Shown piece by piece: positions 1 through 64,000 of a DNA stretch of 64,000 bases (position 1 is the stretch's first letter; each line of letters opens with the position of its first letter). The notes under the pieces were generated by a model. The model was not told where the DNA came from. It was given only the letters and a program-made list of their open reading frames with translations, and ran no database searches. The position numbers were made by a program, and so were the translations under genes. Source of the DNA: Leucobacter chromiireducens subsp. solipictus (GTDB lineage Bacteria > Actinomycetota > Actinomycetes > Actinomycetales > Microbacteriaceae); contig NZ_QYAC01000002.1 of NCBI RefSeq assembly GCF_016758195.1, positions 1 to 64,000 of the forward strand, written 5' to 3'.

Positions 1-2
1 AC

Positions 3-185
3 CCGAACGATATGAAGCTGGTGACTGCGGTGTTGGTGGTGGCGGCGTTGTTGCTGCCGCGCTGGGGCTTCCTCAAGCGCGTGCCCACGCTCCGGAACCG
101 GGGTGGCAAGGCACCGGCCCCGCAGGCGAGCACGGGTGCGGCGAACGCGGCCGCCGCGGCCACGACCGAGACGACCGGGAGGTAA
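3..185 (+). CDS. ABC transporter permease, C-terminal end (partial)
   Basis: The last 60 codons of a protein that begins left of the window. It shows one hydrophobic stretch (KLVTAVLVVAALLLPRWGF) and then a basic, Ala/Thr-rich hydrophilic tail ending at TAA. The ATP-binding subunit starts 4 bp after the stop, so it is most likely the membrane permease of the same importer. In the family of uncharacterised importers related to tryptophan/branched amino-acid uptake (COG4120/COG1101) the permease usually precedes the ATPase in this way. The assignment rests on context and on the terminal membrane segment. Confidence 0.6.
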   Translation, partial: PNDMKLVTAVLVVAALLLPRWGFLKRVPTLRNRGGKAPAPQASTGAANAAAAATTETTGR

Positions 186-189
186 CCCC

Positions 190-981
190 ATGCTCAGCAT
201 CGAACGGATCGACAAGACGTTCTTCCCCGGCACCGTCAACGAGCGTAAGGCGCTCGTCGACCTGAGCCTCGACATGGCCGAGGGCGACTTCGTGACCGTG
301 ATCGGCTCGAACGGCGCGGGCAAGTCCACGCTGCTCAACGCGATCGCGGGCCGCTACACGGTTGACGCGGGCGCCATCGAGATCGATGGCAAGCGCGTCA
401 ACCGCCTCCGCGAACACCAGCGCGCCCGCTACGTGGGCCGCGTGTTCCAGGACCCCATGGCGGGCACCGCACCGGACCTCACGATCGAGCAGAACCTCGC
501 CCTCGCGGTGCGCCGCGGTCGCTCCCGGGGTCTCGCTCTCTCGCTGACCCGGGCGCTGCGTGAGCGTTTTCGGGAGGAGCTCACCTCGCTCGAACTGGGG
601 CTGGAGAACCGCCTCACGGCGAAGGTGGGATTGCTGTCGGGTGGGCAGCGGCAGGCGTTGTCGTTGTTGATGGCCGGGTTTACGCAGCCGCGGATCCTGC
701 TGCTGGATGAGCACACGGCGGCGCTGGATCCGCAGCGTGCGGCGCTGGTGACGGATCTCACGGAGCGGATCGTCGCCCAGGGTGGGCTGACGACGCTGAT
801 GGTGACGCACAACATGGAGCAGGCGCTGAAGCTCGGCAACCGACTGATCATGATGCACGAGGGCCGGATCGTGTTCCAGGCCTCGGCGGAGGAGAAGCAG
901 CATCTGACGGTGCCGCAGTTGCTCGCCGAGTTCGGCAAGATCAAGGGTGCGCAGCTCGACGACCGTGCCCTGCTGTCCTAG
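190..981 (+). CDS. ABC transporter ATP-binding protein (COG1101 type)
   Basis: A 263-residue ATPase that would power the importer whose permease ends just upstream. Visible motifs are Walker A GSNGAGKST (about residue 37), signature LSGGQRQ (about 149), Walker B ILLLDEHTAALDP (about 167) and the switch His in VTHNMEQAL. The LLDEHTAALDP form is typical of COG1101, the ATPases of COG2984/COG4120 importers for small organic solutes. The ATG is preceded by GGGAGGT at good spacing; an upstream in-frame extension would overlap the permease and is Arg-rich, so it was not used. The binding protein should lie left of the window, and the substrate cannot be read from the sequence. Confidence 0.85.
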   Translation: MLSIERIDKTFFPGTVNERKALVDLSLDMAEGDFVTVIGSNGAGKSTLLNAIAGRYTVDAGAIEIDGKRVNRLREHQRARYVGRVFQDPMAGTAPDLTIEQNLALAVRRGRSRGLALSLTRALRERFREELTSLELGLENRLTAKVGLLSGGQRQALSLLMAGFTQPRILLLDEHTAALDPQRAALVTDLTERIVAQGGLTTLMVTHNMEQALKLGNRLIMMHEGRIVFQASAEEKQHLTVPQLLAEFGKIKGAQLDDRALLS

Positions 982-1044
982 CGGGCGCCCGAGGCTGCGG
1001 GTGCCCGGGTCACCGCGATGGTGCGTCCCGGGGCGCTCCCGGAT

Positions 1045-1131
1045 TCACGAACGCCTCGGAGATCCTGCGGCGCTGTGGCTTTAGATTCCTCATGTCTCCG
1101 TGTTCTTCGTGAATCTCCTAGGGTTTGGTGA
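1045..1131 (+). repeat. Dispersed palindromic repeat A, copy 1
   Basis: Begins TCACGAACGCCTCGGAGATC and ends with CTTCGTGAATCTCC plus a partial second copy of the same arm. The two ends are inverted repeats of each other. It is one of five copies in this window (also near 1341, 34691, 40565 and 40773), all intergenic and all in the same orientation. No coding function is seen. Confidence 0.75.
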
Positions 1132-1151
1132 CCCGTGGACTGAGCCCTGGC

Positions 1152-1242
1152 ATCGAGCATCGAGCATCGAGCGCCGAGCGCCGAGCATCGAGCATCGAGC
1201 ATCGAGCATCGAGCATCGAGCATCGAGCACCGAGCACCGAGC
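1152..1242. repeat. Tandem heptamer array (ATCGAGC, 13 units)
   Basis: Thirteen perfect-length 7-bp units in a row: nine read ATCGAGC, two GCCGAGC and two ACCGAGC. The array lies between repeat A copies 1 and 2 in the 576-bp gap after the ABC transporter. Since 7 is not a multiple of 3 the array is unlikely to be coding. Such arrays commonly vary in copy number between strains. Confidence 0.9.
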
Positions 1243-1340
1243 CGGGGCTTTGGGCTGGGGCTCGGTTCTGGGATTCGGGCTGCTTTCTGGCCCTGTACCT
1301 CGGAGTGTGCTCAGCGGGTGGCGCCTTCGTGGCCCCGGCC

Positions 1341-1427
1341 TCACCAACGACTCGAAGATCCTGCGGCGATGTGGCTTGAGGGGCTCGGAATCTCCGTGAT
1401 CTTCGTGAATCTCCGTGGTTTTGGTGA
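1341..1427 (+). repeat. Dispersed palindromic repeat A, copy 2
   Basis: A diverged copy of the family described at 1045. It starts TCACCAACGACTCGAAGATC and ends with two tandem versions of the arm GAATCTCCGTG-N(4-5)-TTCGTGA. The interior (CTGCGGCGATGTGGCTT) matches copy 1 rather than the GTGCCGGATCCGGC core of copies 3-5, so copies 1 and 2 form a local subfamily. Confidence 0.7.
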
Positions 1428-1557
1428 CCGGGGGTGGGGCTTCCACGCCGGGCGGGACGTGGGCCGCGGACCGGGGCACCCAGAGCGCGAGCCGAGAGCT
1501 CGCTGAGGACCGGCGCGCGCTCCCGGCAGGGACCGAGACGAACCCTACAGTGGAGGC

Positions 1558-4500
1558 ATGACTGCCCCCACGTCCCCCCAGAGTTCGGCTTGGTCTGCGG
1601 TCGCGGACGCGGCGGAAGCGCGCGCGAACGCGTGGCTGGGAGAGCTTCGTTCACGCGAGGCCGGGGGCCAGCGCGCCCCGCTCGGAGACATGCGCCGGGA
1701 TCCCGAGGGCCTCGACTTTACGCGCCGACTGCTCGAGATGGTGGCCGGCACCGAGGACGCATTCGCCTCGGCTGTGGGGCTGCACGATGTCGCCCAGGCC
1801 GCACCCGCCACCATGGGGCTCCGCGACAAGCTGGCGCTGCGCGCCGGCGGGGTGGCCTCCCTCGGGCTGCCCTGGGCCGTCATGCCCGTGGCGCGGCGCT
1901 GGCTCCGGGCGCGACTCTCAAGCCTCGTGCTCACGGCAAAGTTGCCCAACCCGGGCCTCGATGATGATTCGACCCCGGGCGCACTCACCGCGCTCGCCAG
2001 CGGCGTCCGCCGCAGCCGCGATTCCGGTCTCACCCCGATCGTGGTGCCTGTGGGCGGCGCCGTGCACGGCCCCGAACGCGCCGCCGCCGAGGTCCGCCGC
2101 CTCGCTGCCCTCGCCGCGCATCCGACGGTGACACACCTCGCCGTGGATCCTGCCCGACTCGTCCCGGGCGGCACTGACTGGTCCGCGGACGCCGATGTCG
2201 CCGCGGCCGCCGCCGCACTGCAGCCCATCCTCGCGGCCGCCGCAGACCACGGCTGCACGATCCACGTCGAGCCGCGCAGCGTGCGCTGGGCACGTCTGAT
2301 CCCGGCGGTGCTCGCGCGAGCGCTCGGGGATCAGGCGCTGGATCGCGTGCGCATCGGCACCCGCGTGTTTGCCGAGCTGCCCGAGTCGCGTGAGCTCTAC
2401 GACCAGCTCAGCCGGTGGGCTCAGCGCCGGGTCGCCGAGGGCGGTGCTCCCGCCGAGATCGTGATCGGTGAGGCGCGCGTGGCGGGTGTCGAGCGGATCG
2501 CGGCGATTCTGAGCGGGCTCCCGGTCCCGGTGCTTGAGGGCCGTACAGAAGTGACCGCGCAGCTGCTGCGCCTCGCCGAGCTCGCCCTGCATCCGGGCCG
2601 CGCGGCGGTGCTCCGGCCGGTCGTCGAGAGTGAGGACCCCGGCGTGCTCGCCGCGGTCGCGGAGCTCGCGGCGGAGCGCGGCCTGAGCGAGCTGGTGTCC
2701 GTGCAGCTTCGGAGCGGCGTGGTTCCCGGTCTCGCCGAGACCGTCGCGGAGAGCGGGCTGGACACTCGGATCGCGCTGCCGGTCGTGGCGCCGAGCGAGT
2801 TCGCGGGCGCGGTCGAGCTGCTCGTGGGTCTCGCGGCGGAGGCCGCGGATCCTGAATCCGCGTCGTCACGGGTGGACGCCCTGCTCCGAACGCTCGGCGA
2901 GGGCGATCCCGCGGCGGCTGCGTCCGACGCTGACGCCGCTGCGACCGATGATCACGACCCCGAGACCGGTGGTGACACTGAGCCCGGTGGTGATCCCGAG
3001 CCCGATGGCGACCTCGATCCGGTACCGGTCTCCGCGTCCGGCCCTGAACAGGCCTCCGCCCCCGATCCGGCGCGAGATTCGGTGCCCGATCCGACCGCCG
3101 CCTCCGACCCCGTGTGGGCGCCTCTGCGCTCCGCGATCGCCGCCACCCACGACCCCGCGCCGGTGTCGCACCGCACGCAGCTGCGGGCCCGCGAGTGGGA
3201 TCCCAGCGAGCGCGACAGCGCGTTGTTCTACCGCGCGCCGGACGAGCCCACCCGGTTCGATACGGGGGGACTCACCGCGGCAGTGTTGGGCCTCGGCCGA
3301 GACGCGACGGGCGCGATCCAGCTGGAACCGCTCGCCCCGGAACCGCTCGCGATCCCCGTGGTTTCGGAGTCTGGCTTCGCGAACGAGCCGGGAACCGACG
3401 CGAGCCTCCCCGCAAACCGGGAGTGGGCGCGGGAACAGCTCCACCGGGCCCGAGACCGGGCCGCGCGCGAGGACGCGGTGAACGAGACGGTGGCGCTGTC
3501 TGCCGCGGATCTCGATCCGGAATTGGCCGCGCTCACGGCGCGCGAATCCGGGGAGCGGTGGGCGCGGCACGGGCACGCGGCGCGCGCGGTGCGTCTGCGG
3601 CGGGCGGCGTTGGCGATCGTCGCCGCGCGGGATCGAATGCTGAAGGAGCTCGCCGGCGACACGGGGGCGCCGATCGCGGAGCTCGACGCTCAGGTGAACG
3701 ACATCGTCGACGCGGCGCGCTACGCCGCCCAGCTGGCGGAGGGGCTCGGTACGGTGCGCGGCGCGACCTTCGTGCCCGACCGGCTACTGCTCGTGGTGGC
3801 CGACGCGGGGACGCCGCTCGCGCAGCAGGCAGAGGCGGTGTTCGCGGGGCTGGGCGCGGGCAGCGCCGTGCTCTGGGCGGTGCCGCAGGCCCTGCTCGCC
3901 TCCGCGACGGCGCTCATCGAGGAGGCCGAGGCCGGCGGGCTGACCCCCGGGGCGGTGCGGATCGAGGCCATTGCCGTGGGGCGCACGGTGGCGGAGCTTG
4001 CGGCACACCACGAGATTGATCGGGCGATCGCGTTGGGCGACCGGGGCGCCGGGCAGGATCTTGCGCGTCGGCGGCCCGATCTGCGTATCGAGGGCCAGTT
4101 CCGTGCGCGCGGCAGCATTCTGGTCGCGCCATCGGCGGACCTGGATCAGGCGATCGCCGATACCGTGGCGTCCGCGTTCCACGCGGCGGGCGCCGATCCA
4201 CGGGCCGCGCACCAGCTCATCCTGATGGGCGGGGTGGGCCGGTCGCGCCGCTTCCAGGCGGGCCTCGCCGATGCGGTGCGCGCGCTCCGCGTCGGCGACT
4301 CTGCGCGCCCCGGCACCGCGGACCCGCTCAGCTTCGATCTCGGACCGCTGACCGCGCCGCCCTCCGCGGCGGGGCTGCGCGCGCTCACCGAACTCGGGCG
4401 CGGTGAGGAGTGGCTCGTCGCCCCGGAACAGCTCGACGACGAGGGCCGGCTGTGGCGTCCCGGCATCCGCACCGGCGTCGCGGCCGACTCGCCGTTCTGG

Positions 4501-5463
4501 GCGGACGCGATCGGGGTGCCCGTGCTCGGCGTCACGCACGCGCACTCGCTGGTCGACGCGCTCGCGGTGCAGAACGCGAGTGGCGGCGGCAGCGTGGCCG
4601 CGCTGCACTCCAACGATGGCGAGGAGGCGGTGGCCTGGCTCGAGCAGGTCCACGCCGCCGCACTGGCGGTGAACCGGCCCACGACGGGCGCACGAATCGA
4701 GCGCCAGCCGGGCGGCGGCTGGGACGATGCGGTGATGGGCGTTCCCGCGCTCGGGGGCGGGCCCAATCGACTTCTCGCGCTCGGATCGTGGACTCCGCGC
4801 CCGGGCACCCGGAGCGAGACCCTGCACCTGCGCGGCCTCGACCCGGAGGTGCAGCTGCTCATCGCTGCCGCTCAGCCGAGCCTCGCCTACGAGGCGTTCG
4901 ATGAGATCCGCCGCGCCGCGCTCACCGACGCGCTCGTGTGGCGCACCCGATTCGGGCGGGAACGCGACGCGATTGGGCTCGGTATCGAGCGCAATGTGTT
5001 GCGGTACCGGACCGTGGTGACGCACATCCGGCTCGCGGAGGACGGGCCCATGGCGGGCCTCATCCGTGTGATCGCCGCGGCATTGCTGGTGCGCGCGCCC
5101 ATCGCGGTGTCCACGGGGCAACTGCTGACCGTCGAGCTCGCGGAGCTGCTGGAGCGTCAGGGTATCGAAGTGTCGCTCGAGCGTGACGAGGATTGGATGG
5201 AGCGCCTCGCCGTCTCCGGGCCGCTCGGGCCCGCCGAGATTCCCGCGGCGCGGCTGCGCCTCATCGGTGGCGACGCCGTGCGTGTGGCGGAGTGGATGGG
5301 GGGCCTTGACCGCGCGGCGCTCTGGGCCGAGCCGGTGACGATGGCCGGCCCGGTGGAGCTCCTCACGCTGCTGCGCGAGCAGTCGGTGTCCGTCCGCGCA
5401 CACCGCCACGGTCTCGCGATCCCCGCTCCGGGGCTTGACGCGATGCTCGAGCTGGGGGTCTGA
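1558..5463 (+). CDS. PutA-like protein with degenerate proline dehydrogenase and P5C dehydrogenase domains
   Basis: A 1301-residue protein laid out like actinobacterial bifunctional PutA without the DNA-binding domain. Residues about 1-430 follow the proline dehydrogenase barrel (ending ALPVVAPSEFAGAVELL, cf. the usual PVGEFDVAI). About 440-540 is an Asp/Pro/Glu-rich linker. From about 590 (FANEPGTDASLPANREWA) to 1301 it follows a P5C dehydrogenase. Framework motifs survive (SADLDQA, NRPTTGARIERQPGGGW, GGPNRLLALGSW), but the catalytic Cys motif AGQKCSA reads AGADPRA (Pro881). The ETSGKN Glu motif reads QFRARGS, with Phe848 at the Glu position in an ungapped alignment. The flavin/proline-binding motifs of the barrel are also unrecognisable. 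I infer a pseudoenzyme, with a structural or regulatory role or a new activity. The ATG has GTGGAGGC upstream. Confidence 0.75.
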   Translation: MTAPTSPQSSAWSAVADAAEARANAWLGELRSREAGGQRAPLGDMRRDPEGLDFTRRLLEMVAGTEDAFASAVGLHDVAQAAPATMGLRDKLALRAGGVASLGLPWAVMPVARRWLRARLSSLVLTAKLPNPGLDDDSTPGALTALASGVRRSRDSGLTPIVVPVGGAVHGPERAAAEVRRLAALAAHPTVTHLAVDPARLVPGGTDWSADADVAAAAAALQPILAAAADHGCTIHVEPRSVRWARLIPAVLARALGDQALDRVRIGTRVFAELPESRELYDQLSRWAQRRVAEGGAPAEIVIGEARVAGVERIAAILSGLPVPVLEGRTEVTAQLLRLAELALHPGRAAVLRPVVESEDPGVLAAVAELAAERGLSELVSVQLRSGVVPGLAETVAESGLDTRIALPVVAPSEFAGAVELLVGLAAEAADPESASSRVDALLRTLGEGDPAAAASDADAAATDDHDPETGGDTEPGGDPEPDGDLDPVPVSASGPEQASAPDPARDSVPDPTAASDPVWAPLRSAIAATHDPAPVSHRTQLRAREWDPSERDSALFYRAPDEPTRFDTGGLTAAVLGLGRDATGAIQLEPLAPEPLAIPVVSESGFANEPGTDASLPANREWAREQLHRARDRAAREDAVNETVALSAADLDPELAALTARESGERWARHGHAARAVRLRRAALAIVAARDRMLKELAGDTGAPIAELDAQVNDIVDAARYAAQLAEGLGTVRGATFVPDRLLLVVADAGTPLAQQAEAVFAGLGAGSAVLWAVPQALLASATALIEEAEAGGLTPGAVRIEAIAVGRTVAELAAHHEIDRAIALGDRGAGQDLARRRPDLRIEGQFRARGSILVAPSADLDQAIADTVASAFHAAGADPRAAHQLILMGGVGRSRRFQAGLADAVRALRVGDSARPGTADPLSFDLGPLTAPPSAAGLRALTELGRGEEWLVAPEQLDDEGRLWRPGIRTGVAADSPFWADAIGVPVLGVTHAHSLVDALAVQNASGGGSVAALHSNDGEEAVAWLEQVHAAALAVNRPTTGARIERQPGGGWDDAVMGVPALGGGPNRLLALGSWTPRPGTRSETLHLRGLDPEVQLLIAAAQPSLAYEAFDEIRRAALTDALVWRTRFGRERDAIGLGIERNVLRYRTVVTHIRLAEDGPMAGLIRVIAAALLVRAPIAVSTGQLLTVELAELLERQGIEVSLERDEDWMERLAVSGPLGPAEIPAARLRLIGGDAVRVAEWMGGLDRAALWAEPVTMAGPVELLTLLREQSVSVRAHRHGLAIPAPGLDAMLELGV

Positions 5464-5613
5464 GGGGTTTCCCGCGAGGCTCCCTGCTCCCTCGCGAGGC
5501 TCCCACGCTTCCCGCGGCGCCGAGATCGCGATCAGGCACCGAATCGCCCCGAGAAACGTGCCGGATCGCGTTCTCCTGCGCGCGCTGACCGGGCTGGGGT
5601 CGTGAGGGGCGGG

Positions 5614-6078
5614 TCAGCCCCGGCGCATCGGGGTGTGCGGGATCGCGTCCTCGAGAAACTCGGGCCCGCTCGTGACGAAGCCGAAGCCCGCGTACCACTC
5701 GGTGAGGTAGGACTGAGCGTGAATCAGGACCGGGTGCCCCGCGCACTCCGCGAGCGCCGCATCGAGCAGGGCAGCGGCGACCCCGCGCCCGCGCCATGCG
5801 GAGGCCGTCGCGACACGCCCGATCGAACGCAGCCCGAGCTCCTGGTGGTCCTCGGGGAGCACGCGAAGGGTGGCCGCGACCTCGCCCCGGGCACCTTGCG
5901 CCCAGAACTGCACGGCCCCGGCGTCGAGGTCGCGGCCGTCGAGATCCAGGTAGGCGCATTCCTGCTCTACCACGAAGACCTCCTGGCGCAGCCGGCCGAT
6001 CCCGTAGGCGATCCGCGCGGGGACGCCCTCCCACGTTGCAGCGGAGTGGAGGGTCAGCTCGGGGGGAAGTACGCGCAT
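5614..6078 (-). CDS. GNAT family N-acetyltransferase (ElaA-like)
   Basis: A 154-residue acetyltransferase. The acetyl-CoA binding loop is seen as RVATASAWRGRGVAAALLDAAL (about residues 87-108), and the family-typical N-terminal RQEVFVVEQECAYLDLDGRDLD and C-terminal YAGFGFVTSGPEFLEDAIPH segments match the ElaA subgroup of small GNATs. It transfers an acetyl group from acetyl-CoA to an amine; the acceptor is unknown. It is monocistronic, convergent with the gene to its left, and sits between the PutA-like gene and the tRNA. Confidence 0.85.
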   Translation of the reverse strand: MRVLPPELTLHSAATWEGVPARIAYGIGRLRQEVFVVEQECAYLDLDGRDLDAGAVQFWAQGARGEVAATLRVLPEDHQELGLRSIGRVATASAWRGRGVAAALLDAALAECAGHPVLIHAQSYLTEWYAGFGFVTSGPEFLEDAIPHTPMRRG

Positions 6079-6206
6079 ACCTCGATCCTGCCACGGGCCC
6101 GCGGCGCGCGCGAAAATCCAGGGGGCTGGCCCGGGCGGCGAAGTCGATTTCCGTTCACGCCGCGGAGCCGGTAAAGTTTACTCCTGGTCGTGTTCACGCG
6201 ATCTTT

Positions 6207-6288
6207 GGCGGATTACCCGAGCGGCCAAAGGGGGCTGACTGTAAATCAGCTGGCACTGCCTACGGGGGTTCGAATCCCTCATCCGCCA
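6207..6288 (+). tRNA. tRNA-Tyr (anticodon GTA)
   Basis: An 82-nt class II tRNA. The acceptor arms GGCGGAT and ATCCGCC pair perfectly and A is the discriminator. The anticodon stem-loop GCTGA-CTGTAAA-TCAGC puts GTA at 6241-6243. A long variable arm (TGGCACTGCC) and the T loop GGTTCGAATCC are present. CCA is not encoded. A hairpin terminator follows within about 10 bp. No integrase or duplicated tRNA end was seen nearby. Confidence 0.95.
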
Positions 6289-6298
6289 CAGTAACGAA

Positions 6299-6340
6299 GA
6301 CCCGGACACTGTTGAGAAATCAGCAGAGTCCGGGTCTTTG
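6299..6340 (+). terminator. Rho-independent terminator after tRNA-Tyr
   Basis: GACCCGGAC and GTCCGGGTC form a 9-bp stem around a 20-nt loop, followed directly by TTTGTCGTT. It lies 10 bp past the tRNA end, as expected for a single-gene tRNA unit. Confidence 0.8.
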
Positions 6341-6447
6341 TCGTTCTCCAGCGCAAGGCCATAGCCTCGGCCCGCGCGCGCAAGTCCCTAGTTTCAGGCG
6401 TCGCACGGGACTATCGTGGGCACCCCCGATCGATATGAGGGAGGATC

Positions 6448-6702
6448 ATGACGAACGAGTACCATTCCAACGTTCCGCACCACGCCACCCGAACCGAGGC
6501 GCCGAATGGCGAGGGCACCGCTCATCCGCCACGCGACGGAGCGACGCAGGATCGCCCCATCCTCGACGGGGCTTCGGAGTATTACGGGGACGAAGCCGAA
6601 GAAGTGAACCCGCGCCTGGGGCAGGAGGATCCCGCGTTGACCAGGCAGCCCGAGACGGGTGAACACGCGTCCGCGTCTGAGGAGTCCCAGAACGGCCGAT
6701 AG
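6448..6702 (+). CDS. Small acidic hypothetical protein
   Basis: An 84-residue protein rich in Glu, Asp, Gln, Pro and His with no hydrophobic core, so it is probably disordered in the cytoplasm. The start is well supported: GGGAGGATC precedes the ATG. No family was recognised. Similar short, charged, unannotated proteins are common in Microbacteriaceae. It has its own upstream region between the tRNA terminator and the next operon, and no operon partner is apparent. Confidence 0.6.
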   Translation: MTNEYHSNVPHHATRTEAPNGEGTAHPPRDGATQDRPILDGASEYYGDEAEEVNPRLGQEDPALTRQPETGEHASASEESQNGR

Positions 6703-6841
6703 CCCGGCCGCCACATGACTCCGGCGGCCGGACGCCCGGTGCCCGTGGCAGCCCCGGGTGGCTGTGGCGTGGAAAGCCGAGATGAAGAAACCTTCATCTC
6801 GGCCTCATCTCCGCCTCACACAGACCGGGCACGATGGAGTC

Positions 6842-7174
6842 ATGACACTCGCACGCCGACTCCTCCTCCCCGGGGTACTGATCGCGGTTCCCGCCGCGAT
6901 CGCGCTGGGGAGCCTGGTGCTGATCCCGGTACCGGGCGCTCCGGAGCTCCCTGCCGGGCCGATCGTGGCGCCGGCACCGATCGTGGATGCCCCGAAGCCG
7001 ACCCCGAAGCCGACCCCGACGCCTGAGCCCGCTCCCGCTCCGCTCCCGGCTCCGGCACCGGCGCCGATCCCCGCACCGGCGCCGATCCCCGCACCCGCGC
7101 CGGTGCCCGCACCCGTCCCGCTGGACGACGACGGTGACGACTTCGGCGATGACGACTGGGGCGACGATGACTGA
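6842..7174 (+). CDS. Small membrane-anchored Pro/Ala-rich protein with acidic tail, translationally coupled to a sensor kinase
   Basis: A 110-residue protein starting at the ATG preceded by GATGGAGTC. An N-terminal hydrophobic segment (RRLLLPGVLIAVPAAIALGSLVLIPV, about residues 4-30) would be a signal anchor. A long Pro-Ala repeat (PAPAPIP/PAPAPVP units, about 55-93) resembles a wall-spanning stalk. The C-terminus is a run of Asp and Gly with one Trp. Its stop overlaps the kinase start by 8 bp, so the two are made together. No family was recognised. The order stalk-acid tip-kinase suggests, by inference only, an extracellular accessory such as a cation or peptide sensor. Confidence 0.7.
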   Translation: MTLARRLLLPGVLIAVPAAIALGSLVLIPVPGAPELPAGPIVAPAPIVDAPKPTPKPTPTPEPAPAPLPAPAPAPIPAPAPIPAPAPVPAPVPLDDDGDDFGDDDWGDDD

Positions 7175-8891
7175 CACCCCGACGCGCGCGTTCCCCACGG
7201 AGATCCTCCCGACGACACCGCTTCCGTCCGCGGCGGGGAGCCCGGCCACAGGCCCGGCCACAGGCCCGGCGTCATCCACCACCCCGGCAGCCCCCACCGA
7301 CCCAGCAGCCCCCACCACCCCGGCATCGCCCCCGCCGCCGGCGCCGCTGCGCACCCTGCGTGCCCGGACGCTGCCCGCGCGCTGGCGGATCACCGCCTGG
7401 ATCGTGTTGAGCACGCTGTTTACCCTCTGCGCGATCGGTCTGGTGAGCCGGAGCCTGTCGCTCGCCACCGTTGAGGTCGAGGCGAACGCGCAGATCTCGC
7501 AGGAGGCCGAGGAGTTTGCCCGGTTTGTGGCGGAGGGCGTCGACCCGAAGACGACAAAGCCGTTTGCCTCGCCGGAGCGCTTGCTGGAGGTGTACCTCGC
7601 CCGCCAATCGGTCAGCGAGGGTGAGCTGATCGTGGGGCTCGCCGGCGGGACGATCGTCGGACAGCTGTCCGGTGTGCCCGGACGCGATCCCGACGCGGTG
7701 CCGGACCTCGACGCACTCACGGCGCAGAGCGGCACCGCGGAGCGCTCCGGCGCGGGGGAGACCCCCGACGGTGACCCGGTGCGCTGGGGCCGCATGGATT
7801 TCGAGGTGGGCTCGGAAACGGGTGCCCTGTTTGTGGCGCAATTCACCGCGGCGGATCGCGCGGCGGTGGATCGCTCGATGGGCACGCTCGCCTGGGTCGC
7901 GGCGATCGGATTGCTGCTCTGTTCCGGTGTCGCCTGGCTCGTGGCAGGCCAGATCCTCGCGCCCGTCCGCGAGGTGTACCGGGTCGCCCGCGATATCGGA
8001 GAACACGATCTCACGGCCCGCGTCCCCGTGGAGGGCAGCGACGACATCGCCCAGGTCGCGGCCACGTTCAACCAAATGCTCGACCGCCTGGAAGAGGCGC
8101 ACCGCACGCAGCAGCGGTTTGTGGACGACGCGGGGCACGAGCTGCGCACCCCGATCACGATTGTGCGCGGCCACCTGGAGCTGCTCAGTGAGGACCCGGT
8201 GGAGCGTCAGGCCACGCTGCGGCTGGTCACCGACGAGCTCGCGCGGATGAGCCGGATCGTCGCGGACCTCCTCGTGCTGGCCCGCGCTCAGCAACCCGAC
8301 TTTGTGCGCCTCTCGCCCCATGACGTTGCCGCCTTGACCCTCGACATCGAGGCGAAGGCGCAGGCGCTGGGGGATCGCCGCTGGCAGCTGATGGAGGTTG
8401 CGGAGGGCACCGCCGAGGTCGATGCTCAGCGCGTCACCCAGGCCGTCCTGCAGCTCGCCGCGAACGCGGTGCAGGTGACGGACGCGGGAGACCGGATCCG
8501 GATCGGTTCCCGTTTCGACGGGCACGGCGCGGACCGTCGCCTGAGCGTGTGGGTGGCCGACGAGGGCCCGGGAGTCTCCGAGGCGGCCGCCGCACGAATC
8601 TTCGAGCGCTTCGTGCACGGCGGTCACGTCACCGCGCGCAGCGACACGGCCGGCCCCGCGGCGCGGCACGGCTCCGGCCTGGGGCTCGCGATCGTGCGTG
8701 CCATCACGGACGGGCACGGCGGATCGGCCTGGGTGGAGAGCACCCTCGGTGCTGGCGCCACCTTCGGGCTCGATCTCCCCGCCCCCGAGCTGTCGACCTC
8801 GGAACTCCCGGCATCGGAGTTGCCGGCGGATCCGAGCCGCGCCGACGACGACGCCCCCACCACGCCCCTGACCACCCCGAAGGAGCACTGA
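7167..8891 (+). CDS. Two-component sensor histidine kinase (HAMP-HisKA)
   Basis: A 574-residue membrane kinase. A Pro/Thr/Ala-rich cytoplasmic N-terminus (about 1-60) is followed by TM1 (about 70-92), an extracytoplasmic domain of about 140 residues, TM2 (AAIGLLLCSGVAWLVAG), HAMP, a HisKA box with the phospho-His in DDAGHELRTPITIV, and a HATPase with VADEGPGVS and GSGLGLAIV. It would autophosphorylate and pass phosphate to the regulator that begins 1 bp after its stop. The ATG at 7167 was chosen because a longer upstream reading is Arg-rich and lies over the Pro/Ala gene. The linked transporter and glycerate kinase suggest that it senses an organic acid (inference). Confidence 0.88.
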   Translation: MTDTPTRAFPTEILPTTPLPSAAGSPATGPATGPASSTTPAAPTDPAAPTTPASPPPPAPLRTLRARTLPARWRITAWIVLSTLFTLCAIGLVSRSLSLATVEVEANAQISQEAEEFARFVAEGVDPKTTKPFASPERLLEVYLARQSVSEGELIVGLAGGTIVGQLSGVPGRDPDAVPDLDALTAQSGTAERSGAGETPDGDPVRWGRMDFEVGSETGALFVAQFTAADRAAVDRSMGTLAWVAAIGLLLCSGVAWLVAGQILAPVREVYRVARDIGEHDLTARVPVEGSDDIAQVAATFNQMLDRLEEAHRTQQRFVDDAGHELRTPITIVRGHLELLSEDPVERQATLRLVTDELARMSRIVADLLVLARAQQPDFVRLSPHDVAALTLDIEAKAQALGDRRWQLMEVAEGTAEVDAQRVTQAVLQLAANAVQVTDAGDRIRIGSRFDGHGADRRLSVWVADEGPGVSEAAAARIFERFVHGGHVTARSDTAGPAARHGSGLGLAIVRAITDGHGGSAWVESTLGAGATFGLDLPAPELSTSELPASELPADPSRADDDAPTTPLTTPKEH

Positions 8892-8892
8892 C

Positions 8893-9552
8893 ATGCGCCA
8901 CATCCTGATCGCGGAAGACGATCCGCACATCACCTCCTTCGTATCGCGGGGCTTGCGCGCCGCGGGGTATGACACGACCGAGGTGCCCGACGGTGAGACC
9001 GCGTTGATCCTCGCCCGATCGGGCTCCTTCGACCTCGTGTTGCTCGACATCGGGCTCCCCGGCATCGACGGCTTCACCGTGCTGAGTCACCTGCGCGGCG
9101 AGGGCGTCACCGTGCCGGTGATCGTGCTCACCGCGCGCGACTCCGTGATCGACACGGTGCGCGGGCTCGAGGGCGGGGCGAACGATTACGTGACCAAGCC
9201 GTTCCAGTTCGCGGAGCTGCTGGCTCGCGTGCGCCTGCGGATCGGTGACGGCGAGCAGCGCCCGGTGGGCCCCGTGCTCAGCCACGGCGATGTCACCCTC
9301 GACGTGCGGGCGCGCCGGGTCACGGTGGGGGAGCGGGCGGCGGATCTCACGGCGCGCGAATTCGACCTGCTTGAGGTGCTGTTGCAGCACCCGGGGCAGG
9401 TGCTGACGCGGGATCAGCTCATCGGGCACGTCTGGGGCTTCGACTTCGATCCGGCCTCCAACGTGGTGGATGTCTATGTCCGCGCGCTGCGCGGCAAGAT
9501 CGGCGCCGACCGCATCGAAACGGTGCGCGGCGCGGGATACCGACTCCGATGA
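8893..9552 (+). CDS. OmpR/PhoB-type response regulator
   Basis: A 219-residue regulator. The receiver domain shows the acidic pair (AEDDPH), phospho-acceptor Asp in LVLLDIGLPG (about 53), Thr in VLTARDS and Lys in YVTKPF. The C-terminal winged helix of the Trans_reg_C family carries LTAREFDLLEVLLQHPG and RGAGYRL. Its stop overlaps the start of the transporter gene (ATGA), so kinase, regulator and transporter are one translationally coupled unit. Its DNA targets are not evident here. Confidence 0.92.
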   Translation: MRHILIAEDDPHITSFVSRGLRAAGYDTTEVPDGETALILARSGSFDLVLLDIGLPGIDGFTVLSHLRGEGVTVPVIVLTARDSVIDTVRGLEGGANDYVTKPFQFAELLARVRLRIGDGEQRPVGPVLSHGDVTLDVRARRVTVGERAADLTAREFDLLEVLLQHPGQVLTRDQLIGHVWGFDFDPASNVVDVYVRALRGKIGADRIETVRGAGYRLR

Positions 9553-11162
9553 GCACCGTGCGCTACGCGACCGAGCCGCCCCGCAGGCGCGGGACGCCAC
9601 GACCGGCTGCGCAGGATCCGAGGCGCGGCCGGGCGGGGTCCGGGGCATCGGGCCAGGAGCCGCGGCCCACGCGGTCCACGCGGTCCACGCGGACCGCGCG
9701 CTCCGCAGCCGCCACGCGGCGCGGGATCGCCGCTGCGGTCCTCGGGATGCTCGCGGTCTGGCTCGTCGCCCCCGCCGCGGTGCGCGCGGCCGAAGGGGTG
9801 GCGGATCCGGCCGCCCTCTCGCTCCCGGGGGCCGCGACCCTCGCGATCTTCCTCACGGCGGTGTGGGCGTGGGTGTTCACCGCGCTCGACGACACCCTCG
9901 TGGCGTTTCTCGCGGCTGTCGCGCTGATCCTCACCGGTGTGCTCCCCGCCGCAGACTTCTTCGCCGCGCTCGGGGACGAGACGATCTGGCTGCTGATCTG
10001 CGCGTGCATCATCGCTGCCGGCGTGGCCGCCTCCGGCCTCGCCCTGCGGGGTGCGGCCCAGCTGGTGACCCGTGCCCGCACCCCGCGCGGACTGGCGCAC
10101 GCGAGCACCGCCGCGCTTATCCTGTCCGCGTTCGCGATTCCCGCCACCAGCGGCCGTGCCGCCCTCGCGCTCCCGGTCTACCGCGCGCTCGCCGCCGCGC
10201 TTCCCGGCCGCGCCGGCCTGCTGCGCGCGCTCGGCCTGATCTTCCCGACCGTGATCCTGCTCTCCGCGGTGGCCTCCCTGCTGGGCGCGGGTGCGCACCT
10301 GATCACGAGCCAGATCCTCGCGGAGGCGACCGGCGAGGGCATCGGGTTCTTGCGCTGGCTCGTGCTCGGCGTGCCCCTCGCGGTCGTGTCCTCGCACCTC
10401 GCGTGCGAGCTGGTCCTGTTGCTCTTCACGGACCGCGCCGAGCGGCGCGCGCCGGTGCGCATCACGCTCGCCGAACTCGCGGCGGATGCCCCCACCCCCG
10501 TGACGGGACCCCTCGCCCCGGCCGAGCGTCGGGCCCTGATCCTGCTCGCCGCCGTCATCACGCTGTGGTGCACGGAGCCGCTGCACGGGCTCGCTCCCGC
10601 CGTCGTCGCCCTGCTGGGCGCGCTCGCCGCAACGCTCCCCGCGATCGGCTGCATCACCCTGAAGGACGCGGTGAAGCGGGTGCCCTGGCACCTGCTGCTG
10701 TTTCTTGCGGCGACGCTTGCGCTCGGCGGCGCGCTCACCGCCACGGGCGCGGCCGCCTGGCTCGGACACACGCTCCTCGCCCCCGTGAGCGGGCTGGGCG
10801 CGGGGGCCGGAATCGCGTTCCTCCTGATCGTGGTCGCGGCCTCGCTGGCCGCGCACCTGGTGATCCAGTCGCGTTCGGCCCGATCCGCCGCCCTGATCCC
10901 GATCATCGTCGCGATCGCGCCCGGAATCGGCATCGACCCGGTCGCCGCCGCGTTCGCCTCGACGGCCGCTGCGGGCTTCTGCCACACGCTGCCGAGTTCC
11001 GCGAAGCCCGTCGCGATGTTCACGGACCCCGACGCCGGGGCCGGGATCGCGCCGGCCGATCTGCTCCGCCTGTCCCGCTGGCTTGCGCCGCTCCTGTTCT
11101 TTCTCATCGTGGCGTGCGCGCTCTGGCTGTGGCCGGCGCTCGGAATGCCGCTCCTGCTCTAG
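9549..11162 (+). CDS. SLC13/DASS family anion:cation symporter
   Basis: A 537-residue integral membrane protein with about twelve hydrophobic segments after a basic, Arg/Thr-rich N-terminal tail of about 60 residues. SLC13 proteins move dicarboxylates, citrate or sulfate, usually with sodium. The C-terminal FASTAAAGFCHTLPSSAKPVAMF fits the substrate/sodium-binding hairpin of the family. It overlaps the regulator gene by 4 bp, and a glycerate kinase follows about 140 bp later. I infer uptake of a C3/C4 hydroxy acid such as glycerate or tartronate. The unusually long basic N-terminus could instead mean that a later start is used. Confidence 0.78.
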   Translation: MSTVRYATEPPRRRGTPRPAAQDPRRGRAGSGASGQEPRPTRSTRSTRTARSAAATRRGIAAAVLGMLAVWLVAPAAVRAAEGVADPAALSLPGAATLAIFLTAVWAWVFTALDDTLVAFLAAVALILTGVLPAADFFAALGDETIWLLICACIIAAGVAASGLALRGAAQLVTRARTPRGLAHASTAALILSAFAIPATSGRAALALPVYRALAAALPGRAGLLRALGLIFPTVILLSAVASLLGAGAHLITSQILAEATGEGIGFLRWLVLGVPLAVVSSHLACELVLLLFTDRAERRAPVRITLAELAADAPTPVTGPLAPAERRALILLAAVITLWCTEPLHGLAPAVVALLGALAATLPAIGCITLKDAVKRVPWHLLLFLAATLALGGALTATGAAAWLGHTLLAPVSGLGAGAGIAFLLIVVAASLAAHLVIQSRSARSAALIPIIVAIAPGIGIDPVAAAFASTAAAGFCHTLPSSAKPVAMFTDPDAGAGIAPADLLRLSRWLAPLLFFLIVACALWLWPALGMPLLL

Positions 11163-11300
11163 CGGTCCCGCCCCGCGAGGCCCCGACCCACACACCGCGC
11201 ACCGCGGGGCACCGCCCCACTCACTGGGCCTGCGGCCCACTCATTCAGCACACGACACCGGGACACCCCCGGTGCGAGTCGACCCCACACGGAGGTTCCC

Positions 11301-12545
11301 ATGTCGATCCACATTCCCCAGCGCATCCTCGTCGCCCCCAGCGGATTCAAGGAGAGCCTCGGCGCTGACGCCGTGGCCGCGGCCATCGCCGCCGGGATCC
11401 GGCGCGTGATTCCGGGCGTCCAGGTTGACGAGTATCCGGTGCCGGACGGCGGTGAGGGCACGGCCGAGGTGCTCGCCACTACCACCGGCGGCGAGCTCGT
11501 GCCCGCCGTGGTGACAGGTCCGGTCGGCCGACCCGTGACCGCCCACTGGGCGCGTCTCGGCGGCGCGGCGCGCGGCACCGCCGTCGTCGAAATGGCCGCC
11601 GCCGCGGGGCTGCGGCTGGTGCCCCGCGATCAGCGCGATCCGGGGGCCACGACCACGGCCGGGGTGGGCGAACTGATCGCTGCCGCGCTCGACGACGGGG
11701 CCACGCGCGTCATCGTGGGGTGCGGTGATTCGGGGACCAGCGACGGCGGGGCGGGGGCCCTGCGCGCGCTCGGCGTCCGGATCCTCGACGCGGACGGGTC
11801 GGAGCTGCCCGACGGGGGTGCCCACCTCGCTCGCGCGGCGCGGATCGACCTGTCGGGCCTGCACCCGCGGGCTCGCGAGGCGGAGATCGTGCTCGCCTGC
11901 AACACCCACAACGTGCTGTGCGGGCCGCGCGGCGTGGCCCGCGTGTTCGGCCCGCAGAAGGGCGCGAGCCCCGCCCAGGTCGAGGAACTCTCGGCGGCGC
12001 TCGAGCACTGGGCGGAGCTGCTGGCGCGGACCATGCCCGCGCTGCCGCTCGCCCCCGGCGGGGCCCCTGCGCCGGAGCTGGACCTTCGCACCGGACCCGG
12101 CACCGGAGCATCCGGGGGCCTGGGCGCGGGCCTCGCCGCGGTGCTGGGGGCGCGCCTCGCGCCTCGATTTGAGGTGCTGCTCGACCCGAGCGTCGCCCCG
12201 GTGTGCTTGGACGCGTTGATCGCGGAAGCCGACCTGGTGATCACCGCGGAGGGGGCGATCGACTTCCAGACGCCGCGCGGCAAGGTGCCGGCCGAGATCG
12301 CGCTCCGGGCGCGGACCGCCGGGGTGCCGGTGCTCGGGATCGCCGGATCGCTGGGCGCGGGGGCACCCGATGTGCACGACATCGGGATCGGCGCGATCGC
12401 CTCGATCCTGACGGTGCCGATGGAACTTGAGCAGGCGGTGGACCAGGGGGAGGCGCTGCTGCGCGACGCGGCCGAGCGCAGCATGCGCATGATCCTGCTC
12501 GGCTCGGCGCTCTCGGCCCGCGGTGCCCAGCAGCTCGCGGCATGA
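11301..12545 (+). CDS. Glycerate kinase (GlxK/GarK family), first paralog
   Basis: A 414-residue kinase that phosphorylates D-glycerate, in most members at the 2-hydroxyl. Family motifs are IAPSGFKESL-like LVAPSGFKESLGA (about 10-22), PVPDGGEGTAEVL (about 46-58), VGCGDSGTSDGGAGALRALG (about 138-157), ARVFGPQKGAS (about 214-224) and VITAEGAIDFQTPRGK (about 313-328). The start ATG follows GGAGGTTCCC. It lies downstream of the two-component system and the SLC13 transporter in the same direction. A second glycerate kinase is encoded at 49744-50883, so this copy probably serves exogenous glycerate rather than glyoxylate assimilation. Confidence 0.88.
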   Translation: MSIHIPQRILVAPSGFKESLGADAVAAAIAAGIRRVIPGVQVDEYPVPDGGEGTAEVLATTTGGELVPAVVTGPVGRPVTAHWARLGGAARGTAVVEMAAAAGLRLVPRDQRDPGATTTAGVGELIAAALDDGATRVIVGCGDSGTSDGGAGALRALGVRILDADGSELPDGGAHLARAARIDLSGLHPRAREAEIVLACNTHNVLCGPRGVARVFGPQKGASPAQVEELSAALEHWAELLARTMPALPLAPGGAPAPELDLRTGPGTGASGGLGAGLAAVLGARLAPRFEVLLDPSVAPVCLDALIAEADLVITAEGAIDFQTPRGKVPAEIALRARTAGVPVLGIAGSLGAGAPDVHDIGIGAIASILTVPMELEQAVDQGEALLRDAAERSMRMILLGSALSARGAQQLAA

Positions 12546-12935
12546 CGGCGGGCCCCGGTTCGGCCGGGGCGACCCCCGGGGGTGACGGCGGATCGGTGCG
12601 TGCCCGATCCGCCGCTGAACGAATGTCGAGTTTCGCTCCGGTTCCGAGGCGAAAGTGGACGCCTCCGATGACACAACGGACCCAAACCCGCCCAAAACGT
12701 GCGCCGCGCACACCAGAGTGCCCAGATTCGCTATGGTCATGTGGGGTGCAATCGCACCAGGGAGACATGGTTCGATCGGGGAAATCTCGCGTCGTCGCCC
12801 GCGCTCACCACGCGCGAAGGCGAGTATTGGGGCTCACAGCCGAGCACTGACGCACGCGAAGTGGCCGGGCGCAATGGTGCGTGGCCGACACCTGCTCGGT
12901 CGGGCCACGGTTGTCAGAGAGGACACCAGCTACAG
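12546..12935. other. 390-bp intergenic region upstream of the M28 peptidase
   Basis: No credible gene was seen; open frames here lack ribosome sites and have shadow-like composition. A weak inverted repeat (TTTCGC at 12631 and GCGAAA at 12649) is visible. The length suggests a long 5' leader or promoter for the secreted peptidase. I looked for a c-di-AMP (ydaO) riboswitch core and could not align one. Confidence 0.5.
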
Positions 12936-15413
12936 ATGCATGAACAACACGCCGCCCCGACGAGGACCCGGACGCCCAAGCGCGTGCTCGGTGTCCTCGG
13001 GGCCGCCGCTATCGCGGTGCCGCTGATCGCAGCACCGAGCGCCGCATTCGCGGCACCCTACGCCCCGCCCGCGGGGATCGACGCCATCAAGTCCGGCAGC
13101 TACATGCCCGACTACCTGCAGGAATTCACCGGGCAGGTCGACGATGCCGCCGTGTTTGAGCACGTGCGTCACCTCGCGGTCGACATCGGCCCGCGCGTTG
13201 CGGGAACGAGCGCGGAGGTGGAAGCCAACGCGTACGTCAAGGAACAGCTTGATTCCTACGGCTTCACAACCCGGACCGAGACCTTCCCGGTGTCGGTCTC
13301 GACGTTCGCGAATGTCACGCCGGATCGCGACCTGCCGACGCAGGTGAGCTGGCAGTACCGTCCGGCCGCGAACGCGCTGTTCACGAATACTCCGGTCACG
13401 GCTCAGGTCTTCGACCTGGGCACGAACACCACGGTGGTTCCCGAGGACGTTGCCGGGAAGTTTGTCGTGGCAACGTGGAACGCGACCTCCGCGACCCGGA
13501 CCCAGCTGTTGACCGACCTTGCGACCGCGGGCGCAACCGGCGTGATCTTCACGAACACGACCGCGAACCAGGCGCTGTCGAACCCCGGAAACGTCCCCGA
13601 AGCGGCTACCGGGATCCAGGTGGTCGGCGCCTCGCTCTACCAGGGTGAGCGTATTCGCGAGCTGCTTTCGACCGGCCCGCTGACGCTCAGCGTGACCACT
13701 GAGCGCAGCAGCACGGAGAGCTCGAACACGATCGGTGTGCGCCCCGCGGTGGGCGACACCGACGGGAACGCGCCGATCCTCTACATCGGCGCGCACATCG
13801 ACTCCGTGGTCGGCAGCCCGGGCGCGAGCGACAACGCGTCAGGGGTCGGCATCATGCTCGAGTCCGCGCGGCTCCTGAGCCAGTACGCGCTCGACACGGA
13901 GATCCGCGTCGGTACCTGGGGTGCTGAGGAGAAGGGGATCATCGGCTCGCAGGTCCACGCGAAGAGCCTGACCCCCGAGGAGATCGACCGCACGATCGGC
14001 GCCTGGAACATGGACATGGCCGGGACCGCGCATCTCGGAACCCCGGAGAAGCCGTTCGGGTTCTGGGGCCTGAGCCTCACGAAGGACGGCATCAACAACG
14101 ACGTCCTCAACCACGCCGATGCGCTCTCGGGACACACGGATCGTGGTCCGCTGAACCGCGGCTTCGTGGGACGCAGCGACCACCAGTCCTTCCAGGACGT
14201 CGGCATTGACGCCGCGGTGTTTAGCTGGATGTTCTGGTCCGAGCGCGACTCGATCGTGCTCGAGCCGACGTACCACATGTCGAACGACACGATTGATTAC
14301 GTGTCGCAGGAACGCATGGGCGTCTCCGCCGAGATCATCGGAGGATCCGCATTCCGCGCCGCACTGAACACGCTCACCGTGTCCGTCGAGGACGAGGCCG
14401 GCAAGCCCGCAGCGGGCGTGCCCGTTGCCATGTCGTGCGGCACCGACGAAGGCTGGCGTGAGGTCGGCACCACCGAGGACGACGGCACGGTGTCCGCGCT
14501 CGCTCCCACGACCGAGTGTGACTTCGCCGCGCTGGGTGCCAACGGTGCGATTGGCGGCGCGCTGGATCAGGCCATCGCCACCGACGCCGAGGTCGAGATC
14601 GCGCTGATCAACGACACCACGACGCCGACGGTCGCGTTCGACGCGCCGGACGGGGCAAACGCCGCCGGGTGGTACCGCACGGCACCGATCACCGTGGGCA
14701 TCACCGCGGGCGATGAGACCGATGACGCGCCGACGGTGGAGTTCTCGCGCAACGGCACCGACTGGGCCGCATACACGGGCCCGATCGAGCTCGCCGACGA
14801 GGGCGTCAACACGCTGTACGCCCGAGCCACCGACGGTGCGGGCAACACGACCCAGCTCCCGGCCGAGGGCCCGCAGGAGTTCCTGCTCGACTCGGTCGCA
14901 CCGACGCTGGCGGCCACCGCGCATCCGGACGCCCGCGGCGACGTCACGGTCGAGGCCGCGGACGCGACCTCGGGTGTGGCAGACGTCGAGTACCGGTTCC
15001 TGCCGGATGGCGCGTGGGCACCGCTGCAGACCGAGCCCGCCGCCGCGGCAGGAGCGGCTGCGGCAGCGGCAGCGGTCACCACAGAGGCGTTCACGGCCAC
15101 GGTCCCGCTCGATGCCGAGGCCGCGACGGTTGAGGTTCGGGCAACGGACACGGCGGGCAACGCGAGCGCGGCGGTGACGCTGAACTTCGCGGCGGACGCG
15201 ACGGTGAAGCCGGAGCCCAAGCCGGAGCCGAAGCCGGACGGGAAGACCCCGCCCGCTGAGGGCAAGCCCGCTCCGGGCAAGGAACTCGCACAGACGGGCG
15301 GCCCCACGCTGCTCGCGTACGGGGCGTTCGCCGGCGGCCTGCTGCTCCTGAGCGGCGGTGCCCTGCTGATCGCGCGGCGGCGTGCGCTGCGCGCTGAACT
15401 GAGCGACAGCTAG
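12936..15413 (+). CDS. Secreted M28-family metallopeptidase with C-terminal sorting signal
   Basis: An 825-residue exported zinc peptidase. The signal peptide (RVLGVLGAAAIAVPLIAAPSAAFAA) ends near residue 45. A PA-like insert (about 150-260) precedes the M28 catalytic core, whose metal ligands are seen in IGAHIDSV, SDNASGVG, GAEEKGIIG, NMDMAGT and RSDHQSF. Two Ig-like beta-sandwich modules follow (about 560-770, with VNTLYARATDGAGNT-like sequence), then a Pro/Lys stalk (KPEPKPEPKPDGK). The C-terminus is LAQTG, a hydrophobic segment and RRR. The LAxTG motif points to a class E/F-like sortase for wall anchoring. The peptidase probably releases N-terminal residues from peptides outside the cell. 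A long intergenic leader and a 3' hairpin bound it as a single gene. Confidence 0.9.
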   Translation: MHEQHAAPTRTRTPKRVLGVLGAAAIAVPLIAAPSAAFAAPYAPPAGIDAIKSGSYMPDYLQEFTGQVDDAAVFEHVRHLAVDIGPRVAGTSAEVEANAYVKEQLDSYGFTTRTETFPVSVSTFANVTPDRDLPTQVSWQYRPAANALFTNTPVTAQVFDLGTNTTVVPEDVAGKFVVATWNATSATRTQLLTDLATAGATGVIFTNTTANQALSNPGNVPEAATGIQVVGASLYQGERIRELLSTGPLTLSVTTERSSTESSNTIGVRPAVGDTDGNAPILYIGAHIDSVVGSPGASDNASGVGIMLESARLLSQYALDTEIRVGTWGAEEKGIIGSQVHAKSLTPEEIDRTIGAWNMDMAGTAHLGTPEKPFGFWGLSLTKDGINNDVLNHADALSGHTDRGPLNRGFVGRSDHQSFQDVGIDAAVFSWMFWSERDSIVLEPTYHMSNDTIDYVSQERMGVSAEIIGGSAFRAALNTLTVSVEDEAGKPAAGVPVAMSCGTDEGWREVGTTEDDGTVSALAPTTECDFAALGANGAIGGALDQAIATDAEVEIALINDTTTPTVAFDAPDGANAAGWYRTAPITVGITAGDETDDAPTVEFSRNGTDWAAYTGPIELADEGVNTLYARATDGAGNTTQLPAEGPQEFLLDSVAPTLAATAHPDARGDVTVEAADATSGVADVEYRFLPDGAWAPLQTEPAAAAGAAAAAAAVTTEAFTATVPLDAEAATVEVRATDTAGNASAAVTLNFAADATVKPEPKPEPKPDGKTPPAEGKPAPGKELAQTGGPTLLAYGAFAGGLLLLSGGALLIARRRALRAELSDS

Positions 15414-15420
15414 GACACCG

Positions 15421-15473
15421 CACCAGGGCCCCGTCCCCTCGACTCTTGGTCGGGGGAACGGGGCCCTGGCGCG
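15421..15473. terminator. Bidirectional terminator hairpin
   Basis: ACCAGGGCCCCGT and ACGGGGCCCTGG form a long GC stem with an inner CCCC/GGGG pairing. It sits between two convergent genes, 8 bp after the peptidase stop and 7 bp from the methyltransferase stop, so it can serve both strands. Confidence 0.75.
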
Positions 15474-15479
15474 TCCGGG

Positions 15480-16358
15480 CTATGCCCGAGGGTGCGCGGT
15501 GCGGCGCGGCGTCGATGTCTCGTCCGCCGCCGGCTTCGAGGCCCGCAGCGTGTACGTGAGCGGCACGGAACCGGAGCGTTCCGTCAGGAGCCACTCGCCG
15601 TCGGCGCGGAGCGTCATCTGCCCGGGCAGCGCCTCCCACGGGACGCTGTCGTGCTCGACGAGCTGATCGATCCGGAGCCCGTGCTCGATCAACGCGGTGA
15701 CGATCTCGCCGAGCCCATGGTTCCACTCGTACGTGGTCGAGGCCTGGAGGGGTGCCGCGGTCGCGACGTAACTCTGATCGTCATCCCACTCCGTGGGCGC
15801 CTCGTGCTCGAAGTAGGGGTAACGCAGGTGCAGATCGTCGTCGAGCGATTCGTCCATGGCCCACAAAATCGGGTGGCCCTCCCGGATGAACAGTGACCCG
15901 CCCGGGGCGAGCAGGGCGGCGACGACCTCGGCCCACTCGCGAATTTTGGGTACCCAACACAGCGCCCCGATCCCCGTGTACACGAGATCGAACGCACCGT
16001 TCGGGAGTACAGCCGCCGCGGCGCGGACATCGGCGTGCACGAAGTCGACCGCGTCGCCGGTCTCACTGACGAGCCGCCGGGCCTCTTCGATCCCGCGCTC
16101 CGAGAAATCGAGGCCCGTGACCCGGGCCCCGAGCCGGGCCAGCGAGAGCGTATCCGTGCCGATGTGGCACTGGAGGTGCACCGTGCGGAGACCGGAGATA
16201 TCGCCGAGGAGCGGAAGGTCAAAGCGCACCACGTCCGACAGTGCGGAGCGATCAGCCACGTAGCGCTGCACCTCGTAGCCTGAGCCGTCCCTCGCCGCAT
16301 GCAACTCGGCGCGTTCGTCCCAGTTCGCCTGGTTTGCCGCGGTGAAGTGTTGTGTCAC
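15480..16358 (-). CDS. Class I SAM-dependent methyltransferase
   Basis: A 292-residue protein starting at a GTG preceded by GGAGGATTCTC; a longer frame upstream lacks a ribosome site and would run into the divergent gene. The SAM-binding core shows TVHLQCHIGTDTLSLARLGARVTGLDFS (motif I and acidic strand 2), FVHADV and FDLVYTGIGALCW. The C-terminal half contains HPILWAMDE and YEWNHGLGEIVTALIEHGL, typical of uncharacterised actinobacterial methyltransferases. The substrate is unknown. It is transcribed away from the PNPOx-family gene, sharing a 62-bp promoter region. Confidence 0.85.
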   Translation of the reverse strand: MTQHFTAANQANWDERAELHAARDGSGYEVQRYVADRSALSDVVRFDLPLLGDISGLRTVHLQCHIGTDTLSLARLGARVTGLDFSERGIEEARRLVSETGDAVDFVHADVRAAAAVLPNGAFDLVYTGIGALCWVPKIREWAEVVAALLAPGGSLFIREGHPILWAMDESLDDDLHLRYPYFEHEAPTEWDDDQSYVATAAPLQASTTYEWNHGLGEIVTALIEHGLRIDQLVEHDSVPWEALPGQMTLRADGEWLLTERSGSVPLTYTLRASKPAADETSTPRRTAHPRA

Positions 16359-16420
16359 GAGAATCCTCCAGTCGTGCCATGTGTCCGCGTGCAGAGTAGC
16401 ACCGGGCGTACGCTGGCGAC

Positions 16421-16981
16421 ATGAGTGATCTCGAAGCACGCTTGCGTTCCTTGCCCGCGTTCCCGCACCCGCTACCCGTGCTTCAGGAGGCCGACCTTCC
16501 CGCAGTCCCGGACACGCTCTTCCGGGACTGGCTGGACGCGGCGATCGCGGGCGCCGAGCGGCAGCCGCACGCGATGGCGTTCGCCTCGCTCCGCGCTGAC
16601 GGCACGCCGGTCGCGCGGACCCTCATCCTGAAGGACATCGACGCCGACGGGTACCACTTCTCCACGCATCGGACCTCGCGGAAGGGGCTGGAGCTTGCGG
16701 CCGATCCGCGGTGCTCGATGCTGTTCTTCTGGCGGGAATCCGGGCGTCAGGTACGGGTGACCGGCGTCGCCGTCCCGCTCGATGACGCCGCGAGCCAGCG
16801 TGACTGGTCGGAGCGTCCGAGTTACACCGGCAGCCCGAACCCGGATTGGCAGCGGTACGCGCTGCGGCCCGATGAATTCGAGTTCATGCAGGCACGAGAA
16901 GACCGGCAGCACACGCGGATCGAATACGTGCGCGCGGGCTCGGACTGGCGGCACGCCGCCGTGCAGACGCCCGCGGGTTAG
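16421..16981 (+). CDS. Pyridoxamine 5'-phosphate oxidase family protein
   Basis: A 186-residue flavoprotein of the PdxH fold. FMN-binding segments are seen as ADGTPVARTLILKDIDADGYHFSTHRTSRKG (about 60-90) and CSMLFFWRESGRQVRVTGVA (about 96-115). The C-terminus (RIEYVRAGSDWRHAAVQTP) resembles the RxxY-GW closing motif of true PdxH but is shorter, and PdxH proteins usually run past 200 residues. It may be a PdxH variant oxidising pyridoxine phosphate, or a related FMN reductase. It is divergent from the methyltransferase and convergent with the GH114-like lipoprotein. Confidence 0.75.
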   Translation: MSDLEARLRSLPAFPHPLPVLQEADLPAVPDTLFRDWLDAAIAGAERQPHAMAFASLRADGTPVARTLILKDIDADGYHFSTHRTSRKGLELAADPRCSMLFFWRESGRQVRVTGVAVPLDDAASQRDWSERPSYTGSPNPDWQRYALRPDEFEFMQAREDRQHTRIEYVRAGSDWRHAAVQTPAG

Positions 16982-17811
16982 CGCGGGCAGTTCGCGAACG
17001 CGTAGCCCGGGTCGCCGGGCACGGACAGGAGGCGGTCTCGCAGGACCATCGCCTCCGGTGCCTCCGGGTCGGCGCACATCTCCGCGAACGGGACGGGCAG
17101 TTCGTCGGTGTACTCGATATCGATGACATGCGCGCCGTACACCTCCGTGTAGGCGGCGCACTCGCGGAACGCGCTGCACTCCTCGGTGACGGCGAAGTCG
17201 AAACCGGCACGTTCGCGCAGCACGGCGGCATCCTCTGCGGCGTTCTTCTGCCCGGCCGCGAGGCCGACACCGTGCGCGACTCGAACGAGTTCACTCGCGA
17301 GCGCGATGGTGTGCTCCCGTGTGAGCGCGCCGTCGGATCGCGTGTACGAGTCGAGATTGTCGAACTCGACCGCGGCGAAGCCGTCGCCGGCGCAGGCCTC
17401 GACCCACGGCGCGATCACCCCGAGGATCGCCGCCCGCCGCTCGGCGGTGGACGTGTCGAGCAGCGCCTCATCCGGCCAGTCCGGGTCAAAGCGGATCTCG
17501 CCGTCCTGGTCCCGAAGGAGCACCTCGTCAGGGAACACGTCGAGTTCTCCGGGCTGTGTTTGGAAGCCGTTGACGTAGCAGATGGAGTAGACCCCGGGTG
17601 CGGGATCGGCGCCGCGGTCACGTCCCACGATGGTGACCTCGGGTGCAGGATCGTAGGCCCCGCCCAACTGGTAGTCGGGGGTACCGCCCACGGGAGGCAG
17701 CTCAATTGCAGGGGTGCTCCCGCAGCCGCTCAGGAGGAGAGCGAGTGCGGCCACTCCCAGGCCTCGCCAGGGACCACGGGATCGGGCGGCGGGGTGCGGG
17801 GGGAAGGTCAC
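16978..17811 (-). CDS. GH114-like (endo-alpha-1,4-polygalactosaminidase family) lipoprotein
   Basis: A 277-residue exported protein. After a short basic N-terminus, the hydrophobic segment GLGVAALALLLSGCGS carries a lipobox (LSGC), so it should be lipid-anchored outside the membrane. The barrel shows VYSICYVNGFQTQPGEL near strand 1 and the family hallmark AAVEFDNLDSYTR (about 162-174), then EYTDELPV near the C-terminus. Relatives include the TM1410/Ega3-type glycosidases acting on galactosamine polymers. The GTG start is only 1 bp from GGGAGG, so the true start is uncertain. A much longer open frame running upstream on this strand is a composition artefact. Confidence 0.75.
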   Translation of the reverse strand: MTFPPHPAARSRGPWRGLGVAALALLLSGCGSTPAIELPPVGGTPDYQLGGAYDPAPEVTIVGRDRGADPAPGVYSICYVNGFQTQPGELDVFPDEVLLRDQDGEIRFDPDWPDEALLDTSTAERRAAILGVIAPWVEACAGDGFAAVEFDNLDSYTRSDGALTREHTIALASELVRVAHGVGLAAGQKNAAEDAAVLRERAGFDFAVTEECSAFRECAAYTEVYGAHVIDIEYTDELPVPFAEMCADPEAPEAMVLRDRLLSVPGDPGYAFANCPR

Positions 17812-17870
17812 GCCTCCCAGTATCGCGGACTCGCGCGCGCGTCCGATCCTGCGGTGGATGCCGCCTCGCC

Positions 17871-17950
17871 CAAACCGAGGCGTTTTCGCGAACCCGAGGC
17901 AAATATTGGCGAAAACGGCTCGGTATGGATAAATTGCGTCGGTTTCGGTG
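17871..17950. repeat. AT-rich palindromic repeat B, copy 1
   Basis: Contains an inverted repeat with arms at 17874-17889 (ACCGAGGCGTTTTCGC) and 17909-17924 (15 of 16 positions pair). Next comes GGATAAATTGCGTCGG, a motif shared with the copy near 62182. It lies between divergent genes, so it is not simply a terminator. AT content is clearly above its surroundings. Confidence 0.65.
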
Positions 17951-18000
17951 AGCGTTCGGTTTCGGTTTCGGTTTCGGTTTCGGTTTCGGTGAGCGTTCGG
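17950..18000 (+). repeat. TTCGGT hexamer array flanked by direct repeats
   Basis: Six perfect TTCGGT units (17955-17990) bounded by two copies of GAGCGTTCGG (17950-17959 and 17991-18000). The array directly follows repeat B copy 1 and lies 55 bp before the hydroxyacid dehydrogenase start, in the likely promoter or leader. Slipped-strand changes in unit number could alter promoter spacing (inference). Confidence 0.85.
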
Positions 18001-18054
18001 GCGGGCGGGGAGGGGGTCGCCCGGCGAGACACCGCCGCCCGCTACACTCGGGGC

Positions 18055-18996
18055 ATGCGTGACTTGGTCGTCTCTCTGCCCACCGAAGGCCTGCGTGAAG
18101 CGTTGGGGGAGGTGCCCGGCGTCGAGTTCGTCGACTGGAACCTTGACGGCCCCGCCCCGCGCGAGCGCTTCGATATCGTGGTGCCGCCCTACTGGGACGG
18201 CAACAAGCCGCTCGCCCGACTGCACGACGTCGAGGCGCGGCTGGTGCAGTGGCAGTCCATCGGCTACAACGGGGCCGCGAAGTACCTGCCCGAGGGCCTG
18301 CCGCTCGCGAATGCGGCGACGGTGCACGAGGCGTCGACGGCGGAGCTCGCGGTCGGGCTGGCGCTCGCCGCGCAGCGGGGGATCCCGGACTTTGTGCGTG
18401 ACGGCGAGACCCAGCGCTGGGACCAGCGCATGTTCGCGAGCCTCGCAGACCGGCGCGTCCTGATCGTCGGGTACGGCGGGGTATCCCAAGCGGTCGAGGC
18501 GCGGCTCGCGGGCTTCGAGACGCAGATCACCCGGCTGGCCCGCACCGCCCGCGAGGAGCGGAACCTCGCGGGGGAGGTCGTGCCCGTGCGCGGTTTCGCG
18601 GAGCTGCACGAGGCCCTCGCAGACGCGGAGATCGTGATCGTTGCGGTGCCGCTCACGAAGGAAACGACGGGCATGTTCGGGGCAGCCGAGCTGGCCCAGC
18701 TCCCCGACGGGGCGCTGCTCGTGAATGTGGCGCGCGGCCCCGTGGTCGACACGGACGCGCTCGTCACGGAGCTGCAGGCCGGGCGGCTGCGCGCGGCCCT
18801 CGACGTGACGGACCCCGAGCCGTTGCCCGCCGACCACCCGCTCTGGGGCTGCCCGGGCACGCTGATCACGCCGCACGTCGGCGGCGATTCGACGGCCATG
18901 CTGCCGCGCATGGTGGCGCTGATCCGCCGTCAGATCGCCCACCTCCAGGCCGGTGAGCGTCCCGAAAACATCGTGATCGGAGACTGGGCCGAGTAG
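18055..18996 (+). CDS. D-isomer-specific 2-hydroxyacid dehydrogenase
   Basis: A 313-residue NAD(P)-dependent dehydrogenase. The Rossmann motif is VLIVGYGGVSQAVEARLAGF (about 137-156), the catalytic Arg is in NVARGPVVDTDAL, the Glu in DVTDPEPLPADHPLW and the His in LITPHVGGDS. It reduces or oxidises a 2-keto/2-hydroxy acid such as glyoxylate, hydroxypyruvate or a phosphonate; the exact substrate cannot be read. The ATG at 18055 is the first consistent with the family's N-terminus. The promoter region carries a palindrome and a hexamer array. Monocistronic. Confidence 0.88.
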   Translation: MRDLVVSLPTEGLREALGEVPGVEFVDWNLDGPAPRERFDIVVPPYWDGNKPLARLHDVEARLVQWQSIGYNGAAKYLPEGLPLANAATVHEASTAELAVGLALAAQRGIPDFVRDGETQRWDQRMFASLADRRVLIVGYGGVSQAVEARLAGFETQITRLARTAREERNLAGEVVPVRGFAELHEALADAEIVIVAVPLTKETTGMFGAAELAQLPDGALLVNVARGPVVDTDALVTELQAGRLRAALDVTDPEPLPADHPLWGCPGTLITPHVGGDSTAMLPRMVALIRRQIAHLQAGERPENIVIGDWAE

Positions 18997-19143
18997 CTCG
19001 CGCGGCCTGCCACCTCGCGAGCCGCGCACCCGTTCAGCCCGAGGATTTTCCCGCATGGCTCGCTCTCCCAGCATGGGAGGTGCGACGATAGTGCATGCAG
19101 GCGCAGGCCATGCGCACTGGACACTAGACAGGAAACGATAACA

Positions 19144-20520
19144 ATGGCGAAGTATCGAGTTCAGAACCCAGCGACGGGCGAGATTGTCGAGACCTTCGAA
19201 TCCGCAACCGACGGACAGATCGAGCAGCAGCTCGCGGCAGCGGACTCCGCTTACCGCGAGTGGCGCGAGCGCAGCGTGCAGGAGCGCGCAGCGGTCGTGA
19301 AGCGCGTTGCCGAACTGTTCGAGGAGCGCAAGGACGAGCTTGCGCGCATCATCGCACTCGAGATGGGCAAGTCCCTTGCCGAGTCGATCGACGAGGTCGA
19401 GTTCGCGACCGCGATCATCGACTACTACGCGGTGTACGGCCCCGGCCTCATCACCGACGCCGAGATCCCGAGCACGATTCCCGGCAAGGCGATGATCGAG
19501 TACCGCTCGATCGGTGCGCTGCTCGGCGTGATGCCGTGGAACTTCCCCTACTACCAGGTGGCCCGTTTCGCGGCCCCGAACCTGCTGCTCGGCAACACGA
19601 TCATGCTGAAGCACGCCGATATTTGCGCCCGCTCCTCGCTGACCGTGCAGGAGATCATGGAAGAGGCCGGCGTGCCGGTCGGCGGCTACCAGAACGTGTT
19701 TGCCTCGCACGAGCAGATCTCGACGATGATCGCGGACCCCCGGGTGCAGGGCGTGTCGCTCACGGGCTCCGAACGCGCCGGCGCCATCATCGGCGCCCAG
19801 GCGGGTACTCACCTCAAGAAGGCGGTGCTCGAGCTCGGCGGGATCGACCCGATGGTCGTGCTCGACAGCGACGACGTCGCCGCGGTGGCCGCGGACGCCT
19901 GGAACTTCCGCACGTACAACGGCGGCCAGGTCTGCAACTCGAACAAGCGCCTGATCGTGATGGCGGACATCTACGACGAGTTCGTGGCGGAGCTCACGAA
20001 GCTCGCGACGGGCCTCGTCCCGGGCGACCCGATGACGCTCGGCGAGGGGGAGTACGGCCCGCTGTCGACCCGCGCTGCCGCGGAGACCGTGCACGCGCAG
20101 GTGCAGCAGGCAGTTGCGGAGGGGGCAACGCTCGTCGCGGGCGGCGTGCTCTCCGACGGCCCCGGCGCGTACTACTCGCCCGCCGTTCTCACGGATGTGC
20201 CCCGGGATTCCGCGTCGTACGGCGAGGAAATCTTCGGCCCGGTCGCCACCGTGTACAAGGTGCACAGCGACGAGGAAGCGCTCGAGCTCGCCAACGACTG
20301 CGCGCTCGGCCTCGGCGGCTCCGTGTTCTCGACCGACGAGGCGCGCGCCACGCGCATCGCGTCGCGCCTGGAGGTCGGCATGGCCCACGTCAACATCATC
20401 GCGGCGGAGGCGGCCGAGCTGCCCTTCGGCGGCGTGAAGCGCTCCGGATTCGGCCGCGAGATGGGGCCGCTCGGGATCGGTGAGTTCGCCAACAAGCGCC
20501 TGTTCTTCACCGCGAAGTAA
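19144..20520 (+). CDS. gabD: NAD(P)-dependent succinate-semialdehyde dehydrogenase
   Basis: A 458-residue aldehyde dehydrogenase oxidising succinic semialdehyde to succinate, typical of GABA breakdown. Catalytic Glu lies in LELGGIDPMVV (about 237) and the nucleophile Cys in NGGQVCNSNKRL (about 266). The NAD-fold motif SLTGSERAGA and the segment MPWNFPYYQVARFAAPNL match the GabD/Sad group of short SSADHs. AGGAAACG precedes the ATG. An imperfect inverted repeat (AGTGCATG at 19090 and TGCGCACT at 19111) just upstream could be an operator. No GABA aminotransferase is adjacent. Confidence 0.85.
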   Translation: MAKYRVQNPATGEIVETFESATDGQIEQQLAAADSAYREWRERSVQERAAVVKRVAELFEERKDELARIIALEMGKSLAESIDEVEFATAIIDYYAVYGPGLITDAEIPSTIPGKAMIEYRSIGALLGVMPWNFPYYQVARFAAPNLLLGNTIMLKHADICARSSLTVQEIMEEAGVPVGGYQNVFASHEQISTMIADPRVQGVSLTGSERAGAIIGAQAGTHLKKAVLELGGIDPMVVLDSDDVAAVAADAWNFRTYNGGQVCNSNKRLIVMADIYDEFVAELTKLATGLVPGDPMTLGEGEYGPLSTRAAAETVHAQVQQAVAEGATLVAGGVLSDGPGAYYSPAVLTDVPRDSASYGEEIFGPVATVYKVHSDEEALELANDCALGLGGSVFSTDEARATRIASRLEVGMAHVNIIAAEAAELPFGGVKRSGFGREMGPLGIGEFANKRLFFTAK

Positions 20521-20674
20521 CCGGACGCACTGCTCCTTCCCTCGGGGCCCGCTCGCGATCGAGCGGGCCCCGAGGCTGTTTCTGGCCCGCATCAGGAACG
20601 CGAGTAGACTGAACGGATGCCGGCATCTGCCGGTGCCCAAGATCCCCGCTTGCACCTTGGAGTGATTTACGAAA

Positions 20675-22060
20675 ATGGCTGAACAGTCCCGCCTTGATAA
20701 GGTCATCGCCCTCGCCCGCCACCGCGGCTTTGTGTTCCAGGCGGGTGAGATCTATGGCGGATCCCGCTCCGCGTGGGACTACGGCCCCCTCGGTACGGCG
20801 CTGAAGGAGAACATCAAGCGCCAGTGGTGGAAGACGATGGTGCAAAAGCGCGACGATGTCGTGGGCATCGACTCCAGCGTCATCCTGCCCAAGCAGGTCT
20901 GGGAGGCGTCCGGCCACGTCGAGGTCTTCAGCGATCCGCTCGTCGAGTGCCTCCAGTGCCACAAGCGCTACCGCGAAGACCACCTGCTCGAAGAGTTCGA
21001 GGAGAAGAAGGGCCGCGAGCCCAAGGACGGCCTCGCCGAGATCGTCTGCACCAACTGCGGCACCCGTGGCCAGTGGACCGAGCCGCGAGCCTTCTCGGGC
21101 CTGCTCAAGACCTACCTCGGCCCGGTCGACGACGAGGCGGGCATGCACTACCTCCGCCCCGAGACCGCCCAGGGCATCTTCGTGAACTTCGCGAACGTGC
21201 TGCAGGCCGCTCGCATGAAGCCCCCGTTCGGCATCGGCCAGATCGGCAAGAGCTTCCGCAACGAGATCACGCCCGGAAACTTCATCTTCCGCACCCGCGA
21301 GTTCGAGCAGATGGAGATGGAATTCTTCGTCGAGCCCGGCACGGACGAGCAGTGGCAGGAATACTGGATGAACGAGCGGATGAGCTGGTACACCGACCTC
21401 GGCATAGCCCCCGAGAACCTGCGCTTCTACGATCACCCGCAGGAGAAGCTGTCGCACTACTCGAAGCGCACCGCGGACATCGAGTACCGCTTCGGCTTCA
21501 CGGGCAGCGAGTGGGGCGAGCTCGAGGGCATCGCGAACCGCACGGACTTCGACCTCAGCACCCACTCGAAGCACTCCGGCAAGGACCTGAGCTTCTTCGA
21601 CCAGACGAAGGACGAGCGCTACACGCCGTACGTGATCGAGCCGGCCGCGGGCCTGACCCGCTCGGTCATGGCGTTCCTCGTGGACGCGTACCGTGAGGAA
21701 GAGGTGCCCAACGCCAAGGGCGGCACCGACAAGCGCACGCTGCTCGCGCTGGATCCGCGCCTCGCGCCCGTGAAGGTCGCCGTGCTGCCGCTGAGCCGGA
21801 ACGAGGCGCTCTCGCCCATCGCCCGCGAGATCGCGCAGGATCTGCGCGAGGACTGGAACGTGGATTTCGACGATTCGGGCGCGATCGGCCGCCGCTACCG
21901 TCGCCAGGACGAGATCGGCACGCCGTTCTGCGTGACGGTCGACTTCGATTCGCTCGACGATCAGGCCGTGACCGTGCGCGAGCGCGACACGATGCAGCAG
22001 GAGCGGGTGCCCCGCGCCGAGCTGTACGCCTACCTCGCGGCGCGCCTGCGCGGAGCGTAA
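20675..22060 (+). CDS. glyS: Glycyl-tRNA synthetase, single-chain type
   Basis: A 461-residue class II synthetase that charges tRNA-Gly; actinobacteria use this alpha2 form rather than GlyQ/GlyS subunits. It begins with the family's [23 protein letters not shown], has zinc-type CLQCHKRY and CTNCGTRG pairs (about 90 and 124), class II motif 2 [10 protein letters not shown] with [12 protein letters not shown], and a C-terminal anticodon-binding domain ([28 protein letters not shown]). TTGGAGTG precedes the ATG. A strong hairpin terminator follows, so this essential gene is its own unit. Confidence 0.96.
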
Positions 22061-22097
22061 CCCCGTATGGGGCGGCGCGCCGAGCGGCGCGCGGCCA

Positions 22098-22140
22098 CGC
22101 ACGAGTGCCCCCGGATCTTGCATCCGGGGGCACTCGTGCG
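22098..22140. terminator. Strong hairpin terminator after glyS
   Basis: An 18-bp perfect stem (CGCACGAGTGCCCCCGGA and its complement) around a 7-nt loop, 38 bp after the glyS stop. There is no long T tail, as is common in actinobacteria. It separates glyS from the next operon. Confidence 0.8.
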
Positions 22141-22189
22141 TTCGGGACGATCCCGGAGGCGCTCAGCGCGCAGTGAGAGAATGGACACC

Positions 22190-23314
22190 ATGACGAGCAT
22201 CGGCCCGCAACCGCCCGCCCAGCCCGACCCGACGCCGCCGGGCACCGCAACACCGGCCGGCGTGCACCACCCGAGCCCGGAGCAGCCCGGTGCCCCCGCG
22301 CAGTGGGCGTGGGCACAGCAGCAGCCGCTCCTGCAGACCGTCGAAACCGAGCCGCTTGAGTACCATCGGCTTCTGCGCGGGGTGCAGAACTACCGCTGGT
22401 GGAAGCCGCTGCTGCTGCTCCTCCTTTCCGGCGTGTATTTCGGCATTCTGACCGTCGCCATCACGGTCCTGCTGATGCCGGTGATGATGATGTTTGATCC
22501 CAGCTGGGCGATGGAGGTGGCGACGGGCGACGCGGAGATGCTCGACACGCAGCGTCCCGTCTCGATCCTGCTGAGCATGCTCTCGATCATCATCATGATC
22601 CCCGCGGTCCTGCTCGCGATGCTCACGCTCGGGATGCGTCCGATGGGCCGTGTCTGGTCGGTCGCGACGCGCATTCGGTGGGGACTCCTCTGGCGGCTGA
22701 CGGGTGCGGCGGTCGTCGCGGTCGTGGTGATGAACCTGGTCGGGATCGCGTCGGAGTTCGCGATGAACCCGACCCTGGTTTCCGAGCCGATGGTGGAGCA
22801 GGGGGCCGACTTCGACGTGAACGCGGCGCTGCTCTCGGCGCTCTTGATTCTGATTCTCGTCCCCTTCCAGGCCACGGCGGAGGAGGTCGTGTTCCGAGGT
22901 CTCTTCATGCAGGTGCTCGGCTCATGGCTGAAGAACCCCTGGTTTGCGATCTTGATCCCCTCGGTGGGCTTCGCGCTCGCACACATCTATGACATCTGGG
23001 GCCTGATGGCCGTCGGGCTCATGGGTGTCGTGGCCGCGTGGCTGACCTGGCGTACCGGCGGACTCGAGGCCGCGATCGCGATCCACGTCATCAACAACCT
23101 TGTCGCGTTCGGCTTCATGACCGCCGGATTCGGCGGGGAGACCGCCCAGACCGCGGAGGCGGGAGGCCCGGGCGGCGTCATCGGTGAGATCGCCGGACTG
23201 GGGGTCTTCATCTGGCTGACGCTTCGCATCGTCCGGCGCGGCGGCCACGGCCGCACGCGGATCGACCTGGTGCAGATCGCGGTTCCGGCCGAGCAGGGCG
23301 TGGCGCGTGGGTGA
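22190..23314 (+). CDS. CPBP family intramembrane glutamic endopeptidase
   Basis: A 374-residue membrane protein starting at the second of two nearby ATGs, which has GAGAG at proper spacing. A Pro-rich cytoplasmic N-terminus (about 1-70) leads into about eight membrane segments. The ABI/CPBP active-site motifs are TAEEVVFRGLFMQ (EExxxR), FALAHIYD and IAIHVINNLVAF. Family members are Rce1-like proteases or bacteriocin self-immunity proteins. Its stop overlaps the GTG start of the next gene by 8 bp, so the two are coupled. The substrate is unknown. Confidence 0.85.
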   Translation: MTSIGPQPPAQPDPTPPGTATPAGVHHPSPEQPGAPAQWAWAQQQPLLQTVETEPLEYHRLLRGVQNYRWWKPLLLLLLSGVYFGILTVAITVLLMPVMMMFDPSWAMEVATGDAEMLDTQRPVSILLSMLSIIIMIPAVLLAMLTLGMRPMGRVWSVATRIRWGLLWRLTGAAVVAVVVMNLVGIASEFAMNPTLVSEPMVEQGADFDVNAALLSALLILILVPFQATAEEVVFRGLFMQVLGSWLKNPWFAILIPSVGFALAHIYDIWGLMAVGLMGVVAAWLTWRTGGLEAAIAIHVINNLVAFGFMTAGFGGETAQTAEAGGPGGVIGEIAGLGVFIWLTLRIVRRGGHGRTRIDLVQIAVPAEQGVARG

Positions 23315-24749
23315 TGTCGCGGTCCTCGGCGACCGCATTCCGGAACTGGCCGCGGCCCTCGAACTCGCCGAAGTGGGCCTGCGCGTGCGGGTGTTCCCGA
23401 GCGATGCGGAGGAGGGTGCCCCGGAGGCCGCCTCGGGCGATGGCACGCCAGAGCCGGATCACGGCGGCACGCTCCGCGCGTTTGTGGCGCATATCGCGGC
23501 ACCGATCAGCGCCCCCGGGGAGATCGCACCGGCCGAGCCGCCCGCGCCGGGCGACCCACTGCACCTGCGCTCGGTGACCCCCGTTGCGCCGGTGCTGCGC
23601 GGCCCGAATGGCGCCTGGTGCGTGCAGCCCGATCCTGCCGTGTGGGGTATTCCCGCGGTGCCGCTCTCATCCGCGGCATTGCGCATTCTGGGCGGCCGGG
23701 CGGCGCTTCGCGCCGCCCTCGACCGCATCACCCCGGTGCTGACGATCGGGAAGACCCACAGCTTCGGGGCCTTGGTGCGGAGCCGCATGGGTGCCACCGC
23801 TCTCGCGCGACTCGTCGACCCGCTCAGCCGGGAGGCGATGGGGGTGCCGGCGGACGAGATCGACGTGGCGATCATCGCGCCTGGCCTGAATGAAGCGCTG
23901 ACGCGAGTGGGCACGCTGAGCGGGGCAGCGCAGGACATCGCCGAGCGGACCGCGGCCCGCGAGACGGGGCTTGTCCCGGACGGCGGGTGGGAGGCGGTGC
24001 GTGAGGCCCTGCGTGCTCGCCTGCGGCTCTACGATGTCGCCTTCGCCGCCGCGCCCGCGGACCGGGTGGTCGCGGCCGAGTCGGGCTGGATGGTCTCGTG
24101 CGGGGGCGACGCCCCGGTGTCCGTCCGGGCGCTGGTTCGCGGCGTTGTCGCAGCGCCCGAGGTGCGCGCGGATGACCCGGCAGCCGTGGACTCCGTGGAC
24201 TCCGCGGACTCCGCGGACTCCGTGGACTCCGGCGAGGCGACGGTGCGCAGCCTGCTCGTGGGCGCGGGGCGGGTGTGCGGGATCGCCCCCGTCGCGGCCC
24301 CGGAACTGCCCGCGGAACAGTCGGCAGGCCCGGCAGTGTGCGCGGTCCGGCTCGCGAACGGCGAGACCTGGTCGGTGCGCCTGCGACGCGCCGAGGGAGC
24401 GGACACCGCGGGGTGGGAGGCTCGGGTCCTTGGCCCGGCGATGGTCCCGAACAGTGACGCCCCGATCCCGAGCGCGCGTGAGCAGGGCGAGCGTATTCGC
24501 GAGGCGATCGAGGCGGCCGGCGTCGCACTGACGGGGCCCGTAGCCCTCGCACCCATGCCGTTTGCGCCATATGCGACGGTCGCGGCCCGCGAACACGCCG
24601 AACAGCGGCTCGCGCAGTGGTGCGAGTCCCAGGTCGACGAGGTGCCCACGGGCGTGGCGATCCACGGCGGAAGCCTCGCGCGTGCGGTCGAGGATGCCCG
24701 ATCACGGGCGATCACCCTGCGTCGGCGCTTGACGGGCATCGCTGACTAA
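23307..24749 (+). CDS. Degenerate protoporphyrinogen-oxidase-like (amine oxidase fold) protein
   Basis: A 480-residue protein whose middle and end follow coproporphyrinogen/protoporphyrinogen oxidase (HemG/HemY): RSRMGATALARLVDPLSREAMG matches the family's RRLGDEVVERLVDPLLGGVYAG, and TGVAIHGGSLARAVEDARSRA matches its C-terminal G-x-G-hP-x-AR helix. The N-terminal dinucleotide-binding loop GxGxxG is lost (VAVLGDRIPELAAALELAE). An acidic low-complexity insert of Ser/Asp/Val/Ala repeats lies at about 295-310. I infer that FAD binding and oxidase activity are weakened or absent. The GTG start overlaps the CPBP gene. Neighbouring hemD supports descent from a heme locus. Confidence 0.65.
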   Translation: MGDVAVLGDRIPELAAALELAEVGLRVRVFPSDAEEGAPEAASGDGTPEPDHGGTLRAFVAHIAAPISAPGEIAPAEPPAPGDPLHLRSVTPVAPVLRGPNGAWCVQPDPAVWGIPAVPLSSAALRILGGRAALRAALDRITPVLTIGKTHSFGALVRSRMGATALARLVDPLSREAMGVPADEIDVAIIAPGLNEALTRVGTLSGAAQDIAERTAARETGLVPDGGWEAVREALRARLRLYDVAFAAAPADRVVAAESGWMVSCGGDAPVSVRALVRGVVAAPEVRADDPAAVDSVDSADSADSVDSGEATVRSLLVGAGRVCGIAPVAAPELPAEQSAGPAVCAVRLANGETWSVRLRRAEGADTAGWEARVLGPAMVPNSDAPIPSAREQGERIREAIEAAGVALTGPVALAPMPFAPYATVAAREHAEQRLAQWCESQVDEVPTGVAIHGGSLARAVEDARSRAITLRRRLTGIAD

Positions 24750-24847
24750 GCGGGAGTCCAGGGTATATGGCGATTTGGGTATGCACATGCCCGGATTCCC
24801 GGAGTAGGGTAGTGCAGGAACACCGTACGCTATCGGCTGGAGGCAGC

Positions 24848-25219
24848 ATGAAGGGCAAGATCGCATTCGTTCTCGGAGCGGCCGTGGGCTACGTGTTGGG
24901 ATCACGCGCGGGCCGGGAACGGTACGAGCAGATCAAGCGTGGCGCGCAGTCTGTGTGGAACACCGAGCCCGTGCAGCGCGGGGTCGGTGTGGTGCGGACG
25001 GCTGCGCAGGGACGCGTCGACGAGCTGAAGGCTGCGGCGGTCCGGGTCGGAAAGGGCGCGGTCGCAGCGCTCGCGCGCGATGACTCGTCCACGCCGGCAC
25101 GAACCCAGGCCCACCGCCCCGGCACGTCCGGCGCCGCGATGTCGCCGGATCCCGAGGCCTCGCCCGCGGCTGCGGCGGAGCACGGAGACGAGACGCCGGT
25201 CACGGGCGGTGTGTCGTGA
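24848..25219 (+). CDS. YtxH-like small membrane-associated protein
   Basis: A 123-residue protein. The N-terminus KGKIAFVLGAAVGYVLGSRAGRERYEQIK combines one glycine-zipper membrane segment with the conserved GSRAGRERYEQI turn of actinobacterial YtxH-like proteins. A helical region and a disordered acidic C-terminus follow. GGAGGCAGC precedes the ATG. It overlaps the holin-family gene by 4 bp and forms a set with it and the DUF3618 gene. This trio is found together in many actinobacteria and has no established function. Confidence 0.75.
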   Translation: MKGKIAFVLGAAVGYVLGSRAGRERYEQIKRGAQSVWNTEPVQRGVGVVRTAAQGRVDELKAAAVRVGKGAVAALARDDSSTPARTQAHRPGTSGAAMSPDPEASPAAAAEHGDETPVTGGVS

Positions 25220-25704
25220 GCCGGAAGAAGGACCAGGCGGGAACGTTTGAGCTGCTCTCGCGGCTCCCGCAGCAGGTGGTCTCGCTCGCGAAGATTGAGT
25301 ACGAGAACGCCAAGCACGAGGTCGCCTCGAAGGCGAAGAAGGCCGGGATCGGTGCCGGCGCGCTGATCGTCGCGCTGTTCTTCGTGTTCTTCATGCTCCA
25401 GGGGCTGATGTTCGCCGCGATCGCGGCGCTCGCGCTCGTCTGGCCGTGGTGGCTTGCGGCGCTCGTGGTGGCGGCAGCAATGCTCGTGCTCGCCGCCGCG
25501 GCGGTGCTCGCGGGCGTCGCCCTCATCAAGCGCGGCAATCCCGTCCCGGAAGAGACGCTCGACCGCGTCGGCAACGACGTCGCTGCGATGGGCGACGTGA
25601 AGTTCAACGCTGACCCCGCGGCCCGGGGCACCGCATTCCCGGGTCCCGACGGCACCCCGCAGCACCGAATGCCGCGCGTCGGCGAGGAAGGAAACTGGCG
25701 ATGA
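25216..25704 (+). CDS. Phage holin family (DUF1469) membrane protein
   Basis: A 162-residue protein with a GTG start overlapping the previous stop. An amphipathic N-terminal helix (LLSRLPQQVVSLAKIEYENAKHEV) is followed by two membrane segments (about 47-70 and 77-103) and a hydrophilic tail. This is the layout of the DUF1469/holin_3_6 family, which despite the name is usually a chromosomal envelope protein. It overlaps the DUF3618 gene by 4 bp, so all three are one unit. Confidence 0.8.
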   Translation: MSRKKDQAGTFELLSRLPQQVVSLAKIEYENAKHEVASKAKKAGIGAGALIVALFFVFFMLQGLMFAAIAALALVWPWWLAALVVAAAMLVLAAAAVLAGVALIKRGNPVPEETLDRVGNDVAAMGDVKFNADPAARGTAFPGPDGTPQHRMPRVGEEGNWR

Positions 25705-25961
25705 GCGGATGGGACCGGCAACAGGGCGTTGCCGACGCACAGGCGGCCCGCACCGAGCTGTATGACACGCTGACGCAGCTCCAGGGACGCCTGAATTACG
25801 CGCAGCGCATCGACGATTCGGTCGCGAACGCGAAGCGCCGCATTGTGGCGGAGAAGGAGCGGAATCCGCTCGCGTTTGTCGCCGGAGTTGCGGGCGTCGC
25901 CGTCGTTGCCGGCCTCGTCGTGTGGGGAATTGCGCGATCGGTGGGCAATCGCCTCCGTTAA
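25701..25961 (+). CDS. DUF3618 family small membrane protein
   Basis: An 86-residue protein. The N-terminal half is a charged helix (ARTELYDTLTQLQGRLNYAQRIDD), followed by FVAGVAGVAVVAGLVVWGIARSV, a single membrane segment. This matches DUF3618, which in actinobacteria usually sits beside DUF1469 and YtxH-like genes, as here. Function unknown. It is the last gene of the trio; an inverted repeat lies 24 bp downstream. Confidence 0.8.
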   Translation: MSGWDRQQGVADAQAARTELYDTLTQLQGRLNYAQRIDDSVANAKRRIVAEKERNPLAFVAGVAGVAVVAGLVVWGIARSVGNRLR

Positions 25962-25985
25962 CGCGGTACAGTGACCTCTGGGGGA

Positions 25986-26013
25986 GGTTACAGTTCGGTT
26001 GCGTTCTGTAACT
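25986..26013. other. Short inverted repeat upstream of hemD
   Basis: GGTTACAG (25986) and CTGTAACT (26006) form a 7-bp stem around a 12-nt loop in a comparatively AT-rich 180-bp gap. It could terminate the trio upstream or act as an operator for hemD. There is no T-run, so neither reading is firm. Confidence 0.35.
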
Positions 26014-26150
26014 CAGGGGCGCTCATTTTGCTTCCTTGGGGTCTCAGGGTGAGAATAGGGTCAACGGTTTTCCGCAGTGACCAGCTCTGGGTCCTCAACG
26101 TGACTGAAATGAGTTGGTCTTTTCTTATTGGTGTCGAGTGAGTGGGGTTT

Positions 26151-26942
26151 ATGTCGTCTGAGGCGAAACCGCTCAGTGGCCTGCGAGTTCTCATTCCTCG
26201 CGGCGGCACGTGGGGTGATTTAGTTTCAAAGGCGCTGCGTGAGCAGGGCGCACACACGGTCACCGCGCCGTTGGTCGACTTTGCCCACACCAGCGATGAA
26301 GACCAGCTGGTCAATGCGTTGAAGCGCCTGGAATCCGGCGAGTTCGACTGGATGACCGCGACGAGTTCGACCGTGGCCGATGTCCTCGCGCATCACAACG
26401 CGGTGATCCCTCCCGAGACCAACGTGGCGATCGTCGGCGAAGCCACGGCGGTCGCCTTTCGCGACGCCGGCTATCACGTGTCACGCACACCCGAAGCCGA
26501 GAACAGCACGCACGCGCTGCTGGAGGAGTGGCCCGAGATCGACACCGGCGCGGTGCTGCGGGTCCTGACCCTCCGCTCCGACGTGGCGATCCCGGTCCTC
26601 ACGGAGGGCCTGATCGACCGCGGGCACGACGTCACCCAGGTCCTCGCGTTCCGCACCGTGGGCGTTCCCGCCTCGGTGCACATCCGCGAGGACATTGAGT
26701 CCGGTCGCATCAATGCGCTGCTCGTCGCCTCAGCGAAGATCGCCGAGGAAGTGGCGGCCCAGTTCCCCGAGCTCCCGGCGGACACGATCGTCGCCTGCGT
26801 CGGCGTGAACACGCTCGAAGCGGCGGAGGCCCTGGGCCTGCCCTCAGATGCCAACGATCCCACACACGCCGACTACCGGCTGAAGCAGGCGCTCATCGAG
26901 ACGGTCGAGTCCGTCATCGATCAGAGCGACATGCTGGACTAG
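26151..26942 (+). CDS. hemD: Uroporphyrinogen-III synthase
   Basis: A 263-residue HemD-family protein, cyclising hydroxymethylbilane to uroporphyrinogen III. The fold's landmarks are GLRVLIPRGGTWGDLVSKALREQGA (N-terminal strand/helix), FDWMTATSSTVADVL (the TSxN-like loop), RVLTLRSDVAIPVLTEGLIDRGHDV and IVACVGVNTLEAAEALGL. The start at 26151 has AGTGGGG before it; a GTG 9 bp upstream is an alternative. hemC, hemB, hemE and hemL are not in the window, so it is separated from its pathway, with only a degenerate PPOX-like gene nearby. Confidence 0.82.
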   Translation: MSSEAKPLSGLRVLIPRGGTWGDLVSKALREQGAHTVTAPLVDFAHTSDEDQLVNALKRLESGEFDWMTATSSTVADVLAHHNAVIPPETNVAIVGEATAVAFRDAGYHVSRTPEAENSTHALLEEWPEIDTGAVLRVLTLRSDVAIPVLTEGLIDRGHDVTQVLAFRTVGVPASVHIREDIESGRINALLVASAKIAEEVAAQFPELPADTIVACVGVNTLEAAEALGLPSDANDPTHADYRLKQALIETVESVIDQSDMLD

Positions 26943-26945
26943 CCC

Positions 26946-27368
26946 ATGGCACGCGTCGAAGTTCATCCGGATCGCGTCGTGATCCGCCTCACGCGCGCGG
27001 AAAAAGTCACGGCCATGCGGCGCCGCGATATCACGCTTGATCGATCGGCGATCACCTCGGCGGTGATCACCGCCGACCCGTGGATCTGGCTCCGGGGTGT
27101 CCGCTCACCGGGCACGCACGTTCCCGGCACGCTCGCCGCGGGCACCTGGCGGAGCTTCGCGGGCGCTGATTTTGTGCTGGCCAAGAAGGGCCGCGACGCG
27201 ATCGTGATCGATCTGGAGGCGGGTGCCGCCTCGGCGGAAGACCGCGGCTGGGTGGGCGAGTATGACGCGTTCTCACGGGTCATTCTCTCCACGACGCACG
27301 CCGCCGAGCTGGTTCACGCATTGCGGCTCGCGGACGAGAACGCCGAGATTACCGTCGACACTGAGTAG
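26946..27368 (+). CDS. Uncharacterised protein, possible PH-like fold
   Basis: A 140-residue soluble protein beginning 3 bp after the hemD stop, so cotranscribed with it. The sequence is mostly short beta-like strands (VEVHPDRVVIRL, GTWRSFAGADFVLAKKGRDAIVIDLE, FSRVILSTTHAAELVHAL) ending in one helix. The pattern GTWRSF-x-DFVL-KKGRDAIVIDL recalls actinobacterial PH-like domains. No catalytic motif is visible. The name is an inference from secondary-structure pattern; a role in heme metabolism is not implied by sequence. Confidence 0.5.
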   Translation: MARVEVHPDRVVIRLTRAEKVTAMRRRDITLDRSAITSAVITADPWIWLRGVRSPGTHVPGTLAAGTWRSFAGADFVLAKKGRDAIVIDLEAGAASAEDRGWVGEYDAFSRVILSTTHAAELVHALRLADENAEITVDTE

Positions 27369-27408
27369 CGAGCCGCGGGCCTCGCACGCACGTGGCGGAG
27401 GCGCGCAG

Positions 27409-27453
27409 ACACACTGAGGGGCCCGTGGCAGCGCCACGGGCCCCTCAGTGTGT
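27409..27453. terminator. Bidirectional terminator, 21-bp perfect stem
   Basis: Two 21-nt arms (27409-27429 and 27433-27453) pair perfectly around a 3-nt loop; the centre is CCGTGGC-AGC-GCCACGG. It lies between the convergent PH-like gene and the nitroreductase, 12 bp from the latter's stop, and so serves both. Confidence 0.85.
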
Positions 27454-27464
27454 GCAGTTCGTGC

Positions 27465-28040
27465 TTAGTCGCGGGCGACGAACAGGTCCTCGAGCTCGAT
27501 GCGGGTGCGCGGCGCGACCTCGCGCTCGCGGAGCGGCTCGGGGAGCTGCTCGACGGCGCCGATCGCGCCGATCACCATGACGGACACGGGGACGAAGCGC
27601 TCCTCCAGCCCGAACGCCGCGCTGATCGCCGCGCGGTCGAAGCCGCCCATCTGGTGCACGTAGAGGCCCTCGGCGTGCGCCTGGACGCTCAGGTGCGCCA
27701 CGGCCTGGCCGAGGTCGTACTCGGCCCAGGGCTGCGGGTTCCCCTCGGCGTCAGCCACCTCGGCGATGTTGACGACGAGCGCCGCGGCGCTGCCCGCCCA
27801 CATCTTGTTGAAGCCCGCGAGCGTGTCCTCGATCTTCGCGAAGCTCTCGCTGCCGCGACGGGCCAGGATGAAACGCCAGGGCTGCGAGTTGTTTGCGCTC
27901 GGAGCCCAGCGGGCTGCCTCGAAGACGCCGCGGAGCGCACCCTTGTCGAAGGCGTGGCTCGCGTCGAATGCGCGGGGGCTCCACCGCTCGGCAAGGGTGT
28001 CGAGGACGGGGGCGCTGGTCTGTGCGGTGCGCGGGCTCAC
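27465..28040 (-). CDS. Nitroreductase family protein
   Basis: A 191-residue FMN-dependent reductase. The family opening ERWSPRAFD, then FEAARWAPSANNSQPWRFILARRG (FMN/substrate loop, about 43-66), GQAVAHLSVQAHAEGLYVHQMGGFD (about 115-139) and a C-terminal LEDLFVARD are present. It would reduce nitroaromatics, quinones or similar compounds with NAD(P)H. The GTG start has AAGGAG upstream; a longer open frame merges into the antisense of the AEC gene and was rejected. It is in the same direction as the AEC transporter, about 100 bp downstream. Confidence 0.87.
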   Translation of the reverse strand: MSPRTAQTSAPVLDTLAERWSPRAFDASHAFDKGALRGVFEAARWAPSANNSQPWRFILARRGSESFAKIEDTLAGFNKMWAGSAAALVVNIAEVADAEGNPQPWAEYDLGQAVAHLSVQAHAEGLYVHQMGGFDRAAISAAFGLEERFVPVSVMVIGAIGAVEQLPEPLREREVAPRTRIELEDLFVARD

Positions 28041-28144
28041 GGTGTGTGGTCTCCTTGGGTTCAAACGTCGACGGGCGGGGCTCGATGTCACCGAACTCCC
28101 GCCGCAGTGCAACGTCGCGTGCGATCGGGGTATTCCCGCGCGGG

Positions 28145-29068
28145 CTACGTCTGTCCCAGCAGCACCGAGATGAGCGCGATGACCGGCAGCGACGTGAAGG
28201 TGGTGAGGAATACGGTGTCGCGCACCATGGTCTCGGCGCGGCGGTACGTTGCCGCATAGTTGTACACGTTTTGCGCGGTGGGGAGGGCGGCGATGGTGGT
28301 GGCCACAAAGACCTCGTGGCTGGGAAGTCCGAAGGCGAGGGCGAGGAGCCAGGCGACGAGCGGCATCGCGAAGATCTTGAGTCCGGTGGCGACGAAGACC
28401 GCGGCGCGGCCCGTGCCGCGCTGGAGCGCCCGCTGGCCGCGGAGCGACATGCCGAAGCTCAGCAGCACCATCGGGATCGCGGCACCGCCGAGCATGTCGA
28501 CAGGAGCGAGGAGCAATTCCGGGACGGGGAGTGCGAGCAGCGCGACCAGGAACCCGGCGACCGATCCCAGAATGACGGGGTTCGCCGCGGCGCGACCGAG
28601 CGCGACGACGGCACCGCGCTGATTGCCGCGCGTCGTTTCGAGGATCGCGAGGATCGCGGGGGCAAACACCACGAGTTGCACGAGGAGCAGCGGGGCCACA
28701 TACGCGGCGTCGCCCAGGATATAGAGCGCCACCGGGAGGCCGAGATTGTTGGAGTTCACGTAGCCAGCGCACGTCGCCCCCAGGGTGGTGCCGGCGAGGT
28801 CGCGGCGGAACCAGAGGCGAGACGCCACGATGAAGGCCGCCGCGACGATCAGGGCCGCCGCGCTCGTGATCAGGATGACCGGGGACAGGATGACGCTCGG
28901 GTCGCTGCGGCTGAGCACGGAGAACAGCAGCGCCGGGGTGGCGACGTAGAAGGCGACGTTGTTGAGCACCCGTCGCTGTTCTCCCTCGACCACCCGGAAG
29001 CGTGCCGCGAGGTAGCCAGCCCCGATGATCCCGAGGATGAGCGCGAAGCCCTGGAGCACCCCGAGCAT
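28145..29068 (-). CDS. Auxin efflux carrier (AEC) family transporter
   Basis: A 307-residue membrane protein with about ten hydrophobic segments and the AEC internal two-fold layout (N-terminal FALILGIIGAGYLAARF, mid TCAGYVNSNNLGLPVALYILGDAAYV, C-terminal TIAALPTAQNVYNYAATY). The conserved NSNNLGLP and PTAQNVYN motifs are clear. Bacterial members move malate, malonate or other small organic acids. Its start shares one base with the stop of the TetR gene, so the regulator and transporter form an operon. Confidence 0.88.
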   Translation of the reverse strand: MLGVLQGFALILGIIGAGYLAARFRVVEGEQRRVLNNVAFYVATPALLFSVLSRSDPSVILSPVILITSAAALIVAAAFIVASRLWFRRDLAGTTLGATCAGYVNSNNLGLPVALYILGDAAYVAPLLLVQLVVFAPAILAILETTRGNQRGAVVALGRAAANPVILGSVAGFLVALLALPVPELLLAPVDMLGGAAIPMVLLSFGMSLRGQRALQRGTGRAAVFVATGLKIFAMPLVAWLLALAFGLPSHEVFVATTIAALPTAQNVYNYAATYRRAETMVRDTVFLTTFTSLPVIALISVLLGQT

Positions 29069-29790
29069 CAGTCGCGCGCCTGGGCCGCGGGGGGCTCGGG
29101 GGCGGACCCCGTTCCGGACGCGGCGGCCTCCGCTTCACCCGCCGCGCGGAGCCCGGCGATCAGCGCGGCCAGGCCGAACTCGAACGTGGCCTCCGCGACC
29201 TCGAGGCCCTGGGTGCCGGCGGCCGTGCGCGCTGCGCGCTCGGAGGCGGTCAGCACGGGAACGACTGAGGTATTGCTCAGCGGTCGCAGATTGTCCTCGG
29301 GGGCGAGCGAGTCGAGTGCCGCACCGATGACGAAGCACTCGATCGCGACGAGCGCGGGCACGATCCTGTGCTCGGGGTAGCCGTCGCGGCGCATCGCCGC
29401 GGCGATGCGTTCGTAGTCGACCATGGACTCGGGCTCGTCCGCGACCGGGAGCGTGGCGAGCGCCGCGATGATGCCGGGGTGCGCCCCGAAGGTGGTGCGG
29501 TAGACCCGCGCCCACGGCAGGATGGCCTCGTGCCACGGCTTCGTGGCGAAGCCGTGGTCGCCGACGCGGGCGGTGAGCTGGCCGCGCATTCCGGCGATCA
29601 GCTCGTCTTTGCCGGCGAAGTAGTGGTGCAGTGCGGACGGCCGGACGTCGAGGCTGCGGGCGAGCGCCGCGAGGGTGAAGTCGCTGCCCCGGACGTCGGC
29701 CAGCTCGAACGCGGCCGCCAGAATGCGCTCGCGTGAGAGCACCGCGGTGCGGGGCCGGCCGGCGGATCGGTGCGGTTCTGGCACCGTCAT
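29068..29790 (-). CDS. TetR family transcriptional regulator
   Basis: A 240-residue regulator. The helix-turn-helix is RERILAAAFELADVRGSDFTLAALARSLDVRPSALHHYFAGKDELI (about 20-64, longest part given by its ends), followed by a TetR_C-type ligand domain with SLAPEDNLRPL. GGAGGGCC precedes the ATG. It is cotranscribed with the AEC transporter and divergent from an amidohydrolase and NhaC antiporter. The likely operator lies in the shared 112-bp gap. The ligand is unknown. Confidence 0.88.
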   Translation of the reverse strand: MTVPEPHRSAGRPRTAVLSRERILAAAFELADVRGSDFTLAALARSLDVRPSALHHYFAGKDELIAGMRGQLTARVGDHGFATKPWHEAILPWARVYRTTFGAHPGIIAALATLPVADEPESMVDYERIAAAMRRDGYPEHRIVPALVAIECFVIGAALDSLAPEDNLRPLSNTSVVPVLTASERAARTAAGTQGLEVAEATFEFGLAALIAGLRAAGEAEAAASGTGSAPEPPAAQARD

Positions 29791-29823
29791 AGGGCCCTCC
29801 TTTTGTGGGCAGAGGTTGCGGAG

Positions 29824-29846
29824 TTAATTGAATCTACGTAAATTAA
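29824..29846. promoter_or_regulatory. Candidate TetR operator
   Basis: TTAATT (29824) and AATTAA (29841) are the ends of an imperfect 23-bp palindrome with centre near ATCTACG. It is one of the few AT-rich spots around, midway between the divergent TetR and amidohydrolase starts, where a local repressor would act on both promoters. Confidence 0.5.
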
Positions 29847-29902
29847 GGGTGCTCCGCCTCATCTCCGAGGATACGGGGTGTCAACAACCGGGGGAGTACA
29901 CC

Positions 29903-31540
29903 GTGGCGGAGACCAACGCCGAGCTGATCGTCGCGAACGCGCGCGTGCACACGATGCACGAGGACACCGCGGTCACTGCGCCGCGCTCGATCGCACTCGC
30001 CGATGGTCGGATTCTCGCAGTGGGCACCGACGACGAGATCGCGACTGCATTTCGCGGTCCGTCGACTCAGGTGGACGATGTGAGGGGTGCCACGGTGACC
30101 CCCGGTTTGATTGACGCACACCTGCACCCGATCCAGGGCGTGGAGCTGTGCCAAGGGGTGGATCTCGGACGCGTCCGCAGCGTTCGTGAGCTGCGAGAGG
30201 CGCTGGCGGCCGAGGCCGCCCGAGTGCGCCGCGACACGAGCGACGGCTGGGTGCGCGGGTGGAACCTTGACTACGCGGTGTTCGAGGGGGCCCGGCTGCG
30301 TTCCGAGCTGATCGAGAGCGCCGTCGGCGAGGTGCCCGCCATGCTGTTCTTCTTTGACTTCCACACCGCACTGGCGAGCGGCGAGGCGCTCCGCCGCGCC
30401 GGCATCACGGGCGCACGCTCCTTCACGGACAGCTCCGAGATCGTGGTCGACGCCGAGGGACTCCCCACGGGCGAACTCCGCGAGGACAGCGCCTACCAGC
30501 CGCTGCTTGAGGTCGCCCCGAAGCCCAGCCGCGACGAGACGCTCGAGGCCGCCCGCGCCACCTTCGCGAAGATGCGGCGCTCCGGCCTGACCGGCGGGGC
30601 GATCATGGACGGCAACCCCGAGACGCTCGACCTCCTGGAGGCGCTCGACGCGACCGGACTCGGACTCCCCGTGCGCATCGTGAGCGCGATGGACGTAAAG
30701 CCCAGCTACGACACCGCGCACCGCGCCGCACTCGCCGCGCAGCGCGATCGCGGCGGCAAGCGCTGGCGCGGCGGGGTGATCAAGCTCTACGCCGATGGCG
30801 TGATCGACACCGGGGCCGGGTGGCTGTACGAGGCGGACGCCGACGGTGAGGGACTCGCCGGGTTCTGGCCGGATCAGGCAGACTTCGTCGCGGCCGTGCG
30901 CGAGTTCACGGCCGCCGGGTTCCAGATCGCCACCCACGCGATCGGCGACCGCGCCGTGGGCGAAACGATCACCGCCTATGAGGCGGTCGGCAGCCGTTCC
31001 CGTTCCGGGATCCCGCACCGGATCGAGCACCTCGAAACGCTGCACCCGCGGGATCTGTCCCGCCTCGCCGAGACCGGGATCACCGCGTCGATGCAGCTGC
31101 CGCACCTGCAGTGGCGGATCGCGGACGGCAGCGACGAGTGGGCCCGGCGGCTCGGGCCCGAACGCGCGGCACGCGCCTGGAACGCGGGCTCCGTGCTCCG
31201 GGCGGGTGCGCCGCTCGCGCTCGGGTCGGACTGGCCGATCGCGGATCTCGACGCCCGCGTGGGCCTCGCGTGGGCCATGCTGCGCCGCGCCCCCGGCGAT
31301 CGCGATGCCTTCGTCTTCGAGCCCGCGGAGCGGTTGACCGCCGCGCAGGCGCTGCACGGCTACACCCGGGGCGCGGCCCTGGCGCAGGGGGACGACGACC
31401 TGGGCGTCATCCGCGCCGGTGCGCGCGCCGACCTCGCCGTCTGGGCCGAAGACCCGCTTGAGATCCCCGCCGACGAACTCGTGGAGCTGCCCGTGCTCGC
31501 CACCTACCTCGACGGCCTGCACACCTCCCACGAGGGCTGA
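29903..31540 (+). CDS. YtcJ-like amidohydrolase (amidohydrolase_3)
   Basis: A 545-residue metal-dependent hydrolase. Metal ligands are seen in VTPGLIDAHLHP (HxH), KLYADGVIDTGAGW (Lys/Asp region), QIATHAIGDRAV and HRIEHLE, with the closing Asp in LALGSDWPIADLD. Relatives hydrolyse N-acyl or formamide-type substrates; the real substrate is unknown. The GTG at 29903 follows GGGGGAGT; an earlier TTG reading would place the operator inside the gene. An NhaC antiporter follows 82 bp later in the same direction, suggesting a degradation/uptake pair controlled by the divergent TetR. Confidence 0.83.
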   Translation: MAETNAELIVANARVHTMHEDTAVTAPRSIALADGRILAVGTDDEIATAFRGPSTQVDDVRGATVTPGLIDAHLHPIQGVELCQGVDLGRVRSVRELREALAAEAARVRRDTSDGWVRGWNLDYAVFEGARLRSELIESAVGEVPAMLFFFDFHTALASGEALRRAGITGARSFTDSSEIVVDAEGLPTGELREDSAYQPLLEVAPKPSRDETLEAARATFAKMRRSGLTGGAIMDGNPETLDLLEALDATGLGLPVRIVSAMDVKPSYDTAHRAALAAQRDRGGKRWRGGVIKLYADGVIDTGAGWLYEADADGEGLAGFWPDQADFVAAVREFTAAGFQIATHAIGDRAVGETITAYEAVGSRSRSGIPHRIEHLETLHPRDLSRLAETGITASMQLPHLQWRIADGSDEWARRLGPERAARAWNAGSVLRAGAPLALGSDWPIADLDARVGLAWAMLRRAPGDRDAFVFEPAERLTAAQALHGYTRGAALAQGDDDLGVIRAGARADLAVWAEDPLEIPADELVELPVLATYLDGLHTSHEG

Positions 31541-31622
31541 CCGCCCGTCGCCCCGGCACCCGCACCGTCTCTCCGACCCCCGACATGATCCGCGCGGCAT
31601 AGCCGCCGCCTGAAAGGCCACC

Positions 31623-33002
31623 GTGGTCCAGAACACAGCCCTGGCGCTCCTGCCAGTTCTCACCGTCCTCGTTGTTTCGGTGCTCACCAAGCGCGCCCTG
31701 TTCGGCCTGCTTTCCGGCGTGCTCGTCGGCGCGGTCATGCTCGGCGGCTGGGGGTTCTTCGACACGTTTGTTGGGGCCTTCGGTGCGTCGCTCTCGAACG
31801 AGACCGTGCACTGGCTCGCGCTTGTGGTGGTGCTGTTCGGGATCCTGATCGCGTATTTCAACGCCTCGGGTGCGGTGAACGACTTTGCGCGCTGGACGGA
31901 GCGCTTCGTCAATTCGCGCCGCAAGTCGCTGCTGCTCACCTGGCTGCTGACCATCGCGCTGTTCATCGACGACTACCTCAACGCGCTCACCGTCGGCACC
32001 TCGATGAAGCGCGTCACCGACCGCTACGGGGTGCCCCGCACCATGGTCGGGTCGATCGTGAAGCTCACCTCGGCACCCATCGCCGTGATTATCCCGTTCT
32101 CGACCTGGGCGGTGTTCTTTGCGGCGCTCCTCGAACAGGACGGCGTGACGGTCGGCGGATCCGGCTTCGGTGCCTACCTCTCCGGCCTGCCCTTCATCTT
32201 CTTCGGCTGGTTCGCCCTGGCGATCGGGCTGTTGCTCGCCGCGGGGGTGCTGCCGCTCGTCGGCCCCCTGAAACGCGAGCAGGCGCGGGTGGAGCGCACC
32301 GGCGACACCCTGCCCGAGGGCCTCACACCCGAGGAACGCGCCTTTGAACTCGCGACGGACGGGGCCGAAAGCGCCCGGCCCCTGCCGTTCAACTTCCTGA
32401 TCCCGGTCGTCACGCTCGTGCTCGTCACGATCCTCACCGAGGTGGACATCATCAAGGGTGCCGCGGCCGCCGTGGTCGTCGCCCTGGTGCTCTACCTCGC
32501 GCAGCGCCGCCTCACGGTCAAGGCCGTCTTCGAGCAGGCGTTCGAGGGGATTACGAGCATGGGCTACGTCATGGTGCTGTTTGTGCTCGCCTTCATGATG
32601 CAGCAGATCAACACGGAGCTGCAGCTTGCCGACTGGGTGATCGGCGCGGCGGAGCCCGTGATGTACGGCGCGCTGCTTCCGGCCGTCGTGTTCCTGATCT
32701 GTGGCATCTACGCCTACGCGACGGGCGCGTTCTGGGACCTCGCCGTGGTCATCACGCCCGTCGTGCTGCCGCTCGCGATCGGGATGGGCGTCGACCCCGT
32801 GCTCGCCGGCACCGCCGTGTTCTCGGGTGCCGCGCTCGGCTCCACCACGTGCCTGTACGGCGACGGGATGGTGCTCGCCGCGAAGTCGGTCGGCGTGAAG
32901 CCGCTGAACCTGATGCTGTCGATCCTGCCGTACGCGGGTGCCGCGGCCGTGCTCTCGTTCGTCGCCTACCTGATCGCCGGGTTCGTTTCCTTCGGGGGAT
33001 AG
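31623..33002 (+). CDS. NhaC family Na+/H+ antiporter
   Basis: A 459-residue integral membrane protein with about eleven to twelve segments. Conserved features of the NhaC group are ALFIDDYLNALTVGTSMKRVTDRY (about 113-136), LTSAPIAVIIPFSTWAVF, GAFWDLAVVITPVVLPLA and ALGSTTCLYGDGMVLA. Members exchange Na+ for protons, or Na+/lactate and amino-acid-derived compounds in some cases. GTG start after GAAAGGCCACC. The upstream amidohydrolase raises the possibility of a Na+-coupled organic substrate. Confidence 0.85.
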   Translation: MVQNTALALLPVLTVLVVSVLTKRALFGLLSGVLVGAVMLGGWGFFDTFVGAFGASLSNETVHWLALVVVLFGILIAYFNASGAVNDFARWTERFVNSRRKSLLLTWLLTIALFIDDYLNALTVGTSMKRVTDRYGVPRTMVGSIVKLTSAPIAVIIPFSTWAVFFAALLEQDGVTVGGSGFGAYLSGLPFIFFGWFALAIGLLLAAGVLPLVGPLKREQARVERTGDTLPEGLTPEERAFELATDGAESARPLPFNFLIPVVTLVLVTILTEVDIIKGAAAAVVVALVLYLAQRRLTVKAVFEQAFEGITSMGYVMVLFVLAFMMQQINTELQLADWVIGAAEPVMYGALLPAVVFLICGIYAYATGAFWDLAVVITPVVLPLAIGMGVDPVLAGTAVFSGAALGSTTCLYGDGMVLAAKSVGVKPLNLMLSILPYAGAAAVLSFVAYLIAGFVSFGG

Positions 33003-33029
33003 GCGCGCGAGCTGCGCGCCGCGGCGGGC

Positions 33030-33914
33030 TCAGGCCAGCGCCACCGCCGCGTGGCGGGCCACCACCTCCGACAGCGTATCGAGCACGGGGGAGCGCAGAT
33101 TCCAGCGCTGCCAGTAGAGGGGCAGCTCGACGGTGGTGCCCGGTTCGAGCTCCACGATCCGCCCCGCCGCGAGCGGCTCGACGCACTGCAGCGCGGGCAG
33201 CATGCCCCAGCCCATGCCGAGCTCGACCGCGTGCGCGAACTCGGCGGACGATGGGATGAAGTGGCGGGGCGGCTCGACCCGTGCCCGGGTGATCCGGTGG
33301 AGGAACCGCTGCTGGAACGCGTCGTGCCGGTCGAACTCGACGGTGGGGGCGCGGCGCAGGGCCTCGACGGTGAGCCCGTCGGGGAAGTGCCGGGCCACGA
33401 ACTCGGGGCTCGCGACCGCGCGGTAGCGATCTCCGCCCAGGCGTGACGAGGTGCATCCGGGCACGGGCTCCCGCGTCGCAGTGAGTGCCGCCATAACCGA
33501 GCCGTTGCGCAGGCTCTCGGTCGAGACGGTCTCGTCCGCGCGGATCACCTCGAAGTACACGCCCGTCTCCCGGGCGGCCTCCGCGAGGGCGGGGACGAAC
33601 CAGGTCGCGAGCGAGTCTGCGTTGACGACGATCGGGATGAGCGTGCCTCCAGCGGGGCCGTGGCCGAGTTCCGCGCCGAGATCATCCGCGATGCGGGCGA
33701 TCTGCCGGGCGGCGCGCAGCACTGCGGCCCCCGCCTCCGTGACCGTGACCGGGCGGGTGCGCTGCACGAGCACCGAGCCCACACGCTCTTCCATCGCCCG
33801 CACGCGCTGGCTCACCGCCGACGGCGTGATGTGGAGGCGGCGGGCCGCCCCCTCGAAGCTGCCCTCGTCGACGACGGCGGTGAAGGTCGCGAGATGCTCG
33901 ACGGGTAGGTCCAC
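33030..33914 (-). CDS. lysG: LysR-type regulator, ArgP/LysG family
   Basis: A 294-residue regulator. The N-terminal helix-turn-helix LATFTAVVDEGSFEGAARRLHITPSAVSQRVRAME is the ArgP/LysG form (given here by position about 6-40), followed by the effector domain with IVVNADSLATWFVPAL. This family senses lysine or arginine and activates the divergent exporter gene. The GTG start has GAGGGAGAC upstream. The lysE homologue is divergent, 100 bp away, matching the lysG-lysE arrangement of Corynebacterium. Confidence 0.88.
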   Translation of the reverse strand: MDLPVEHLATFTAVVDEGSFEGAARRLHITPSAVSQRVRAMEERVGSVLVQRTRPVTVTEAGAAVLRAARQIARIADDLGAELGHGPAGGTLIPIVVNADSLATWFVPALAEAARETGVYFEVIRADETVSTESLRNGSVMAALTATREPVPGCTSSRLGGDRYRAVASPEFVARHFPDGLTVEALRRAPTVEFDRHDAFQQRFLHRITRARVEPPRHFIPSSAEFAHAVELGMGWGMLPALQCVEPLAAGRIVELEPGTTVELPLYWQRWNLRSPVLDTLSEVVARHAAVALA

Positions 33915-34014
33915 GAGAGTCTCCCTCGTTAATGAAGCACTGCTAATGATGGTTGAGAATATACAGGTACGCTGAAGTTGGAGCGGGCGGGGCGCGACCC
34001 CTAACGTCGAACAC

Positions 34015-34623
34015 ATGCTCCTTCCCTTCCTCGTCGGTATCGGCAGCGGCCTCTCGCTCATCATGGCGATCGGCGCGCAGAACGCGTTTGTGCTGCGCCA
34101 GGGGATCCGGCGCGAACACGTGTTGCCCGTGGTCCTCATCTGCGGGCTCACGGACGCCGTACTCGAGACGCTCGGCGTCGCCGGGATCGGCTTTGTCGTG
34201 GAACGGGCCCCGGTGGTGCTCGAGATCGTGCGCTGGGGCGGGGTCGCGTTTCTCCTCTGGTACGCCTGGTCCGCCGCCCGGCGGGCGATGAAGCCGGAGG
34301 TGCTCGTCGCCGCCGACGGCGAGGCCGGATCGCTCAAGCGCACGGTGCTCGCCTGTCTCGCGATCACGTTCCTGAACCCGCACGTCTACCTCGACACCGT
34401 CGTGCTCATGGGGTCCATCGGGAACGCGCAGGGGGACCCCGGCAAATGGTGGTTCGCCGCGGGCGGGGCCCTCGCGAGCCTCGTGTGGTTCTTCGTGCTC
34501 GGCTACGGCGCCCGCGCCCTGACCCGGTTCTTCGCGACGCCGCGCTCCTGGCAGATCCTCGACGGCGTGGTCGCGGTGGTCATGCTGGTCATCGCCGGGC
34601 GGCTTGCCTTCGGCGGGATGTGA
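34015..34623 (+). CDS. lysE: LysE family amino-acid exporter
   Basis: A 202-residue protein with six membrane segments. It starts GIGSGLSLIMAIGAQNAFVLRQGIRREHV, the LysE signature, and has the AITFLNPHVYLDTVVLMGS motif (about 122-140). It exports lysine and/or arginine, protecting the cell from peptide-derived overload. The 100-bp intergenic region with lysG is AT-rich (TTGAGAATATAC and TACGCT spots) and should hold the activator site and promoter. A dispersed palindromic repeat lies 68 bp downstream. Confidence 0.92.
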   Translation: MLLPFLVGIGSGLSLIMAIGAQNAFVLRQGIRREHVLPVVLICGLTDAVLETLGVAGIGFVVERAPVVLEIVRWGGVAFLLWYAWSAARRAMKPEVLVAADGEAGSLKRTVLACLAITFLNPHVYLDTVVLMGSIGNAQGDPGKWWFAAGGALASLVWFFVLGYGARALTRFFATPRSWQILDGVVAVVMLVIAGRLAFGGM

Positions 34624-34690
34624 CCGGTCCCGCGCGAGGCGAGCCGCCGGTGATGGGTGGGTCGCGCGGGGCGGTCGCGCTGGGCGGCCG

Positions 34691-34766
34691 TCACGAACGC
34701 CTCGGAGATCCTGGAGTCAAGTGCCGGATCCGGCACCACATCTCCGTGGATTTCGTGAATCTCCTG
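34691..34766 (+). repeat. Dispersed palindromic repeat A, copy 3
   Basis: The clearest copy. The outer arms TCACGAACGCCTCGGAGAT and ATCTCCGTGGATTTCGTGA are inverted repeats, and the centre GTGCCGGATCCGGCAC (34721-34736) is a perfect 16-bp palindrome. It lies in the gap between convergent lysE and the CitB-type regulator. Confidence 0.8.
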
Positions 34767-34847
34767 TAGATCGGTCGCGAGGGACGGCGCGAGGGACGGC
34801 GGAAGGTGCGGCAGGCGAGGGACGGGCCGCGCTACGCGAGCCGCGCG

Positions 34848-35606
34848 CTACGCGGCGGGGGCGGGAACGAGCCGGTACAGCACCTCCGGGCGGCCCCGCT
34901 TGCCATACCGGTGCGCAATATCGATGACACCGCGACGGATCAGGTGGTCCAGGTACCGGCGTGCGGTCGGGACGGAGATGTGGCTCGCCGCGGCGAGCTC
35001 CGCGACCGTGAGCGGAACGACCGGGTCCAGCGCCGCCACCACCCGCTCCAGGGTGACCGCCGAAATCCCCTTGGGAAGGTGTCCCAGGCCCTGTGCGGGC
35101 CGCCCCGCAGCTTCGGCCACGGTCGCACTCCGGCCGGTGGACAGCAGCCGGTCGATCTCACCCTGCGCCAGCGGGACGTCCCGAACCGCGGCGCGAGCGC
35201 CCAGGTCGATGGCGCGGCGCGTGTGCTCCCCGCGGTAGACCGCTAATCGCGCCTGCAAGGCCTCGGCGGTGAACGGTTTCACCAGGTACCCGATCACCTG
35301 ACCCGCGAGCGCCTGTCGCACCGTGACGCGATCCTGCGAGGAACTGATCACCAGCACGTCCGGGGAGGGCTCCGCAGCGGCGCGCAGCTGATGCAGCACC
35401 TCGACCCCGCTGATATCCGGCAAGCGCATATCGAGCAGAATGAGATCGACGTCGCCGCTGAGCCCGTACTCCACCGCGGCCCGCCCGGTCGCGACCGCGG
35501 CGAGAAGCGTGAAGCCGGGCGCACCATCGAGGAACCGGCTGTGCAGCACTCGAGCCCCCGGGTCGTCGTCCACCACGAGCACGCGGATCTCGGCGCCCGC
35601 GGTCAT
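34848..35606 (-). CDS. CitB/DcuR-type response regulator
   Basis: A 252-residue regulator. The receiver has VLVVDDDPGARVLH, the phospho-Asp in LILLDMRLPDISG (about 57) and Lys in GYLVKPF; the C-terminus is the CitB/DcuR helix-turn-helix (LPKGISAVTLERVVAAL, then AAASHISVPTARRYLDHL). Its start overlaps the kinase stop by 4 bp. Such regulators switch on uptake of citrate or C4-dicarboxylates; the divergent TctCBA operon beyond the kinase is the obvious target. Confidence 0.9.
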   Translation of the reverse strand: MTAGAEIRVLVVDDDPGARVLHSRFLDGAPGFTLLAAVATGRAAVEYGLSGDVDLILLDMRLPDISGVEVLHQLRAAAEPSPDVLVISSSQDRVTVRQALAGQVIGYLVKPFTAEALQARLAVYRGEHTRRAIDLGARAAVRDVPLAQGEIDRLLSTGRSATVAEAAGRPAQGLGHLPKGISAVTLERVVAALDPVVPLTVAELAAASHISVPTARRYLDHLIRRGVIDIAHRYGKRGRPEVLYRLVPAPAA

Positions 35607-36841
35607 CGGATCACCCGCATCTCGAAGCGGAACCGCGCGCCGCCGAGATCGGCCCGCCCGAGCTCCACCGTGCCGCCCCGCGAGGCGACGGTGCGGCGCA
35701 CCAGTTCGAGCCCCATGCCGCGCCCGAAGCCGGACGCGTCCCGTTTCGAGGACACGCCGCGCGTAAACACCCGCTCGGCCTCCTCCGCCGCCACGCCCGT
35801 CCCGTTGTCCGCGACCTCGCCGAAGTAGCGCCCGTCGTGTTCGGTGAGCGCGCAGCGCACCACGGTCGCCCCGGCCTCGCCCGCGTTGCGACACAGATTC
35901 GCCAGGACCAGCGTGACCTCCTCGTCCACCTCCGACTCGACCCGCAGCTCCGTTTCGAGCCGTGCGCCGTGCGCGCCCAACTCAGCGCGCAGCACGTCCA
36001 CCGTGGCGCGGAGCAGCGGTTGATCCGGCAGCGACTCCTCCTCCTGACCGGTGGTCACGGGAGCGATCCCGTCGATGTAGGAGAGCGCCGTGCCCGTGTC
36101 CCCGTGGGCAACCAAGCCGTGGATCACGTGGAGGCGGGTGTGGAATTCGTGCGACTGCTCCCGCAGCGCGGCCGCGGTGCGGCGCAACTCCGCGGCGTCC
36201 CGCGCGGCCTCGTCGAGCCGGCGGAATCGCCGCTCCCAGAGCGCCGCGATCGCCGAGCTCGCCAGGGTGCCCGCGAGAAGCGCGCCGATCACCCACGGCA
36301 CGAGTTCGCCGAACGCTCGCGCGTAGTCCTCGTCGATCCGGCTCTCCAGGATCCCGACCGACAACGCGCCGATCACCTCCCCGGACGCATCGCGCACCGG
36401 CACCTTCGCCCGGAGCGTCTGTCCGATCGTGCCGGTCTCGGTCCCCAGGAACGGCTCCCCGGCCAACACCGTGGAATTATCGGTCGAGAGCCGTTCGCCG
36501 CGCTCGGCGGGGGTCGGGTGAGTGATCCGGATCTGCTCCTCGTCCGAGATCACCACGTAGTCGACTCCGGCCGCGCGCTCGACCACCGTGGCCAGCGGCT
36601 GCAGGTCGCGGGTCGCCACGTGCCGATCCTCGTGCGCTCGCCCCAGCGCATCGCGCACCTGCGCGAGCTCGGCCAGGCTCGAGGCCACGTCGGAAACCCG
36701 ATCCGCCGTCACCGCGCGGATGCTCCGCTCCTGCACCGCGAAGGCGATGCTCGCGGTGACCGCGACCGCCGTGCAGACAATCACGGTCGGCAGGAACAGC
36801 AGCGCGAGCCGCACACCGCGCGGTGTCGACACCCTCGTCAT
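35603..36841 (-). CDS. CitA/DcuS-type sensor histidine kinase
   Basis: A 412-residue membrane kinase. TM1 (LALLFLPTVIVCTAVAVTASIAF, about 11-33) and TM2 (VPWVIGALLAGTLASSAIAALW) flank an extracytoplasmic PAS-like domain with VDYVVISDEEQIRITHPTP and IGALSVGILESRIDEDY, the CitA ligand-binding pattern. There is no obvious cytoplasmic PAS. The phospho-His lies in REQSHEFHTRLHVIHGL, and the ATPase shows ADNGTGV and GFGRGMGLELVRR. It should sense a di- or tricarboxylate outside the cell. Transcribed with the regulator and divergent from tctC. Confidence 0.9.
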   Translation of the reverse strand: MTRVSTPRGVRLALLFLPTVIVCTAVAVTASIAFAVQERSIRAVTADRVSDVASSLAELAQVRDALGRAHEDRHVATRDLQPLATVVERAAGVDYVVISDEEQIRITHPTPAERGERLSTDNSTVLAGEPFLGTETGTIGQTLRAKVPVRDASGEVIGALSVGILESRIDEDYARAFGELVPWVIGALLAGTLASSAIAALWERRFRRLDEAARDAAELRRTAAALREQSHEFHTRLHVIHGLVAHGDTGTALSYIDGIAPVTTGQEEESLPDQPLLRATVDVLRAELGAHGARLETELRVESEVDEEVTLVLANLCRNAGEAGATVVRCALTEHDGRYFGEVADNGTGVAAEEAERVFTRGVSSKRDASGFGRGMGLELVRRTVASRGGTVELGRADLGGARFRFEMRVIR

Positions 36842-37013
36842 TCGTGAAGCCTCCTCATTGCCGTCACAGTCTAAGCGCCGGGGCGACACCTGGGCGGCGG
36901 GGCCGTGAGCATTAATGAGCGAATACCCGCGGGGACGCCCCGGCACCGCGTGCACGCTGACATGGTGGGGGCCTCACCACGGCGCCGTAGCGCCCTCACA
37001 AAGGAGTGATGCA

Positions 37014-38081
37014 GTGAACGCACCGCACACGGGGACACCCCTGTCCCCGGACCCGCACGCCTCAGATCCGCCCACGAATACAGTGCGGCCGACAGGTCGG
37101 ACCCCCCGGCACCTCGCCGCGCGCCTGATCGGCGGCGCGGTCGCCGCCACCGTGATCGGTATCGCGTCATTCGGATCGATCAGCTCCGCGAACGCCGGGC
37201 AGGACATCCAGTCCTCCCTCACCGTGGTCGCCCCGGCCGCGGCCGGCGGCGGGTGGGACACCGTGGCGCGTGAAATGCAGCAGGCGCAGCGCGCGAACGG
37301 GCTGGCCGCGAACGTCCAGGTCGTCAACATGCCCGGGGCCGGGGGGACGATCGCGCTCGGCAACATGACCCGTTTGGAAGGGCGCGCAAACACGCTCCTC
37401 GTCGGCGGAACCGGCCTGCTCGCCGCCACGATCCAGTACGATTCGGCCACCACCCTCGACGACGTCACCCCGCTCGCCGTATTGTTCGAGGAATACGACG
37501 TGATCGTCGTCCCGGCGGATTCGCCCTACGAGACGCTCGATGACCTGGTGACCGCATGGCGGGACAACCCCGGCGCTGTGCCGTGGACCGGCGGCGGATC
37601 GTTCGATCAGCTCGTCGTGACCGATCTGGCGCTCGCCGCCGGCCTCGACCCGATCGACACGAACTACATCTCCTCCGACGGCGGGGGCGAGGCGGTTGCC
37701 GCGCTGCTCAACGGCACCGCGCAGGCCGCCGCGGGCGGCTACCCGGACAACATCGACCAGATCGAGTCCGGGCGGCTGCGCGCCCTCGCGCTCGTCGCCG
37801 AGGAACCCGTGCCGGGCATCGACATTCCCACCGCGCGCGAGCAGGGCTACGACATCACACTCGCCAACTGGCGCATGCTCGCCGCCCCCGCCGGGATCGA
37901 CGACGAGGCGGTCACGGAACTCACCGGGCTGGTCGAAGACACGCTCGCGACCCCCGAGTGGCGCGCTGCGGTGGACCGCTACCACTGGAGCGAACAGGTG
38001 ATTACGGGCCCAGCACTCGCCCCGTTCCTCGCGAACGAACACGCGAGAATCACCCGACTGTACGAGGAGATGGGCGCATGA
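37014..38081 (+). CDS. tctC: Tripartite tricarboxylate transporter substrate-binding protein
   Basis: A 355-residue exported binding protein. After a hydrophilic N-terminus of about 40 residues, a hydrophobic segment (LIGGAVAATVIGIASFGSISSANA) leads to a possible ANA-GQ cleavage site. The mature part has the Bug/TctC landmarks VVAPAAAGGGWDTVAREMQ (carboxylate-binding loop), MPGAGGTIALGNM and PWTGGGSFDQLV. No lipobox Cys is present, which is unusual for a Gram-positive binding protein. The GTG start has AAAGGAG at ideal spacing. It overlaps tctB by 4 bp. Confidence 0.9.
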   Translation: MNAPHTGTPLSPDPHASDPPTNTVRPTGRTPRHLAARLIGGAVAATVIGIASFGSISSANAGQDIQSSLTVVAPAAAGGGWDTVAREMQQAQRANGLAANVQVVNMPGAGGTIALGNMTRLEGRANTLLVGGTGLLAATIQYDSATTLDDVTPLAVLFEEYDVIVVPADSPYETLDDLVTAWRDNPGAVPWTGGGSFDQLVVTDLALAAGLDPIDTNYISSDGGGEAVAALLNGTAQAAAGGYPDNIDQIESGRLRALALVAEEPVPGIDIPTAREQGYDITLANWRMLAAPAGIDDEAVTELTGLVEDTLATPEWRAAVDRYHWSEQVITGPALAPFLANEHARITRLYEEMGA

Positions 38082-38842
38082 CACCGTCGAACAACCCCAC
38101 CGCCATGTCCGCGGTCGTCGGCGAAGAGATCCTGCTGGAGTCCGGCCGGGGCCGCACCGCCGAACTCCTCAAGGGTCTCGTGATGCCCGTCGTGCTCGCC
38201 GCCTTCGCGACCTACCTGGTCGTGGGCATCGTGACGATGCGCGTGCCCGAGGGCACGGCGTTCCCCGGACCCCGGTTCTTCCCCGGGCTGATCGCGGCGG
38301 GCCTTGCCCTGTTCGCGATCCTGCTCGCGACTGCCGCGGTCCGCGCCGCGCTCCGCTCGGACCTCCGCAGCACCCGTACCGTCGGGGCGGGAGATGACGC
38401 GTTCGAATTGCTGGCTGCCGAACACGAGGCTGTGCACGCTGTCGGCGCGAGCCCGGCTGCGGGTGCGGGGGGTTCCGCGGGCGCGATCCCGGCCGCGGGG
38501 CGCGCCGCGGGTGCGGGAATCGGGGCGGATCCGGCCCCCGCGGTCGAGCCGGCCGATCCCGCGGCCGACGGCACCCCCGTGCCCGAGAAGTCGGTCGGCG
38601 TCGACTGGCGATCGCTCGCCTGGGTCGTGCTGCCATTCCTGGCATTTGCGTTCCTGCTGCCGGTGCTCGGTTGGATCATCGCCGCCGCGCTCCTGTTCGC
38701 CGCCGTCGCCCGAGCGTTCGGTCTGCGAAAGCCCCTGATGAGTCTCGTGGTGGGCCTCACCGTGAGCTCTGTCATCTACATCGCATTCGATATCGTCCTC
38801 GGGATGTCCCTCCCCTCGGGCGTGCTGGGTTGGGGGTTCTAA
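38078..38842 (+). CDS. tctB: Tripartite tricarboxylate transporter small membrane subunit
   Basis: A 254-residue protein with about four membrane segments (ELLKGLVMPVVLAAFATYLVVGI; FFPGLIAAGLALFAILLATAAV; SLAWVVLPFLAFAFLLPVLG; LMSLVVGLTVSSVIYIAFDIVL). FPGPRFFPGLIAAGL is the family's hallmark loop. Between segments 2 and 3 is an insert of about 80 residues rich in Ala, Gly and Pro, making it longer than the usual 150-180 residues. It helps TctA move the substrate; the insert's role is unknown. Confidence 0.88.
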   Translation: MTPSNNPTAMSAVVGEEILLESGRGRTAELLKGLVMPVVLAAFATYLVVGIVTMRVPEGTAFPGPRFFPGLIAAGLALFAILLATAAVRAALRSDLRSTRTVGAGDDAFELLAAEHEAVHAVGASPAAGAGGSAGAIPAAGRAAGAGIGADPAPAVEPADPAADGTPVPEKSVGVDWRSLAWVVLPFLAFAFLLPVLGWIIAAALLFAAVARAFGLRKPLMSLVVGLTVSSVIYIAFDIVLGMSLPSGVLGWGF

Positions 38843-38844
38843 CC

Positions 38845-40425
38845 ATGGAAACACTGCAACTGCTGCTCGACGGCTTTGCCGGGGCGCTGAGCTGGCAGAA
38901 CCTGCTTTGGGTGCTTGTCGGCTGTCTCCTCGGCACCGCCGTGGGGGTGCTCCCGGGCCTCGGCTCCTCAATGGCGGTGGCACTCCTGCTCCCCGTCACG
39001 TTCTCGCTTGAACCGACGGCAGCGTTCATCATGTTCGCCGGAGTGTATTTCGGCGGCCTGTTCGGCGACTCGACCATGGGCATCCTGATGAACACGCCGG
39101 GCCAGGCCTCGGCGATCGCCTCCACCTTTGAGGGACACAAGATGGCGCTGAACGGGCGGGCGGCGCAAGCTCTCGCGACCGCGGCGATCGGCGCGTTCGT
39201 GGGCGGCTTCATCGCCTCGATCGTGGTCGTGTTCCTCGCCCCCGCCCTCGCCGACTTTTCCACCCGCTTCGGTCCGGCGGAGTTCTTCGCGCTCGCCGTG
39301 TTCGCGTTCGCCGCGACCTCGACGGTCGTCACCGACAACCCGGTGAAAGGCCTCGCGGCGCTCTTCGTGGGCCTCGGTATCGCCGTGATCGGGATCGATG
39401 GGGTCTCCGGGGCACCGCGCTTCACGATGGACTCGCCGCACCTGTTCGACGGGATCTCGCTGGTCACCGTGACCGTCGCGGTGCTTGCGCTCGGCGAAGT
39501 CATCTACGTGGCGTGCCTGGAACGGCACGTCTCGAACCGTTCACTGATCCGGCCCAAGGGGCGGCCGTGGCTGTCCCGCGCGGAACTGCGCGAGGCGACC
39601 CCGGCCTGGCTGCGCGGCACCGCGATCGGCCTGCCGTTTGGCGTGATCCCGGCCGGCGGCTCCGAGATTCCCACCTTCCTGGCGTACGGCGTCGAGAAGC
39701 GGCTCGACGCTCGGCGGGCGCGCCCGCGCTTCGGCACCGGGGCGATCCGTGGCCTCGCGGCGCCCGAGGCGGCGGGCAACTCCACGACGGGCATGGCGAT
39801 GGGAGCCCTGCTCGCGCTCGGCCTGCCGATCTCGGCGACCGCCGCGATCATGCTCGCCGCGTTCCGCCAGTACGGCCTGCAGCCCGGCCCGCTGCTGTTC
39901 GAGCGCGCCCCCGAACTCGTGTGGGCGCTGCTCGCCAGCTTCTTCATCGCGATGGTGGTGCTGCTGATCCTGAACCTCCCCTTCGCGATGCTCTGGGCCA
40001 AACTGCTGTTGATCCCGCGCCCCTATCTGTACGCGGGCATCACGGTGTTCTGCGCGTTCGGGATCTACGCGACCTCGGGCTCGGTGTTCGACCTGCTCAT
40101 GCTGCTCGGGATCGGCGTGGTCGGCTTCCTGATGCGCGCCCTCGATTACCCGATCGCCCCCCTCATCATCGGGATGGTGCTCGGGCCGCTCGCGGAGACG
40201 AGCCTCCGCGACGCGGCGATGAGCGCCGACGGGGATTTCTCGGTGCTGGTGCAGGGGCCGATCGTGCTCGTGCTCTATGGGCTGCTCGTGCTCGTGCTCG
40301 GCTTCGCGATCCGGAGCCGGATCGTGGCCCGGCGGGCGACCCGGGCGGCGCGACAGGCCGAGGCGACGGGGAACGCCGATGCGGATGCGGCGGGAGCTGA
40401 GGCGGCGGATCCGGCGCGCCCATGA
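38845..40425 (+). CDS. tctA: Tripartite tricarboxylate transporter large permease
   Basis: A 526-residue channel subunit with about twelve membrane segments. It contains the TctA signatures VGCLLGTAVGVLPGLGSSMAVALLLP (about 28-53), YFGGLFGDSTMGILMNTPGQ (about 71-90) and, in the second half, GVIPAGGSEIPTFLAYGVEK and APEAAGNSTTGMAMGAL. It begins 2 bp after the tctB stop. With TctC and TctB it forms a secondary, ion-coupled carboxylate importer. A terminator-like hairpin follows at 40482. Confidence 0.93.
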   Translation: METLQLLLDGFAGALSWQNLLWVLVGCLLGTAVGVLPGLGSSMAVALLLPVTFSLEPTAAFIMFAGVYFGGLFGDSTMGILMNTPGQASAIASTFEGHKMALNGRAAQALATAAIGAFVGGFIASIVVVFLAPALADFSTRFGPAEFFALAVFAFAATSTVVTDNPVKGLAALFVGLGIAVIGIDGVSGAPRFTMDSPHLFDGISLVTVTVAVLALGEVIYVACLERHVSNRSLIRPKGRPWLSRAELREATPAWLRGTAIGLPFGVIPAGGSEIPTFLAYGVEKRLDARRARPRFGTGAIRGLAAPEAAGNSTTGMAMGALLALGLPISATAAIMLAAFRQYGLQPGPLLFERAPELVWALLASFFIAMVVLLILNLPFAMLWAKLLLIPRPYLYAGITVFCAFGIYATSGSVFDLLMLLGIGVVGFLMRALDYPIAPLIIGMVLGPLAETSLRDAAMSADGDFSVLVQGPIVLVLYGLLVLVLGFAIRSRIVARRATRAARQAEATGNADADAAGAEAADPARP

Positions 40426-40481
40426 GCGCTCCCCGCGGGGTGCCCGGGCCGCGCGCCCGGGCGCCCTTGAGCGCGTCGGCG

Positions 40482-40522
40482 CGAGTGTGGTCCGGCGAAC
40501 TGGCCGGCTCGCGCCACACTCG
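40482..40522 (+). terminator. Hairpin after tctCBA
   Basis: CGAGTGTGG and CCACACTCG (9 bp) enclose an inner CCGG/CCGG pairing, 57 bp after the tctA stop. There is no T tail. It precedes repeat A copy 4. Confidence 0.6.
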
Positions 40523-40564
40523 TGCGGACTCGGCCTCCGCGATCCCGCGCGCACGAGATCGACG

Positions 40565-40637
40565 GAGATTCACGCGCCGGGTGCCGGATCCGGCTCAGAA
40601 TCTCCTGGGGTTTCGTGAATCTCCGTGGGTTTGGTGA
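40565..40637 (+). repeat. Dispersed palindromic repeat A, copy 4
   Basis: Shows the core GTGCCGGATCCGGCTC, then the arm GAATCTCCTGGGGTTTCGTGA and a second tandem arm GAATCTCCGTGGGTTTGGTGA. The left arm is altered (GGAGATTCACGCGCC), so this copy is less symmetric. Confidence 0.7.
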
Positions 40638-40655
40638 CTCGGGGCGGTGCAGAGC

Positions 40656-40718
40656 GGGGCCTGGCGCGTGGGGCATGGCGGGTTGCGCAGGTGGGGCCTG
40701 GCGCGTGGGGCATGGCGG
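40656..40718 (+). repeat. Direct repeat of 26 bp, two copies
   Basis: An identical 26-bp unit beginning GGGGCCTGGCGCGTG occurs at 40656-40681 and 40693-40718, between repeat A copies 4 and 5. No gene is seen in this 486-bp gap. Confidence 0.8.
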
Positions 40719-40772
40719 CAGGGGTGTAGGGGCGCGGGGCGGTGGTGACGCTGCCCGGCCGCGTGCTGTGGG

Positions 40773-40859
40773 CGACGAACGCCTCGGAGATCTTTGAGTC
40801 GGGTGCCGGATCCGGCTCAGAATCTCCGTGGATTTCGTGAATCTCCGTGGGTTTCGTGA
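40773..40859 (+). repeat. Dispersed palindromic repeat A, copy 5
   Basis: The left arm CGACGAACGCCTCGGAGATC, core GTGCCGGATCCGGC, right arm GAATCTCCGTGGATTTCGTGA and a second arm GAATCTCCGTGGGTTTCGTGA are all clear. It ends 54 bp before the cytosine deaminase start, so it may lie within that operon's leader. Confidence 0.8.
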
Positions 40860-40912
40860 GCCCTGCGGGGAGCGTGCCAAGCCGGGGCGGATCCCGCAGT
40901 ACGATTAATCTC

Positions 40913-41428
40913 ATGGCACTGAACGACACGGACCGCACCTACCTCGACCTCGCCATCGAGCAGGCACAGCTTGGCTGGGACGAGGGCGGCGTGCCGATCG
41001 GCGCGGCGCTCGTGCACCACGGGCCCGACGGCGACCGCGTGCTCGCGGTGGGCCGCAACCGCCGCGTCCAGGACGGCAGCGTGATCCGGCACGGCGAAAC
41101 CGACTGCCTGGAGCGCGCTGGCCGCCTCCCCGCAAGCGTCTACCGCGAGTGCACGCTCTACACGACGCTCTCCCCCTGCACCATGTGCGCGGGAACCGCG
41201 ATCCTGTACGACATTCCCCGCATCGTCATCGGTGAGAACCAGAGCTTTGAGGCCTCCGAGGAGTGGCTTCGCAGCAAGGGGACCGAGCTCGTGGTCGCCG
41301 AAGACCCCACCTGCCTTGCGCTCATGCAGCGCATGATGGACGAGCGCCCCGAGGTGTGGGCCGAGGACATCGGCGTCGAAACCGACGAGCTGGGCACGGC
41401 TGCTGCGGGCATCGGGCCCCGCGCGTGA
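40913..41428 (+). CDS. Cytosine deaminase, yeast FCY1-like
   Basis: A 171-residue zinc deaminase. The catalytic HGETDCLERAGRL (HxE) and SPCTMCAGTAILY (PCxxC) motifs match the small fungal-type cytosine deaminase far better than the large bacterial CodA barrel. It would convert cytosine (and possibly related pyrimidines) to uracil. The ATG was chosen because the family starts about here. It overlaps the permease gene by 4 bp (ATGA-type), giving a compact cytosine uptake-and-deamination operon. Confidence 0.88.
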   Translation: MALNDTDRTYLDLAIEQAQLGWDEGGVPIGAALVHHGPDGDRVLAVGRNRRVQDGSVIRHGETDCLERAGRLPASVYRECTLYTTLSPCTMCAGTAILYDIPRIVIGENQSFEASEEWLRSKGTELVVAEDPTCLALMQRMMDERPEVWAEDIGVETDELGTAAAGIGPRA

Positions 41429-42804
41429 GCGCCGGATCCGACGCACCGACCCCCACTTCCGCCGCTGATGCGGCCGATCCCTCGACCGCCAGGCAGGCGG
41501 CAGGAGCCGGCGTGCCCGGGGCGTCCGGCGCTGCGCCCGCGGACGCCCCGGTGATCGACGCCGACTACCCGGTCACTCCCGTGCCCCGGCACGCCCGCAA
41601 GGGGTTCTTTTCCCTGATGGTCGTGCTGCTCGGCTTCACGGTGTTCACGCCAACCATGCTGGCGGGCGCATCGCTCGGCCAGGCATTCGGGCTGCGCGAT
41701 CTGCTCGTGGTCATCGCGATCGGCTCCCTGGTGCTGGGGGCCTACGTCGCCGTGCTGGGGTGGATCGGTGCCCGCACGGGCCTCACCACCGTGGTCATGG
41801 CGCGCTACACGCTCGGCACCCGCGGCTCGAAGCTCGCCTCGATCCTGCTCGGCGGCACCCAGATCGGCTGGTACGGCGTGGTGGTCGGCACGATCGGCGA
41901 GCTCACGGCGCAGGCGTTCGAATGGAACGGCTTCGGCCCGCGCGCGATCGTCATGATCGTGGTGAGCGCACTCATGTGCGCCACCGCCGTCTACGGCTAT
42001 CGGGGCATGTACTGGGTCTCGCTCATCTCGACCCCGCTGATCCTGATCCTCGCGTTCTGGGTGATGTTCCGCTCGCTCGAAGAGGTCGGCGGCTGGGCCG
42101 GCCTCGCCGCGATCGAGCCCGCCGGAGAGATGACGCTCGCCGTGGCCGTCACCACGGTCGTCGGCACCTTCGTGTCCGCGGGGACGCAGGCCCCCAACTG
42201 GACCCGCTTCGGGCGCAGCGGTAAGCAGGCCGTGATCGCGTGTGTGGTGGGGTTCCTGATCGGCAACGGCCTGATGATCTTCTTCGGTGCGATCGGGGCA
42301 ATCACCTTCGGCGAGGGCGACTTCGTGCTCGTGCTCTTCCAGCTCGGGCTCATCGGCTGGGGGCTCTTCCTGCTGTTCGGCAACCTCTGGAAGTCGAACG
42401 CCGACGCGGCCTACTCCTTCGGGGTGGCCGGGGCCGAGCTGTTCGAGCGGCCCAGCAAGACGCCGTTCGTGATCGCCGGATCCATCATCGGCACGGTGCT
42501 CGCGCTGCTCGGCGTGGGGGATCACCTGCCGCAGTACCTCGGCCTGCTGGGCACGTTCATCCCGCCGCTCGGCGGCGTCATCATCGGCGACTACCTCGCG
42601 CGCTGGCGGCGCACCCAGATGCCCGTCGGGGAAACGCTGCCGCGCTTCAACTGGGTCAACCTGGGCGTGTACGTGGTCTCGTGCGGGATCGCGTGGGGTG
42701 CCGGGCAGCTCGGCATCGGGATTCCGCCCGTGATCGGGATCATCGCCGCGCTCGTGCTGACCTTGATGCTGACCCGGCTGACGCCCCGCCGCGCCGCCGC
42801 GTAG
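41425..42804 (+). CDS. codB: NCS1 family purine/cytosine permease (CodB-like)
   Basis: A 459-residue transporter with about twelve membrane segments after a disordered Ala/Pro N-terminus of about 50 residues. CodB-like landmarks are FTVFTPTMLAGASLGQAFGL, RYTLGTRGSKLASILLGGTQIGWYGV, the segment STPLILILAFW and FIPPLGGVIIGDYLARW near the end. NCS1 members are Na+ or H+ symporters for nucleobases. Translational coupling to the cytosine deaminase points to cytosine as substrate. GTG start inside the deaminase stop overlap. Confidence 0.88.
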   Translation: MSAGSDAPTPTSAADAADPSTARQAAGAGVPGASGAAPADAPVIDADYPVTPVPRHARKGFFSLMVVLLGFTVFTPTMLAGASLGQAFGLRDLLVVIAIGSLVLGAYVAVLGWIGARTGLTTVVMARYTLGTRGSKLASILLGGTQIGWYGVVVGTIGELTAQAFEWNGFGPRAIVMIVVSALMCATAVYGYRGMYWVSLISTPLILILAFWVMFRSLEEVGGWAGLAAIEPAGEMTLAVAVTTVVGTFVSAGTQAPNWTRFGRSGKQAVIACVVGFLIGNGLMIFFGAIGAITFGEGDFVLVLFQLGLIGWGLFLLFGNLWKSNADAAYSFGVAGAELFERPSKTPFVIAGSIIGTVLALLGVGDHLPQYLGLLGTFIPPLGGVIIGDYLARWRRTQMPVGETLPRFNWVNLGVYVVSCGIAWGAGQLGIGIPPVIGIIAALVLTLMLTRLTPRRAAA

Positions 42805-42881
42805 CTGGGCCGGGTGGCCGGGTGGCCGGGTGGACTTTGTGTGCCAGGCGGGCTTGGTGTGCCGGGAGTACCCGGACCCCC

Positions 42882-43979
42882 TTACCCCTGCAGCGCGTCG
42901 AGCAGCGCGTCGACGTCCGCCTCGGTGGTGTCGAACGCGCACATGAGGCGGTACATGTCGGGGGCGGCGGGCCAGGGACCGAACGCGAACTCGGCCTGCG
43001 CGCGTGCGGCGACCTCGCGTGGCATGGTCACGAACACGGCGTTGGACTCGACCGGCTGGGCGATCGCGACCCCGGGCACCGCGAGCTCCGCGATGCCCTT
43101 CGCCAGCCGGGCAGCCAGCGCGTTGGTGTGGGCGGCAGAGCGCTCCCACAAGCCGCCCTCGTAGAGCGCGAGCAGCTGGGCGGAGACGAAGCGCATTTTC
43201 GATGCGAGCTGGAGGTTGATCTTGCGGAGGTAGGGCATGCCCTGCACCGCTCCCGGCCGCAACGCGATCACGGCCTCGGCTCCGAGGAGCCCGTTCTTCG
43301 TGCCGCCGAGGCTGAGCAGGTCGGCCCCGGCCTCCGTGGTGAGCGCGGCGAGCGACACCCCGAGGTGCGCCGCAGCGTTCCCCAGGCGGGAGCCGTCGAC
43401 GTGCAGCACCATGCCGCGCTCGTGCGCGAAGTCGGCGAGCGCCCGGATCTCGTCGGGGGTGTAGCAGGTGCCGAGCTCGGTGACCTGCGAGATGGACAGC
43501 GCGAGCGGCTGCGCCCGATGCTCGTTGCCGAAGCCCCAGGCCTCGCGCGCGGCGAGCTCGGGCGTGAGCTTGCCGTCCGGCGTATCGACGGTCAGCATCT
43601 TCAGGCCGCCGGTCTTCTCCGGGGCCCCGGCCTCGTCCATGTTGATGTGCGCGGTGCGGGCGCACACCACCGCGCCCCAGCGGGGGAGCGCGGCCTGGAG
43701 CGCGAGCACGTTTGCCCCTGTGCCGTTGAGCACGGGGAAGGCCTCGGCGTCGGGGCCGAACAGGTCTCGGGCGACCTCCGCGAAGCGCGCGGTCCACGGA
43801 TCGCCGCCGTAGGCGGGCACGTGCCCGGTGTTCGCGGCGGTGAGCGCCGCGAGCACCTCGGGGTGCACCCCCGCCCAGTTGTCCGACGCGAAGGACCGCG
43901 AGGTGGGGGCGACCACGGAGGGGGGCGCGGGTGCGTCGATGTGGGGTGCGGCGGAGGCCGGTGCGTCGGTGCGGTTCAC
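42882..43979 (-). CDS. Low-specificity threonine aldolase / beta-eliminating lyase
   Basis: A 365-residue PLP enzyme that splits threonine to glycine and acetaldehyde. Visible are SDNWAGVHPEVLAALTAANTG at the N-terminus, the cofactor contacts NGTGANVLALQA and HINMDEAG, VDGSRLGNAAAHLG and the PLP lysine in LLSLGGTKNGLLGAE (about residue 230). GTG start; a shorter form starting nearer SFASDNWAG cannot be excluded. It is a single gene, divergent from the ABC exporter. Confidence 0.9.
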   Translation of the reverse strand: MNRTDAPASAAPHIDAPAPPSVVAPTSRSFASDNWAGVHPEVLAALTAANTGHVPAYGGDPWTARFAEVARDLFGPDAEAFPVLNGTGANVLALQAALPRWGAVVCARTAHINMDEAGAPEKTGGLKMLTVDTPDGKLTPELAAREAWGFGNEHRAQPLALSISQVTELGTCYTPDEIRALADFAHERGMVLHVDGSRLGNAAAHLGVSLAALTTEAGADLLSLGGTKNGLLGAEAVIALRPGAVQGMPYLRKINLQLASKMRFVSAQLLALYEGGLWERSAAHTNALAARLAKGIAELAVPGVAIAQPVESNAVFVTMPREVAARAQAEFAFGPWPAAPDMYRLMCAFDTTEADVDALLDALQG

Positions 43980-44114
43980 GTATCCAGCCTACGCCCGTGC
44001 CCCGGGGGCATCCCAAGTCGGCCCTTGTGCCGCCACCCATCCACCAACCGGTGGAGGGGAAGATCCGCCGCCCCACCGCTGCCGCCGCGCGGCCCGAAGC
44101 GCGAGGCTGGAGGC

Positions 44115-45065
44115 ATGATGCAGACAGGAGCTGTGATCCCCATCGACGTGCGGGGTCTGCGGAAGAGCTACGGCGGCCGTGAGGTGTTGCGAGGCGTGGA
44201 TCTGGCGGTCGCCCCGGGGGAGACCTACGCGCTGCTCGGGCCGAACGGCGCGGGCAAGAGCACCGCGATCGAGATCTTGGAGGGCGTGCGGCGGCCGGAC
44301 CACGGCGAGGTGCGCGTGCTCGGGGTCGATCCGCTGACCGCGCCCCGCGCGTGGAGGGCGAACGTGGGGGTCGTGGCGCAGGGCACCGGAGACTTCGGGC
44401 CGTACACGGTGCGGGAGCTCGTGACCCACTTCGCAGCGCTGTACGCACACCCTCGCACGGCCGCCGAGGTGTTGGAACTGGTGGGCCTTCGTGAGCAGGC
44501 GGGAACGCGGGCGGCGAAGCTGTCGGGCGGGCAGCAACGCCGACTCGACGTGGCGCTCGGGATCGTGGGGCGGCCCAGCCTGCTCTTCCTCGACGAGCCG
44601 ACCACGGGCTTCGACCCCGCCGCGCGGCGCCAGTTCTGGGACATGCTCGAAACGTTGACCGGGGAGGGCACCGCGATCCTACTCACCACCCATTATCTGG
44701 ATGAGGCCGCGAGACTCGCCGACCGCGTGGGCGTGCTGTCCGGGGGCACGATCGTGGCCGAGGCGCCGCCCGCCGAGCTCGGCGGGCCGGACGCTCGCAT
44801 GCCCGTGGTGACCTGGCGGGATCCCGATGGCTCGCCCCGCGAGGAGCGCACCGATGCTCCGACCGCGCTCGTCGCGCGGCTCCGGGATGCGGCGCTCGCC
44901 GCAGGCGATCCCACGGGGGAGCCCGCGGAGCTTGAGGTGCGCCGCCCCGGACTCGAGGACGTGTACCTCGCGCTGATCCACCAGCACAGCGCTGGAGAGG
45001 CCGCCCCGGGCGACGCCGGATCCGACGAACGCTCCGCACCCGAATTGAAGGAGGACGCCCGATGA
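44115..45065 (+). CDS. ABC-2 type exporter ATP-binding protein
   Basis: A 316-residue ATPase with Walker A GPNGAGKST (about 43), signature LSGGQQRRLDVALG (about 137), Walker B LLFLDEPTTGFDP and switch His in LTTHYLDEA. The C-terminal extension of about 90 residues is of the DrrA/drug-exporter type. It pairs with the ABC-2 permease that overlaps its stop by 4 bp. CTGGAGGC precedes the ATG. The following NarL-type two-component system probably regulates the exporter; the substrate (drug, lipid or peptide) is unknown. Confidence 0.9.
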   Translation: MMQTGAVIPIDVRGLRKSYGGREVLRGVDLAVAPGETYALLGPNGAGKSTAIEILEGVRRPDHGEVRVLGVDPLTAPRAWRANVGVVAQGTGDFGPYTVRELVTHFAALYAHPRTAAEVLELVGLREQAGTRAAKLSGGQQRRLDVALGIVGRPSLLFLDEPTTGFDPAARRQFWDMLETLTGEGTAILLTTHYLDEAARLADRVGVLSGGTIVAEAPPAELGGPDARMPVVTWRDPDGSPREERTDAPTALVARLRDAALAAGDPTGEPAELEVRRPGLEDVYLALIHQHSAGEAAPGDAGSDERSAPELKEDAR

Positions 45066-45934
45066 CGAGCCCCGCCCCCACGGCTGCGCCGACCGCCCGA
45101 GCAGCCGCGACGACCCCGGCCGCCCCGGGCGTTCTCACTGCCGGCATCCGCGCGATCGGCCTAGAACTTCGGGCCTACTTTCGCGTACCCGACGTGGTGT
45201 TTTTCACCTTCCTGTTCCCGGTGCTGATGCTGGGGATCTTCGCCTCAGCGTTCCAATCGATGGGGGACGTGGGCGAGCTGCCTGACGGCACCGGCGGAGT
45301 CTCCTTCGCCGCGTACTACCTGCCCGGCCTCCTGGCTGCGGGGATCATGCTCTCCGGGGTGCAGAACCCGGCGATCGACATCGTGCGCGAGCGGCACGAG
45401 GGGTGGCTGCGACGCCTCGGGGCTACCCCGCTCTCCCCGGTGAGCTACTTCATCGGAAAGGCCGGGGTCACTGTCGTCACCGCGCTGCTGCAGGCGGCGC
45501 TGCTGCTCGGAGTCGCCGTTGTAGCGTTCGGGGTGGAGCTGCCCACGGATCCGGCGCTGTGGCTGCGCTTTGCCTGGCTGTTTGCGCTGGGCATGGGCAC
45601 GATGACGCTGCTTGGGATCGCACTGTCCGCGCTGCCCCGATCATCGCGGAGCGCTTCCGCGGTGGTGATCCCGATCGTGCTCGTGCTGCAGTTCATCTCC
45701 GGCGTGTACCTGCAATTCTCTCTGCTTCCCGATTGGCTGCAGAACATCGCCTCAGTGTTCCCGCTGAAGTGGCTCGCGCAGGGCATGCGTAGTGTGTTCC
45801 TCCCGGAACACTTCGCCGCCGCGGAGACCGGGGAAAGCTGGGGGCTTGGGCTCGTGGCGCTGAACCTCGCGGTGTGGCTGGTGGTGGGACTCGTCGTCGC
45901 TCGGTTCACGTTCCGGTGGCAGCGACGGTCCTAG
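45062..45934 (+). CDS. ABC-2 type exporter permease
   Basis: A 290-residue membrane subunit with six segments. ABC-2 features are the N-terminal ELRAYFRVPDVVFFTFLFPVLMLGIFASAF, VQNPAIDIVRERHEGWLRRLGATPLSP (coupling helix) and the C-terminal LPDWLQNIASVFPLKWLAQGMR. It forms the export channel with the preceding ATPase. The start overlaps the ATPase stop (ATGA). Confidence 0.9.
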   Translation: MTSPAPTAAPTARAAATTPAAPGVLTAGIRAIGLELRAYFRVPDVVFFTFLFPVLMLGIFASAFQSMGDVGELPDGTGGVSFAAYYLPGLLAAGIMLSGVQNPAIDIVRERHEGWLRRLGATPLSPVSYFIGKAGVTVVTALLQAALLLGVAVVAFGVELPTDPALWLRFAWLFALGMGTMTLLGIALSALPRSSRSASAVVIPIVLVLQFISGVYLQFSLLPDWLQNIASVFPLKWLAQGMRSVFLPEHFAAAETGESWGLGLVALNLAVWLVVGLVVARFTFRWQRRS

Positions 45935-46029
45935 CGCCGCCCGATCCGGTGGCGCACCGGCACCGCACCAGCACCGGAACCGCACCGCACCGCACCGGTA
46001 CCGCCCCGCGCCGGCACTGGCCCGCGCCC

Positions 46030-46112
46030 TCCCCGAGGGAAATTATCGAAACCGAGTCGAACTCTGCGGAAAATCGCTCGGGTGAGATAAAACGCGTAGG
46101 GGGAGCGTGTGG
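46030..46112. repeat. AT-rich palindromic repeat B, copy 2
   Basis: Nested imperfect inverted repeats: CTCCCC / GGGGGAG outside, then TTATC-4 nt-CCGAG and CTCGG-4 nt-GATAA inside. It shares GCGGAAAATCGCTCGGG and AGATAAAACGCG with the other copies. The left flank (45953-46010) is a GC-rich run of CACCG-like units. It lies between the permease and the sensor kinase, 45 bp before the kinase start. Confidence 0.6.
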
Positions 46113-46157
46113 ACGGGATCCCGGCCCGCGCCCCGGCGTTCGTGAGAGAGTGACACC

Positions 46158-47443
46158 ATGAGTGAGAGCCAGCCCGCGCGCACCCGACCGCTGCGGTGGT
46201 GGGACCTTGCCGCAAGCGGGGTCCTGCTGGTGCTGCTCGTGCCCGGCGGAGTGGGCCTGTTCAGTGCGCGGAGCGAGGGCGGCGACGCGGCGTGGGAACA
46301 GCTCCCTGAGCTCGGGATGCTCGGCGGCTTCGTGGTGCTCTACCTGGTGCTGGCACGCCCGGCTATGCGCAGGGTGGAAGCGCAAGAGCCGCCGCTTGGC
46401 CGTGACGTGGTGGGACTGATCTTGATCGTCGTCATCGCGGGCGGAGCTGCTGCAGTGAGCCCGAGCTTCGCGACCGTGCAGGTGATCATCTACCCGATGA
46501 TCTGGACGATCACCGGGGATTGGGAACGTGGAACGGTGATCGCGGTGCTGGTGAGCGCGGCGCTCGCCGTCGCCATCGGAGCCGGGTCGTTCTTCTCCTT
46601 GCAGCGCTTGGGTGCTGGAAATCCAGGGTGGACCGCCGCCACCGTTGCCGTCTGCTCCTTTGTGTTCGCGGTGTTCCTCGGCATGTGGCTCACGCGAGTC
46701 CACACCCAGAGCGAAGCGCACCGCGCTCTCGCGGAGCAGCTGCGTGCCTCGCAGGCCGAGGTTGCCGAGCTGTCGGCGGCGAGCGGGGCGGCGGCGGAGC
46801 GGGAACGGATGTCCCGCGAACTGCACGACACGCTCACACAAACGCTGACGGGGCTCGTGATGCTGAGCGAGCAGGCCGAGCGCGCCCTGAGATCCGGTGA
46901 GACCGAGCGGGCGCTGGATCGCACGGCGCGGGTGGGGGCCGCCGCCCGGGAGGCGGTGAGCGAGGCGCGTGCGCTCGTCGCCACCACCCAACCGCTCGGG
47001 GACGGCGAATTGAACGCCGCGCTCGAACGGGTCGCGGCCCGGCTTCGCGCCGACGCCGGGCTTGAGGTCACCTGCCGACTCGCACCGCTCGCGCTGTCCC
47101 GGGAGCAGGAGGTGATGCTGCTGCGCGCCGCCCAAGAGGGACTCGCGAACGCGCGGCGGCACGCCCACGCGACGCGGGTGGAGTTGAGCCTCGCCGAGGC
47201 GGGGCCGGATCGAGTGGAACTCCGGGTCACGGACAACGGGGTCGGGCCGGGGCCGGTGGACACCACCGGCCGAGTATCGGCACCGGGCGGTTTCGGGCTG
47301 AGCGGGCTGACGGATCGGGCGCGGGCACTCGGCGGGGAGGTCACGTTCGGGGCGCGGCCGGGTGGCGGGGCCGAGCTGGTGGTGTCGCTCGCGTTGCCCG
47401 GGGTGGCCGCGGGGGCGCATCGGACGCCAGAGCGGACGTCCCC

Positions 47444-47447
<4 letters not shown>
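46158..47447 (+). CDS. NarL-type sensor histidine kinase
   Basis: A 429-residue kinase with four to five membrane segments in the first about 160 residues and little extracytoplasmic sequence, so it probably senses a signal in the membrane. A coiled segment (QLRASQAEVAELSAASGAAAERERMSRELHD, by position about 190-220) leads to HisKA_3 with the phospho-His in RELHDTLTQTLTG. The ATPase domain has LRAAQEGLANARRHA and VTDNGVGPG. It overlaps the regulator gene by 4 bp. The layout (exporter, membrane-embedded kinase, LuxR regulator) resembles LiaS/bacitracin-type detoxification units. Confidence 0.9.
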
Positions 47448-48101
<654 letters not shown>

Positions 48102-48103
<2 letters not shown>

Positions 48104-48156
48104 GAACGCAATCTGGCGCCTTTTGCCGACAAGATAAGGTGCCAAATTGCGTTCTC
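48102..48156. repeat. AT-rich palindromic repeat B, copy 3
   Basis: Arms GAGAACGCAATCTGGCGCC (48102-48120) and 48138-48156 pair at 17 of 19 positions around a 17-nt loop containing AAGATAA. The motif CAAATTGCG links it to the other family B copies. It begins within the stop codon of the NarL-type regulator. Confidence 0.7.
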
Positions 48157-48228
48157 GACGGGGTGATGAGGTGGGAAGAGTAGCGCGCGGGAAGAAGGCC
48201 GAGAAAAAGAACAGGGCAGAAAAATACC

Positions 48229-48268
48229 GAGCGGGCCAGGGCTACCCACCGCAACACCTGGCCCGCTC
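48229..48268 (-). terminator. Rho-independent terminator of the hyi-allB operon
   Basis: GAGCGGGCCAGG and CCTGGCCCGCTC form a 12-bp perfect stem. On the minus strand it is followed by TATTTTTCTG, a proper T tail. It lies 32 bp past the allB stop. Confidence 0.88.
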
Positions 48269-48300
48269 GGAGCGTGTGCTCCCCTGAGGGGAGTCGGGCG

Positions 48301-49665
48301 TTAGTGCCCGTGGATCATGCCGCGCCGGATCAGCTGGCCGCGCGGGGTCTCGCCGTCGAGCGTCATGCCGCGCAGGATCGTGCGGCGCACGACCCCGGCG
48401 AGCGGGCGGCCCGCGTACGGCGTGATCGGGTTCTTGTGGTGGAGCCGGTCGACCTGCACCACGAACGCGTCGTTCTCCGCGAAGATTGCAAAGTCCGCGT
48501 CGTTGCCGGGGGCGATCATGCCCTTCCCGGTGAGGCCCACGTTGGCGGCGGGCTTCGTCGACATCCAGGCCACGACCTGCTCGATCGAGATCCCGCGGCG
48601 GCGCGCCTCGGTCCAGACGACGGGGAGCTCGAGCTGCAGCGAGGACACCCCGCCCCAGGCGACCGCGAAGTCGCCGTTCTCGGGATCCTTCAACTCCATC
48701 GTGGACGGCGAGTGATCCGACGCGATGTAGTCGATCGTGCCGTCGAGGAGGCCCTCCCACAGCAGTTCGCGGTTGTGGGCCTCGCGGATCGGCGGGCAGC
48801 ACTTGTACTCGGTCGCCCCGGCCGGGATCTCCTCGGAGGTGAGCGTGAGGTAGTGCGGGCAGGTCTCCACGGTGAGCCGCACGCCGTCGCGCTTTGCGGA
48901 GCGGATCATGGGCAGCGCGTCCGAGGAGGACAGGTGCAGGATGTGCGCGCGGGCCCCGGTCCAGCGCGCGCGCTCGATCACCTCGGAGATGGCGAGGTTC
49001 TCGGCCCCGCGGGGGCGGGAGTGCAGGAAGCGGTCGTAGACGTCGCCCTCGGGCGAGGGGGCGCGGTCGATGGCGCGGGAGTCCTCGGCGTGCACGATGA
49101 GCATGGCGTCGTAGGTGATGAGCTCGCGCATCGCGGCTTCCATCTGGTCCGCGTCGAGCGGCGGGAACTCGTCGACGCCCGAGTGCAGCAGGAAGCACTT
49201 GAAGCCGAACACGCCGGCGTCGTGCAGGCCGCGCAGATCGGGGATGTTCCCGGGGATCGCGCCGCCCCAGAAGCCCACGTCGACGTGGGCCTGCGGGAGC
49301 GCGACCTCGCGCTTCGCCTCAAGGCCGGCGACGTTCACGGTCGGGGGAATGCTGTTGAGGGGCATGTCGAGGATCGTGGTGACCCCGCCGGCCGCGGCGG
49401 CCTTCGTGGCGGAGGCAAAACCCTCCCAGTCGGTGCGGCCCGGCTCGTTGACGTGGACGTGCGTGTCCACGAGGCCCGGGAGGAGCGTCTCGTCGTCGGC
49501 GAGCTCGATCACCTCGTCGCCCTCGAGGTGGTTGCCGAGCGGTTCGAGCGCGATGATCTTGCCGTCTTGGACCCCGACTTCCCGGGGGCGTACCCCGGAG
49601 GTTGTCATCACGCGCTCGCCTCGGATCACGAGGTCGTAGTGGGGCGCGGTGCGGTCTTCGGTCAC
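48301..49665 (-). CDS. allB: Allantoinase
   Basis: A 454-residue cyclic amidohydrolase that opens allantoin to allantoate. Metal and catalytic residues are visible in VDTHVHVNEPGRTDWEG (HxH), GFKCFLLHSG (carboxylated Lys, about 155), LIVHAED, HILHLSSSDA and YIASDHSPS (Asp about 325). GTG start after CTGGAGTACCCC. It is the last gene of the minus-strand operon hyi-glxR-gcl-glxK-allB. Allantoate amidohydrolase and allantoin permease are not in the window. Confidence 0.95.
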   Translation of the reverse strand: MTEDRTAPHYDLVIRGERVMTTSGVRPREVGVQDGKIIALEPLGNHLEGDEVIELADDETLLPGLVDTHVHVNEPGRTDWEGFASATKAAAAGGVTTILDMPLNSIPPTVNVAGLEAKREVALPQAHVDVGFWGGAIPGNIPDLRGLHDAGVFGFKCFLLHSGVDEFPPLDADQMEAAMRELITYDAMLIVHAEDSRAIDRAPSPEGDVYDRFLHSRPRGAENLAISEVIERARWTGARAHILHLSSSDALPMIRSAKRDGVRLTVETCPHYLTLTSEEIPAGATEYKCCPPIREAHNRELLWEGLLDGTIDYIASDHSPSTMELKDPENGDFAVAWGGVSSLQLELPVVWTEARRRGISIEQVVAWMSTKPAANVGLTGKGMIAPGNDADFAIFAENDAFVVQVDRLHHKNPITPYAGRPLAGVVRRTILRGMTLDGETPRGQLIRRGMIHGH

Positions 49666-49743
49666 GGGGTACTCCAGTTCTTTCGGGTTGTTTCGTGGGG
49701 CGCAGGTGAACTCGGCCCCGGGGCGACAGCGATGTCGGTGAGG

Positions 49744-50883
49744 TCAGTGCGGGCGCGGTGTCGCGAGGTGCGTCCGCGCAATCTCGCTCCCGATACGTTC
49801 AAGATACTCTGCGGCGTCGCGCATGCTGGCGGCCGCATCGGGGGCGTAGTCTGCGACGGCGTAGCAAGCGGAGAACCCCGCCTCCCGCCACTCCGTCTCG
49901 CTCAGGGTGGTGCGCCCGCACACGGCGATCACGGGCAGCCGGTGAGCTGCGGCGGCGCGGGCCACCCCGACCGGGGTTTTCCCGGCGAGGCTCTGATGGT
50001 CGAGTGATCCCTCGCCCGTGATGACCAGCTCGGCTTGCGGGATCGCCTGGTCGAGTCCGGTCAGGGCGATGACCACGTCCGTGCCCGGTCGCTGTTCCGC
50101 CGTGAGCACCGCGAGCGCGGCGTAGCCGACGCCCCCCGCGGCTCCGGCACCCGGGGCGGCGGCGAAGCGCGCACTGCCCGGCAGCACCTCATCGAGTCGG
50201 GACACGAGCGTCTCGAGCCCGGCCTCCAGGGTGGCCACGTCCGCGGGGGAGGCACCCTTCTGCGGCCCAAACACGGCCGCGGCCCCGTGCTCACCGAGGA
50301 GTTCGTGCGAGACGTCGTTGGCGACCACGAACGCGGTGTCCGCGAGCCGGGGATCGAGGCCGGAGAGGTCGACGCGCGCGAGCTCCGTGAGCGGCCCGCC
50401 ACCCGGGGCGAGCGGCGTGCCGTCGGCGCGCGTGAAGCGCGCCCCCAGCGCCTGGAGCATTCCGGCACCGCCGTCGGTGGACGCGCTGCCACCGATCGCG
50501 AGCGAGATGCGGCGCGCGCCGAGATCGAGCGCCGCGAGGATGCACTCGCCGGTTCCCTGCGAGGAAGCGGCGAGTGCATCACGGCGGGCCTCGGGAACCA
50601 GCGCAAGCCCGGAGGCCAGCGCCATTTCCACAACGGCCTCGTCCTCACGCACGCCGATGTGCGCGATGACAGGGTCCCCCAGCGGGCCGCTCACAGGAAC
50701 GGCGTGCGCGGTGAACCCGCCCTCGACGGCGGCATCGAGGGTCCCCTCGCCGCCGTCCGCCATGGGCACCGCCACCACCGCGACGGCATCGTTCACGGTC
50801 GCGACGCCGCGGGCGATGGCCTCGCAGACCTCCGCGGCGGTCAGAGAACCTTTGAACTTGTCGGGGGCGATGACGATGCGCAT
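49744..50883 (-). CDS. glxK: Glycerate kinase, second paralog
   Basis: A 379-residue kinase completing the glycerate pathway from glyoxylate. Motifs are IAPDKFKGSLTAAEVCEAIARG (about 4-25), PMADGGEGTLDAAVEGG (about 40-56), GGSASTDGGAGMLQALGARF, VFGPQKGAS and VITGEGSLDHQSLAGK. It starts 8 bp after the gcl stop, so it is coupled to carboligase. It differs clearly in sequence from the copy at 11301 and is the one tied to allantoin/glyoxylate use. Confidence 0.93.
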   Translation of the reverse strand: MRIVIAPDKFKGSLTAAEVCEAIARGVATVNDAVAVVAVPMADGGEGTLDAAVEGGFTAHAVPVSGPLGDPVIAHIGVREDEAVVEMALASGLALVPEARRDALAASSQGTGECILAALDLGARRISLAIGGSASTDGGAGMLQALGARFTRADGTPLAPGGGPLTELARVDLSGLDPRLADTAFVVANDVSHELLGEHGAAAVFGPQKGASPADVATLEAGLETLVSRLDEVLPGSARFAAAPGAGAAGGVGYAALAVLTAEQRPGTDVVIALTGLDQAIPQAELVITGEGSLDHQSLAGKTPVGVARAAAAHRLPVIAVCGRTTLSETEWREAGFSACYAVADYAPDAAASMRDAAEYLERIGSEIARTHLATPRPH

Positions 50884-50891
50884 GGCTGATC

Positions 50892-52691
<1,800 letters not shown>

Positions 52692-52757
52692 GGTGGTCCC
52701 TTCGTTGGGAAGATGAGGAGGGTCGGGTGTGCGCCTGCGTGGCGCGCGAGAGAAGTG

Positions 52758-52823
52758 CCGGAGCCGGTGCGCGGACTTGTGTGAGTAAGAACCCCGCGTA
52801 GCGTGGGGGCGCACCGGTTCCGG
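52758..52823 (-). promoter_or_regulatory. Nested hairpin between glxR and gcl
   Basis: Arms CCGGAGCCGGTGCGC (52758-52772) and GCGCACCGGTTCCGG (52809-52823) pair at 14 of 15 positions, and the loop holds a second hairpin (CCCCGCG / CGTGGGG). There is no T-run. It could protect the upstream mRNA, partly terminate, or be an attenuator between the reductase and carboligase genes. Confidence 0.55.
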
Positions 52824-52839
52824 AGTTGAGGGCGGCGGG

Positions 52840-53715
52840 TTACTTGCCGGAGAGCTCGGTGGTGAGCTTGAAGAGTCCGGAGTGGTCGAGGCCGCCGTCG
52901 CCGCGGGCGACGAGTGCGGACACGAGCTGTGCCACGGCCGCGCCGAGCGGCACGACCACGCCGGCCTCGCGTGCGGCGGAGGTGACGATCCCGAGGTCCT
53001 TGTTGTGCAGGGCCAGTCGGAACCCGGGGTCGAAGTTGCGGTCCAGCATCTTCTGGCCCTTCTGATCGAGCACCTTCGAGCCGGCGAGGCCGCCGCCGAG
53101 CACGGTGAGTGCTGCCGCGGTGTCGACGCCGTAGGCCTCGAGGAAGGTGATCGCCTCACCCAGCGCCTGGATGTTGACGGCAACGATGAGCTGGTTGGCG
53201 GCCTTGACGGTCTGCCCGGCACCCGAGGGGCCGACGTGCACGATCGTCTTCCCGACGGCGTCGAAGACCGGACCGGCCTCGGCGAAGTCGGCGGCGTCGC
53301 CGCCGACCATGATGGAGAGCACCCCGTCGATCGCGCCGGGCTCGCCGCCGGAGACGGGGGCGTCGAGCGGGCGCAGGCCCGCGGCGCGCGCGTCCTCGGC
53401 GAGGCGGGCCGCGACGTCGGGGCGGATCGAGGAGAAGTCGATCCACAGGGCACCCGGCTTCACGTTCTGGAAGACCCCGTCGTCTCCGGTGACGACGGCC
53501 TCGACGTCCGGGGAGTCCGGGACCATGGTGATGACGATCTCGGCGTTCTCGACCGCGTCGGCGACCGTGGCGGCGCCGGTGCCGCCGGCAGCGACGAGCT
53601 GCTCAACCTTCTGCTTCGAGCGGTTGAACCCGGTGACGTGGTGGCCGGCGGCGACAAGGTTCTTGGCCATGGGAAGTCCCATGATTCCGAGGCCGATGAA
53701 TGCGATGTTCGACAT
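52840..53715 (-). CDS. glxR: Tartronate semialdehyde reductase (2-hydroxy-3-oxopropionate reductase)
   Basis: A 291-residue beta-hydroxyacid dehydrogenase reducing tartronate semialdehyde to glycerate. NAD(P) motif [20 protein letters not shown] (about 6-25), substrate motif [22 protein letters not shown] (about 117-138) and catalytic Lys in [19 protein letters not shown] (about 170). GlxR works between Gcl and GlxK, and its gene sits with both. It lies 62 bp downstream of hyi. Confidence 0.94.
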
Positions 53716-53777
53716 GGAAGTCCTTTCTGTGGGCTGCAGCGCTGTGCGTGCAGTGATGCGGTGCGGCGGAGCGGGGC

Positions 53778-54557
53778 TCAGCCGAAGGTGGACAGCCAGG
53801 CGAACGGGTCGTCCTGGGAGGCCTTGTACTCGAGTCCGATGTGGCCGGCGTAGCCGAGCTCCTGGCTGCGGGCGATCCACTGCGCGAGCGGCAGCTCGCC
53901 GGTGCCCGGCTCGTTGCGCCCGGGGCTGTCGGCGATCTGGATGTGGCCGAAGTCTGCCGCGTGGGCCTCGATGACGGCGGCGACGTCGTCGCCGTTGACG
54001 GCGAGGTGGTAGAAGTCGGCGAGCAGCTTGATGTTGCTCTGGCCGGCCCGCGCGATCACGTCGAGCGCGTCCTGGGCGGTCTTCAGCGGGTACGCCGGGG
54101 TGCCCGAGACCGGCTCCAGCAGCACGGTGCCGCCGATCTTCGCGACGCCCTCGGCCGCGGCGACGAGGTTCTTGAGCCCGAGCTCGTCCTGCGCCTCGGG
54201 GGTGAAGTCGTCGAGGCGGTTGCCGTAGAGGGCGTTGAAGGCGCGGGTGCCGAGGCGCTCGCCGATGCCGACGACGACGTCGATGTTGTCCTTGAACTCG
54301 CCGCAGCGACCCTTCCAGGACACGAGGCCGCGGTCGCCGGCGGGCATGTCACCCGCGAAGAAGTTCAGGCCGGTGAGCTGAACGCCGGCGTCCTCGATGG
54401 CGCGGACGAAGCGGTCGACCTCGGCGTCGGCGGGGACGGCCTCGGCGAACGGCCACCAGAACTCGACCGCGTCGAAGCCCGCGGCCTTGGCGGCGGCCGG
54501 GCGCTCGAGCAGGGGGAGATCCGTCAGCAGGATCGAGGCGTTGACGGTGTACGGCAT
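53778..54557 (-). CDS. hyi: Hydroxypyruvate isomerase
   Basis: A 259-residue TIM barrel of the Hyi/xylose-isomerase-like family, interconverting hydroxypyruvate and tartronate semialdehyde. Motifs are FDAVEFWWPFAEAVPAD near the N-terminus, LTGLNFFAGDMPAGDRGLVS, LLEPVSGTPAYPLKT (metal Glu), IKLLADFYHLAVNGD and HIGLEYKAS (C-terminal Glu). It is the first gene of its operon, with TGAGGTT before the ATG and the shared promoter/operator module just upstream. Confidence 0.92.
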   Translation of the reverse strand: MPYTVNASILLTDLPLLERPAAAKAAGFDAVEFWWPFAEAVPADAEVDRFVRAIEDAGVQLTGLNFFAGDMPAGDRGLVSWKGRCGEFKDNIDVVVGIGERLGTRAFNALYGNRLDDFTPEAQDELGLKNLVAAAEGVAKIGGTVLLEPVSGTPAYPLKTAQDALDVIARAGQSNIKLLADFYHLAVNGDDVAAVIEAHAADFGHIQIADSPGRNEPGTGELPLAQWIARSQELGYAGHIGLEYKASQDDPFAWLSTFG

Positions 54558-54584
54558 TGGACAACCTCAGCTTTCGAAGCGTTC

Positions 54585-54642
54585 GTGAGAAATTTCACTT
54601 TGCGGAAAAGTAATTCTGGTGTGTGAAATTAGAGTAGGCATT
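54585..54642 (-). promoter_or_regulatory. Promoter/operator module upstream of hyi (IclR-type, copy 1)
   Basis: Contains AATTTCAC (54591-54598) and its exact inverse GTGAAATT (54623-54630), starting points 32 bp apart. Read on the minus strand the block CCTACT-N2-AATTTCACACACCAG, AATTAC and TTTTCCGCAAAGTGAAATTT aligns base by base with a block upstream of the malic enzyme gene. Its 5' edge is some 30 bp before the hyi start. The neighbouring IclR-family regulator is the likely binder. Confidence 0.7.
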
Positions 54643-54693
54643 TCGGGGGTGGCTGTCAACCCGGGAAACCGGGGTGTCGTCCGGGGACGACGA

Positions 54694-54727
54694 AGGGCCG
54701 TGCCAGCGGTGACGCTGACACGGCCCT
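54694..54727 (-). terminator. Terminator of the malic enzyme-allE operon
   Basis: AGGGCCGTGCCAGCG and CGCTGACACGGCCCT form a 15-bp stem with one mismatch around a 4-nt loop. It lies 10 bp past the allE stop on the minus strand, separating this unit from the hyi promoter. Confidence 0.8.
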
Positions 54728-54737
54728 GTTCCGAAAA

Positions 54738-55553
54738 TTACAGTGTGATCTGGCGATTCACATCCTTGTAGAGCAGGTACCGGAACTTCCCGGGACCGCC
54801 CGCGTAGCAGGCCTGCGGGCAGAACGCGCGCAGCGAGAAGTAGTCTCCGGCCTGGAGTTCCACCCAGTCGTCGTTCAAGCGGTACACGGCGTTGCCCTCG
54901 AGCACGTAGATGCCGTGCTCCATCACGTGGGTTTCGAGGAACGGGATCTTCGCACCCGGCTCAAAGGTCACGACGGTGACGTGGAAGTCGTAGGCGAGAT
55001 CCTCGGGGTCGAAGAACCGCGTGGTCGCCCACTTCCCGTCGGTATCCGGCATGGCACCGGGCACGATGTCCTGCTCCTGGCCGACGAGCGGCTTCGGGGT
55101 GAGGCCCGCCACCGGCTCGGCACGCTTGCGGAACCAGTGGAACTGGCCCGCAACCTCGCCCGTGTTGCGCAGCGCCCACGGGGTGCCCGCGGGAATGAAC
55201 GCGTAGCCGCCTCCGGTGAGCTGGTGCGTGGCCCCGTCGAGGGTGAGGGTGAACGTGCCGTCGAGCACGAAAATGAATCCCGCGACCTCGGCCTGAGGCT
55301 CGGGGTGGTCGGATCCGCCGCCCGGGGCAACCTCGAGGATGGCCTGCGCGAAGGTGGTCGCGCCGCCCGCGACGGGCCGGTTCAGGATCCACGCCCGAGT
55401 CTGCTCCCACTCGGGGTAGAAGCTCGTGACGATGTCTCGCATCACGGAGCCCGGGATCACGGTGTACGCGTTCTTCACGATCGCGGCCGAGCCCAGCGAA
55501 TCACTCTGCGGGGGCATGCCGGCGGCGACGGTGGCGTAGCTGGGTGTGGTCAT
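54738..55553 (-). CDS. allE: (S)-ureidoglycine aminohydrolase
   Basis: A 271-residue bicupin (YlbA family) that releases ammonia from ureidoglycine to give ureidoglycolate. Cupin 1 has FIFVLDGTFTLTLDG and GGYAFIPAGTPWALRN; cupin 2 has FLETHVMEHGIYVLEGNAVYRLNDDWVELQAGDYFSLRAFCPQ (positions about 205-250), in which His, Glu, His and Gln are the Mn ligands. The family N-terminus YTVIPGSVMRDIVTSFYPEWE is present. It ends the operon of malic enzyme, aceB and the DUF6986 gene. Confidence 0.92.
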   Translation of the reverse strand: MTTPSYATVAAGMPPQSDSLGSAAIVKNAYTVIPGSVMRDIVTSFYPEWEQTRAWILNRPVAGGATTFAQAILEVAPGGGSDHPEPQAEVAGFIFVLDGTFTLTLDGATHQLTGGGYAFIPAGTPWALRNTGEVAGQFHWFRKRAEPVAGLTPKPLVGQEQDIVPGAMPDTDGKWATTRFFDPEDLAYDFHVTVVTFEPGAKIPFLETHVMEHGIYVLEGNAVYRLNDDWVELQAGDYFSLRAFCPQACYAGGPGKFRYLLYKDVNRQITL

Positions 55554-55590
55554 GCGTTCTCTTCTTTCTGAGGCGCGTCTGCGCGCCGTC

Positions 55591-56874
55591 TCATCGGGAC
55601 TGTCGGGTGGGGTACGCGATCGCGAGCAGCTCCTGCTCCGTGATACCCACGCGCTCGTCGAGCTCCGCGGGGCTGACCGCGCCGGCCTGGAGGCCGCGCG
55701 CGAGGAACGCCGCGAGCGGCCGCGCGGTCGCGGGCTCGTCGAGGAAGCCGTCGGTGTTCTGCTGTACATAGTTCCGGAGGCGGGTCGCGATCTGGTCGAC
55801 GCCGGTGCGGAAGAACGTGTAGGTCGCGACGAAGCGGCTCGGCAGGTGCGCGGTGTGCAGGTCCCACCCCTGATAGTAGGCGCGCTCGAGCGAGCGCCGC
55901 ACGAGCCGCGCGTGGAGCTGCCAGGTGGCCTCCAGCAGCGCGGGATCGTTGCTGGTCGGGACGACGTTCGTGGAGCCGTCCGAGAGTCGCACGCCGGTGC
56001 CCGCAACGGCGACCTGCATGACCTCCTTCGCGAAGTCCGCGGCCGGGTGCTCCATGGACTGGAACGCCGCCGACACCCCCACGGACGCGGAGTAGTCGTA
56101 CGTGCCGTAGTGCAGGCCCGTAATGCGCCCGTCCCCGGCGTGCAGCAGCTGGGCCACCGGGATCGTTCCGTCCTGCGCGATGATCACCTGGGGCGTCTCG
56201 ATCTGGACCTCGAAGGTGAGCCGGCCCGGGGCGAGATCGAGCGCGGTCTCGAGCTGGGCAAGGAGCGCGACCATCACCTCGACCTGCGCCACCGTCGTGA
56301 CCTTCGGGAGGGTCAGGATGAGGCCCTCGGGGAGCGCCCCGTTCGTTTCACGCACGAGCGTGGTGACAAACAGGTCGAGTGTGCGGATCCCGCGCTCCCG
56401 CGTGTCGGCCTCGAAGCACTTGAACCGAATCCCGACGAACGGCGGCGCGGTGCCCGCGGCGATGTCCTGCGCGAGCTCGGTGGCCGCCGCGACGACCGCC
56501 GCGTCCTCAGCGTCATCGCCCTGATCCCCGAAGCCGTCTTCGAAGTCGATGCGGAGATCCTCGATGGCCTCCGTCGCGAGCTTCGCGCTCACGCGCTCCG
56601 CGATGATCTCGCGCTCCGCCTCCGGGACCTCGAGCGCGGCGACGAGGCGCTCGATCCCCCCGAACGCGGTGACCGCCGCCTGGGCGTCCGCGCCCCACTG
56701 CTGGGCGAGCCCGGCGCGATACTTCTGGCCGGGGACGTAGACGGTGTGCACGGGCTGGCGAGCGCCGGTGTCACCCGGGTAACTGTGCGCCAGCAGCGCG
56801 TCGGTGTCCGCGAGCGCCGTGGCCGCCGTCGCGAGCTGAGCGTCGGAGAGTGTCGATCGAAGTTCGGTGGTCAT
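55591..56874 (-). CDS. DUF6986 family aldolase-like protein
   Basis: A 427-residue protein related to the HpcH/CitE aldolase barrel. AIEDLRIDFEDGFGDQGDDAEDAA (about 107-130) carries the acidic metal-binding pattern, with ILTLPKVTTVAQVEVMVALL, LTFEVQIETPQVIIAQDG and TGLHYGTYDYSASVGV as further barrel strands. It overlaps aceB by 4 bp and precedes allE. No reaction is established for DUF6986 that I know of. Its place suggests that it makes or consumes glyoxylate or a glyoxylate adduct. Confidence 0.75.
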   Translation of the reverse strand: MTTELRSTLSDAQLATAATALADTDALLAHSYPGDTGARQPVHTVYVPGQKYRAGLAQQWGADAQAAVTAFGGIERLVAALEVPEAEREIIAERVSAKLATEAIEDLRIDFEDGFGDQGDDAEDAAVVAAATELAQDIAAGTAPPFVGIRFKCFEADTRERGIRTLDLFVTTLVRETNGALPEGLILTLPKVTTVAQVEVMVALLAQLETALDLAPGRLTFEVQIETPQVIIAQDGTIPVAQLLHAGDGRITGLHYGTYDYSASVGVSAAFQSMEHPAADFAKEVMQVAVAGTGVRLSDGSTNVVPTSNDPALLEATWQLHARLVRRSLERAYYQGWDLHTAHLPSRFVATYTFFRTGVDQIATRLRNYVQQNTDGFLDEPATARPLAAFLARGLQAGAVSPAELDERVGITEQELLAIAYPTRQSR

Positions 56875-58481
56875 GCATCCTCACTCTGGGTTAGGAGATC
56901 GTAGGCGGGCAGGGTCAAGAAGTCCGTGTACTCGGGGCTGAGCACAATATCCCGGATCAGATCGCCCGCGGGTGCGTAGTAGCGTTCGAAGAAGTCGGCG
57001 GGAACCTCGCCGCGGAGCTGCTCGAGTTCCTCCGCGAGCACCTCGGTGACGAGGGCCTCGGTGACGGTCTCGCCGGTCTCCAGCACGGTCCCATTGCGGA
57101 GCTGCTGCCACACCTGGGAGCGGGAGATCTCGGCGGTGGCCGCATCCTCCATCAAGCCGTGGATCTGCACCGCCCCGTTGCCGCTCAGCCACACCGCGAC
57201 GTAGGCGACCGAGACGTAGAGGTTCGTGCGCAAGCCCTCCAGCGTCGCCGTGCCGGTGAGCGAGGCGATGTCCAGCAGCTCGGCCGCCGACACGGACACG
57301 TCCGGCCGCTGACGGTCGATCTGGTTGGGGCGATCTCCGAGCACCCCGTCGAACACCTCCTGGCAGACCGCCACGAGGTCCGGGTGCGCGACCCAGGAGC
57401 CGTCGAAGCCGTCGTTCGCCTCGCGGGTCTTGTCGTCGCGCACCTTCTGGAGCGCGACGCGTGCGGCCTCGGGATCGTGGCGGCTCGGGACGATCGCGGC
57501 CATGCCGCCCATCGCGAAGGCACCGCGCTGGTGGCAGGTCTGCACGAGCAGCTCCGTGTAGGCCCGCATGAATGGCGCCGTCATCGACACCTGCGCGCGG
57601 TTCGGGAGCTCGAACGCGGTGCCGGCATCCCGGAAGTTCTTGATGATGCTGAAGAGGTAATCCCAGCGCCCCGCGTTCAATCCCACCGCGTGCTCGCCGA
57701 GCTCGTACAGCATCTCGTGCATCTCGAAGGCCGCCGTGATGGTCTCGATCAGCATGGTGGCGCGCACGGTGCCCGGGGCGATGCCGAGCTGGCGCTCCGC
57801 GAAGCTGAACACCTCGTGCCACAGGCGGGCCTCCCGGTGATTCTCCATCTTCGGAAGATAGTAGTACGGCCCGCGACCTGCCCGGGAGAGCGGCGCCGCG
57901 GTGTGGAAGAAGTGCAGGCCGAAGTCGACGAGGGCGCCGACGGCGGGCTTCCCGTTCACGGTGACATGCACCTCGGGGAGGTGCCAGCCCCGGGGCCGCG
58001 CGACGACGAGGGCGAGCGGGGCGTCCTCGCGGAGCCGGTACTCCTTCCCCTCCGGGGAGGTGTACCTGAGCGTGCCGTGCGCGGCGTCGGTGAGGTTCGT
58101 GATCGCGTCGATCACGTTGTGCCACGACGGCGTCGCGGCGTCCTCGAGATCCGCAAGCCAGACCTTGGCGCCGGAGTTCAGCGCGTTGATCGCCATTTTG
58201 GCGGGCGTCGCCGGGCCGGTGATCTCGACTCGGCGGTCTCTGAGGGCCTCGGGGGGCTCGGGAACCGTCCAGGTGCCCTCGCGGACGGCCCGGGTCTCCG
58301 GAAGGAAATCGAGCACGGGGTTCTGGGCGAGCTGTTCCCGGCGCCGGGTGCGTTCCGCGAGCAGCTCGGGCACCCGGTCAGCGAAGCGCTCGTGCAGCGC
58401 CTCGACGAAGGCGAGCGCTTCGGGCGTGAGGATCTCCGCGGCGCGGGCCGTGGGGGTCAGCTGGGTGACGGTGATGGTCAT
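56871..58481 (-). CDS. aceB: Malate synthase A
   Basis: A 536-residue enzyme condensing glyoxylate with acetyl-CoA to malate. Short-form AceB landmarks are VEITGPATPAKMAINALNSGAKVWLADLEDA (about 85-115), IETITAAFEMHEMLYEL (metal Glu), GLNAGRWDYLFSIIKNF (about 270-286) and QVWQQLRNG. It is the second gene after malic enzyme and couples directly to the DUF6986 gene. Isocitrate lyase is absent here, so the glyoxylate comes from allantoin rather than the glyoxylate shunt, at least locally. Confidence 0.95.
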   Translation of the reverse strand: MTITVTQLTPTARAAEILTPEALAFVEALHERFADRVPELLAERTRRREQLAQNPVLDFLPETRAVREGTWTVPEPPEALRDRRVEITGPATPAKMAINALNSGAKVWLADLEDAATPSWHNVIDAITNLTDAAHGTLRYTSPEGKEYRLREDAPLALVVARPRGWHLPEVHVTVNGKPAVGALVDFGLHFFHTAAPLSRAGRGPYYYLPKMENHREARLWHEVFSFAERQLGIAPGTVRATMLIETITAAFEMHEMLYELGEHAVGLNAGRWDYLFSIIKNFRDAGTAFELPNRAQVSMTAPFMRAYTELLVQTCHQRGAFAMGGMAAIVPSRHDPEAARVALQKVRDDKTREANDGFDGSWVAHPDLVAVCQEVFDGVLGDRPNQIDRQRPDVSVSAAELLDIASLTGTATLEGLRTNLYVSVAYVAVWLSGNGAVQIHGLMEDAATAEISRSQVWQQLRNGTVLETGETVTEALVTEVLAEELEQLRGEVPADFFERYYAPAGDLIRDIVLSPEYTDFLTLPAYDLLTQSEDA

Positions 58482-58504
58482 CGGTACTCCTCTCCGGTCG
58501 CGGG

Positions 58505-59902
58505 CTAGCTGGTCTGCGCGGCGCGCTGGGCGACCTCGACGATGGCGTTTGCCACGTCGCGGGCGACATCGCCGTCGAACACGCTCGGGATGATGTAGCT
58601 GGAGTTCAGCTCGTCATCAGAGACGTTTGCGCTGATCGCGGTCGCGGCGGCGACGAGCATGTCGTTGGAGACGTCCGCGACGCCCGCGTCGAGCAGGCCG
58701 CGGAACACACCGGGGAAGGCGAGCACGTTGTTGATCTGGTTCGGGAAGTCGCTGCGACCGGTGGCCACCACGGCAGCGTGCTTCGCGGCCAGCGCGGGAT
58801 CGATCTCGGGGTCGGGGTTCGCGAGCGCGAACACGATGGCCTGATCCGCCATGGCGGCGACGTCGGCCTCGGTGAGCACGTCCGGCGCGGAGACGCCGAT
58901 GAACACGTCGGCCCCCTTCACCGCGTCGGCGAGCGACCCCGTGAGGTTCTCCGGGTTCGTGTGCTCCGCGATCCACTTGCGGTGCGGATCCGTGTGCTCG
59001 TGATCCCGCGCCACGATCCCCGCGCGGCCCGCGGCGACGATGTGCGTGACCCCGGAGGCCTGCAGGAGCTGGATGATCGCGTTGCCCGCGGCGCCGACGC
59101 CGGAGATCGCGACCTTGATCTCGCCGATCTGCTTGCCGACGATGCGCAGCGCGTTGTTGAGCGCGGCCAGGACCACGATGGCGGTGCCGTGCTGGTCGTC
59201 ATGGAAGACCGGGATGTCGAGTTCTTCGCGGAGGCGGGCCTCGATCTCGAAGCAGCGGGGAGCGGCGATGTCCTCGAGGTTCACGCCGCCGTACACCGGG
59301 GCGAGGGCCTTGACGATCTTGACGATCTCGTCGCTGTCCTGGGTGTCCAGGCACACCGGCCACGCGTCGACGTTGGCGAACTGCTTGAACAGTGCGGCCT
59401 TGCCCTCCATGACGGGGAGCGCGCCCTCGGGGCCGATGTTGCCGAGGCCGAGTACGGCCGAGCCGTCCGTGACGACCGCGATCGTGTTGCGCTTCACGGT
59501 GAGTTTGCGGGCGAGGCTCTTGTCCTCGGCGATGGCCTTCGAGACGCGGGCGACACCGGGAGTGTAGGCGCGCGAGAGGTCATCGCGGTTGCGCAGCTCG
59601 AGCTTCGGGACGACCTCGAGCTTGCCGCCGAGGTGCATGAGGAAGGTGCGGTCGCTCATGTGGTTCACGGTCACGCCCGCGAGCGTTTCGAGCGCGGCCT
59701 TGACCTCGTCGGCGTGCTCGGGGGACGAGGTGTTCGCGGTGAGGTCGAGCACCATGCGGTCGTGGTGTGACTCGACCACGTCAAGCGCGGTGATCTGGGC
59801 GCCGGCGTTGCCCGCGACCGAGACGATCTCGCTCGTGATGTTGTATCCGGCCGGTGCCGAGATACGAGCCGTCACTGAATACCCGGGGCTGGGAGCTGCC
59901 AT
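58505..59902 (-). CDS. NAD(P)-dependent malic enzyme with N-terminal ACT-like domain
   Basis: A 465-residue enzyme decarboxylating malate to pyruvate. The first about 80 residues (SVTARISAPAGYNITSEIVSVAGNAGAQI) form an ACT-like regulatory domain. The catalytic part has SRAYTPGVARVSKAI (Tyr), LTVKRNTIAVVTDGSAVLGLGNIGP, VFHDDQHGTAIV (Lys/Asp site region) and the Rossmann loop KVAISGVGAAGNAI. AGGAGGATC precedes the ATG. It is the first gene of the aceB-allE operon, so malate made from glyoxylate goes on to pyruvate. Confidence 0.93.
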   Translation of the reverse strand: MAAPSPGYSVTARISAPAGYNITSEIVSVAGNAGAQITALDVVESHHDRMVLDLTANTSSPEHADEVKAALETLAGVTVNHMSDRTFLMHLGGKLEVVPKLELRNRDDLSRAYTPGVARVSKAIAEDKSLARKLTVKRNTIAVVTDGSAVLGLGNIGPEGALPVMEGKAALFKQFANVDAWPVCLDTQDSDEIVKIVKALAPVYGGVNLEDIAAPRCFEIEARLREELDIPVFHDDQHGTAIVVLAALNNALRIVGKQIGEIKVAISGVGAAGNAIIQLLQASGVTHIVAAGRAGIVARDHEHTDPHRKWIAEHTNPENLTGSLADAVKGADVFIGVSAPDVLTEADVAAMADQAIVFALANPDPEIDPALAAKHAAVVATGRSDFPNQINNVLAFPGVFRGLLDAGVADVSNDMLVAAATAISANVSDDELNSSYIIPSVFDGDVARDVANAIVEVAQRAAQTS

Positions 59903-59944
59903 GATGATCCTCCTCGATCAGAACAAACGTAGTGGTGGTGCATC

Positions 59945-60002
59945 ACTCTAAAATTCCATAATACGGATAAACTATTTTGAAGTGTGGAATAATAGTAGGA
60001 CG
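59945..60002 (-). promoter_or_regulatory. Promoter/operator module upstream of malic enzyme (IclR-type, copy 2)
   Basis: ATTCCA (59953-59958) and its inverse TGGAAT (59985-59990) have the same 32-bp spacing as the hyi module. On the minus strand CCTACTATTATTCCACAC, AAAAT and TTTATCCGTATTATGGAATTTT align with the hyi copy; TATTAT could serve as the -10 box. An inner imperfect palindrome TCCATAATACGGA is also present. It is 43 bp from the malic enzyme start. Confidence 0.72.
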
Positions 60003-60141
60003 TGAGCGCGGGCCTCGCAAGCGCGGCACCGCTCAGGCGCTCCGTGTCCCGCCGCACCGCGCGCCCGAGGGGCTCGTGTGCGATGCGCGGGTTCACACAG
60101 CAGGGATTTCATGATTCAGTGGTTCAGTAAGGAGGTCGATT

Positions 60142-60921
60142 GTGGCGCAGTCACCGAAAACGCAATCAACGGCGTCGTCTGGAGGGGTGCAATCGGTCGA
60201 GCGCGCCTTCGACCTGTTGGAGACCCTCACCGACGCCGGCGGCACCCTGTCGCTGAGCGAGCTCGCGGAGCGCTGCGGGCTCCCCTTGCCCACCATCCAC
60301 CGCCTGATCCGGACGCTGGCCGGGCGCGGCTACGTGCGGCAGCTTGAGGATCGCCGCTACTCCCTGGGGAGCCGGCTGATGCGCTTCGGCGACGGGGCGA
60401 GCACCCAGCTCGGGGTGTTCGCGCGGCCGCAGCTGGCCTCGCTCGTGCTCGCGCTCGGGGAATCCGCCAACATGGCCGTGCGCGAGGCCGACCAGGTGCT
60501 CTACATCGCCCAGGTCCCCTCGCAGCACACCATGCGGATGTTCACGGAGGTGGGCAAACGCGTCCCGATGCACAACACGGGGGTCGGAAAAGCGATCCTC
60601 GCGCAGCTCGACGAGCAGACGGTGCGCCGGATCATCGCGCAGACCGGGATGCCGCGGGCGACCTCGAAGAGCCTGGGCGACGTCGAGGAGCTCGTCACCC
60701 ACCTCGAAATGATCCGGCAGCGCGGCTACGCCGTCGATGACAACGAGCAGGAGATCGGCGTGCGCTGCTATGCGGTCTCCGTGCCGAACTCCCCGTCGCC
60801 CATGGCGATCTCGGTGTCCGGGCCGACCTCGCGCGTCGACGAGGCGTTCGGGATGCGCGCGGTGCCGCTGCTGCAGCAGGTCGCGCAGACGATCGGCGAT
60901 TCCTTTGTGGCACCGGCGTAA
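60142..60921 (+). CDS. IclR family regulator (AllR-like)
   Basis: A 259-residue regulator. The winged helix is SVERAFDLLETLTDAGGTLSLSELAERCGLPLPTIHRLIRTLAGRGYVRQ (about 14-63), followed by the IclR effector domain with GKRVPMHNTGVGKAILAQL (about 140-158) and DNEQEIGVRCYAVSVPN (about 198-214), the pocket that binds small acids such as glyoxylate or allantoin in AllR. AAGGAGG precedes the GTG. It is divergent from the malic enzyme operon; the shared intergenic region contains the operator module. Confidence 0.9.
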   Translation: MAQSPKTQSTASSGGVQSVERAFDLLETLTDAGGTLSLSELAERCGLPLPTIHRLIRTLAGRGYVRQLEDRRYSLGSRLMRFGDGASTQLGVFARPQLASLVLALGESANMAVREADQVLYIAQVPSQHTMRMFTEVGKRVPMHNTGVGKAILAQLDEQTVRRIIAQTGMPRATSKSLGDVEELVTHLEMIRQRGYAVDDNEQEIGVRCYAVSVPNSPSPMAISVSGPTSRVDEAFGMRAVPLLQQVAQTIGDSFVAPA

Positions 60922-60942
60922 GCCGGACGGCCGCGTTTCCCC

Positions 60943-62121
60943 GTGACGCGCTCGCGGACGCAGGCGGCTCAGTATCCCGCGACGCCGCAGCTGCTCGGCC
61001 TGTGTGTGGTCGCGGCGCTGCTCGTGGTGGGACAGCTGTACGCGGCGCTGCCGCTCCGGGGGCCCGTCTCTGACGCGTTCGGGGCGGACGCGACCTTCGC
61101 GCTCGCCACCGTGTTCGGCGTGTGGTACGCCGCGGGCTTCCTGCTGTGGGGACCGCTCTCCGAGCAGTTTGGGCGCAAGCGGATGCTGCTCACCGGGCTT
61201 ACGCTGCTCGTGGCCGCCACGGCGGCGTGCGCGTTCGCGCCGACGTTGCTCGCGCTGGGCGTCGCCCGCGGCGTTCAGGGGCTTGCGGCGGCCTGTTTCG
61301 CGCCGATCGTGCTCGCCTACCTCTCCGACGCGGCCCCGCCCCAGCGGCGGCCGCTCGCGATCAGCGTGATGGCGACCTCGTTTCTGCTCGCTGGGGTGTT
61401 TGGTCAGCTCACCGCCGCGGCGCTCCTGACGCGGCTCGCCTGGCCCGGCGTCTTCGGGGTGTCGACCGCGCTGCTCGCCGCCACCGTCGTCGCCATCGCA
61501 CTCGGCATGCGTGATGTGCCGCCTGCCCACCGGCTCGAGACCTCGCTCGCGCGGCGCTTCCGGGACAGCCTCGCGCTGCTCGCGACGCCGCGGGTGCTCC
61601 TGATCTCGGGCGGCCATGTCACGCTCATGTGCGTCTTCACCGCGTTCTACGCGGCGCTTGCGCCGGTGCTCGAACCGCACGGCGGGGGTGAGACGGCCAT
61701 GCTGTGGCTCCGGGTCGCGGCGGTCCCGGGAATGTTTGCCACGCTGCTCGTCGGTCCGCTCGCCGCCCGCCTCGGCGGGGTCGGCCGGGTCGCGCGGCTC
61801 GGCTGCCTCGTCTCGGCGGCGGCGCTCCTGGCGGCCCCGCTCGCGCTCGCTTCGCTCCCGCTGCTCGCCATCGCGGGCTGCGCGATGTGCGCGGGGGTGG
61901 CGCTGAGCCTGCCGTCCGGGGTCATGCTCTACGGGGATGCGTCACCCCATGCGCGAGGTATCGGCATGGCGCTCAACGGCTTCGTCCTGTTCCTCGGGGC
62001 GAGCCTCGGGCCGCTCACCGCGCTCCTCCCGGTGCCCGCCACGGCGCTGCTGTGCGGGCTCGCGGGCATCTCGCTCCTCGGCGCCGCGAGTCTCACGGTG
62101 CTGCTGCGCCGCACGCCGTAG
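60943..62121 (+). CDS. MFS transporter (YnfM/DHA1-like)
   Basis: A 392-residue permease with twelve membrane segments. The loop 2-3 motif reads GPLSEQFGRKRMLLTG and the equivalent in the second half GPLAARLGGVGRVARLG. Segment 5 has SFLLAGVFGQLTAA, typical of the YnfM-like drug/metabolite efflux branch. GTG start 21 bp after the IclR stop, so it may be cotranscribed with the regulator. The substrate is unknown; a link to allantoin or glyoxylate is possible only by position. Confidence 0.85.
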   Translation: MTRSRTQAAQYPATPQLLGLCVVAALLVVGQLYAALPLRGPVSDAFGADATFALATVFGVWYAAGFLLWGPLSEQFGRKRMLLTGLTLLVAATAACAFAPTLLALGVARGVQGLAAACFAPIVLAYLSDAAPPQRRPLAISVMATSFLLAGVFGQLTAAALLTRLAWPGVFGVSTALLAATVVAIALGMRDVPPAHRLETSLARRFRDSLALLATPRVLLISGGHVTLMCVFTAFYAALAPVLEPHGGGETAMLWLRVAAVPGMFATLLVGPLAARLGGVGRVARLGCLVSAAALLAAPLALASLPLLAIAGCAMCAGVALSLPSGVMLYGDASPHARGIGMALNGFVLFLGASLGPLTALLPVPATALLCGLAGISLLGAASLTVLLRRTP

Positions 62122-62181
62122 CCGCCCGGCGCGCGCCCGGCGTCCCGTGCGGGCCACCCGCCCCACCCGCCCCACCCGAAA

Positions 62182-62247
62182 CGAGGCAATTTATCTGGCG
62201 CGATGGATTCTCCCGCGAAAATTCCTCGGGCCAGATAAATTGCCTCG
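62182..62247. repeat. AT-rich palindromic repeat B, copy 4
   Basis: Arms CGAGGCAATTTATCTGGC (62182-62199) and 62230-62247 are perfect 18-bp inverse copies around 30 nt containing GCGAAAATTCCTCGGG. It lies between the convergent MFS and aceE genes and could end both transcripts. The AGATAAATTGC motif is shared with copy 1. Confidence 0.75.
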
Positions 62248-62286
62248 GTTGGGGTGAGGCCGGGCGGGGCCCGGTACCGCGCCGGG

Positions 62287-64000
62287 TTAGGCGTCGCCGC
62301 CGGCGTTGCCGGTGGTGCCCGCGGTCAGATCGTCCAGGCGGTACTTCCGCGCCGCCTCGGCGGGCAGCGCCGGATCGATCACGCCGTCGAGCGCGAGCGC
62401 CTCCAGGGTGCGCACCACGATCGACTCGATGTCCACGTGGAAGAAGCGCCGCGCCGCCGCACGGGTATCCGAGAAGCCGAACCCGTCGGTGCCGAGCGAG
62501 AGGAAACGCTGCGGGCTGTACGGGGCGATCTGATCCTGCACCTGGCGCATGAAGTCGCTCACCGCGATCACCGGCCCGCCGCTGCTCTCGCGCAGGCGCT
62601 TCGTGACGTACGGCTCGCGCGCGGGCTCGCCCCGGAGCACGCCCTCGTCCGCGTCCATCGCTTCGCGCCGCAGCTCGTTCCAGCTCGTCACCGACCACAC
62701 GTCCGCGGCAACGTTCCAGTCCTCCGCGAGCAGCCGCTGCGCGGCGAGCGCCCACGGCACGGCGACCCCCGAGGCGAGGATCTGTGCCGGGAATGACCCA
62801 CCGCTCGCCTGCGAGACCCGGTGCATGCCCGCGAGAATGCCCTCGGCGTCCACGTCGGCGGGCTCCGCCGGCTGGGCGATCGGCTCGTTGTAGACCGTGA
62901 GGTAGTACATCACGTTCGGGTCCGGGTGCGCGCCGCCGTACATGCGCTCGAAGCCGGCGGCCACGATGTGCGCGAGCTCGTAGCCGTACGCCGGATCGTA
63001 GCTCACGACCGCGGGGTTCGTGGAGGCGAGCAGCTGCGAGTGTCCGTCGCCGTGCTGCAGCCCTTCGCCCTGGAGCGTGGTCCGTCCAGCGGTGGCACCG
63101 ATCACGAAGCCGCGGGCCATCTGATCGCCCGCCGCCCAGAACGCGTCGCCCGTGCGCTGGAAGCCGAACATCGAGTAGAACACGTACACCGGGATCAGGG
63201 GTTCGCCGTGGGTGGCGTAGGAGGTGCCCGCGGCGGTGAACGCGGCGACCGCTCCCGCTTCGTTGATGCCGACGTGCAGGATCTGTCCTGACGTTGACTC
63301 CTTATACGCGAGCAGCAGTTCGCGATCCACCGACATGTAGGTGTGCCCCTGCGGGTTGTAGATCTTCGCGGTCGGGAAGTAGGCGTCCATCCCGAAGGTC
63401 CGGGCCTCGTCCGGGATGATGGGCACTATGCGGTGGCCCATCTCCTTGTCGCGGAGGATCTCGCGCAGGATCCGGGCGAACGCCATGGTCGTCGCCGCCT
63501 GCTGCTGCCCGGAACCCTTCTTCGCGAGCTCGTAGGCCTTCGCGCCCGGCACGGGGATCTGCGTGTACTTCGACCGGCGCTCGGGAACGGCACCGCCGAG
63601 CGCGCGGCGGCGCTCCAACATGTACTCCAGTTCCGGCGAGCCCGGTTCGGGGCGGTAGTAGGGCGGCGCGTACACGTCCTCCGAGAGCGCGGAGTCCGGG
63701 ATCGGGATCCGCAGCAGGTCGCGGAAGTCCATCAGATCCTTCGCGGTGAGCTTCTTCATCTGGTGCGAGGCCATCCGGCCTTCGAAGCTCGGGCCCAGCT
63801 TGTAGCCCTTCACGGTCTTTACGAGGATCACCGTGGGCTGACCCGTGTGCTCGCTCGCGGCCTTGAACGCCGAGTAGAGCTTGCGGTAGTCGTGACCGCC
63901 GCGCTTCAGGTTCCAGATCTCGTCGTCGCTGTGCCCCTCGACGAGCTTCGCGGTGCGCGGGTCGCGGCCAAAGAAGTGGTCGCGCACGAAGCCGCCGGAC
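62287..64000 (-). CDS. aceE: Pyruvate dehydrogenase E1 component, homodimeric type (5' part beyond the window)
   Basis: The last 570 codons of AceE, the ThDP-dependent E1 that decarboxylates pyruvate and acetylates the lipoyl E2. Recognisable are [55 protein letters not shown], the transketolase-like centre [17 protein letters not shown], and [35 protein letters not shown] (by position about 305-340). The frame is open to the window edge, so the N-terminal ThDP domain lies to the right. It is convergent with the MFS gene across a palindromic repeat. Confidence 0.96.

What the first reader, a model, noticed from the sequence alone, without database searches (positions are those of the whole stretch)
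1558..5463. Full-length PutA-fold protein that appears to have lost both active sites
Seen: the P5C dehydrogenase half keeps its framework (SADLDQA, PTTGARIERQPGGGW, GGPNRLLALGSW), but AGQKCSA is AGADPRA, putting Pro881 at the nucleophile Cys. The ETSGKN Glu motif is QFRARGS. The proline dehydrogenase half retains only its ends. A 1301-codon frame with no stop and normal composition implies selection on the protein. Inference: a pseudoenzyme that kept the PutA shape, perhaps a partner or regulator of a true PutA elsewhere or a protein with a new ligand.
Basis: partly seen in the sequence, partly recalled or inferred. Interest (0 to 1): 0.75.

Follow-up and report, generated by a model that had tools for sequence, protein, structure and literature searches.

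The report
Doubly dead PutA kept throughout Leucobacter
A very large bacterial protein built like the proline-degrading enzyme PutA has lost the working residues of both its active sites, yet a genus of bacteria keeps it under selection, even in species with no working PutA, so it probably has a new, non-enzymatic job.

Summary
Window 1558-5463 encodes 1301 aa that align with PutA along both halves, but the catalytic residues of both are gone: Cys->Pro881, Glu->Gln847, Asn->Gly751, Lys->Glu305, Tyr->Ala406, Arg-Arg->Gly424-Leu425. It is not decaying: 54 of 54 same-genus genomes hold a relative (best segment 48% identity or more) and dN/dS in the 14 closest pairs is 0.045-0.136. Of 40 pseudo-PutA rows none keeps Cys, Glu, Asn, Lys or Tyr; 79 of 79 canonical rows keep all seven residues. 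Pseudo-PutAs form one clade inside the family's PutAs, sister to a half-dead intermediate. The genus's working PutA is of another lineage and is missing in six good genomes, which have no other Pro_dh match but keep the pseudo-PutA; so acting only as PutA's partner is unlikely. Constraint has moved to linker and C-terminal domain; GntR and YbhB/PEBP genes, often an ABC importer, lie nearby. Best reading: a non-catalytic scaffold or sensor. No structure could be predicted.

The parts
1558..5463 (+). pseudo-PutA gene, 1301 aa, 135 kDa, pI 5.0, a single Cys (233)
   Evidence: homology
1600..2874 (+). proline dehydrogenase-derived half (aa 15-439), active-site motifs lost: Lys->Glu305, Tyr->Ala406, Arg-Arg->Gly424-Leu425
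2875..3156 (+). acidic, low-complexity linker stretch (aa 440-533), of variable length between relatives, with an 18-bp tandem repeat at 2956-3012
3172..3300 (+). conserved linker block (aa 539-581, RTQLRAREWDPSERDSALFYRAPDEPTRFDTGGLTAAVLGLGR); holds the window in which pseudo-PutAs exceed family canonical PutAs most in conservation
3466..4776 (+). P5C dehydrogenase (ALDH)-derived half (aa 637-1073)
4096..4098 (+). codon of Gln847 at the place of the general-base Glu
4198..4200 (+). codon of Pro881 at the place of the nucleophile Cys
4795..5460 (+). C-terminal domain (aa 1080-1301); the stretch aa 1232-1275 (5251-5382) is among the most conserved of the pseudo-PutA clade
190..981 (+). ABC transporter ATPase upstream on the same strand (ORF listed from 103; start 190 chosen by comparison with relatives). 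GntR, YbhB/PEBP, binding-protein and a permease cut by the contig end lie at the end of contig C10

Best explanation
The gene encodes a PutA-derived pseudoenzyme. Shown here: it branches inside the PutAs common in the family Microbacteriaceae, the catalytic residues of both centres are gone, and the protein is kept by purifying selection throughout the genus, with or without a working PutA. Inferred: the lineage came to have a second, catalytically intact PutA of another lineage, so the older copy was freed from catalysis, lost its ALDH residues and the second substrate Arg first (as in the surviving relative L041) and then the rest of the proline dehydrogenase site. The protein now works as a non-catalytic binding scaffold or ligand sensor whose contact surface includes the linker block (aa 539-581) and the C-terminal domain (aa 1232-1275), acting with the product of the often neighbouring YbhB/PEBP gene under a divergent GntR/FCD regulator and, in many species, with an ABC importer whose genes lie between the PEBP gene and the pseudo-PutA gene.
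For: Loss: 0 of 40 pseudo rows keep Cys, Glu, Asn, Lys or Tyr; the first Arg is kept in 3 of 40, the second in 1 of 40; 79 of 79 canonical rows keep all seven (one search prints 79 of 80; the odd row is L099, a pseudo-PutA left out of the pseudo list by oversight). No shared Cys could replace the nucleophile: the most shared Cys column has 8 of 40. Retention: 54 of 54 genomes; dN/dS 0.045-0.136 in the 14 closest pairs. Origin: one clade, 100*, sister L041 at 100*, within a clade (100*) of family PutAs; grouping with the genus's own canonical PutA rejected, p-AU 0.000248. Independence of PutA. Relocated constraint: linker window 0.94 against 0.30 and 0.02 in canonicals, nucleophile window 0.55 against 0.97 and 0.99, 28 positions fixed for a residue other than the family canonicals'. 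Neighbours: of 37 pseudo loci with at least 2 kb upstream, divergent GntR in 26, PEBP in 24, ABC ATPase within 2.5 kb in 19; none of these at ten other PutA loci (nine of them site-checked).
Against: No structure or experiment. The scaffold role, the YbhB link and the order of loss are inference. The neighbourhood is not universal: 3 of 37 loci show none of GntR, PEBP or ABC ATPase. The pseudo-PutA changes about twice as fast as the canonical one (mean dN 0.279 against 0.137 over 136 genome pairs; more conserved than the canonical one in only 5 of 136). Frames look broken in 3 of 54 genomes (G012, G021, G031), which may be sequencing errors or real losses. One genome (G058) of a genus whose other member bears a pseudo-PutA (G140) shows none. 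The pseudo stem is long (0.84), which makes placement less sure.
Confidence: 0.6

Rival explanations
1. It is a partner or allosteric regulator of the genuine PutA, for example by mixed oligomers.
For: 45 of 54 genus genomes carry both proteins; residues of the RxP-G-W and GGP motifs near the end of the ALDH half are invariant in the 31 pseudo-PutAs of alignment A1.
Against: Six good genomes keep the pseudo-PutA with no canonical PutA and no other Pro_dh match; the two proteins come from different PutA lineages; the genes lie on different contigs in the window's genome.
Confidence: 0.12
2. It is a new enzyme: the old sites are gone, but another catalytic site has arisen on the PutA framework.
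For: 28 positions fixed for a new residue, including several Arg and Trp; many invariant charged residues in the linker block.
Against: No conserved Cys; the Asn of the ALDH site, the Lys and Glu of the NAD pocket (their role is recalled) and the Lys, Tyr and Arg pair of the proline dehydrogenase site are lost, so neither cofactor is likely to bind in the old way.
Confidence: 0.13
3. It is an ordinary PutA and the alignment puts the motifs wrongly, so the active residues sit elsewhere.
For: Low identity to the genome's own PutA: 27% in the proline dehydrogenase half and 37% in the rest.
Against: Alignment around the sites is almost gap-free; the window protein has one Cys in all, no Cys column is shared by more than 8 of 40 pseudo rows, and 3 of 40 have no Cys.
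Confidence: 0.02
4. It is a decaying pseudogene with a chance open frame.
For: High G+C favours long open frames on other strands too; frames look broken in 3 of 54 genomes.
Against: Relatives in 54 of 54 genomes, dN/dS 0.045-0.136 in the 14 closest pairs, and a linker block more conserved than in the intact enzymes.
Confidence: 0.01

Closest known systems
PutA (bifunctional proline dehydrogenase / GSAL dehydrogenase), nearest solved: Corynebacterium freiburgense PutA 5ux5 (organism name recalled; the call shows the chain as PutA)
   Same: Aligned over residues 20-434 and 674-1167.
   Different: None of the catalytic Cys, Glu, Asn, Lys, Tyr kept; own conserved linker block; different gene neighbourhood.
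Human ALDH16A1, a pseudoenzyme of the ALDH superfamily (passages of PMC10650815)
   Same: ALDH family member without the catalytic triad, thought to be kept for other roles.
   Different: ALDH16A1 has no proline dehydrogenase half (recalled); here two unrelated active sites on one chain are lost.
Canonical PutA of the same genome, G000:C6 (L034 / L106)
   Same: Homologous over both halves and the C-terminal region to residue 1293.
   Different: All scored motifs intact, another PutA lineage, no such linker block.
L041 (genome G071, another genus of the family)
   Same: Sister of the pseudo-PutA clade, with a similar linker block.
   Different: Keeps Lys, Tyr and the first Arg of the proline dehydrogenase site and still scores 160.8 bits for Pro_dh, but has lost the second Arg and the ALDH Cys, Glu and Asn.

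Membership tests
PutA (functional enzyme) | Proline dehydrogenase half in register with PutA | tested here: met
   but no Pfam Pro_dh match is left in the window protein
PutA (functional enzyme) | Proline-binding Lys, Tyr and Arg pair (Lys265, Tyr473, Arg488, Arg489 of SmPutA in passages of PMC12398946; mapping to columns by motif, partly recalled) | tested here: not met
   Glu305, Ala406, Gly424, Leu425
PutA (functional enzyme) | ALDH Cys, Glu, Asn (Cys844, Glu810, Asn707 of SmPutA; mapping by motif) | tested here: not met
   Pro881, Gln847, Gly751
PutA (functional enzyme) | FAD and NAD+ binding and turnover | not testable with these tools
   needs purified protein; motif residues assigned to the NAD pocket from memory are lost
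PutA fold | Same three-dimensional arrangement of the halves | not tested
   structure jobs were interrupted and the tool then switched off
Pseudoenzyme | Homologue of an enzyme, catalytic residues lost, kept by selection | tested here: met
   lack of activity itself untested
Pseudogene | Relaxed selection or broken frame | tested here: not met
   dN/dS 0.045-0.136 in the 14 closest pairs; window frame intact; frames look broken in 3 of 54 genomes
Curated P5C dehydrogenase / PutA families of NCBIfam | Score over the curated cut-off | tested here: not met
   26 families matched, 25 shown, none over its cut-off; best 75.3 bits against 659.65

The most novel reading that the evidence does not exclude
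A complete bifunctional enzyme was freed by a second PutA of another lineage, lost both active sites in steps of which one survives today, and was remade into a large non-catalytic hub that works with a YbhB/PEBP protein under GntR control: a first family of PutA pseudoenzymes and a rare partner clue for the bacterial YbhB family.
Probability: 0.4. Interest if true: 0.75.

Novelty: new variant of a known kind. Interest (0 to 1): 0.62.

Why it matters
From general knowledge, pseudoenzymes are mostly discussed as single catalytic domains. Here a 1,300-residue, two-site metabolic enzyme appears dead at both ends, is found in all 54 genomes of the genus searched while the working enzyme is missing in some, and has a living half-way relative, so the order of loss and the shift of selection from active sites to linker and C-terminal domain can be studied directly. 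It also warns against naming such genes PutA, and its link with YbhB/PEBP gives a testable context for a family said to be rarely found in conserved gene associations (passage of PMC8793217).

Tried and rejected
Ordinary PutA with a misplaced alignment: rejected. Pseudogene: rejected. Duplicate of the genus's own PutA: rejected, with the caution that the pseudo stem is long (0.84) and the test shares the model's pull between long branches. The ABC importer as the core neighbour: set aside, since an ABC ATPase is within 2.5 kb in only 19 of 37 loci and GntR and PEBP are commoner. Promoter and terminator scans of window 950-6300 found nothing (sigma-70-type consensus only). The profile search used canonical rows too, so it is no independent test of the pseudo half; searches are. 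Plasmid collection: no record with 80% of the query covered by one place. Literature: listings; passages only of PMC12398946, PMC10650815 and PMC8793217. Searches listed no paper on a PutA pseudoenzyme or on Leucobacter proline dehydrogenase; one search was too broad to be of use; the library holds open-licence papers only. Family genomes whose matches one search did not return as loci were judged by identity alone, not by their sites.
Full report
WHAT IS THERE. The ORF at window 1558-5463 (+) encodes 1301 aa. It matches PutA 5ux5 over residues 20-434 and 674-1167, i-E 2.1e-24 and 1.1e-72; a third stretch at 1229-1286 is not significant. Pfam gives Aldedh at 5.8e-34 but no Pro_dh; the best NCBIfam score is 75.3 bits against a cut-off of 659.65. 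Pseudo-only and canonical-only alignments of the first half (20 and 12 sequences) align over 412 columns with probability 100% and E 5.5e-43, so the proline dehydrogenase half is complete in length, not only at its ends.

THE SITES. Against the intact PutA of the same genome (G000:C6) the window has Pro881 for the Cys, Gln847 for the Glu, Gly751 for the Asn, Glu305 for the Lys, Ala406 for the Tyr and Gly424-Leu425 for the Arg pair. That these are working residues rests on passages about SmPutA (Cys844, Glu810, Asn707, Lys265, Tyr473, Arg488, Arg489; PMC12398946); the transfer to columns is by motif and partly recalled. In the alignment of 121 rows, scored again, 0 of 40 pseudo-PutA rows keep Cys, Glu, Asn, Lys or Tyr, 3 of 40 keep the first Arg and 1 of 40 the second. 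One search prints 79 of 80 canonical rows with all seven; the odd row is L099, a pseudo-PutA whose scored residues are the same as those of L040 and which I left out of the pseudo list, so it is 79 of 79. L041 was kept apart. Two rows under 900 aa (L103, L104) and the duplicate L034 were dropped before the alignment. The window protein has one Cys, residue 233, and the most shared Cys column among pseudo-PutAs holds 8 of 40, so no thiol has simply moved elsewhere.

IT IS KEPT. All 54 genomes searched in the genus carry a relative with a best segment of 48% identity or more. In three (G012, G021, G031) the frame looks broken, in some drafts the match ends near a contig edge, and four matches (G001, G003, G015, G018) run over one stop close to the end of the query; in the three of these read as loci (L015, L030, L033) the open frame reaches residue 1294-1298. 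Pairwise dN/dS in the 14 closest pairs is 0.045-0.136 (21 pseudo-PutAs chosen from those held). Over 136 genome pairs with both genes the pseudo-PutA is less conserved than the canonical PutA (mean identity 0.653 against 0.808; more conserved in only 5 of 136), so selection is clear but weaker than on the enzyme. A scan of the named species genomes gave 41 loci: 37 Leucobacter, two Canibacter, one 'Actinomycetota bacterium' and one 'Microbacteriaceae bacterium'; its patterns come from pseudo-PutA motifs, and sites were scored in six of the 41. Among 150 genomes of the family, matches at 46% identity or more outside the genus were seen in four genomes (G099, G103, G140, G172); lower matches that were not returned as loci were not read at the sites.

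NOT JUST A PARTNER OF PUTA. The canonical PutA is found at E 1e-120 in 45 of 54 genus genomes, and in 39 of the 45 that are at least 90% complete and at most 5% contaminated. The six good genomes without it (G001, G015, G022, G025, G047, G052) keep the pseudo-PutA. A Pro_dh family search gave no match in G001, G015 and G025, each a single contig, and in G022, G047 and G052 only a match inside the pseudo-PutA itself (positions); G000 and G020, searched alongside, gave their canonical PutA.

ORIGIN. In a tree of 76 proteins the 22 pseudo-PutAs chosen form one clade (SH-aLRT 100), sister to L041 (100), inside a clade of 42 (100) whose other 19 rows are family PutAs; the pseudo stem is 0.84. Of 15 canonical rows from the genus and its pseudo-bearing relatives, 14 lie in another clade, with Paenarthrobacter L161 and three more rows at 99 and with Arthrobacter L160 at 88; the fifteenth, L131 from G071, falls elsewhere. 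A second tree of 48 rows under a mixture model again gives pseudo-PutAs plus L041 on one side of a branch (100) and the canonical set of ten on one side of another. Forcing pseudo-PutAs together with those ten is rejected, p-AU 0.000248; long branches call for caution. L041 keeps Lys, Tyr and the first Arg and scores 160.8 bits for Pro_dh, but has Gln, Pro and Glu at the ALDH Glu, Cys and Asn and Gln for the second Arg: it looks like a surviving half-way state. That the second PutA was gained by transfer is inference.

WHERE SELECTION WENT. In 38 pseudo-PutAs (L011 and L016 left out) against 23 family canonical PutAs and 25 of the genus's canonical type, five of the latter from other genera, conservation around the nucleophile falls from 0.97 and 0.99 to 0.55, while the linker around residue 552 stands at 0.94 (0.30 and 0.02 in canonicals) and the stretch around 1263 at 0.95 (0.79 and 0.91). 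Twenty-eight positions are fixed at 90% or more for a residue different from the one fixed in the family canonicals. Over the whole length the pseudo-PutAs are the least conserved of the three sets (0.64 against 0.71 and 0.74). I read this as re-specialisation rather than decay.

NEIGHBOURS. Of 43 pseudo loci examined, 37 have at least 2 kb upstream; in these a divergent GntR/FCD gene is present in 26, a PEBP/YbhB gene (PF01161) in 24, an ABC ATPase within 2.5 kb in 19, and none of the three in L073, L085, L086. In L156, L101, L095 and L090 the PEBP match ends 78-118 bp before the pseudo-PutA match and no ABC ATPase is seen; in 14 loci an ABC ATPase lies between them. In L069 the cassette has a PF04392 binding protein and a PF02653 permease. 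None of GntR, PEBP or the ABC genes was found at ten other PutA loci (L034, L146-L154; all but L154 site-checked through) or at L157, the L041 locus. In the window's genome the ATPase starts the contig, and GntR, PEBP, the binding protein and a cut permease end contig C10. A review says that YbhB genes are rarely found in conserved associations (passage of PMC8793217).

MECHANISM. Most likely a non-catalytic scaffold or sensor whose surface includes the linker block and the C-terminal domain, made together with YbhB/PEBP and often an importer. Loss of catalytic residues, retention, place in the tree and neighbourhood are shown; the scaffold role, the partners and a common transcript are inferred. 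No structure could be obtained.

NOVELTY. Dead ALDHs are known (ALDH16A1, passages of PMC10650815). A PutA dead at both sites was not found by searches in an open-licence library. I rate it a new variant of a known kind.

Noticed in passing
window 1150-1242: A 7-bp tandem repeat (GCATCGA, 13.3 copies) lies between the ABC ATPase and the pseudo-PutA gene, in a gap of 576 bp that is shorter in most relatives with the same neighbour.
   Followed up: no
L067, L069, L071, L072: Two permease-ATPase pairs of an ABC importer stand in tandem before the pseudo-PutA gene; such a repeat may explain why the window's contig starts inside a cassette.
   Followed up: partly
L041 / genome G071: Half-dead PutA that has lost the ALDH Cys, Glu and Asn and the second substrate Arg but keeps Lys, Tyr and the first Arg; its genome also has an intact PutA (L131).
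   Followed up: partly
G001, G015, G022, G025, G047, G052: Genomes of the window's genus in which no Pro_dh match was found outside the pseudo-PutA.
   Followed up: partly
window 5614-6078 (-): A GNAT acetyltransferase gene converges on the pseudo-PutA gene; a relative lies downstream on the opposite strand in 21 of 43 pseudo loci.
   Followed up: no
genomes G017 and G012, contig C1: The canonical PutA match is split into two pieces; in G017 they lie in different open frames (792 and 514 aa), while in G012 the reported frame is 1337 aa and the middle is missing from the match.
   Followed up: no
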